From positions 1 to 33,669 of the forward strand of contig CALENB010000114.1 of NCBI GenBank assembly GCA_937910235.1: DNA of 33,669 bases, read 5' to 3'. Shown here one piece after another: positions 1-33,669 of the stretch. A program made the translations under genes and the position numbers. The stretch is from an uncultured Myxococcales bacterium (lineage in GTDB: Bacteria; Myxococcota_A; UBA9042). A model generated the notes under the pieces. It saw nothing but the letters and a program-made list of their open reading frames with translations, had not been told where the DNA came from and did no database searches. Positions within the stretch are counted from its first letter, which is position 1. Each line of letters begins with the position of its first letter.

Positions 1-780
1 GACTTGGTCGACGAGCGCCGCCGCCGCCGCCGCTGGATCTGCGGCGCGCGCGATGCCGCGTGACACGCTGATCAGCAGCCCGAGCCCGTCGTCGCGCACC
101 GCGGCCCGCACCGTCGCCTCCAGGTCGCCGCCCTGCGCGCCGACACCCGGCGCCAAGATCCAGGCGTTCGGATTCACCGCGCGCACCGCGGGCAGCGCAC
201 CAGGGACCGTCGCGCCGACCACCAGGCCGCATTGGCCGGTCGGGTGCGTGTCCCACCGCCGAACCGCCGCCGCCACCCGCACATAGAGCGGCACGCCGTC
301 CACATCGCGCAGCTCCTGCAGCTCCGCCGCGCCAGGGTTCGAGGTGCGACACAGCACAAATACCCCGCGATCCTGGCGTTTCAGAAAGGGAGCGACGCTG
401 TCCGCGCCAAGATACGGATGCAGCGTCACAGCCGTGGCGCCGAGCCGGTCGAAACACGCCGTCGCGTACGCCTCCGCGGTCGACGCGATGTCGCCACGTT
501 TGGCGTCGAGGATGACCGGCACCTCTGGCTCCAGCTCCGCCACCAAGGTCTGCAGCGCAGCGACACCCTCAGCCCCGAACGCCTCAAAAAACGCGGCGTT
601 TGGCTTGAACGCGCAGGCGTAGGGTCGCGTCTGCCGGACGATCTCGCGGCAGTAGGCCAGCGCCGCGGCAGCGGTTGGCGCGGGCAGGTCGTCGGGATGC
701 GGATCCAAGCCGACACAGAGCAGTGATCCGGTCACGCGGGCGCGCGCCGCGAGGCGGTCAAAAAACGTCGGGAAGGCCAT
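1..780 (-). CDS. pyrF: Orotidine 5'-phosphate decarboxylase, C-terminus cut by window edge
   Basis: Decarboxylates OMP to UMP, the last step of de novo pyrimidine synthesis, in the cytosol. The frame is open from the ATG at 780 down to base 1 (260 codons) with no stop, so the C-terminal end lies outside the window. The N-terminus reads [14 protein letters not shown], followed by [14 protein letters not shown], the start of the TIM barrel. The family's central motif appears as [16 protein letters not shown], containing the catalytic Lys and Asp. Further on are [10 protein letters not shown] and the phosphate-binding end [10 protein letters not shown]. The overall arrangement matches the longer type 2 enzymes. 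It lies 49 bases downstream of pyrB on the same strand, and a GGAG about ten bases before the ATG supports the start. The pairing with pyrB suggests a small pyrimidine operon. Confidence 0.93.
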
Positions 781-829
781 CGCTATGCGCTCCAAGGCTG
801 TGGTGGACGGCGTCGGTTGGCGGCGGCCG

Positions 830-1813
830 TCAAGCCTTGCCCAGCACCATGGCCAGCAGCGCCATGCGCACGTACATGCCGTACTCCATCTGCCGGAAAT
901 AGGCCGCACGCGGGTCGTTGTCGACCTCCATCGTGATCTCGCCAACCCGCGGCAGCGGGTGCATTAACACCATCCGCGGCCGGGCATGGGTGAGCGTCTC
1001 CGGAGAGATCACGTAGGCGTCCTTGACCCGCGCGTAGTGCGCCGGATCGCTGAAGCGCTCCTTCTGCACCCGCGTCACGTACAGCACGTCGCTGCGCGGC
1101 AAAACGGCCTCCAGCTCGGTGTGGGCCTCCCAAGCGATGCCCTTTTCGTCGAGCTCTCTCAGGATCTTCTCAGGAAACGCGAGGCTCTCCGGGGACACGA
1201 AGTTCAGCTTCACGTCGTACATCGAGAGCAGACGCGCCAGCGAGTGCACCGTTCGGCCGTTCTTGAGGTCGCCGAGCAGCGTCACCGTCAACCCATCGAT
1301 GCGGCCGGCCTCTTCGATGATCGTGAACAGATCGAGCAAGGCCTGTGTCGGATGCTCGCCGACCCCATCGCCCGCGTTGATAATCGGCTTGCGCGCGTAC
1401 TTGGCCGCCAACTTCGCGGCGCCCACCTCGGGGTGCCGCAGCACGATGACGTCGGCGTAGCACTCCAGCGTCCGCACCGTGTCTGGCAGGCTCTCGCCCT
1501 TAGACACCGATGAATAGCGCACCTCGCTGATGGGGATGACGCTGCCTCCGAGTCGCTCCATGGCGGCCGTGAAGCTCGACGCCGTGCGTGTCGAGGGCTC
1601 GTAAAACAGGCTGGCGAGGATCTTGCCTTTCAACAGATCGAAGCTGCCGACCCGCAGCACCATCTCCCGCATCTCGCGCGCGACGCCGAAGATGTGGCTC
1701 AGATCGGCCCGACGAAACTGGGCCACCTCGAGGATGTCGCGGCCGTAAAATGGCGCGTCGCGACGGTCGCCTAGCGGCAGGTGCGGACTCGGTTGCGGGC
1801 GGTTGGCGTTCAT
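830..1813 (-). CDS. pyrB: Aspartate carbamoyltransferase, catalytic subunit
   Basis: Condenses carbamoyl phosphate with aspartate to give carbamoyl-aspartate, the committed step of pyrimidine synthesis. The 327 residues are close to the usual catalytic-chain length. The carbamoyl-phosphate-binding signature is seen as [12 protein letters not shown] near residue 70, followed by [30 protein letters not shown] and HPLPRVGEI, all in the expected order. The C-terminus [15 protein letters not shown]-type helix is also typical (here [15 protein letters not shown]). A GGGGG run lies about eight bases before the ATG at 1813. No regulatory pyrI and no dihydroorotase pyrC lies next to it within the window. 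I saw no recognisable PyrR-type attenuator in the 57 bases between it and the protease gene upstream. The next gene downstream is pyrF. Confidence 0.96.
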
Positions 1814-1870
1814 CTGGACATCCCCCTGAGCATGCGTGATTGCGGCGTGACTGCGGCGTGGCGGCTGACC

Positions 1871-3610
1871 CTACTTGTTGGCACAGAGGGCGACGTTCTC
1901 CCCCGATTTCGGCACGGTCGGCAACACGTCGACTTCGATCTCGTCTATCGCGACGCCTTTCAAGGACTGATTGAGCAGCAGCATCCACACGTAGCCGCCC
2001 TGCGCGGGCAGGCACTCGCCGGCGAGCGTGATCGATTGCCACTTGTCCTTGTTCTGGTCGGGCTCCGGCACCACCGTCGCGCGCGCCACCACCGACCCGC
2101 CATTGGCGCCCGAGAGCGTCACCGCGCCGTTGAACTGCAGCGCGAGCGAGAGGTTCGGGTTGTTGAACGTGCCTGGCGATTCGGCGTGCCAGCGGATCCG
2201 CACCGCCTGCGTGCCTGATTGCACCGCTAGCCGCCACTGCAGGTAAGCCGGCACGCCAAACTTGTAGCCACCGCCGAGCAGCTCACCGCCGGCGACGCGA
2301 AAGAGGGCCTTATCCTGGCTCTTCTCGGCCGACCAGGTCGCCATCGGCAGCACGCGCGTACAGTCTGCGAGCCCATGTTTCTTGAGGATCAGCAGCATCT
2401 GCTCCGACTTGTCGAAGTCCTCTTTCTCCGCCTCAGCGACGATGAGCTTGGCCGCGCCGGCAAAACTGGTGTGATTGGTGAAGGCCAGCAGCGCGCGCAG
2501 CACGACGCGGTCGGCGAAGTCCGCGCCCACCTTCTGCCGAATCGCCCACAGCGCGCTGCTAAAGACGCGGCCATCGGCGTGCACCTCTCCGGTCAGATCT
2601 TGCGGACAGGTGCGCTTCACCGCGAGGTCCCGCACGAGGTGAGCCCCGGCGAAGGCGAGCCCGTAGGTGCCCACAACCGCGTGGTTCATCATGGCCGCGG
2701 CGAAGTAGTCCGCGAACCCCTCGTTCATCGACCCAGGCTGATTATTCAGGCCATACTCGTCTGCGAACAGCCCGCTCAGCCGCGTCGTGCCGACCATGGC
2801 GTGGGTGTATTCGTGGTAGATGACCGTCGCGTCGTAGGCAAAATCGATGTCTTTGTACTGACCAAAGATGATGTGACCCTCTTCTCGCTCCGGGAGTTGG
2901 AACGATTTGAAGCCCTTGGGTGGCATGAACGCCGCGTTCGGATAGCCCGACCAGCCGCCCTCCAGGCCGTGGGTCTTCGCGATGGCGGGGTCGAACCACA
3001 GGTTCACGTTGACGAGCGCCGGCAGCGGGTAATCCAGGTCTTTGAGGCCGTGTTTGTCTTTGAAGTACGCGTGAATGGCGTGCATGTGGTGGTACATCAT
3101 CAGCTCGGCGAAGCCGTCGTTGGGATCGCTGAGGTCCGCCGGCGGCAGGATGTGGGTGTAGTGGCCGTCTGCGTCGGGGCGCACCGTGGCGACCTCTTTG
3201 CACATCGCGCCAAACGCGAAGCCCAGGGAGGCCATCGTCAAGCCGCCGGCCTCGTTCAGGCAGTTGCGCACCGCCGCGTAGGGGCCCGTCAGCTCGCCGT
3301 TGTTGGACGTGGGACGAACCAGGGTCACCTCGGTCGTGACGCCGTTGTCGGTCGTGGGATCGTGCAGGTACACCTTGGCGCGTGGCGCCAGGGCAAGCGT
3401 GAGCCCAGCGCCGCCGTCGGTCAGCGTGTCAGGGTTCGCCGCGCCATCGGGCAGTCCACCCGCGCCGTCGTCGGTCCCGATCGCGCCTGTGTCGCTGTTC
3501 GCGGCAGCCGTGGCGGGTTCGGCACCGCAACCGAGCGCGGCAGCCGCGACGAGGGCGAGCGTCAGCCAGGGCGCGATGGCGCGCTGAACGCTCGGGATCT
3601 CAAGCTTCAT
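1871..3610 (-). CDS. M36-like zinc metalloprotease lipoprotein, catalytic domain only
   Basis: Predicted secreted zinc endopeptidase anchored as a lipoprotein. The 579-residue protein begins MKLEIPSVQRA, then a hydrophobic segment ending in the lipobox ALGC (Cys28) and an Ala/Asp/Gly-rich spacer. The active site is HEYTH (His266, Glu267, His270), followed 27 residues later by the third zinc ligand in MNEGFADYF (Glu297). This spacing is nearer to M36 fungalysins than to thermolysin. About 170 C-terminal residues resemble a beta-rich accessory domain. There is no FTP/PepSY propeptide in this protein; the preceding gene supplies one. The frame extends to an ATG at 3628, but GGGAG at 3617-3621, six bases before the ATG at 3610, sets the start. 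Its stop lies 57 bases before pyrB on the same strand. The assignment to M36 rather than another gluzincin family is probable, not certain. Confidence 0.85.
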   Translation of the reverse strand: MKLEIPSVQRAIAPWLTLALVAAAALGCGAEPATAAANSDTGAIGTDDGAGGLPDGAANPDTLTDGGAGLTLALAPRAKVYLHDPTTDNGVTTEVTLVRPTSNNGELTGPYAAVRNCLNEAGGLTMASLGFAFGAMCKEVATVRPDADGHYTHILPPADLSDPNDGFAELMMYHHMHAIHAYFKDKHGLKDLDYPLPALVNVNLWFDPAIAKTHGLEGGWSGYPNAAFMPPKGFKSFQLPEREEGHIIFGQYKDIDFAYDATVIYHEYTHAMVGTTRLSGLFADEYGLNNQPGSMNEGFADYFAAAMMNHAVVGTYGLAFAGAHLVRDLAVKRTCPQDLTGEVHADGRVFSSALWAIRQKVGADFADRVVLRALLAFTNHTSFAGAAKLIVAEAEKEDFDKSEQMLLILKKHGLADCTRVLPMATWSAEKSQDKALFRVAGGELLGGGYKFGVPAYLQWRLAVQSGTQAVRIRWHAESPGTFNNPNLSLALQFNGAVTLSGANGGSVVARATVVPEPDQNKDKWQSITLAGECLPAQGGYVWMLLLNQSLKGVAIDEIEVDVLPTVPKSGENVALCANK

Positions 3611-3624
3611 CGTGGGCTCCCAAC

Positions 3625-4455
3625 TCATCGGCGAAGTCGATCGGTGACGCGTTGCGCGACGCCATCTGCGCTGCGCACGACGACGCGAACCATCCGCGCG
3701 GTCGGCGAACCGAACAGGTCGACAGCATAGCCGTGGGCGGCGCCCGCGGGCGTCAGGTCGATGACCTCCGTCACGCTCTGCACCCGCCAGTGTTGACCCG
3801 GGGTGTGGTGCGTTGGCTGTGTCATCGCCAAGATCGCCCGGCGCTGCGCCAGCTCGGCACCCACGGCGCCGCGACTCGGCTTGTGTACGGGGTGCGCGTC
3901 GCTTGAGAGGTGGCGAACGGTGCCGTCGGGATCCATGGCGACCGCTACGAACCGGCCCAGCACCGGCAGCCCGCGCCAGCTCTGCGCAAATCGCGCCACG
4001 TCTCGACCGTTGGCCTGGCTCACGTGGTCGAGGCGAAGATCAGCGGTAGCCACGCCGCCGAGCAGGGCTTCGTGCGCACGGAGGAAGCCGCGCGCGCGCG
4101 CCTCGACGGTCGCGCCGCGGGTGATCGCCGCGAGCCCCCCCACGAGCTGTGGCCCCGGCTGGGTCCAGACCCACTGCACAGCGAGGCGCGGCGTGCGTAC
4201 ACGCAAGGTCGCGACCATCGCCGCAGCCCGAGCACGTGACGTGTCCGTCTTCGCGGTTGCGACCGTCGCTGGCGCGGTCACGGTCGCGGCGGGCCGGGAC
4301 GCCTTTGGAGGCGGCGTCGCGCCGGCCAGAGGTGCGACGAGCAGCGACAGGGTCGCGCCTGCCGCCAGCATGCCTGTCGCGGGAAGCCACGGGCGGCTGC
4401 GGCGCTGCACGATCGCCCGCAGCGGCGGCGTGTCGGGCGAAAAGCGGGTGGTCAT
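3625..4455 (-). CDS. Secreted stand-alone FTP/PepSY-type protease propeptide
   Basis: A 276-residue protein with a long N-terminal signal (hydrophobic MLAAGATLSLLVAPLAGA, cleavage probably after AGA) and then an Ala/Pro/Thr-rich stretch. The body matches the fungalysin/thermolysin propeptide pattern: FLRAHEALLGG, then FAQSWRGLPVLGRFVAVAM followed by DPDGTVRHLSSD. A PepSY-like end contains VDLFGSPTARMVRVVV. In ordinary M36/M4 proteases this region is fused ahead of the catalytic domain, acting as an intramolecular chaperone and inhibitor. Here the protein stops, and the next gene 14 bases downstream starts with its own signal peptide. I infer the propeptide works in trans on that protease. A GGAGG five to six bases before the ATG supports the start. 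The two hydrophobic signals argue against one gene broken by a frameshift. Confidence 0.78.
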   Translation of the reverse strand: MTTRFSPDTPPLRAIVQRRSRPWLPATGMLAAGATLSLLVAPLAGATPPPKASRPAATVTAPATVATAKTDTSRARAAAMVATLRVRTPRLAVQWVWTQPGPQLVGGLAAITRGATVEARARGFLRAHEALLGGVATADLRLDHVSQANGRDVARFAQSWRGLPVLGRFVAVAMDPDGTVRHLSSDAHPVHKPSRGAVGAELAQRRAILAMTQPTHHTPGQHWRVQSVTEVIDLTPAGAAHGYAVDLFGSPTARMVRVVVRSADGVAQRVTDRLRR

Positions 4456-4644
4456 GGCGGCCTCCAGACGGCGAGAGCGCGGACACTAGCAGAAACTCGG
4501 CCCAGTGAACCGAATCCCGCCTCCCTCGCGCCGATTTTTGAGGGCGCGCCTCGCCACCGCGCGCCAACGCCCAACTTGCACGTAGCCGCAGCCGCGCGCA
4601 CCATGCCCAGCCGCGCGGCCTGACGCGCGATATTGGAGCCGCAC

Positions 4645-5199
4645 ATGGCCATCGCCATTCGCCTAGAAATCCTGCTCGACGGACCGCGCAGCGGCACCGA
4701 GATCGTCGATCCGAACGTGGTCGTCAGCCAACTCGACGGCACATTCTCCGCCGGTGATGAACCGCTGCAGCTCGACTGGACGCTGACCGAGGTCGCTAGA
4801 ATCGTAGCGCTGTCCGCGCGCCTGCACGGCGAGCTTCGCTACGCCTGCGCCCGCTGCGCCGATCCCCTCACATTCCCCGTCTCGATGGACATCTCGCACC
4901 ACTGGGTGCCGCTCGGCGATCTCTCCGTCGACGACGACGAGACGGACGACTTCGAGCGGGATCCCGACGTCTCTGAGCATGATGGGGTCGAGATCGACAT
5001 CGAGCCGATCGTGCTCGAATGTGTCGTGGTCGAGTTTCCGTTTGCGCCCGCTTGTGACGTCAGCGCAGAGGGCCGCTGTCCAACGTGGACCGACGAGCCG
5101 CGCGTGATACACCCCGGCGGCGAGGCGCCCGTGGTGTTGCGCAAGAGCCCGTTCGCAGCGCTCGCGGGCCTGAAACTCGGGCCAGAAGCTGAGGGCTAG
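4645..5199 (+). CDS. DUF177/YceD-family protein
   Basis: A 184-residue cytosolic protein of the YceD/DUF177 family, linked in other bacteria to 23S rRNA or large-subunit accumulation. The family's first Cys pair is seen in LRYACARCADPLTFPV, and a degenerate second pair in ACDVSAEGRCPTW. Between them is an acidic segment with VDDDETDDFERDPD. In many bacteria the gene precedes rpmF, but here no rpmF follows and the next gene is cysS. The frame can be opened at a TTG (4633), but the ATG at 4645 has GGAG at 4635-4638 at good spacing. The 188 bases between this start and the divergent propeptide gene must hold promoters for both. I could not pick out a convincing -35/-10 pair there. Confidence 0.75.
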   Translation: MAIAIRLEILLDGPRSGTEIVDPNVVVSQLDGTFSAGDEPLQLDWTLTEVARIVALSARLHGELRYACARCADPLTFPVSMDISHHWVPLGDLSVDDDETDDFERDPDVSEHDGVEIDIEPIVLECVVVEFPFAPACDVSAEGRCPTWTDEPRVIHPGGEAPVVLRKSPFAALAGLKLGPEAEG

Positions 5200-5220
5200 C
5201 CACGCGTCGCACCACCGCAC

Positions 5221-5280
5221 CCCACACCGCCCCACACCGACTCACACCGCGTCACACCGACCCACACCGCGTCACATCAT
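5221..5280. repeat. 10-bp tandem repeat, six units
   Basis: Six contiguous decamers fit the pattern [CG][CT][CT]ACACCG[CA]: cccacaccgc, cccacaccga, ctcacaccgc, gtcacaccga, cccacaccgc and gtcacatcat. The last unit is the most diverged. It lies wholly between the DUF177 stop and the cysS ribosome binding site. It contains few ATGs or long frames, so I read it as noncoding. The strand composition is strongly biased to C and A. It may be a simple slippage repeat or an element in the cysS leader. Confidence 0.8.
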
Positions 5281-5307
5281 CGGTTCGCATCGCCGCTGGA
5301 GCACCTC

Positions 5308-6792
5308 ATGCCCGCACCCTTTCGCATCTACAACACCCTCAGCCGCACGGTTGAAGACTTCACGCCCGTCAGGGAAGGCCACGTCGGCATCTATGTTTGC
5401 GGGATGACGGTGTACGACCACATCCACGTCGGCCACGCCCGCGCGATGGTCGTGTTCGACGCCTTTGTGCGCTACCTGCGCCATCGGGAGTGGGACGTCA
5501 CGTTCGTGCGCAACTTCACCGACGTCGATGACAAGATCATCGCGCGCGCCAACGAGGTCGGCAAAGATCCGGTGGCGCTGGCGGCGGAATACATCGGTCA
5601 CTTCCACGACGACGTCGCCGCGCTTGGCCTCGAGCGTCCCGATCGTGAGCCCAAGGTCAGTGAGACCATCGACGGGATCTTGGCGATGATCGGTCGCTTG
5701 ATCGAGGCTGGTAGCGCCTACGAGCAGGACGGCACGGTCTGGTACAGCGTTGAGACGTTCGCGGAGTACGGCAAGCTCAGTGGCCAGAAGGTCGACGAGC
5801 TGCGCAGCACAGGTGAGCTCGAAGGCAAGCGCGCCGCGGCCGACTTTGCGCTCTGGAAGGGCGCAAAACCGGGCGAGCCGTCGTGGGACAGCCCGTGGGG
5901 CCCCGGTCGTCCTGGCTGGCACATCGAGTGCTCCGCGATGAGCCTGGCCGACATTGGGGAGACCCTCGATATCCATGGCGGCGGCCTCGACCTGGTGTTT
6001 CCGCATCACGAGAACGAGATCGCACAATCCGAAGCCGCCAACGGCCAGCCCTACGTCAACTACTGGATGCATAACGGCCTGTTGACGATGTCGAGCGGCC
6101 AGAAGATGGGCAAGTCGCTCGGCAACGTGATCAATGTGCGTGAGGCGCTGACGGCGTTCCCGGCGGAGACGCTGCGGCTGTACTACCTCCAGAGCCACTA
6201 CCGCTCGCCGCTGCCTTGGGGACCAGAGGCGCTGCCCGAGGCGCTGAGCATGCTCGGTCGCTTGTACGAAGCGCGCGAGAACGCCGAAGCGATGGGCGGC
6301 ACAGAGACGGCGGAGCAGGTGATCACGGCCTTGGGCGAGGACGCATCAAAGGTGTACAGCCTCGGTCACGGCTTCGAGTCGCGGCTCTACGGCGCGCTGG
6401 ACAGCGATTTTAACACCGCGCAGGTGATCGGCTACCTCTGCGAGTTGGCGCGTGCGGTGAACCGTTTCGCCAACCATAAGAAGTCGAAGAAACGCGGCGC
6501 GCCGGTCGTCAAGTTCGCGCTCCAAGCTTTTGCGCAGGTCGCTGAGGCCTTGGGGATCATGACGATGACGTCAGCCGATTTCATGCTTGAAGTAAAGGCG
6601 AAGCGCCTCTCCGCCATGGGCATCTCGGCCGAGACGGTCGAGGCGTTGCTGGTCGAGCGCGTGCAGGCGCGCGTCGACAAGAACTGGGGTCGCGCAGACG
6701 AGATTCGCAACCAGCTCGACGAGATGCAGATCGTGGTCATGGATCACGCGGACGTGTCCGAGTGGAAGGTGCGGCTCAACCCGACCACCTAG
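5308..6792 (+). CDS. cysS: Cysteinyl-tRNA synthetase
   Basis: Charges tRNA-Cys with cysteine in the cytosol. The 494 residues fit a slightly long class I CysRS. The first zinc ligand sits in YVCGMTVYDHIHVGHARA, which also holds the HIGH-type motif (HVGH). RNFTDVDDKII follows. Other zinc ligands are in WHIECSAMS and FPHHENEIAQSEA. The second class signature reads QKMGKSLGN, so the usual Ser of KMSKS is Gly268 (codon 6109-6111). The C-terminal region (VQARVDKNWGRADEIRNQL) is the typical anticodon-binding helix pair. GGAG at 5298-5301 precedes the ATG by six bases. The gene ends eight bases before the stop of the convergent amidohydrolase gene. Confidence 0.97.
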   Translation: MPAPFRIYNTLSRTVEDFTPVREGHVGIYVCGMTVYDHIHVGHARAMVVFDAFVRYLRHREWDVTFVRNFTDVDDKIIARANEVGKDPVALAAEYIGHFHDDVAALGLERPDREPKVSETIDGILAMIGRLIEAGSAYEQDGTVWYSVETFAEYGKLSGQKVDELRSTGELEGKRAAADFALWKGAKPGEPSWDSPWGPGRPGWHIECSAMSLADIGETLDIHGGGLDLVFPHHENEIAQSEAANGQPYVNYWMHNGLLTMSSGQKMGKSLGNVINVREALTAFPAETLRLYYLQSHYRSPLPWGPEALPEALSMLGRLYEARENAEAMGGTETAEQVITALGEDASKVYSLGHGFESRLYGALDSDFNTAQVIGYLCELARAVNRFANHKKSKKRGAPVVKFALQAFAQVAEALGIMTMTSADFMLEVKAKRLSAMGISAETVEALLVERVQARVDKNWGRADEIRNQLDEMQIVVMDHADVSEWKVRLNPTT

Positions 6793-6799
6793 CCGCTGT

Positions 6800-8221
6800 C
6801 TAGATCCGCGCGAGCAGCAGCTTGAGGCGAGCGTCGGCTTCACGCCGCGCGTCGTCGTAATCGCCGTCGTGTAGCAGCGCGCTGCGCAGCTGGCCGGGCT
6901 GCCCAATCCAGCGGCCGCTGACCATCATGCCATCGAGCGCGTCGGTCGGCTCGGCGTAGGCGAGCGTCCGCAACACGTCGGTTCCGGGCCAGAAGTTGGG
7001 ATGGGCGACGTCCCACGTGAGCAGGTGAGCCCACGCGCCGGGCGCGATGACGCCGCTCGGCATCTTCGGATCGAGCTGCCCAGGAATCGACCAGACCCGC
7101 GCCAGGAGCTGCGCTGGATCGGCCCAGTTCGGCCACGCATCAAACGTGCGTTGACGCCGGTTTTGCAGGGCTTCAGCGTCAGCGAGGCTGCCGCTCTCTC
7201 GGAAGGCGACCTGCTCGGTGCTCGACGCCGCCGCCATCGCGCGCAGCCCGGCGACGTAGCGCAGCTCCTTCTGCGGACCCATGCCGTCGTTGCTCGCGGC
7301 GCAATCCGTCGCCACCAGCCACGGCACACCTGCGGCCTGCCAGCCCTGAACGTCCGCGGGAAACGAGAACTGGAGCTGGCTATACGGGCAAAACCCCAGC
7401 GTGTGACGGGTGGGGTCGAGCAGGGCGAGATCTTGCTGACTCAGAAAGATGCCGTGCACCAGGAGACAGCGCGCCTCCAAGGCGCCTGTGCGGGCCAGCC
7501 AGCCAAGCGCGGACGTCCCGTGCCGTTGCCAAGCGCGCCGCAGCTCTTCGATGGACTGCGCGAGGTGGGCGTGCACCGTCAAGTCGTGGGTCGTCGCGGC
7601 GTCGGTGATCCGGCGCCACAGATCACCGCTGACCGTGTCCGTCGCGTGCGGCCCCAACGCCGGAAAGATGCCGCGCTCGGCGAGATCGTCGTTCGCCAGC
7701 AGGTCAAACGTCGCCTGCCACTGCGATTCGAGGCGCGCCACCCCAGGACCATCGAGGTCCTGCAGCGTCGGGGCCACAAAGCCCGCCAATCCGGTGTCTG
7801 CGAGGGCTGCGGCGAGCTGCGTCCCGCCGTAGTAGTGCTCCCAGACCACGGCGACGCCGGCCCGCAGGCTCTCGTAGGCGCCGAGCCGCGCAAAGGCGCG
7901 CACATCGGCGTCTTCAATGTGGCTCTCCAGCGCGAAATACAGGTTCTCGACGACGTTGTCGCGCATCGCCGCCGCGCCGCCGATGCCACGAAAGGCGGCC
8001 ATCGAGAGGTGTGTGTGCGCGTTCACGAAGGCTGGCGTGATCAGCCGGCCTGACAGGTCGATCACGTCCTCGTCATAGCTCTCGGCCAACTCGGCAAACC
8101 CAGCGCGATCACACGGCGACACCGCTCGAATGCGACAACCCTCGACCTCGATGGCGGCCGCCTCGACTGTGAGCCCGGATTCATGGTCGCCGAGCACAAC
8201 TTGATCGCTCCACAGCAGCAT
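6800..8221 (-). CDS. Amidohydrolase, MTA/SAH-deaminase or Atz/Trz-like
   Basis: Predicted metal-dependent deaminase or hydrolase of 473 residues in the amidohydrolase superfamily. Metal ligands appear as FVNAHTHLSMAAF (His69, His71), a third His in VHAHLAQSIEEL, a fourth in LVHGIFLSQQDLALL, and the catalytic Asp in ATDCAASND. This set is typical of the subgroup containing methylthioadenosine/S-adenosylhomocysteine deaminase and the s-triazine hydrolases. The substrate cannot be settled from sequence alone. The short N-terminal beta strands and the C-terminal HLLTWDVAHPNFWPG complete the composite beta domain. The open frame extends to 8263, but AGGAGA five bases before the ATG at 8221 fixes the start. 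It is convergent with cysS and divergent from the DUF971 gene. Confidence 0.83.
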   Translation of the reverse strand: MLLWSDQVVLGDHESGLTVEAAAIEVEGCRIRAVSPCDRAGFAELAESYDEDVIDLSGRLITPAFVNAHTHLSMAAFRGIGGAAAMRDNVVENLYFALESHIEDADVRAFARLGAYESLRAGVAVVWEHYYGGTQLAAALADTGLAGFVAPTLQDLDGPGVARLESQWQATFDLLANDDLAERGIFPALGPHATDTVSGDLWRRITDAATTHDLTVHAHLAQSIEELRRAWQRHGTSALGWLARTGALEARCLLVHGIFLSQQDLALLDPTRHTLGFCPYSQLQFSFPADVQGWQAAGVPWLVATDCAASNDGMGPQKELRYVAGLRAMAAASSTEQVAFRESGSLADAEALQNRRQRTFDAWPNWADPAQLLARVWSIPGQLDPKMPSGVIAPGAWAHLLTWDVAHPNFWPGTDVLRTLAYAEPTDALDGMMVSGRWIGQPGQLRSALLHDGDYDDARREADARLKLLLARI

Positions 8222-8322
8222 GATCTCTCCTCGTCCGCGCTCGTGTCGCCAATTGGCGTGCATCCATCACGCGTCCTGGCTACGCTACGCCGACTTGACC
8301 AGCCCGACCAGCGGGCGGCGCC

Positions 8323-8328
8323 GGGAGG
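8323..8328 (+). promoter_or_regulatory. Ribosome binding site for a TTG start
   Basis: GGGAGG lies five bases before an in-frame TTG at 8334. It is the only good Shine-Dalgarno sequence in the 5' part of this open frame. It moves the DUF971 start about 114 bases downstream of the first possible ATG, and so out of the overlap with the amidohydrolase start. Confidence 0.6.
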
Positions 8329-8333
8329 CCCCT

Positions 8334-8801
8334 TTGGACGATCGCAGCTTCGATGATGTCACCGCAACACAACTCACTTGGCTGGACGATGGCGGCATCG
8401 ATGTCCAGTGGAGTGACGGCCACCACAGCGTCTTCGGCCGGCCCTACCTGCGTGCGATGTGCCCCTGCGCCACGTGCCAGGGCACCCATGGGCCGCCCAC
8501 GACGCTGGTAGACAGCCGCGCGTTGGCTGCGGACGCCGCGCCAGTCAAGAAGAAGTTTGGTGGCTTCAAGGTCATGACGGGCCCCAAACCCGCCTCCGTG
8601 GATGTGGCGATCCAGGTCAAAGGCGCAGAGCCCGTTGGCCGATATGGCATGAAGATCACCTGGGGAGATGACCACAACACCGGCATCTACACGTGGCGCT
8701 ACCTGCGCGCCGTGAGTCCGGGGGACGGCACGGCCGCGCATCCGGCGACGGAGGCCGCTCAGCGCGCGCGGCCCAAGGCGCGGCAGGCCGCTGGTCTGTA
8801 G
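8334..8801 (+). CDS. DUF971 / gamma-butyrobetaine-hydroxylase N-terminal-like protein
   Basis: A 155-residue protein of the DUF971 (GBBH-like N-terminal) family. The signature is seen twice: WSDGHHSVFGRPYLRAMCPC followed by ATC, and near the C-terminus WGDDHNTGIYTWRYLRAV. In eukaryotic GBBH the domain binds zinc through Cys residues and a His. Here CPCATC and the later His residues could do so. Stand-alone bacterial members are often linked to iron-sulfur or Mrp-type genes, but no such gene lies nearby, so the role is unknown. The N-terminus starts at a TTG supported by GGGAGG. A longer frame from 8220 would overlap the divergent amidohydrolase start and lacks homology-like sequence. The C-terminal 20 residues are Ala/Arg-rich. 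Confidence 0.82.
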   Translation: MDDRSFDDVTATQLTWLDDGGIDVQWSDGHHSVFGRPYLRAMCPCATCQGTHGPPTTLVDSRALAADAAPVKKKFGGFKVMTGPKPASVDVAIQVKGAEPVGRYGMKITWGDDHNTGIYTWRYLRAVSPGDGTAAHPATEAAQRARPKARQAAGL

Positions 8802-8844
8802 CGCGCCGTCGATGAGGTCGCGACGCACGGCGGGTTCGGTGCCG

Positions 8845-9300
8845 CTAAGATGGCTCGCCCGCGAGCGCCGCATGGAGCTGGGCGCACAGCGCCGTCGCCG
8901 CCGAATCGCCTAGTTTTCCGGGCTGCCAGCCGACCCCCAAGCCCTGCGTCCCGATTTTTGGGATGATGTGGAAGTGCACGTGCATCACGGCCTGATGCGC
9001 CGCGTGACCATTGTTCTGCAGCACGTTGTAGGACTCAGCCCCGGTCGCCGCCAGCACGGCTCGGGCGATGCGCGGCAGGACCCAGCCGATGGCGGCGCTG
9101 GCTTCATCCGAGAGCTCGTGGAGAAAGGCGCGCCGCTCTTTGGGGATCACCAGCGTATGGCCGGGCGAGAGCGGAAAGATGTCGAGAAATGCGAGCACAT
9201 CCTCGTCTTCATAGACCTTGTGGCAGGGCAGGCTGCCGTCGAGGATGCGATCGAACAGGCTCGGGCCATGCGGATTTACATTCGGTGATTGGCTGGGCAT
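8845..9300 (-). CDS. HIT-family nucleotide hydrolase/transferase
   Basis: A 151-residue histidine-triad protein of the Hint/HinT branch, predicted to hydrolyse nucleoside phosphoramidates or related adenylated compounds in the cytosol. The core reads SLFDRILDGSLPCHKVYED, then DVLAFLDIFPLSPGHTLVIP. The active site is MHVHFHIIPK, with the His-x-His-x-His triad. NVLQNNGHAAHQAV is the expected nucleotide-pocket segment. The length is slightly above the minimal HinT because of N- and C-terminal extensions. The start ATG at 9300 has GAGG about seven bases upstream. The gene is convergent with the DUF971 gene, from which it is separated by 43 bases. It is divergent from the histidine kinase. Confidence 0.93.
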   Translation of the reverse strand: MPSQSPNVNPHGPSLFDRILDGSLPCHKVYEDEDVLAFLDIFPLSPGHTLVIPKERRAFLHELSDEASAAIGWVLPRIARAVLAATGAESYNVLQNNGHAAHQAVMHVHFHIIPKIGTQGLGVGWQPGKLGDSAATALCAQLHAALAGEPS

Positions 9301-9652
9301 CGAGGGACCTCGTGGATGATGGCGCGCCGTGGCTGCGGGTGGCGCCGTGGATGAGGGTGGCGTCGCGCGTGGAGCGGCGTCGACTCAGATGGCCGCGTGC
9401 AGCCGCCATCGGCGCAGTGTACCGGATCGTCGTGCGCCGTGGACCCGTGCCCAGCGCCGTGTCACCAGCCAAGCTAGCCCGCGTTGGGGTCCGATGACGG
9501 AGGTTTTAACGCGCGTGTTTCATGCGTACCATCCCCGTGTTAGTTTCAACCGCGCAAGCAAGTCTTATTGAGGTTGGTTTCGTCGGACGATTCGGCAGCG
9601 CTCGCGCTACCCGATGTCGCCCGCAACAGACCGTCCAGAGCGGAGGGCAGCG
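9301..9652. other. Intergenic region between divergent HIT and kinase genes
   Basis: These 352 bases hold no gene I can support; the short open frames on both strands have no recognisable sequence or good starts. The left half has ordinary GC-rich composition. Bases about 9495-9590 are clearly more AT-rich than their surroundings and are the likely place for promoters of the kinase operon. I could not identify a confident -35/-10 pair, operator or terminator hairpin. Confidence 0.5.
9642..9647 (+). promoter_or_regulatory. Ribosome binding site for a GTG start of the kinase
   Basis: GGAGGG lies five bases before the in-frame GTG at 9653. The upstream ATG at 9614 has no comparable sequence ahead of it, so this site argues for a start 13 codons later than the longest frame. 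Confidence 0.6.
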
Positions 9653-12031
9653 GTGGACGAATCGAAGACAGCCGGGGACGTCGATGGCCCTCCCGACAAC
9701 CGACGACCCAGCATCGAGGTGAGCCACGCCGCGATCGCGTGGGATCTCGACGCCGGGAGCGTGTCGTTCTTCGGCATCCCGAGCGCGCTGTTTTGGACCG
9801 ACCCCTCGTTGCTGCGAATGCTGGCGCCGCTGGCCGAGGAGGTTGGGCACGAGCAGTTTCGCTTGATGGTCGCGGAGTCGTCGAGCATCGGAACCGAAGA
9901 AGATTATCACGTGATCGTGACCTCGCTTGGCGCGACGTTCTCGGAGGGGTTCCTGGCCTGGGGCGAGGTCGTCGGTGCGGCGGGGTGGGGCCACTTTGAG
10001 CTGCCCGCGTACGATCTCGCCAAGCAGTCCGCCCGTGTCGTGGTTCGCAACCCCTGGGAGCTCTCGATGCAGCGCAGCCTGCGCCCGGAAGAGCGCTGGG
10101 GATGCCCGTTTCTGCAGGGCAAGATCATCGGTATCTTCACCCACGCCCTGGAGACGCGGTGTTGGGCTGACGAAGAGCTTCGCTACGACGACGATGGCAA
10201 CGGCACGTTGATTCTGACTGTCTATGCGTCCGAACGTACGATATCTAAGGAGCTAGCTGGGTTGCGTACAGCGCGCCGGCTGTCGCGCGAGAGGCGGCTC
10301 GAGCGCGAGATCCAGCAAAAGACCGTCGCGCTGGAGCAGGCCCAGGAGGAGCTGCGGCAGTACTCGCGTTCGCTCGAGCAGCGCGTCAAGGCGCGCACCC
10401 GAGCGCTGCTGGCCGAGACGAACCGCGCCGAGGCGGCGTTGGCGGCGCAGAGCAACTTCCTCGCGACCATGTCCCACGAGCTGAGAACCCCGATGAATGG
10501 GGTTTTGGGGCTGACACAGCTCCTCAGCGTGACCCCGCTCGACGCCGTGCAGAAGCGCTACATCGACGCGTTGGAGGCCTCGGGAGAGACGCTGCTCGGG
10601 CTGATCAACCACACGCTCGATTTCTCCAAGATCGAAGCGGGGCGGATGGTGCTCGATCGACAACCCTTCGATCTCGTGAGTTGCCTGGACGCCGTGCAAC
10701 AGACCATGACCCCGATCGCGCACAAGCGGGGGTTGCGATTGACGGTCGTCATCATCGACGACACGCCGTTGGACCTCGTCGGCGACCGACTGCGGTTGAC
10801 TCAGGTGCTCGTCAATCTGGTGGGGAACGCCATCAAGTTCACAGAACACGGCGAAGTGCGATTGCTGGTGCGAGGTGAGCTGGGGCCGTCTGGCGAGGGT
10901 AAGTTTCGCTTCGAGGTCGTCGATACGGGGCGCGGTGTCGCGGTGGAGACGCTGTCGAAGGTCTTTGTGCCCTTCGTGCAGGGAGACGCACGCGACGGGA
11001 GCCGGCATGGCGGGACCGGGCTTGGGCTAGCGATCAGTCGGCGTCTCGTTGAGGCGATGGGCGGGGAGATCGGCGCAGAGTCGGTCCTGGATCACGGCTC
11101 GACGTTCTGGTTCACCGCGGCGTTCGATCTGCATCGTTCCGTCGCGCGCACGGCACCCCCAATTGCGGAGGCGATCGTGGTCGCTCCGCTCAGCGACGCG
11201 TTCCTACCCTGGAAGCTGCGAACCGAGGGGCTGCGCGTCACTGCGGCCGCGTCGGTGGAGGAGGCCTGGGCCCTCGTCGCCGAGCGAGAGGCCGACCTGC
11301 TCTTTGTTGACCTGCCACGTGTTGACCTGCCACGTGTTGACCTGCCACGTGTTGACCTGCCACGTGTTGACCTGCCGGCTGACGACCACCCAACGCTGGA
11401 CGAAGCGCGGCTCGCCTCCCTCGCCGCATGGTCGCTGCCTGCAGGCGTGACCGTCGTCGCCTTAGTGGATCAGGACGTGGGTTCCTCCAGTTCGCTACCC
11501 GAGCGCACCGAGGTGCTGGCGCAACCGCCCAGCCTCAAGTCGCTGCGGCGTCTGCTGCTGGGGCTTCAGCTCGGTGTTGGCGGGCTACGTGTCCCTGACG
11601 GTGACAACGGGCCCGGGCCGCAGCTCTTCGAACCGGGGAGAGCCGTGCGGGTGCTGCTCGTCGAAGACAACGTCATCAACCAAGTGGTGGCGCAGACCAT
11701 GCTCGAGCAGCTCGGCGCGCACGTGCGATTCGCGATCAACGGCCAGGAAGCGCTGGACGCTGTGCGCGCGGAAGAGTGGGACCTTGCGCTGATGGACTGC
11801 GAGATGCCCGTCATGAACGGCTTCACCGCGACGCGCGAGATCAGACGGCTGGAGCGCGGCACGGAACGGCATCTACCCATCATCGCGTTGACGGCAAACG
11901 CGCTGGACGACCAGCGCGACGCCTGCCTCGCCGCGGGGATGGACGCGCATATCGCCAAGCCTGTGGCGCGGAGTGATTTGGCGGCGCTCCTTCAGCGGCA
12001 CGCGCGGCGACGGCCCGGGTCGAGCGGGTGA
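9653..12031 (+). CDS. Hybrid sensor histidine kinase with degenerate and intact receiver domains
   Basis: A soluble two-component hybrid kinase of 792 residues with no membrane segment. Residues about 20-195 form a sensor region resembling V4R-type ligand-binding domains (GWGHFELPAYD, then CPFLQGKIIGIFTHALE); this match is tentative. A coiled coil with EREIQQKTVALEQAQEELRQ follows. The HisKA box is MSHELRTPMNGVLGL (His275). The ATPase has NLVGNAIKFTEHGEV, DTGRGV and GTGLGLAIS. Next comes a receiver-like domain lacking the normal acidic pocket, with a repeat-expanded loop of VDLPR units (residues 552-575). An intact receiver follows: LLVEDN, phospho-acceptor Asp715 in MDCEMPVMNGF, and ALTANA. 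There is no output domain and no DNA-binding domain, and no partner regulator lies nearby. The decarboxylase-like gene begins 78 bases after its stop. Confidence 0.93.
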   Translation: MDESKTAGDVDGPPDNRRPSIEVSHAAIAWDLDAGSVSFFGIPSALFWTDPSLLRMLAPLAEEVGHEQFRLMVAESSSIGTEEDYHVIVTSLGATFSEGFLAWGEVVGAAGWGHFELPAYDLAKQSARVVVRNPWELSMQRSLRPEERWGCPFLQGKIIGIFTHALETRCWADEELRYDDDGNGTLILTVYASERTISKELAGLRTARRLSRERRLEREIQQKTVALEQAQEELRQYSRSLEQRVKARTRALLAETNRAEAALAAQSNFLATMSHELRTPMNGVLGLTQLLSVTPLDAVQKRYIDALEASGETLLGLINHTLDFSKIEAGRMVLDRQPFDLVSCLDAVQQTMTPIAHKRGLRLTVVIIDDTPLDLVGDRLRLTQVLVNLVGNAIKFTEHGEVRLLVRGELGPSGEGKFRFEVVDTGRGVAVETLSKVFVPFVQGDARDGSRHGGTGLGLAISRRLVEAMGGEIGAESVLDHGSTFWFTAAFDLHRSVARTAPPIAEAIVVAPLSDAFLPWKLRTEGLRVTAAASVEEAWALVAEREADLLFVDLPRVDLPRVDLPRVDLPRVDLPADDHPTLDEARLASLAAWSLPAGVTVVALVDQDVGSSSSLPERTEVLAQPPSLKSLRRLLLGLQLGVGGLRVPDGDNGPGPQLFEPGRAVRVLLVEDNVINQVVAQTMLEQLGAHVRFAINGQEALDAVRAEEWDLALMDCEMPVMNGFTATREIRRLERGTERHLPIIALTANALDDQRDACLAAGMDAHIAKPVARSDLAALLQRHARRRPGSSG
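11306..11376 (+). repeat. 15-bp perfect tandem repeat inside the kinase gene
   Basis: Four identical copies of gttgacctgccacgt are followed by 11 bases of a fifth. Each copy is five codons (Val-Asp-Leu-Pro-Arg), so changes in copy number keep the frame. The array sits directly after a predicted beta strand (EADLLFVDLP) in the degenerate receiver, at the place where a normal receiver has its phosphorylated Asp loop. The exact identity of the copies, with no synonymous drift, suggests recent expansion. Confidence 0.95.
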
Positions 12032-12109
12032 GTTCACGGGCGCAAGTAGACTTCGCGCACGTGCCGAGACGCCAAGCTGCCCTGGCTACGCGTAAAACAG
12101 GAGCGAGTG

Positions 12110-13837
12110 ATGACGATGGACGGTCAGATTGCCGCGACGACCCTGCCTTTCGGCGAGGTGACGGCGCGCTTGGACGCGGCCGAGCGCGGCATCTCAGCGC
12201 TCGCCCGCCGCCTCGGTGTCCCGGGTGACACCTGGCGTTCCCTGCTCGCTGAGCTGCTTGGCATCGACGGCGACGTCGCTGAGCCGGTGTCGGCGCTGCG
12301 GCTTGGGCTACGCACCACGCTGCTGACGGACGTGGATCCCGACCGAAGGTGCTTTCTCGTTCTCGAGGGCCGGTTTGACGAGTACCGCCTGAGCGTCCGC
12401 GCGGCGGTGCGGGAACCGGGGCAGCTGCTTGGCTGCCTGCCGCTGCTCTCGCCGCTCGATGACCCTTATCTCGAGCGCGGCGTCGACCCCAGCCATGCCC
12501 ATGGCGCCGGCGCCACGGTGAGCGGAGAGGCCGAAACCGCAGCTCCCGAGTGGCGCGAGGGGAGCGAGGTGCGAACGACGATCCCGTCGCTGGTCGTCCC
12601 GATCGAGGGCGCCCGTTTCGTGCGGCTGCTCGATGAGAACCACGCTTTTGCGCGCGTGATGCTGCGGTACATCGCAGAGCTCGGTGGTGATTACCTCGAC
12701 GATCATCGGCAGTACGACGAAGCCTTCGAACAGTATTTTCCCGGCCGCAGCGGCATGCTCACGCCGCCACCGTACGAGGTCGAACAAGCGGACATGCGCG
12801 TCGTGTTCTGCAAGAAGCCCGAAGATCCAGCGTTGTTGCAGCAGATGCTGCCGCCGTCGTCACGGTGGTATCCAGGTCTCGACTTCTACCTGCTCGTCTG
12901 CTCGGAGATGAAGAACATCGCACCAAAGTGGCATCCGGAGGCCGCCTTCAACTACGACGAGGTCGCGGTTTTTGTTCCCGCGCAGCACGGCGTCGACGTT
13001 CGGCTGTATTTCCACGTGCCGTTCATGTTCCCCGACAACATCATGGCCATCTATCTTGGCCGCGAGATCCTCGGGCTGCCCAAGCGGCGGTCGGCGAACT
13101 TCCGCGAGACCATCTGCGCAGCGACCGGGAACGAGCGCTTTCTGATGCGACGGATGCTCCCAGAAGAGGCCCGCGAGCGGCGTGGCGTGCTCGGCTATCA
13201 TCACCCCAAACAGATCGATGTGCTCGATATGCGCTGGACCACGGTGCCTGGAGACGAGGAGGGGGCGCGGCTGGGCGAGCTCGTGTCGGCGTTGTTCGGC
13301 GCCGTCCTTCCCGACGTCGTGGGGCACCTCCTGGCGACGCCCATCGGTCAGCTCGTCGCGTCGTGGATCGACACGCTCGGCGCCGCGACCGGCCGCGAAC
13401 GTCCACTCTCGGCGCTGCGCGACAGCGTCAACGCGATGCTACCGCACCTCCCTGAAGGCCTGCGGACCGTCAACGCCACCGCGTGGAAACGCATTTTCGC
13501 GCCTGAGGTGCGCACCGATGGCAGCGGCGAGCAGCCTTGGCGTCGACGTGACTTTGAGGTCGACGCCGTCGCGTGCACGCCTTTCCCGATCAGCAAGATC
13601 CATCATCTAGAGGTCATCGACACCTCTGCGCACGGCGGCGGCGGCCTGTTCGCCAACCGCGGCTTCCCGATCGCCGACCTCGATCGAATCAGCCCCTATG
13701 GCCTGCGCCTCAACGTCGCCATGAGCCTGCAACCGGGGCGGGTCATCCACAATTTTCGCCGTGATCCGCTGTCGCTGACCTATCGCCGCCGCCGGCAGCT
13801 CGCGTGGGGTCCGCACCCAGGCGACGATGGCTTCTAG
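12110..13837 (+). CDS. Large acetoacetate-decarboxylase-like protein
   Basis: A 575-residue protein with no signal peptide. Its middle resembles the acetoacetate decarboxylase (ADC) superfamily: FNYDEVAVFVPAQHG, FMFPDNIMAIYLGREILGLP, then KRRSANF. Lys325 is at the place of the Schiff-base lysine of true ADC. The end, GLRLNVAMSLQPGRVIHNF, looks like the closing strands of the same fold. Between these are about 100 residues with hydrophobic helices (LVSALFGAVLPDVVGHLLA). The first 200 residues are unlike anything I recognise. True ADCs are about 250 residues, so this is an enlarged relative and its reaction cannot be assigned. AGGAG at 12099-12103 is six bases before the ATG at 12110. It follows the kinase gene on the same strand and overlaps or abuts the channel gene. 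Confidence 0.65.
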   Translation: MTMDGQIAATTLPFGEVTARLDAAERGISALARRLGVPGDTWRSLLAELLGIDGDVAEPVSALRLGLRTTLLTDVDPDRRCFLVLEGRFDEYRLSVRAAVREPGQLLGCLPLLSPLDDPYLERGVDPSHAHGAGATVSGEAETAAPEWREGSEVRTTIPSLVVPIEGARFVRLLDENHAFARVMLRYIAELGGDYLDDHRQYDEAFEQYFPGRSGMLTPPPYEVEQADMRVVFCKKPEDPALLQQMLPPSSRWYPGLDFYLLVCSEMKNIAPKWHPEAAFNYDEVAVFVPAQHGVDVRLYFHVPFMFPDNIMAIYLGREILGLPKRRSANFRETICAATGNERFLMRRMLPEEARERRGVLGYHHPKQIDVLDMRWTTVPGDEEGARLGELVSALFGAVLPDVVGHLLATPIGQLVASWIDTLGAATGRERPLSALRDSVNAMLPHLPEGLRTVNATAWKRIFAPEVRTDGSGEQPWRRRDFEVDAVACTPFPISKIHHLEVIDTSAHGGGGLFANRGFPIADLDRISPYGLRLNVAMSLQPGRVIHNFRRDPLSLTYRRRRQLAWGPHPGDDGF

Positions 13838-14819
13838 GTCCCGCGTGACCGCCGCGGCGCTGCGCCCCTGGGATTCCGCGGTGCGACCCCCTATGCTCGC
13901 ACCGATGAACGACGCGCCGCCCGAGCCCAAACCCTGCCACCACGACGGCTGCGTCCTGCCGGCACAGGCGGGGCGCGACGACTGTGTGTTGCACGAGCCG
14001 CGCCGTGGCAAGACGCGCACGGAGCTGCTCGCTGCCTTCCGGCTGCTCGACGAGGCGAACGTGATCCGCATCCGCGATCTGGATCTCCGCGACGCCGACC
14101 TATCAGGGATCTTCCTCGGCTTGAAGAACCTGCAGCACAGCGATCTCTCCGGCGCGAACTTCGACAACGCCCGGATGACCAAAGTCGGCTTCGATTTCTC
14201 CACGCTCGACGGCGCTCACTTCGAGAACGCGATCCTGGAGAAGGTCGACCTGCGACGCGTCGTGAGCATGCGTCGCTGCCACTGGTACGAGGCGATCTTC
14301 GACGGCGTGCAGGTGCCCGCGATGGAGCGCGTCGGCCTCGCGACGCCCTATGATTCCGGCGCGAAAGGCGCAAACCCCAAGCGCGCGAGCTACGTCTTCC
14401 GCCACTTCAAGGAGCTCTACAAGAGCGCGGGAGACCACGACACCTCCGGGCTGTTCTACGAGCGCGAGATGGACATGCGCCGCATCCACGGCCCCATCTC
14501 CGAGCGAATCTGGTGGTGGATGCTGTCGCTCACCTGCGGCTATGGTGAGCGCCCGATGCGCACCGTGTGGCTGTTCTTCGTCATCATCTTCGGTTTTGCC
14601 ACGCTGTACCTCGGCTGCGATGTGAAGGCGCCGGAGGGACAAGTCCGCGATTTCCCGACGTCGCTCTACTTCTCCATCATCACGTTCACCAGCCTCGGCT
14701 ACGGCGACATCCTACCGGTGAGCACCACGGCGCGCCTGCTGGCCGGGTGTGAGGCGGTGCTCGGCGTGTTCTCCATCAGCCTCTTCGTGTTCGTTTTTTG
14801 CCGGCGCATGGTGCGTTGA
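13827..14819 (+). CDS. Pentapeptide-repeat protein fused to a two-helix K+ channel
   Basis: A 330-residue membrane protein in three parts. Near the N-terminus is a possible zinc-binding motif C-x4-C-x10-C-x2-H (CHHDGC, then CVLH). Residues about 70-155 carry pentapeptide repeats of the A(D/N)LxX type (LDLRDADLSGIFLGLKNLQ), predicted to fold as a right-handed beta helix. The C-terminus has a transmembrane helix (WLFFVIIFGFATLYLG), a pore loop with the selectivity filter TFTSLGYGD (GYGD at residues 291-294), and a second helix (LGVFSISLFVFVF). The pore fits an Ion_trans_2-type potassium channel, probably tetrameric. The start is uncertain. The ATG at 13827 overlaps the preceding stop by 11 bases, with a weak AGG upstream, and ATGs at 13893 and 13905 lack a good Shine-Dalgarno sequence. 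The gene is convergent with the FG-GAP gene, eight bases away. Confidence 0.85.
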   Translation: MASRSRVTAAALRPWDSAVRPPMLAPMNDAPPEPKPCHHDGCVLPAQAGRDDCVLHEPRRGKTRTELLAAFRLLDEANVIRIRDLDLRDADLSGIFLGLKNLQHSDLSGANFDNARMTKVGFDFSTLDGAHFENAILEKVDLRRVVSMRRCHWYEAIFDGVQVPAMERVGLATPYDSGAKGANPKRASYVFRHFKELYKSAGDHDTSGLFYEREMDMRRIHGPISERIWWWMLSLTCGYGERPMRTVWLFFVIIFGFATLYLGCDVKAPEGQVRDFPTSLYFSIITFTSLGYGDILPVSTTARLLAGCEAVLGVFSISLFVFVFCRRMVR

Positions 14820-14827
14820 AGTGTCCG

Positions 14828-17266
14828 TCATTTCGGCGGCGCCCAGCCCTTGCTGACCTTGCCGCTCTCCGACAACCACAGCCGCTGATCCGCCTTGAAC
14901 GGGCCCGCGAAACTCACCTTAAAGCCGCCGGGGAAGACCACGTCGACACCGTTGACCTCGGTCGCGGCGCCCAGGCCAATGTGCTGAACCAAACTGTCTT
15001 GGCAGCCCTGGCCGTTGCCGCCCGACACGCTCCGCAGCACGGTCTTCGCGCCGATCTTGACCCGCACCGTCGCCCCGATCGCGGCGCGGTTGGCTTTGAC
15101 ATCGCCGATGACCCCCACCTGCAGCCAGTGGCCCGGTTTTCCGGCCCGTTTGCCGCCGGGGCGCAGGCCATTGCCGCTGTTCAAGAAGACGACGCCCTTG
15201 GTCGCGAGGTCCGGCAACCCGTCGTGGTTGATGTCGGCGACCGCCATGCCCCAGCCGTTCTTCACGGTCAGCCCCGCGTGCAATACATCGAGTTCAAACG
15301 TTCCGTCGCCGAGGCCCCAGTAGAAGTCGGTCGGTCGGCCGTCGTAGGTGGCGCTGATGGCCAGATCCAGCACGCCGTCGAGGTCGAAGTCGGCCAGCAC
15401 CGGCACGGAATGCGTCTCCTGGTAGCGCAACCCCGACGCGCCGACGGGGATCGACCAATCGCCCTGAATGTCATTCCAGCCACCCTTGCCGTCATTCAAC
15501 AGCACCTGGCTCTTGTCGCTGAAGTTGAAGAAGCGTGGATGGGCTAGGTTCGCCACGACAACGTCCATCTGGCCGTCTCCATTGAGGTCGCCCCAGGCCG
15601 TGCCGATCGAGTGGCCATATTGCGTCGCGCCGCCGCTGGCCACGGGGTCACCGGCGAGGCCAACCTTGAGCGCGACTTCACTGACGGTGCCGTCGCCATT
15701 GTTGCGGTAGTACAGGTTGCGGTGCAGCCGATAGTTGTTGATGAGGATGTCCACATCGCCGTCGCCGTCCGCGTCCACCGGGTTGGCGCCGCGGCTCGCA
15801 AACGCAGACCCTGAGAGCCCTAAGAAGCCGCTTTTGCCGGTCCAATTGCTAAACTTTCCGCCGCCCTCGTTGTGCCAAATCGTGTCGTAGTAGAAGGTGC
15901 CAAGACCCCAACAGATGAAGTTGGCGACGTACAAGTCGAGCTTGCCGTCCGCGTCCACATCGATCCACGCCGCGCCGGGTGTGGGGCTGTGAATGCTGGT
16001 CTTCTCGTCCTTGTCCTCGCAGAAGTTATAGCTCTGAATATCGCTGATCCCGGACGCCACGGTCACATCTTCGAACGTCCCGTCGCCTTTGTTGCGCAGC
16101 AGCGTGTCGCCGCCGTTGTAGTTCTCCCAGAAGACAAACAGATCGAGGTGGCCATCGTTGTCAAAATCACCCCAGACGCCGCCGTTACCCTTCACGTCGA
16201 GCTGCTTGAAGCCGACCTGCTCGCTCACATCGACGAGCGTGCCGTTGACGTTTCGGAAGAGCTTGTTGCTGCTGTCAAACAGGTCGACCCAGCCGTCGTT
16301 GTCGTAGTCACCCCAGGCCATGCGATGCCCAGGCGCCACGTCCTTCATCGGTTGCAGCATCGTCTGTGCCGGCGCGACGGTGGGTAGCGGCTCCACCACG
16401 AGGCGCACCAGGTAGTCATTGGCGCGCGACAAGCTCAGACCATTCCAGTTGAAGTTGGCCTGCCCGTTCCACGTGAACGACGTGATGTCGGGGAAGTTCC
16501 ACGCCGAGTGGCAGCGAGCGAACTGCTCGCAGCAGGTCTGCGCGTCCTTACAATCGGCGTGAATGGTGCCGTCGAACGCCCACGAGGCTGCGCCGGGCCC
16601 TTTGCGTTTGTGGGCGACGTAGACGAGGCCCGGCTGGCTGAGCGTCACGGGCTCGGGGAACTTGAACGTCACCCACGCCCCAGGTTTCACTTCGTTGGCG
16701 GCGCAGCTCACCTCCCAGATTGGATCTGGGGCCCAGAAGTCGAAGCCGTTGTGACCAAAGTCACGGTACAGCCCGGCCTTGACGTCGCCCGCCGCTGGCA
16801 CGCTGCCGAACTGCACCCGAAAACCGTGCACACGCACCGGTTGGTCGAGGTCGAAGCGCACCGCCTCGTGCAAAGTCTGATCGATGATCTTCTTGCCGAT
16901 GATCTCGGCGTCAGGGACCGCGGTCAGGTGGTTTTTCGCCGTGCCGTCGTCCCACGCGATCTCGATCAAACCGGTCGGCAACGGCGCGTCCAGCCCGCAC
17001 GCAAGCAGCGTGCCGACGGGCGGGCCGCTGTCCGTGGCGTCGCCGTCCTCAGCGCCACCATCCGGGCTCGCGCCATCGCCGCCAAACCCGTCGATCGGCT
17101 GAGAATTCAAGCTATCCGCGCCGCCTGAGCCATCGTCGTCGGCGCCAGCTGCGTCGGCCGTCGCGGTGGTCGGATCGGCGTCGCTGCCGCAGGCCGATGT
17201 CAACGTCAGGGCCGCGGCCAAGCTGAGTAGCAGCATCCAACGTCGTGGTTTCGTGGCAAGGCTCAT
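14828..17266 (-). CDS. FG-GAP/VCBS-repeat lipoprotein with ASPIC/UnbV C-terminus
   Basis: A predicted surface lipoprotein of 812 residues. The signal peptide MLLLSLAAALTLTSAC ends in the lipobox TSAC, followed by an Asp/Gly/Ala-rich spacer of about 60 residues. Residues about 90-300 form a beta-rich region with several Cys. Then come about seven FG-GAP-like blades with DxDxDG calcium loops: GDYDNDGWVDLF, GDFDNDGHLDLF, DVDADGKLDLY, DADGDGDVDIL, GDLNGDGQMDVV, ADFDLDGVLDLA and ADINHDGLPDLA. Together they could make a seven-bladed propeller. The last 90 residues (AAIGATVRVKIGAKTVLR, VVFPGG) match the ASPIC/UnbV module usual in this class. GGGAG precedes the ATG at 17266; the frame stays open to a TTG at 17290. 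The likely role is adhesion or ligand binding. No enzymatic motif is seen. Confidence 0.87.
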   Translation of the reverse strand: MSLATKPRRWMLLLSLAAALTLTSACGSDADPTTATADAAGADDDGSGGADSLNSQPIDGFGGDGASPDGGAEDGDATDSGPPVGTLLACGLDAPLPTGLIEIAWDDGTAKNHLTAVPDAEIIGKKIIDQTLHEAVRFDLDQPVRVHGFRVQFGSVPAAGDVKAGLYRDFGHNGFDFWAPDPIWEVSCAANEVKPGAWVTFKFPEPVTLSQPGLVYVAHKRKGPGAASWAFDGTIHADCKDAQTCCEQFARCHSAWNFPDITSFTWNGQANFNWNGLSLSRANDYLVRLVVEPLPTVAPAQTMLQPMKDVAPGHRMAWGDYDNDGWVDLFDSSNKLFRNVNGTLVDVSEQVGFKQLDVKGNGGVWGDFDNDGHLDLFVFWENYNGGDTLLRNKGDGTFEDVTVASGISDIQSYNFCEDKDEKTSIHSPTPGAAWIDVDADGKLDLYVANFICWGLGTFYYDTIWHNEGGGKFSNWTGKSGFLGLSGSAFASRGANPVDADGDGDVDILINNYRLHRNLYYRNNGDGTVSEVALKVGLAGDPVASGGATQYGHSIGTAWGDLNGDGQMDVVVANLAHPRFFNFSDKSQVLLNDGKGGWNDIQGDWSIPVGASGLRYQETHSVPVLADFDLDGVLDLAISATYDGRPTDFYWGLGDGTFELDVLHAGLTVKNGWGMAVADINHDGLPDLATKGVVFLNSGNGLRPGGKRAGKPGHWLQVGVIGDVKANRAAIGATVRVKIGAKTVLRSVSGGNGQGCQDSLVQHIGLGAATEVNGVDVVFPGGFKVSFAGPFKADQRLWLSESGKVSKGWAPPK

Positions 17267-17363
17267 GGCTGACTCCCGTCTTTGGTCCAAGGAGGGTACA
17301 AGAATGAACGTGCGCGCGCCCCTGTCGCGATTCTGTCACCGTCACCCGTCCGCGAGCTAGCCG

Positions 17364-18674
17364 ATGATCGTCATCGCGACCCATGATCACGCCGATTTTG
17401 ACGCCTTCGCGGCCATGGTCGCTGCGCGGCGGCTTCACGGCGGCGGTCGTATGGTGCTGGGGCGGCCAGTCGCAAACCACGTTCATGCGTTTCTCTCGCT
17501 GCACAAAGACCACTTCGACATCTGCGTGGAGCGCGACCTTGACCTCGCCGCGGTGGATCGACTCGTCGTGGTGGATACGCGCGACGTACGGCGTCTGAGA
17601 AACATCGAGCAGCTCGTCGGTCTGGTGCGCGCGGGCCAGCAGGCGATTCACGTCGAGGTCTGGGATCACCACTGCGCCTCCGCTGATGACCTCGTCGGCG
17701 ACACCAACCACGTTGAGGCGGTCGGCGCGGTGACGACGCTGCTCGTCGAGCGGCTGCGTGAGGACCGACACACCCTCCCCGAGATCGAGGCGACCGCCCT
17801 CGCGCTCGGAGTGCACGCTGACACCGGCTCGCTGACCTACCCGATCACCACGCCGCGCGACGCTGAGGCGCTCTCGTGGCTACTGGCTCAGGGCGCCAAC
17901 CTCAAGATGATCGGTCACTATCTCCGCACGCGGCTGCTGCCAGCGCAGCGCGACGCGCTCCTGGCGATCATGGCGAGCACCGAGACGCAGCTGTACTCCG
18001 GCGTCGAGGTGGCGTTTGCGCAAACCCAGCTGACCGTGACGGTGCCAGGGTTAGCCGAGGTCACGAGCGAAGCGCTGCAGACAGGGGGACACGACGCGAT
18101 TTTTGCGCTGTATGGGGTGCCTGGGCAGCGCGTCACCGTGGTGGGACGAGCCGGCGCGCCTTGGATCGACATCGGCGCGCTGATGCGCCGCCTTGGCGGG
18201 GGCGGGCACCGTGGCGCCGGCGCTGTGACGTTCAAGGACATCGACGTGGCGGAGGCCCAGCGCCGGATCCAGGCGCAGCTGGCGCTGGACCCGCCCGCAC
18301 CGTCGCGCGTGCGGGATGTGATGAGCACACCCGTGCACTGCGTCTCGCCAGACCTGCCGCTGTCGCACCTGGCTGACCTGCTCGCGACCTGGCGACACTC
18401 GGGCGTGCCGGTCGAGCGGGACGGCCAGCTGGTCGGCGTGGTCTCGCTGCGCGACCTCAGACGCGCCGAGCGTCGCGGCGACCTGCATCGAGAGGTAAAG
18501 TCGTGCATGTCTCAGAACGTGCTCACAATCGACCCTGGCGCGCCGCTCGATGAGGCCTTGCGCCAGATGGTCGGTAAGGACGTCGGCCGTCTGCCGGTGA
18601 TCGAAGATGGCCGAATCGTCGGCATCATCACGCGGTCGGACGTGCTTCGTGTGTTGTATGCGGCGGCTGGGTGA
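17364..18674 (+). CDS. DHH-DHHA1-CBS protein without a nucleotidyltransferase domain
   Basis: A 436-residue cytosolic protein. The DHH phosphoesterase motifs are present: THDHADFDAFAAMVAA, VVVDTRD, VWDHHCAS and ALGVHADTGSLTYP. DHHA1 follows with GGGGHRGAGAV. Two CBS domains then cover residues about 310-436 (VRDVMSTPVHCVSPD and CMSQNVLTIDPGAPLDEA) and would bind an adenosyl ligand. The N-terminal motif and domain order match the front half of the long tRNA nucleotidyltransferase/poly(A)-polymerase proteins of some deltaproteobacteria and Aquifex. Here the protein ends after CBS2, and the next gene is a membrane protein. It may be an oligonucleotide or cyclic-dinucleotide phosphodiesterase regulated by adenine nucleotides, or the partner of a nucleotidyltransferase encoded elsewhere. 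The ATG lies 97 bases from the divergent FG-GAP start. Confidence 0.85.
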   Translation: MIVIATHDHADFDAFAAMVAARRLHGGGRMVLGRPVANHVHAFLSLHKDHFDICVERDLDLAAVDRLVVVDTRDVRRLRNIEQLVGLVRAGQQAIHVEVWDHHCASADDLVGDTNHVEAVGAVTTLLVERLREDRHTLPEIEATALALGVHADTGSLTYPITTPRDAEALSWLLAQGANLKMIGHYLRTRLLPAQRDALLAIMASTETQLYSGVEVAFAQTQLTVTVPGLAEVTSEALQTGGHDAIFALYGVPGQRVTVVGRAGAPWIDIGALMRRLGGGGHRGAGAVTFKDIDVAEAQRRIQAQLALDPPAPSRVRDVMSTPVHCVSPDLPLSHLADLLATWRHSGVPVERDGQLVGVVSLRDLRRAERRGDLHREVKSCMSQNVLTIDPGAPLDEALRQMVGKDVGRLPVIEDGRIVGIITRSDVLRVLYAAAG

Positions 18675-18675
18675 C

Positions 18676-20091
18676 ATGCAGCGACGCGACGACATGCCGC
18701 GAGTGGCAGACCGGCGCCTGGCCACCAGCCCAGCGATGCGTATTCTCGGCCGTTTCGCCGCTTGGACGCTGATCGCGACAGGGTTCTGGTACGTCGCCAA
18801 CCACACCCTCGTGCCCGGCCGCGGCTGGCTCGAGGCGTCGCCACAGGCCATCAGCGGCGACGAGCCGCACTACCTCATCGAGATCAATAGCCTGCTGACC
18901 GACGGCGACCTGGACCTCGGCGATCAGTACCGGGCAGCGCGCGACGGCGGCTGGCAGGCGGGCGGCCGTTTTCGGGGCCTGCAGCTCGATCACCACACCG
19001 TGCTGTTTGATCCTGCCACCGGCGACGCGGAGCTGTGGAGTCGCGTCTTCGACTGGCAACGCCGCTCGCCATGCGAGACGCCCGGCTGCCACGGCCACGC
19101 GCGCGTGTCGTCGCGTCTGCCGGCCTCGACCACGTTGCGAGAGGCGCCGGCGCATCCACCAGGCTTCCCGATGCTCGTCGCCGCGTTGCTGTCGCCGCTC
19201 GCGCTGTCCCCGATCACGCTGTCTGGCGGTCAAGTCGAGGCCGGCGTCGTCGCCCTGCAGACGGGGTTCGCGGCAGCGGCCGTGGTGCTGACGTTTGAGC
19301 TCGCCATCGCCGCTGGGTTTGGGCCCTGGGGGGGGCTGGCGGCGGTGCTCCTGCTGCTGCTCAGCCCGTGGACGGCGTACGCCCGCAGCGTGTTTTCGGA
19401 GCCGCTCGCTGGTCTCTTGGTCGTCGCGGGTGCGTTGGCCCACCAGCGCCGCAAGGCCGCGCTGGCGGCGCTAGCGCTGGGTCTCGCCATGTGGATCAAG
19501 CCGCCCTTCGTGCTGTTCGGCGCGGCGCTGCTGTTGAGCCACCTGCGGGCCAAGCGCCTGCGGCCAGCGGCGCACACTGCCCTCGTGATGAGCGTCGTCG
19601 GCGTCGCGCTGCTCGTGTTCAATCTGCGGCTAGCCGGGATTCCGCTGATCTCCGGGCAGCTGGGTTGGCGCTGGATCGCGCGTCCGCAACAGCTCCTGGC
19701 CACGCTCACGTCGTCTCACCACGGGCTGCTCCTCTTTGCGCCGTGGGTCGCGGCGGGTGGCGCGGCGCTGGCGCTCGGCGTGCTGCGCGCCGATACCAAC
19801 GCCCCGCCGGGTTTGCGTGACTTCGGCTGGGCGCTGTTGCCGTGGCTGCTGCTGCACATGCTCCACGGCAGCCTCGGCGAGCTCTGCTGGGGGCCGCGCT
19901 ACTGGGTGCCGTGGCTGCCCGTGTTGGCGGTAGCGACGCTGCTGGCCTGGCGGGGCTACGGTCTGCGTGGTCGCGTCGCGGTGGTGCTCGCCGTCGCCGC
20001 AGGCGCGTTCGCGACGTGGCCCGCGGTGCTGGCGTGGCCCTTTGTGTGGGGCCGTCCCGCCTGGGTTGGACTTGAGATTCTAGGCGGCTAG
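18676..20091 (+). CDS. Polytopic membrane protein, GT-C glycosyltransferase-like
   Basis: A 471-residue integral membrane protein with about ten hydrophobic segments. After the first helix (FAAWTLIATGFWYVA), an extracytoplasmic loop carries GDEPHYLIEINSLLTDGDLD. Its Asp-Glu pair is where GT-C enzymes of the PMT/ArnT type keep their catalytic acid. HPPGFPMLVAALLSPLAL and later WIKPPFVLFGAALLL, then LCWGPRYWVPWLPVLAV, fit a lipid-linked-sugar transferase of this class. The donor and acceptor are unknown. The ATG at 18676 is one base after the TGA of the DHH gene (TGACATG), which suggests coupling, but the Shine-Dalgarno is poor. ATGs at 18694 and 18736 are possible alternatives. The 117 bases after the stop, before the ABC-F gene, probably contain that gene's promoter. 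Confidence 0.72.
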   Translation: MQRRDDMPRVADRRLATSPAMRILGRFAAWTLIATGFWYVANHTLVPGRGWLEASPQAISGDEPHYLIEINSLLTDGDLDLGDQYRAARDGGWQAGGRFRGLQLDHHTVLFDPATGDAELWSRVFDWQRRSPCETPGCHGHARVSSRLPASTTLREAPAHPPGFPMLVAALLSPLALSPITLSGGQVEAGVVALQTGFAAAAVVLTFELAIAAGFGPWGGLAAVLLLLLSPWTAYARSVFSEPLAGLLVVAGALAHQRRKAALAALALGLAMWIKPPFVLFGAALLLSHLRAKRLRPAAHTALVMSVVGVALLVFNLRLAGIPLISGQLGWRWIARPQQLLATLTSSHHGLLLFAPWVAAGGAALALGVLRADTNAPPGLRDFGWALLPWLLLHMLHGSLGELCWGPRYWVPWLPVLAVATLLAWRGYGLRGRVAVVLAVAAGAFATWPAVLAWPFVWGRPAWVGLEILGG

Positions 20092-20208
20092 AACCGACCT
20101 AAAAGCCTGGATAATCAAGCTGACCCTTGCGCTCAGGCGCCGTCTCCCCTAAACCTGCGCCCCGCTTGGGTCCCGCTCAAGCCTACCCCCGGCGATGAGG
20201 AGACGTTC

Positions 20209-21789
20209 ATGATCACAATCTCAGGGCTCAGCAAGAGTTTTGGCGGACGCAAGCTGTTCGAAGATGTGAACACGACGTTCGCACCTGGCAATCGCTACGG
20301 TCTTACGGGTCCAAACGGCGCCGGTAAGTCGACGTTTATGAAGATCGTCGCCGGCGATATCGAGCCCGACGAAGGCTCCGTCCGTCGCCCCAAAAAGACC
20401 GCGATGCTCAAGCAGGATCACAGCCTCTACAACGACGTGCCGGTGCTCGACGCAGTGATGATGGGCAACCCCGTTTTGTGGGCCGTCATGGAGGAGCGCA
20501 ACGAGCTGTACGCACAGGCTGACAACTTCACCGACGAGATGGGCATGCGCCTCGCCGAGCTGGAGTGCATCGTCGCGGAAGAGGATGGCTACACCGCTGA
20601 ACCGGAGGCGGAGGCGTTGCTGGAGGGTTTGGGCATCGGCGCCGATCTCTACCAGGAGCCGGTCGGGTCACTCTCTGGCGGCATGAAGGTGCGGGTGCTG
20701 TTGGCGCAAGCGCTCTTTGGTAAGCCGGACGCCATGATGCTCGACGAACCGACCAACCATCTCGATCTTGAGACGATCGATTGGCTCGAGAACTTCTTGC
20801 TCGGCTACCGTGGCACGCTCGTTGTCATTAGCCACGATCGCCAGTTTCTCAACGACATCTGCACCCACATCGCCGACATCGACTATGAAGCCATCGTCAC
20901 TTACCCCGGCAACTACGACGACATGGTGCTCATCAAGTCCCAGATTCGCGGCCGCGTCGAGTCGCAAGAGGCGGTGAAGCAGAAGAAGGTGAAGGAGCTC
21001 AACGACTTCATCCAGCGCTTCTCGGCCGGCTCCCGCGCGAGCCAGGTGCAGTCTCGCAAGAAGCAGCGTGACAAGCTGAAGGCGAGTGATATCAAGCGCT
21101 CCAACATTACTAGGCCCTACATTCGGTTTGACGTGCGCGAGGAGAGCGGCAAACACATCATCGACATTCAGGACCTCGCCAAGGGCTTCGACGGCCAGAC
21201 CTTGTATACGGAGTTTCGGGCGCACGTGAATCGGGGCGAGCACATCGGCATCATCGGCCGCGACGGTGTGGGGAAGACCACGCTCATCCGCATGCTCATG
21301 GCCGAGATATCGCCTGATTCCGGCACCTGCGAATGGGGCACGAACACCGACGTGGGCTACATGCCGCAGGAGCATGAGGGCAGCATTGAGCCCGGCAACA
21401 CGATCGACTCATGGCTGCACGGCTTCAAACCTGGCGCTGATCTCGAAGACATCCGAGGGTTGCTTGGCCGCATGCTGTTTCGAGGCGACGAAGGTAAAAA
21501 GTCGACGGACGTCCTGTCTGGCGGCGAGCGCGTGCGCATGCTGTTTTGCAAGATGATGCTGCTCCAGCACAACGTGTTGGTGCTGGACGAGCCGACCAAT
21601 CACCTGGACTTGGAGAGCATCTCCGCCTTGGCGGACGGGTTGGCGGCGTACAAGGGCACGCTGTTTCTCGTCACCCACGATCGGAACTTGCTCACGGAAG
21701 CGTGCGACCGCATCTGGTCCATCGAGGACGGGGCGCTGCTAGATTTCCGCGGCACGTACACCGATTTTCACGATCGGCAGAGCGCATAG
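20209..21789 (+). CDS. ABC-F family ATPase, YbiT-like
   Basis: A 526-residue soluble ATPase with two ABC domains and no membrane part, predicted to act on ribosomes. Domain 1 has GPNGAGKST, LSGGMKVRVLLAQAL and MMLDEPTNHLDLE. Domain 2 has GRDGVGKTT, LSGGERVRMLF and LVLDEPTNHLDLE. The linker between them is charged and Lys-rich (VKQKKVKELNDFIQRF, then QSRKKQRDKLK), as expected of the tRNA-contacting P-site interaction motif. Length and linker look most like YbiT, which is a housekeeping member rather than an antibiotic-resistance ABC-F. I would not name it from sequence alone. GAGGAG six to twelve bases before the ATG supports the start. It is convergent with the stress-protein gene, six bases away. 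Confidence 0.94.
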   Translation: MITISGLSKSFGGRKLFEDVNTTFAPGNRYGLTGPNGAGKSTFMKIVAGDIEPDEGSVRRPKKTAMLKQDHSLYNDVPVLDAVMMGNPVLWAVMEERNELYAQADNFTDEMGMRLAELECIVAEEDGYTAEPEAEALLEGLGIGADLYQEPVGSLSGGMKVRVLLAQALFGKPDAMMLDEPTNHLDLETIDWLENFLLGYRGTLVVISHDRQFLNDICTHIADIDYEAIVTYPGNYDDMVLIKSQIRGRVESQEAVKQKKVKELNDFIQRFSAGSRASQVQSRKKQRDKLKASDIKRSNITRPYIRFDVREESGKHIIDIQDLAKGFDGQTLYTEFRAHVNRGEHIGIIGRDGVGKTTLIRMLMAEISPDSGTCEWGTNTDVGYMPQEHEGSIEPGNTIDSWLHGFKPGADLEDIRGLLGRMLFRGDEGKKSTDVLSGGERVRMLFCKMMLLQHNVLVLDEPTNHLDLESISALADGLAAYKGTLFLVTHDRNLLTEACDRIWSIEDGALLDFRGTYTDFHDRQSA

Positions 21790-21795
21790 AACGGC

Positions 21796-22665
21796 TCAGC
21801 CGCCAAACCGACCGCCACGCAAGACCAGCACTGGGAGTGGGCTGAGCTGCAGGACGCGCTCGCTGGTGGAGCCGAGCAAAATGGCCTCCACGCGGCCGCG
21901 ACCGTGTGCCGGAACTACGATGAGGCCAGCGCTGCCCTCCAGCGCGGCCGCCACGATCGCCGCACCGGCCTCATGCGCACACACCGCGCGCGTCTCGACG
22001 TCCAGGTCGGGCCACGACGCCGCCATCTCGTTGAGCAGGGACTCACTGCGCGCCCGCCAGACGTTGAGCTCTTCGGGCGGGGTCGCCCATTCGACGTCTT
22101 TGGCCGTCACATGCAGCGGGCAGCGCGCATCGACGATGACCGTCAGGATCTCCAGGGTCGCGCCGACCTGCTGGCACAACTTCGCCGCGGTGGTGACGCC
22201 GCTGTGGCTCGCGCTAGAGAAGTCCGTGGTGACCAAGATCCGGTCCCAATGGGCGGGACGGGCGACCGCCGGGTCCTCGTACGTCACGGGATCATGCGCG
22301 ACGAGCACGGGCACGGTGCTGCGGCGAACCAGATCAAACGTCACCGACCCCAGCGTTTGTCCTGTCGCGTTCTCGCCATGTTTGGTCACCACCAGCACTC
22401 CGATGTCGCGATCCTTGCAGAGCCGGAGCAGCGCATCGACCGGCGGACCGGTGAGCGACTCGCAGCGCGCGGTCACGTCCATTTGCTCGAGCCCCTCTCG
22501 GATCGCCGACAGGGCCGTCGCCGCAGCCGCGCCGTCGGTACCAGCGCTGGCGTGGGCGATGGTGACATCCCCGCCGTCGAGGTACGCCAGCCGGGCGGCG
22601 TGAGGGATCGCACGCCACGAGGAGCTGGAAAGATCTGTGGCGAGAAGGATGTGGCGCGTGTCCAT
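21796..22665 (-). CDS. Universal stress protein with two Usp domains
   Basis: A 289-residue cytosolic protein built from two UspA-like domains. Domain 1 starts HILLATDLSSSSWRAIPHAA and ends HGENATGQTLGSVTFDLV followed by PVLVAHD. Domain 2 starts RILVTTDFSSASHSGVTTAA and ends HGRGRVEAILLGSTSERV. The second domain keeps G-x9-G-S of the ATP-binding loop, although the first Gly of the consensus is Pro. The first domain has a shorter loop and may not bind ATP the same way. Proteins of this type are induced by starvation, oxygen limitation or other stress. The partners here are unknown. AGGAGG precedes the ATG at good spacing. It is divergent from the OmpA-like gene across about 200 bases. Confidence 0.92.
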   Translation of the reverse strand: MDTRHILLATDLSSSSWRAIPHAARLAYLDGGDVTIAHASAGTDGAAAATALSAIREGLEQMDVTARCESLTGPPVDALLRLCKDRDIGVLVVTKHGENATGQTLGSVTFDLVRRSTVPVLVAHDPVTYEDPAVARPAHWDRILVTTDFSSASHSGVTTAAKLCQQVGATLEILTVIVDARCPLHVTAKDVEWATPPEELNVWRARSESLLNEMAASWPDLDVETRAVCAHEAGAAIVAAALEGSAGLIVVPAHGRGRVEAILLGSTSERVLQLSPLPVLVLRGGRFGG

Positions 22666-22866
22666 GGGGGCCTCCTAAGTGGATCTCCTACAGACTAAGC
22701 CACGGTGGCGGCGACGATGCAAAATCTGTGGCGGAAATGCTGGCCAACGCAGGGCACCGCGCCGCGCCCGGCCCACCAACCTGCGGCTGCGCGGCACACT
22801 GTTGCGGCGCGCGCCACAGTGATAAGGTCCGGCCGTTCCTTACGACTTGGTGCGACGGAGGCCAAA

Positions 22867-23682
22867 ATGCCCAGAATAGCTAAATTTTTTCCGACGATTG
22901 CGGCGGTCGTGGTTGCGGCTGCGCTGAGCGCCTGTTCTGCGGCGCAGGTCGCGGAGAAGCCGCCGGAGGCGCCAAAAGGCCCGCCACCCGGGATGATCGA
23001 GCTCATCAAGTACGAGAAGAAGACCCAACAGCTGCTCGACGCGACGCTCGCGCTCGGGAAGGTGCGCGCCAACGTCGACGAGACGCGGCGCCGACTCGCG
23101 GCGGTATGTGTGGACTATCCCAAGCATCAGGCCTGCGCTCAGGAGACGGCGGCGTTGTACGCGCGGACGGCGTTCTGCAAAGACAAGACGTTTGTCGGCC
23201 ACATCGACGAGATCGTGAAGGCGTGTCATCAGGGTCAATGCAAGCAGGTCGACGAAGCGAACCTCATCACGCGCTCACAGTACATGTCCCTCGTCTCCCA
23301 CCTGCCGCACAGCCTGATCACCTTCAAGTCGGGCAACTCGCGGCTCGATAAGATGGACCGGCGGCAGCTGCAAGACTTCATCGAGAACATCGGCGCAGAG
23401 AAGGGCTACGTGATCATCGTCGGCCGCGCCAGCAAAGACGGCCCGTGGCGCAAGAACCTCGAGTACGCCCTCGGTCGCGCTGAGAGCACGCGCAAGTTCC
23501 TCGTCGAGGACATGGGGCTGTCGCCCAAGCGAGTCGGCTACATTACGTACGGCCACGCCAAGATGTACCTGACCGCGCTCGATAAAGACCGCCTCACAGA
23601 CCGCAGGCTCTCGGTAAAACAGGCCAATCGCAGCGCGCTGGTGTTCGCCTACCCGTGTTTTGACCCGAACCGTGCGCCGTAG
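22867..23682 (+). CDS. OmpA-like C-terminal domain lipoprotein
   Basis: A 271-residue predicted outer-membrane lipoprotein. The signal peptide reads MPRIAKFFPTIAAVVVAA and the lipobox LSAC, followed by a short Pro-rich spacer (KPPEAPKGPPPG). A helical middle with four or five Cys residues leads to an OmpA/Pal-type peptidoglycan-binding domain: SLITFKSGNSRLDKMDRRQL, VIIVGRASKDGPWRKNLEYA, then LGRAESTRKFLVEDMGL. The final NRSALVFAYPC is also typical, although the helix motif is somewhat diverged. It probably ties the outer membrane to the cell wall. GGAGG at 22857-22861, five bases before the ATG at 22867, sets the start well inside the longer open frame. The thioredoxin-like gene follows almost without a gap. 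Confidence 0.87.
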   Translation: MPRIAKFFPTIAAVVVAAALSACSAAQVAEKPPEAPKGPPPGMIELIKYEKKTQQLLDATLALGKVRANVDETRRRLAAVCVDYPKHQACAQETAALYARTAFCKDKTFVGHIDEIVKACHQGQCKQVDEANLITRSQYMSLVSHLPHSLITFKSGNSRLDKMDRRQLQDFIENIGAEKGYVIIVGRASKDGPWRKNLEYALGRAESTRKFLVEDMGLSPKRVGYITYGHAKMYLTALDKDRLTDRRLSVKQANRSALVFAYPCFDPNRAP

Positions 23683-23683
23683 G

Positions 23684-24517
23684 ATGCGCGTGTCATCCAC
23701 AACGCCGCCGCGGTGGCGCAGCGGTGGCCCGGCTGTGGTGTGGGCCGTTGGGCTGCGGGCCGTCGCGTCGCGGGCCGTCGTACTGAGCGCCGCCGTGTGG
23801 ACCGCAGGGCTGCTCCCGGCCGGCTGTGGCACGCCGATTCCCGAGGGTAGCGTCGTGCTCCAACAAGCCCGCCTCGCCGAGCTGGAGCGTCGTGGCGCTG
23901 AGGTCATCCGTTGCAGGGAGCGCTTGGGCCAGGCGGGTACGGCGCATCACAACACGCGCGTGGCGTTGGAGCGCGCTCAGCAGCGGGTCTCGCTGCTGGA
24001 GCGGCGTCTCGGCATCGGCAAGTTTACACCGACCACGTTGCAGGCCGCCGGGTCGGATTGGCAGCTGACGCTACCCAAAGTGCAGCAGCTCGCCGCGCAT
24101 GGCGAGAACCCCACGCGGGTCGCCCTCGGCGCCCTGCTCAAAGGTCACAGGGCGGTCGTGATCACCTACTGGGCGACGTGGTGTAAGCCGTGTACCAGCC
24201 CAGAGGAGCTCGACCACCTCAAGGTGCTGCAACGCCAGCTCGCCCGCTACGGCGCCACGCTCCAGAGCATCGCTGTGGACAGCTACGACAAGGTCACGTC
24301 CGACGCACGCGCGCCGACTTGGCACTATCCGCTGCTCCAACGCGACAACGCCCACCTGGAGACGCTGCCGAGGGCTTTGGTGCAGTCCACGGGCGTCGGC
24401 CTGCCGCTCTTTGTCGTGGTCGACGCGACCGGCCGTGTGCTGTGGTTGCGCAAGGGCAAGCTCGACGGCGCCGTCGTCGCGGAGCTCGTCACCGCGGCTG
24501 CGCGCGTGAATCGTTAG
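23684..24517 (+). CDS. Thioredoxin-fold (TlpA/ResA-like) lipoprotein with coiled coil
   Basis: A predicted envelope disulfide or redox protein of 277 residues. The N-terminal hydrophobic segment ends in the lipobox LPAGC. Residues about 65-115 form a coiled coil (QQARLAELERRGAEVIRC and RVALERAQQRVSLLERRL). The C-terminal half is a thioredoxin fold with the active site YWATWCKPCTSPEEL, the cis-Pro loop in GVGLPLFVVVDATGRVLW, and a final helix. The Lys-Pro between the active-site Cys suggests a reducing or thiol-exchange role like TlpA/ResA. The start is uncertain. The ATG at 23684 is one base after the OmpA gene stop and lacks a clear Shine-Dalgarno; the frame opens at 23660. The close linkage suggests the two proteins work in the same compartment, perhaps on the Cys residues of the first. 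Confidence 0.83.
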   Translation: MRVSSTTPPRWRSGGPAVVWAVGLRAVASRAVVLSAAVWTAGLLPAGCGTPIPEGSVVLQQARLAELERRGAEVIRCRERLGQAGTAHHNTRVALERAQQRVSLLERRLGIGKFTPTTLQAAGSDWQLTLPKVQQLAAHGENPTRVALGALLKGHRAVVITYWATWCKPCTSPEELDHLKVLQRQLARYGATLQSIAVDSYDKVTSDARAPTWHYPLLQRDNAHLETLPRALVQSTGVGLPLFVVVDATGRVLWLRKGKLDGAVVAELVTAAARVNR

Positions 24518-24539
24518 CGGAGCTTGATTTTCCGGGCGA

Positions 24540-27257
24540 TTAGTTCAGGTCCATCGCGCATCTGAAGCCGATCGTCGGCCCGACCTTGCCCTCGATGCGG
24601 CTGAAGGCGCGCACACCTGCGAGCTTCGCGTTGAGATGGCCGCCCTTGGCCGTGTGCGTGGTGCCGCCCGTGACCACCGGGTCGGTCTTGCTCCAGGTGC
24701 TGAGCGCCTTGGCGTCCCACGTGTCGAGCACCCACTCGGCGACGTTGCCACCCATGTCTTGCGCGCCGTACGGGCTCCGATCCTTCTGAAACGTGCCGAC
24801 GACACGTGTGGTGCCCAAGCCGCAGCCCGCGCCGCCGTTACCTTGCATCACCGTCCAGAAGCAGCTCGGTGGCTCGTTGCCCCACGGAAAGACGCGCGTC
24901 CCAGCTTTGCAGGCGCCCAGCGCCGAATCGCAGCCCCCGCGTGCCGCGCGCTCCCACTCCGCTTCCGTCGGCAGGCGCTTCTGCTGTGCCTTGCAGTACT
25001 CGCTCGCCTGCAACCAGCTCACGCAGTTGACGGGGTGGTTAGCCCGCACGCTCTTCTTGGACCAATTGCACGTCGGCACCGCCGTGCTCGGTGCCGAGGC
25101 ACACGCCTTTGCGTTGATACACGCTTCGTACTGCGCCACGGTGACCTCGTAGCGGTCGATAAACACGGCCTTTACGGTTACCTCAGTCGGTGGCAGCGCT
25201 TCGGGTGGACAGGTGCCGAAGTTGGTGTTGTTGCACCCAGCCCAGCCGCTCGATGCCGGGCTCAGCACCATCCCGACCACGTTGGCGACGCAGCTGTTCT
25301 CGGCGCAGATCTTGCCGGCGCCGCACGTCGCGCCGTCGGCCTGTGGCTTGCTGACGCACTTCTTGGTGACCGCATCGCACACCTCGATCGTGCATGGGTT
25401 GCCGTCGTCCTTGCACGCGGTGACGTCCGGGCTCCCCTTGCAGGCGCCCGTGAGCGGGTCACACGTCGACGCGAAACATCCGTCTTTGGGCTGCGTCGCG
25501 CAGTCCACGGCAGTTTTGTCGAGGACGCTGCAGAAGTGAACGGCGCCGGACTTGTCGCAGAACGGTTTTCCCTTGCACAAGTCGCCCACGCCGAAGCAGT
25601 CAGCGTCCTTGGTGCAGGCGCAGAAATCCGTCCCAGAGTCGCATTTTCCGGCCTGACAGGTGTCGTACTTGGTGCAAGGCTTGCCGTCTTCGCACGGCGT
25701 GTTGTCCGCCAAGTTCGTCTCTTTGCACTTGCCGGTCTTCGGCGTGCACGTGTTCTCGGTGCAGGCCGCCGTCGGCTTCGCGCACGTCACGATGCTGCTG
25801 TCCAAGACTTTGCAGCCGGGGAGGTCGCCGGACGTATCGCAGTAGAGCGTGCCGTTGCACAGATCGCCGTCCTCCTTGCTCGCGCAGTCCTTGTCCGTGG
25901 TGCAGGTGCAGATGTTGGTTCCCGCGTTGCAGGCGCCCTTGCCATCGCACCAGTCGCCGACGGTGCACGGCGTGCCGTCGGCGTCGCACTTAGCGTAGAC
26001 GTTGGCGAAGGCCATGGCGCACTTGCCAGTGGTCTTGCCGCATTCGTTGGTTTGGCAAGCGTCGTCGGCGCCGCTCGGGCACACCACCACCGTCGCGGGG
26101 TTGAGTTTGCACGCCGGCGGCAACAGCTGCGTGTCGCAGTACAGCACGCCGTTGCAGAGGTCGCCGTCATCGAACTTGGCGCACTCCGAATCGCTCTTGC
26201 ACCCGCAAACATCGGTTCCTGGCGCGCAAGTCCCGGCTTTGCAGGTGTCATCCTTGGTGCATGGGTTGCCGTCGTCGCACGTCACAAACTGCTTGGTGGT
26301 CGGCTTCATGGCACACTTGCCGTTGGTCTCGTCGCAGGTGTTGACCGCACAGGGCCCGTCGTCGCTCGCGTCGCACACCACCGCCGTGCTCGGGATGAGC
26401 TGGCAGTTGGGTTGGGTGGAGAGGGTGTCGCAGTAGTACGTGCCACCGCACAGCGAGCCCTTCGCGGCGCAGTCTGTGTCGGTCTTGCACGCGCAGTTGG
26501 GCACCGATCCGGGGTAACACACGCCGCCCTGGCAGTGGTCTTGCGCCGTGCAGAAATCGCCGTCGTCGCAGGCTGAGTCCGGCCCGATATCCGGCTTCAA
26601 CTCGGCCTTGCAGCCGCCGGTGAGCGCCTCGCACTTCCACGCCTTGACGCAGCCGCCAGCCTCTACCTCCGGGCACTTGGGGATCGTCACGGGGTTCACC
26701 TTACAGGTGCGCAGGTCGCCGCTCGTATCGCAGTAGAACTCGCCCAAGCACTTGTCGCCGCCGTTCTTGCTGGCGCAGTCGGCAGACGTCTTGCACTCGC
26801 ATTTGACCGAGTTTCCGCCCTGGCAGACGCCCGCCTTGCAGGTCATGTCGGTCAGGCACTTGTCATCGGTCTGGCAGCCGACGCCGTCCTTCGTGATTTG
26901 GTGGACGCATTGCCCTTTCACGCACTCGTCGTACGCGCAGCCCAGCCCAGCGACGCCGCAGTCGGTGTTCTGCGTGCACAGCTTGCCGCCACCGTCCTGT
27001 CCCACGTCCGCCGACCCAGTGTCAGCCCCGCCATCTAGCGTCGCGCCGGAGTCAGGGGCCGCGCCGGAGTCAGAGGTCGCGACCGCTGAATCGGCCTCGC
27101 CCGAATCGAGGCTGGCGGTGTCCACACCGACGCTCGCTGTGTCAGCGCTAGGCCCGAACGCGGTCTCAGCTGGCACAACGTCATAACAACCGACGCACGG
27201 CAGGATCAGCAAACAAGAAGTCCACGCGGCCAGGCGCGCCACAGCTCGGGTCTTCAT
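24540..27257 (-). CDS. Cys-rich repeat lipoprotein with C-terminal FGE-like domain
   Basis: A 905-residue surface lipoprotein with lipobox CVGC and an Asp/Ser/Gly-rich spacer to about residue 90. A Cys-rich segment, then five tandem repeats of about 95 residues (roughly residues 152-640), follow. Each repeat has the form CxCxxDxDCA, GDLCNGxLYCD, then CDDGNPCTxxDTC. The even Cys spacing suggests disulfide-stapled modules like the CTDC repeats of eukaryotic surface proteins. Residues about 687-905 are a formylglycine-generating-enzyme/sulfatase-modifying fold: IDRYEVTVAQYEACI, RLPTEAEWERAARGG and DMGGNVAEWVLDTWD, ending IGFRCAMD. The two catalytic Cys of real FGE, expected shortly after the GG of KGGHLNAKLAGVRAFSR, are absent, so I predict a binding rather than catalytic role. 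It is last in the four-gene lipoprotein cluster, six bases after the preceding stop. Confidence 0.85.
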   Translation of the reverse strand: MKTRAVARLAAWTSCLLILPCVGCYDVVPAETAFGPSADTASVGVDTASLDSGEADSAVATSDSGAAPDSGATLDGGADTGSADVGQDGGGKLCTQNTDCGVAGLGCAYDECVKGQCVHQITKDGVGCQTDDKCLTDMTCKAGVCQGGNSVKCECKTSADCASKNGGDKCLGEFYCDTSGDLRTCKVNPVTIPKCPEVEAGGCVKAWKCEALTGGCKAELKPDIGPDSACDDGDFCTAQDHCQGGVCYPGSVPNCACKTDTDCAAKGSLCGGTYYCDTLSTQPNCQLIPSTAVVCDASDDGPCAVNTCDETNGKCAMKPTTKQFVTCDDGNPCTKDDTCKAGTCAPGTDVCGCKSDSECAKFDDGDLCNGVLYCDTQLLPPACKLNPATVVVCPSGADDACQTNECGKTTGKCAMAFANVYAKCDADGTPCTVGDWCDGKGACNAGTNICTCTTDKDCASKEDGDLCNGTLYCDTSGDLPGCKVLDSSIVTCAKPTAACTENTCTPKTGKCKETNLADNTPCEDGKPCTKYDTCQAGKCDSGTDFCACTKDADCFGVGDLCKGKPFCDKSGAVHFCSVLDKTAVDCATQPKDGCFASTCDPLTGACKGSPDVTACKDDGNPCTIEVCDAVTKKCVSKPQADGATCGAGKICAENSCVANVVGMVLSPASSGWAGCNNTNFGTCPPEALPPTEVTVKAVFIDRYEVTVAQYEACINAKACASAPSTAVPTCNWSKKSVRANHPVNCVSWLQASEYCKAQQKRLPTEAEWERAARGGCDSALGACKAGTRVFPWGNEPPSCFWTVMQGNGGAGCGLGTTRVVGTFQKDRSPYGAQDMGGNVAEWVLDTWDAKALSTWSKTDPVVTGGTTHTAKGGHLNAKLAGVRAFSRIEGKVGPTIGFRCAMDLN

Positions 27258-27263
27258 TCCTGA

Positions 27264-28130
27264 CTACTCCCAGTTGCCATATGAGTCATCGCAGGTCTTG
27301 AACGCATCCGCCAATCGACTCAGGTCTGTCGGCCCCGGTTCAGCCGCGGCGGTCTTGGGCTCAACCAGGTTCACGCTCACGGTCCGAACGTCGCCCTGCA
27401 CCTCGAGCCAGAGATCCCAGCCGGGCTCCTTCGTGGCGGCCAAGGACTCGCACGCCAGGAACGGCCATCGCGCCAGATCGAGCACATCCGCCTGCGCGGT
27501 CGGCATCTCCAACACGTAGTTTGCGCCCTTTGAGTTGCCGACAGTTGCGACCTCGCGGCGGCGAAGATACGGGGCGCCGGCCATCGTCCACCACTGCCGC
27601 TCGCCGTCGATGTTGCGACAGACCTTCAACCCCGCCATCGCCTCCTTGCAGAGCAGCTGACGGGTGATGGCGTCCGGCGCGAACTGATCCCAATCCACCT
27701 GGGCCACGCAGCCGTCGTCGTAGTTCTTCTGCAGCAGGGTCACCTCGGCGTCGTCGACCCCCAACGCCTTGAAGCTGCCAGGACCCGAATCGTTCGGGTC
27801 ATACGTTGTTTTTACGGCGCTGCAGGTGAAGCAGTCGTACACGGTCCCGCGCTTGTTGCAGGCCCAGATGCCGTTCGGCCGCTCCGCACAGGTCGTCTTG
27901 GCCAAGCCACTCTGGTCGCTGATCGTCCACGCCGCGCTGGCGCCAAACTTCTCCGCGCACGTCTTCACAGGCTCCGGGGCGGCTGCTTTTGCGGGCTCAT
28001 CGCTGCCACAGCCGGCGCTCAAGATCACCGCCGCCGCAAGCACTAGGCCGAACGCGGCGCGCCGGCGAATCAAGCGTCGCGTGTGGCGCGGCAGTCCAGC
28101 TCTCTCGGCCATTCGCTTCATGTCTGCCAT
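27264..28130 (-). CDS. Unrecognised Cys-rich lipoprotein
   Basis: I do not recognise this 288-residue protein. It has a basic N-terminus (MADMKRMAERAGLPRHTRR), a hydrophobic stretch FGLVLAAAVILSAGC with lipobox SAGC, then a short Ala/Pro/Lys spacer. The mature part contains ten further Cys, including CFTC and the C-terminal TCDDSYGNWE, and looks like a compact disulfide-bonded domain with several Trp. There are no catalytic motifs I can name. The frame stays open to 28244. A GAGGGGGG run abuts the ATG at 28130 and lies nine bases from the ATG at 28121, so either may be the start. It is third in the lipoprotein cluster, 23 bases after the alpha/beta-hydrolase-like gene and six bases before the Cys-rich repeat gene. 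Confidence 0.72.
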   Translation of the reverse strand: MADMKRMAERAGLPRHTRRLIRRRAAFGLVLAAAVILSAGCGSDEPAKAAAPEPVKTCAEKFGASAAWTISDQSGLAKTTCAERPNGIWACNKRGTVYDCFTCSAVKTTYDPNDSGPGSFKALGVDDAEVTLLQKNYDDGCVAQVDWDQFAPDAITRQLLCKEAMAGLKVCRNIDGERQWWTMAGAPYLRRREVATVGNSKGANYVLEMPTAQADVLDLARWPFLACESLAATKEPGWDLWLEVQGDVRTVSVNLVEPKTAAAEPGPTDLSRLADAFKTCDDSYGNWE

Positions 28131-28153
28131 CCCCCCTCGCTCGATTCCACGGG

Positions 28154-29686
28154 TCACTGCCACTGCTCTTTCACGACCTCGTGGGTCACAACCTTGCCGT
28201 TGGGCAGGTTGCCGCCGTGCACGCGGAGCGCACCGTAGGCCCACTTCTTGTCGCCCTTGTTGAAGTGGAAGTCGATCGCGCCCACCGTGATCTTCCAGAA
28301 GCCATACCAGTCCAATCCGTCGAGATAACCGCTCTTGTTGGTGAAGTCAGTCACCCCGCCAGGCTTGCCCACGATCGTCAGCGCGGCGCTGTGGTCGTCG
28401 TGCAGCTCGGGGCTCGTCGGCGGGTTCGGATCGTCTTTGCCCGTGCCATGCAGCACGATGACCTGCTTTCGACCGACCTTCAGACCGTCGTAAATCGCGA
28501 GCGCGTTCGGCTTGTTCACGTCTTTGTACGGGGTCTTGGTGTCGTCCTCTGCCTGCACAAAAGTGAAGGCGACATCGGCAGCAGCTGGGATCTTCTTCAC
28601 GGTGATGGAGGCGTCCGTGTAGTTGCTCGTGAGCAGGCTCTTCTGGTTGTCCACGCTGAACGCCAGCACCGCGCGGGGATCGACCCATTGCTGCTTTGCG
28701 TCGCTGCCGTACGTCTGCGCGGCCGCAAGCACGGCCACTTTGGCGCCCATGCCGTGGCCCGCGAACACGACCTCATCCTTGAGGGCGACGGAGACGCCGT
28801 CGAACAGCTTCGTCGTCGCCGTGAGCAGATCCTGCGCCATGCGGTCGTGGTCGCCGTCGAGCAGCCCGTTCTCCACCCGCACAAACACCGCGACCGTGCC
28901 GTGGCTCGCGACGTGCTCCATGAACTTCCGATAGCCCTCACCGAACGTGCCGATGATTCCGCCGGCATTGTAGAGGCCCTTTTCGTGCACAAAGAAGAGC
29001 ACTGGGTGGCCGCCGGCACACGACGGGCGATATACGATCATCTTTTTGTAGCCCTGGCCCAGACCGCCGCCATACGCGATCTCTTTGGGGCTCTGCACCG
29101 AGCAAGCGCCCTTGGCGCCCGGATGATCGCCGGTCGGTTGCTTGTCGACTGGACAGGCAGGGCAGGGGTTCGCGGCGTCAGCGCCGCCGGCGTCCGACGT
29201 GGACCCGCCGTCAGCGCCGACATCGCCCGGGCCACCGCCGTCCCCGGCAGCCGCGTCCAGCCCTGATCCGTCGGCGTTGGTGTCGCCCAAACCGCCATCA
29301 GCGAGCGCGACCCCGTCGCCTGTCGCGGCGCCAGCGTCAGGGCCAGCGTCAGGGCCAGCGATGTCGCCCCCACCGTCGGCGTTGTCGGTGCCGTCTGTGA
29401 GGGCGCCGCCGTCCGCGTTCGACGCAGCCGCATCGCCCGCGCCGACGTCCACGGCCGTCGCGTCGCCTTGGTCGTCGCCGTCGTTGAGCGTGGCGCTTGC
29501 GTCGACCTGGCCAGCCGCGCCGCCGTCAACCGCCTTGTCCTTGGCCGCGTCCTCGTCGCCGCACCCGGCCAACCCCAACACCACCAAGGTGCCCGCCAAC
29601 CCGGCAAACAGCCCGGAGAATGGGCCGAATAGCGGCCTCAGAGGTCGGAGCGACGGCCACGTCGCGCTGGGCTGCGACGCGATCAC
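28154..29686 (-). CDS. Alpha/beta-hydrolase-like lipoprotein lacking the nucleophile Ser
   Basis: A 510-residue lipoprotein with lipobox LAGC and then an Asp/Gly/Ala-rich spacer of about 130 residues. The C-terminal domain has the look of a cutinase/chlorophyllase-type alpha/beta hydrolase: KKMIVYRPSCAGGHPVLFFV, a strand before HVASHGTVAVFVRV, and the nucleophile elbow FAGHGMGAKVAVLAA. The elbow normally reads GHSMG; here the Ser codon is GGC for Gly (28751-28753). A possible His lies in LHDDHSAAL. Without that Ser I predict an inactive or repurposed binding fold, unless another residue substitutes. The long frame runs to 29818, but the GTG at 29686 overlaps the preceding gene's stop as GTGA, which suggests translational coupling. 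No Shine-Dalgarno is seen there. It is second of four in the cluster. Confidence 0.75.
   Translation of the reverse strand: MIASQPSATWPSLRPLRPLFGPFSGLFAGLAGTLVVLGLAGCGDEDAAKDKAVDGGAAGQVDASATLNDGDDQGDATAVDVGAGDAAASNADGGALTDGTDNADGGGDIAGPDAGPDAGAATGDGVALADGGLGDTNADGSGLDAAAGDGGGPGDVGADGGSTSDAGGADAANPCPACPVDKQPTGDHPGAKGACSVQSPKEIAYGGGLGQGYKKMIVYRPSCAGGHPVLFFVHEKGLYNAGGIIGTFGEGYRKFMEHVASHGTVAVFVRVENGLLDGDHDRMAQDLLTATTKLFDGVSVALKDEVVFAGHGMGAKVAVLAAAQTYGSDAKQQWVDPRAVLAFSVDNQKSLLTSNYTDASITVKKIPAAADVAFTFVQAEDDTKTPYKDVNKPNALAIYDGLKVGRKQVIVLHGTGKDDPNPPTSPELHDDHSAALTIVGKPGGVTDFTNKSGYLDGLDWYGFWKITVGAIDFHFNKGDKKWAYGALRVHGGNLPNGKVVTHEVVKEQWQ
29329..29356. repeat. Short direct repeat in the Asp-rich linker
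   Basis: Two full copies and a partial third copy of gccagcgtcagg encode the Gly-Pro-Asp-Ala repeat in the spacer of the lipoprotein at 28154-29686. It is a small in-frame slippage repeat of the kind that can lengthen such linkers. Confidence 0.6.
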
Positions 29687-30315
29687 TTGATCGGGTTCAG
29701 CACGATCTTGAGCCCCATGGCGATCTTCAGGTCGGCCTTGCCAGCCGGCACGGTCTCGCCCTTCTTCACCACCATCGTCGCGGCCATGCCTTGGCTGAAG
29801 GCCAGCGTCGTCAGCCACTGCTGCGCCGTCTTCTGACCGGCGGCGTCGAGCACCGCGTTCACCGCGGTCGTCGAACCGGCAGGAATCGATGGGATCGTCG
29901 CGATCTTCGCCGAGCCTGCGGTGTCCTTGGCGCCGATGGGGCCGATGTAGAGTTCGAACGACGGCAGCGCCGTCGTCACCGTGTTGGTCGTCGGCGTCAC
30001 CACGATCTTCGTGATCTCAAAAGACTTCACGCGTCCCTTGGCGTCCTTGAGCGCCTGCACCTCGGCGACAAGATCGACGTCGCTCGGCGGCGGCGCGATC
30101 GTCTTCGAGACGTCGGCCGGCGCGAGCTGGCCAGCCGCAGCGCCCATCGCGGTGCCGATATCGAAGGACGTGGCGAACTCGTACTCGGTGCTGATCGGGA
30201 TGTCGAGCAAGCTCTTGTTGTCGTCCACAGCTTTGTTGAACTGGTCGCAACCGGTGAAGGCGAGCGCCGAGACGAGGATCGCTACAGTGAGCGTGGTTCG
30301 ATTCAGTAGGTTCAT
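29683..30315 (-). CDS. Unrecognised lipoprotein, first of the cluster
   Basis: A 210-residue predicted lipoprotein. MNLLNRTTLTVAILVSALAF is followed by lipobox FTGC and a +2 Asp. In Escherichia coli a +2 Asp would favour inner-membrane retention, but that rule may not hold here. The mature part is mostly beta strand: KSFEITKIVVTPTTNTVTTA, PSFELYIGPIGAKD, IATIPSIPAGST, and a final DLKIAMGLKIVLNP. It lacks cysteines other than the anchor. I recall similar proteins in deltaproteobacterial genomes only as uncharacterised lipoproteins, and no function can be given. AGGAGA lies nine bases before the ATG. It appears to head the four-gene cluster, with its promoter in the 153 bases shared with the divergent lyase gene. 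Its stop overlaps the GTG start of the next gene by four bases. Confidence 0.78.
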   Translation of the reverse strand: MNLLNRTTLTVAILVSALAFTGCDQFNKAVDDNKSLLDIPISTEYEFATSFDIGTAMGAAAGQLAPADVSKTIAPPPSDVDLVAEVQALKDAKGRVKSFEITKIVVTPTTNTVTTALPSFELYIGPIGAKDTAGSAKIATIPSIPAGSTTAVNAVLDAAGQKTAQQWLTTLAFSQGMAATMVVKKGETVPAGKADLKIAMGLKIVLNPIK

Positions 30316-30468
30316 GATGACGAGTCTCCTTGGCAGGAGGGTCGAGGGAGCGCCTGCGCTGATACCCTGCTATATGCCATCTTCGGCTCGGCCTTGGTAT
30401 CCCTGCTGTGAACGGGAGTGGTATCGAGCCGCCACCCCCAGTAGCGTCTCAACCTTCCGGAGCCATCC

Positions 30469-31998
30469 ATGGCCAAGTCGACCCCAGCCATCCCAACCAC
30501 CACCGCTGACCCGCGTCGCCGCGCCACGATCCCAGCCTCAGGCGGAGATCCAGCCGCGCTGCTGGCCGAAATGCAGGCCATGCGCGCCGAAGATGCAGAC
30601 TGGCAGGGCGGTCGCACGTGGTCGATGGTCTATTACATCGGCCCGGAGCATCACGCGTTCCTCAAGCAGGCCCACAACCTCTACTTCGCCGAAAACGGCC
30701 TCAACCCGATGGCGTTCAAGAGCCTGAAGCGCATGGAGTCCGAGGTCGTGCAGATGAGCGCGAGCATGCTCAACGGCGGTCGGGACACGGTCGGCACCAT
30801 GACGTCGGGCGGCACCGAGTCGATCCTGCTCACGGTGAAGGCGGCCCGCGATCGCGCGCGTAAGTCCCGGCCGTGGATCTTGCGACCCGAGCTCGTCGCG
30901 CCAAAGACGATCCACGTCGCTTTTGACAAGGCGTGCCACTACTTCAACGTCAAGCCGCGCTACATCGACATCGGGCCGGACTATCGGGCGGACGTCGAGG
31001 CGATGCGTAAGGCGATCGGTCGCAACACGATCCTCGTCGCCGCCTCGGCGCCGCAGTACCCGCAAGGCGTCATCGATCCGATCGCAGAGCTGGGCGAGAT
31101 CTGTGAGGCCAAGGGTGTGCCGTTCCACGTCGACGCCTGTTTTGGGGGCTTCTTGCTGCCTTGGATCGAGAAGCTCGGTCACGACATCCCGACGTTCGAC
31201 TTCCGCGTGCCCGGCGTCACCTCGATGAGCGCCGACGTGCACAAGTTCGGCTACGCGGCCAAGGGCGCGTCGGTGATCCTGTATCGCGACATGAGCTACC
31301 TCAAGCATCAGTTCTTTGTCTCGACGGATTGGCCTGGCGGCATCTACGCCTCGCCGTCGATGCCAGGGACGCGCCCAGGCGGGCCGATCGCGGCGGCGTG
31401 GGCGGCGATGAAGAGCGTCGGCGAGGCCGGCTACCTCGAGTTGGCGCGCGAAGCCGTCGCCGCGGCCCAAGAGCTACGTGACGGCGTGGAGGCCATCGAG
31501 GGTCTCACCGTGCTCGGCGCGGCCCACTCCACCGTTGTCGCGATCGGCACGACCGACGGCGCGGTCGACATCTACGCCGTCGCGGACGTGCTGCAGGACA
31601 AGGGTTGGAGCATCGACCGACAGCAGACGCCCGCGTGCCTGCACTGCACCGTCAACGCCCACAACCGGCCGCAGGTGCCGACGTTTCTGGTGGACCTGAA
31701 GGAGGCGGCGGCGCATGTCGCCGCCCATCCGGAGCTGGCGAGCGAGGGTAACGCCGCGATGTACGGGATGATGGCCAAAGTGCCCGTGCGCGGGCTCGTC
31801 AAACTGAGCGTTCAGAAGGTGATGGAGAGCATGTACGGCCCAGACGGCACCGTGCCGGATCTCTCGCAGCTAGGCGCCGCTGAGGATGACGGTTTTGTGC
31901 TGCAGTTCATGCACAAATACGGCGACCAGGCGATGGAGATGCTCGACCGCGTCAACGGTTTCCGCGCCAGCATCGGCGGGCGCCTCAGGCGGAAATAG
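30469..31998 (+). CDS. PLP-dependent lyase, sphingosine-1-phosphate-lyase-like
   Basis: A 509-residue fold-type I pyridoxal-phosphate enzyme of the group II decarboxylase superfamily, closest in pattern to sphingosine-1-phosphate lyases. Such enzymes cleave phosphorylated long-chain bases to an aldehyde and phosphoethanolamine. Motifs: GTMTSGGTESILLTVKAARD (cofactor phosphate site), VAFDKACHYFNVKPRYIDI, PFHVDACFGGFLLPWIE (pyridine-ring Asp), and the Schiff-base lysine Lys259 in SMSADVHKFGYAAKGAS. The ending segment MYGMMAKVP is also typical of that group. There is no N-terminal membrane helix, unlike the eukaryotic enzyme, so it is probably soluble. Sphingolipid-making bacteria of the Myxococcota type are a plausible setting. 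GGAG about six bases before the ATG supports the start. It is convergent with ppa. Confidence 0.86.
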   Translation: MAKSTPAIPTTTADPRRRATIPASGGDPAALLAEMQAMRAEDADWQGGRTWSMVYYIGPEHHAFLKQAHNLYFAENGLNPMAFKSLKRMESEVVQMSASMLNGGRDTVGTMTSGGTESILLTVKAARDRARKSRPWILRPELVAPKTIHVAFDKACHYFNVKPRYIDIGPDYRADVEAMRKAIGRNTILVAASAPQYPQGVIDPIAELGEICEAKGVPFHVDACFGGFLLPWIEKLGHDIPTFDFRVPGVTSMSADVHKFGYAAKGASVILYRDMSYLKHQFFVSTDWPGGIYASPSMPGTRPGGPIAAAWAAMKSVGEAGYLELAREAVAAAQELRDGVEAIEGLTVLGAAHSTVVAIGTTDGAVDIYAVADVLQDKGWSIDRQQTPACLHCTVNAHNRPQVPTFLVDLKEAAAHVAAHPELASEGNAAMYGMMAKVPVRGLVKLSVQKVMESMYGPDGTVPDLSQLGAAEDDGFVLQFMHKYGDQAMEMLDRVNGFRASIGGRLRRK

Positions 31999-32049
31999 CC
32001 GCAAATCCGGGCCAATAGTTAGCGTGTCACGACGGGTCCAGCCGCGCAG

Positions 32050-32601
32050 CTAACCCCAGCCGCGGAGCTTGGTCTCTTCACGGCGGTACAGGGCGAGCGA
32101 CTCTCGGATGACGTCGTTGGCGACCTCTCGACCATGAAAGTCGTCGACGGTGACCTTCTTGTGCTCCAGCGTCTTGTATTCCTCGAAGAATCGCTTGATC
32201 TCACGAGAGATGTGGGCCGGAAGCTGACTGATGTCGGTGTAGTCACACATCGCCGGGTCGTGCACGTGGACGGCGATGATCTTGTCGTCCATGTCGCCCT
32301 GGTCCGTCATCTTCATGACACCAATCGCGCGCGCCTGGATGATGCTGAGCGGCAACACGCTCTCGTAGCCCAGCACCAGCACGTCCAGCGGATCACCGTC
32401 GCCGCAGTACGAGCGCGGGATGAAGCCGTAGTTGGCGGGATAGATGGCGGAGCTGTACAGCACGCGATCCACCTTGAGCAGGCCCGACGGCTTGTCGAGC
32501 TCGTACTTCACCTTCGATCCCTTGGAGATCTCAATCACGGCGGAGAAGCCGTCTTCTATGGTGTCGGGGTTGATCGGCAAGTCATGCCAAGGGTGGGCCA
32601 T
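32050..32601 (-). CDS. ppa: Inorganic pyrophosphatase, family I
   Basis: Hydrolyses pyrophosphate to phosphate in the cytosol, pulling biosynthetic reactions forward. The 183 residues fit the family I hexameric enzyme. Motifs in order: [39 protein letters not shown], the metal-binding signature [25 protein letters not shown], and [20 protein letters not shown]. All active-site acids and the Lys and Tyr residues I expect are present. An AGGA about eight bases before the ATG at 32601 is acceptable. It is convergent with the lyase gene. The LEA-like lipoprotein gene lies upstream, 61 bases away, on the same strand, so the two could be co-transcribed. Confidence 0.97.
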
Positions 32602-32662
32602 GAGGCGGGTCCTGTGGGTGATCGCTGCACGGTGCGGCGCGCGAGGGGTTCTGCGCCGCAGG

Positions 32663-33517
32663 TTACTGGACGATCCACTCCGTCTTCAATGGGCCGTAGT
32701 CGACGACGATCTGGCCGAGCACCGGCACGTCGAAGAACACGCTGCCCTGCGCCTGCACGGGCACCTTCAGCACAGGATCCTTGCCGTCGACGAACTGCTG
32801 CACCCAGCTGAGCGCGGTGCGCTGAAAGACCGTGAGCGCCTGGTCAATGCCCATGGAGAACACCAGATCCAGCTTCACGTCGCCGCCGGCCGCGATCGTG
32901 GACTTCTTCAACTCCTCCTGCACCTCGCCCGAGATGACGCCGGCGATGAGGTTCGGCAGCCGCTTTTGTAGAAAATCGTCGACCGATTTCACGCGCTTGT
33001 CGTTGATGGTGCAGGCCCCTGGGCGCGGCGTGCCATCGCAGGTCGGCGCGTCGCTGCCGCATAGACTCACACACAGCGCGCCGAGCTCCTGCGCTGCCTC
33101 GCCAGGGAAGAGGGTGAGCGCAACCATGACGTCCAACGCGGGAACGGGCACGTCGTTTGGGTTCTTGATACCGACGGAGAGGCCGAAGTCGAACTTGAGC
33201 GTCTCTTTGGCCGGCGGCAATCCCAGAACGCCAGCGCAGGCGGCTTTAGCGACGAACCCATCCACTACGTTCGGGCAGTAATACGCGGCGAGCTTCACCA
33301 GACCGGGGCGCTTGCGCAGCGTGAGGCCAGACGCCTCTACCTCAGGGGCCAGCATCGTCGGCTGCAGGATCCCCGCGTCAGGATCGAGCGCCGCCTGGGC
33401 GATGGGCTCCAGCAGCTCACAGCCGCCGCAGAGCAGCAGGGCGACGACGACGAGGGCCGCGCGCAGGCCGGTGAACCGGGCCGTCTTTCGCTGAGAATGG
33501 GTCGCGTGATGTTGCAT
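32663..33517 (-). CDS. LEA14/WHy-like lipoprotein
   Basis: A 284-residue lipoprotein. [15 protein letters not shown] gives the lipobox CGGC after a basic N-terminus ([17 protein letters not shown]). The mature part contains [20 protein letters not shown] followed by [11 protein letters not shown], which has the NPN and PVP features of LEA type 2 / water-stress-and-hypersensitive-response domains. A Cys-rich loop ([12 protein letters not shown]) interrupts it, and the end is [19 protein letters not shown]. Such domains are immunoglobulin-like beta sandwiches with no known catalysis. The substrate or partner is unknown. GGAGG at good spacing before the ATG at 33517 sets the start. The gene lies between ppa downstream and the 14-bp repeat near the window edge. 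Confidence 0.72.
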
Positions 33518-33609
33518 GGGGGAGCCTCCAAATCAGAGCAGCGTGGACGCGCGATGGGGCGACGGCATTCACGTGGCCATCTGTATGACCGATGCCGGCC
33601 ACTCTCGTC

Positions 33610-33669
33610 CAGCGCAACCTCTCCAGCGCAACCTCTCCAGCGCAACCTCTCCAGCGCAACCTCTCCAGC
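33610..33669. repeat. 14-bp tandem repeat truncated by the window edge
   Basis: Four perfect copies of cagcgcaacctctc (33610-33623, 33624-33637, 33638-33651, 33652-33665) and four bases of a fifth run to the last base of the window, so the full length is unknown. A 14-bp unit is not a multiple of three, so a coding role is unlikely. It lies upstream of the LEA-like lipoprotein gene. There is no spacer-repeat pattern, which rules out a CRISPR array. Confidence 0.92.

Follow-up and report, generated by a model that had tools for sequence, protein, structure and literature searches.

A probable genus-level neighbourhood of envelope lipoproteins in an uncultured Myxococcales bacterium, including a chlorophyllase-like protein with glycine at the nucleophile position

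The closest described counterparts of the lipoproteins considered here are enzymes, or proteins built on enzyme folds. The alpha/beta-hydrolases chlorophyllase (PF07224) and the PETase-type polyester hydrolases have a nucleophile elbow and an N-terminal half that align with the product of gene C; by contrast with these enzymes, C has Gly in place of the nucleophilic Ser, a predicted lipid anchor and an Asp-rich tether. The neuroligins, which belong to the eukaryotic cholinesterase branch, are non-catalytic alpha/beta-hydrolase adhesion proteins, in which the nucleophile has been lost and the fold is used for binding; they can be compared with C by analogy only. SUMF1, the formylglycine-generating enzyme (FGE), has its fold in common with the product of gene A (PF03781), which lacks the two active-site Cys of SUMF1. 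PorK/GldK are, like A, lipoproteins with an FGE-type domain lacking the two catalytic Cys, and PorK, for which the FGE fold without the Cys pair has been solved, serves as a structural hub (PMC12421860). A matches the GldK model in part, but its score of 51.9 bits is far under the equivalog cut-off of 350 bits and it has a Cys-rich stalk in addition, and membership of A in the T9SS PorK/GldK group was rejected. The head of A is of the same broad fold class as the DGR variable proteins (C-type lectin/FGE fold), a Treponema variable protein being among its matches; A was nevertheless rejected as a DGR target, there being no template copy of its 3' end in the genome and the sole reverse transcriptase being on another contig.

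The four genes (D, C, B and A; Table 1) lie in a window, i.e. the whole stretch of DNA analysed, of 33,669 nucleotides. The reading that we favour, with a probability of roughly 0.6, is one of envelope lipoproteins that act individually within a neighbourhood shared at the genus level, in which D, C and B likely form an operon and C has recently turned into a binding protein. The parts of the locus are mostly found apart in related genomes, and the nucleophilic Ser of C is kept in a sister species, so a local grouping is likelier than a conserved machine.

Gene layout, lipoprotein signals and chance expectation

D and C overlap by 4 bases, D ending at 29683 and C having a GTG start at 29686, and the gene coordinates reproduce exactly the arrangement described in the earlier note, i.e. 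four same-strand genes with intergenic distances of -4 (D/C), 23 (C/B) and 6 (B/A) bases. The other structural features that had been reported are likewise present: each of the four proteins has a lipobox, those of A and B being atypical, but canonical in their orthologues; the five Cys-rich repeats in one protein are those of A, which has a part-repeat besides; the Asp-rich spacer, given as 130 residues, is in C (~129 residues, 28 of them Asp); and the two unrecognised proteins are B and D, neither of which matched a family in the Pfam search.

Table 1. Coordinates of genes, domains and neighbouring features; positions are those of the window unless a contig is named
Feature	Position	Strand	Remarks
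Gene D	29683..30315	-	210-aa predicted lipoprotein; mature part modelled as beta-sandwich/jelly-roll
Gene C	28154..29686	-	510-aa predicted lipoprotein; chlorophyllase-like alpha/beta-hydrolase, Gly at nucleophile position
Gene B	27264..28130	-	288-aa Cys-rich predicted lipoprotein, 11 Cys, nearly genus-restricted
Gene A	24540..27257	-	905-aa predicted lipoprotein: Asp/Ser-rich linker, Cys-rich stalk, FGE-like head
C spacer, Asp/Gly/Ala-rich	29177..29563	-	residues 42-170, 28 Asp in 129
C nucleophile-elbow codon GGC (Gly, GHGMG)	28751..28753	-	Ser in G003 and most relatives
C candidate triad acid Asp (D215, aligned domain)	28541..28543	-	invariant in 15 homologues; role inferred from position
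C candidate triad His (H265, aligned domain)	28391..28393	-	kept in window; Tyr in G009; role inferred
A Cys-rich repeats, five, ~100 residues each	25278..26801	-	residues 153 to ~660
A FGE-sulfatase domain (PF03781)	24555..25211	-	without both SUMF1 active-site Cys
TlpA/AhpC-TSA-like predicted lipoprotein, WCKPC motif	23660..24517	+	convergent to A; syntenic within genus
PLP-dependent decarboxylase-like neighbour	30469..31998	+	divergent from D; marks genus-level synteny
~107-bp repeat copies, G001	L068:1-171 and L069:5172-5280		between B and A

Convergent to A are the TlpA-like protein and an OmpA-like predicted lipoprotein (22705-23682); that a thiol-disulfide protein is encoded beside a pair of Cys-rich lipoproteins could have a meaning or could simply reflect synteny. 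On the other side of the locus, the PLP-dependent decarboxylase, which lies ~150 bp from the divergent D, is near MfnA but scores below the MfnA cut-off. Scans of the locus for promoters and terminators gave nothing above chance, and the PADLOC models for anti-phage defence gave no match.

In each of the four N termini a basic n-region is followed by a hydrophobic core and then by a Cys in surroundings resembling a lipobox (AFTG↓C in D, GLAG↓C in C, LSAG↓C in B and PCVG↓C in A). The atypical residues are at -3, i.e. Cys in A and Ser in B; a strict pattern missed both proteins and a relaxed pattern found both, and the residues preceding the aligned Cys in the orthologues from the congeners G001 and G003 are canonical (VSGC in G001 and TAGC in G003 for A; LSGC and VVGC for B). 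All four proteins would undergo export and lipidation at the lipobox Cys, and would then be retained in the envelope, probably at the outer membrane. In lipoprotein sorting by M. xanthus, Lys at +2 is an inner-membrane signal and Ala at +7 has been linked to the extracellular matrix (PMC3222651). Lys at +2 is absent from A-D, the rule being that of M. xanthus and perhaps not that of the host. Ala is present at +7 of the mature protein in all four, against a background of 10/55, and, as judged by eye, is kept in the orthologues only for C.

The frequency with which such signals arise in this genome was estimated from 20 unselected, randomly sampled contigs, in which 20 of 155 genes (13%) passed the lipobox test, the gene caller and the lipobox rule both being home-made and approximate. 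One adjacent same-strand pair of lipoproteins was seen in the sampled contigs against 1.4 expected, i.e. there is no excess. Calculated by hand from the 13% rate and about 4,900 genes, the number of runs of four lipoproteins expected per genome is between ~0.3 (with the same strand required) and 1.2, and hence four in a row is notable, not extreme. Between 22.7 and 33.5 kb, 7 of 9 genes look like lipoproteins, which is above the prediction from the ~13% background. Asp-rich linkers are ordinary here, since 7 of 20 randomly sampled lipoproteins of the same genome carry them; Cys-rich repeats and FGE domains are likewise common, with 72 matches to A within its own genome (FGE matches included) and 21 FGE domains, such that the parts from which the locus is built are ordinary for the lineage.

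Genes A, B and D

The Cys-rich repeats of A start at residues 153, 255, 351, 450 and 546, the additional part-repeat being N-terminal, and the protein has 97 Cys in total. Its C terminus is an FGE-sulfatase domain (136 bits, E = 1.7e-39). On alignment with human SUMF1, both active-site Cys (336 and 341 in SUMF1) are missing from A, and likewise from two orthologues; none of the 21 FGE domains of this genome, some of which are partial matches, has the canonical Cys pair, and thus its absence is the rule for the family here. It may be that the C-type-lectin-like FGE fold of A acts as a binding head, carried on a disulfide-rich stalk of variable repeat number. The length of the stalk does vary, the G001 orthologue having ~400 residues and an array reduced to about half a repeat, and full-length relatives of A sit in unrelated gene contexts. 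In G003, an additional FGE-domain predicted lipoprotein (L067:6339-7457) is located between the decarboxylase and the pyrophosphatase, which points to turnover of the FGE domain at the locus.

D represents a phylum-wide, unnamed lipoprotein family with a confidently predicted fold, members of which were found in 70 of 379 genomes of the phylum. The model of D, a small lipoprotein, is a beta-sandwich (mean pLDDT 91.4); homology to solved structures was rejected, as only generic beta-sandwich/jelly-roll matches were obtained (TM <0.5), many of them to viral capsids, and armadillo matches of ~28 residues, to designed repeats, were discounted. B would be a lineage-specific disulfide-rich lipoprotein, most of its 11 Cys being conserved across the three species. 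Its structure model, made from a 3-sequence alignment, was unusable (pLDDT 38.7), and a weak PDB match was discounted. Outside the genus there is one distant, stand-alone homologue of B, in G009, on a contig with other genes; one further, weak match is in G001.

Gene C and its nucleophile position

Profile comparison aligned the nucleophile elbow and N-terminal half of C with those of chlorophyllase and polyester hydrolases, and the profile matches 8fjd. All 15 C homologues match PF07224 at E<=0.01, the window protein with 21.4 bits, which is below the Pfam cut-off of 26 bits. The elbow is GHSMG, with Ser, in 12 of the 15, including the congener G003, in which the complete Ser-Asp-His triad is kept as far as the sequence indicates; Ser is lacking from the elbows of the window protein (GHGMG), of G001 (GHGVG) and of G009, from another genus (GHGAG), the last having lost both Ser and His. 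The window protein and that of G001 also share a change of HG to HE in the stretch from which the oxyanion region is normally formed. In G016:C32, an intact C hydrolase is accompanied, ~2.5 kb away, by a truncated further copy (L072:5645-5956).

The tree of C requires at least two changes to account for the state without Ser, and we infer two losses. The Gly codons are GGC, GGT and GGA; the Ser of G003 is a possible reversion or regain, because its codon, AGC, is one step from GGC, whereas the Ser codons of the other homologues are TCN. The dN of C is 0.162 between the window species (G000) and G001, and 0.24 to G003, about twice that of the PLP-dependent neighbour in each comparison. With a dS of about 1.06 for the former pair, dN/dS is well below 1, and purifying selection persists after the loss of Ser; no acceleration of C following the loss was seen relative to the intact orthologue or the neighbouring enzyme.

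Since the nucleophilic Ser has become Gly, C most likely still binds a ligand or partner without cleaving it, i.e. it is most likely a recent conversion from an esterase to a non-hydrolytic binding protein, with a chlorophyllase-like fold on a flexible Asp-rich tether and an ancestor that probably hydrolysed an ester. Against this, Asp and His remain in the window protein, and it might be argued from the retention of these positions, and from the constraint on the domain, that C is still enzymatic, either through an atypical mechanism or at a very low level of activity. Gly, however, has no nucleophilic side chain, the change of HG to HE affects the oxyanion region in both G000 and G001, and G009 is without both Ser and His; continued catalysis is thus very unlikely. 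Decay of an enzyme gene, for which the loss of catalytic and oxyanion-region residues could be cited, is extremely improbable given the open frame, the low dN/dS and the lack of acceleration against the intact orthologue. Conversion to a binding protein, as preferred here, would mean that the Ser-bearing and Ser-lacking orthologues in one synteny slot record how an anchored esterase loses its nucleophile and stays under selection, and such a conversion is directly testable in one pair of C proteins.

Conservation of the locus and its interpretation

The order D-C-B is kept in the congeners G001 and G003, in both of which A adjoins the same TlpA-like neighbour, the gene order being conserved at 50-78% protein identity. 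Synteny covers the whole ~13 kb around D-C-B-A in both congeners, with the decarboxylase, pyrophosphatase and TlpA-like genes kept in G001 and G003, and the OmpA-like and Usp genes seen in G001; as these unrelated flanks are equally conserved, gene order does not set the lipoproteins apart from their surroundings. D-C-B is close-packed in all three congeners, while close packing of B and A is seen only in the window. In G003, A starts ~830 bp from the end of B, and in G001, B and A are on separate contigs, both of which end in copies of a dispersed ~107-bp repeat, indicating a longer spacer in G001, filled with repeats. D, C and B likely form a short operon, with A beside it and close-packed only incidentally in this species. 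The ~107-bp repeat is intergenic, has two inverted-repeat segments and occurs in >40 copies in G001 and in ~40 diverged copies in G003; it was not found in the genome of the window.

Full-length homologues of C are confined to the same family, more distant matches among the 379 genomes of the phylum being mainly to the N-terminal hydrolase half. C without D and D without C each occur in many genomes, and where both were found outside the genus, i.e. in G006, G011 and G009, they are unlinked. In one other genus D has as neighbours a Ser/Thr kinase gene and genes resembling those for RNase J, EngB, RimI and ThiE (identities judged from sequence and not from profiles), and in G009 the gene that follows D is radical-SAM-like and unrelated. 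Outside the genus the homologues are therefore scattered and not adjacent, which is the pattern that the earlier note had named as counting against its proposal; the one possible exception is in G014, from another genus, where the gene that begins 8 bases after D, on a truncated contig, encodes an incomplete predicted lipoprotein that has an Asp-rich spacer and could be a C homologue.

That proposal was of one cell-surface complex, assembled from all four lipoproteins with their enzyme folds in non-catalytic form, which would serve in sensing, in attachment or in contact with prey or substrate. The tight same-strand packing of A-D, the possible D-C pair in G014 and the precedent of PorK, a non-catalytic FGE lipoprotein that acts as an assembly hub (PMC12421860), would accord with it, as would the order D-C-B-A, which does hold in three species; the flanks, however, hold as well, and neither congener has a tight B-A junction. 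Similarly, the loss of catalytic residues applies to A (Cys pair) and to C (Gly for the nucleophile), but not to the set as a whole, the triad of C being intact in G003. Homologues of C, D and A do not accompany one another in most relatives, B is nearly absent beyond the genus and the repeat array of A is missing in G001 but for about half a repeat, all of which makes a shared complex decidedly unlikely; the locus would be of much importance as a four-lipoprotein complex only if joint assembly of the four were demonstrated.

It is tenable, though on balance unlikely, that D, C and B alone form a functional unit, co-transcribed and acting together, with A independent: the three are closely packed in all the congeners and A stands away from them in G001 and G003, but the distributions of D and C outside the genus are independent, and the radical-SAM-like gene after D in G009 is unrelated. 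A more specific proposal, that C has turned from a surface esterase to a surface receptor at least twice in one family, paired with the jelly-roll D in the genus and possibly in G014, such that D-C(-B) would be a small receptor module, is distinctly doubtful. Individually acting lipoproteins, the reading preferred here, must itself be set against the conserved order at the protein identities given, which could reflect shared function, the excess of lipoproteins between 22.7 and 33.5 kb, and the gene following D in G014. A further predicted lipoprotein, at 32663-33517 of the window, has no Pfam match; its G014 homologue directly precedes D, an arrangement which suggests an older link between D and this lipoprotein.
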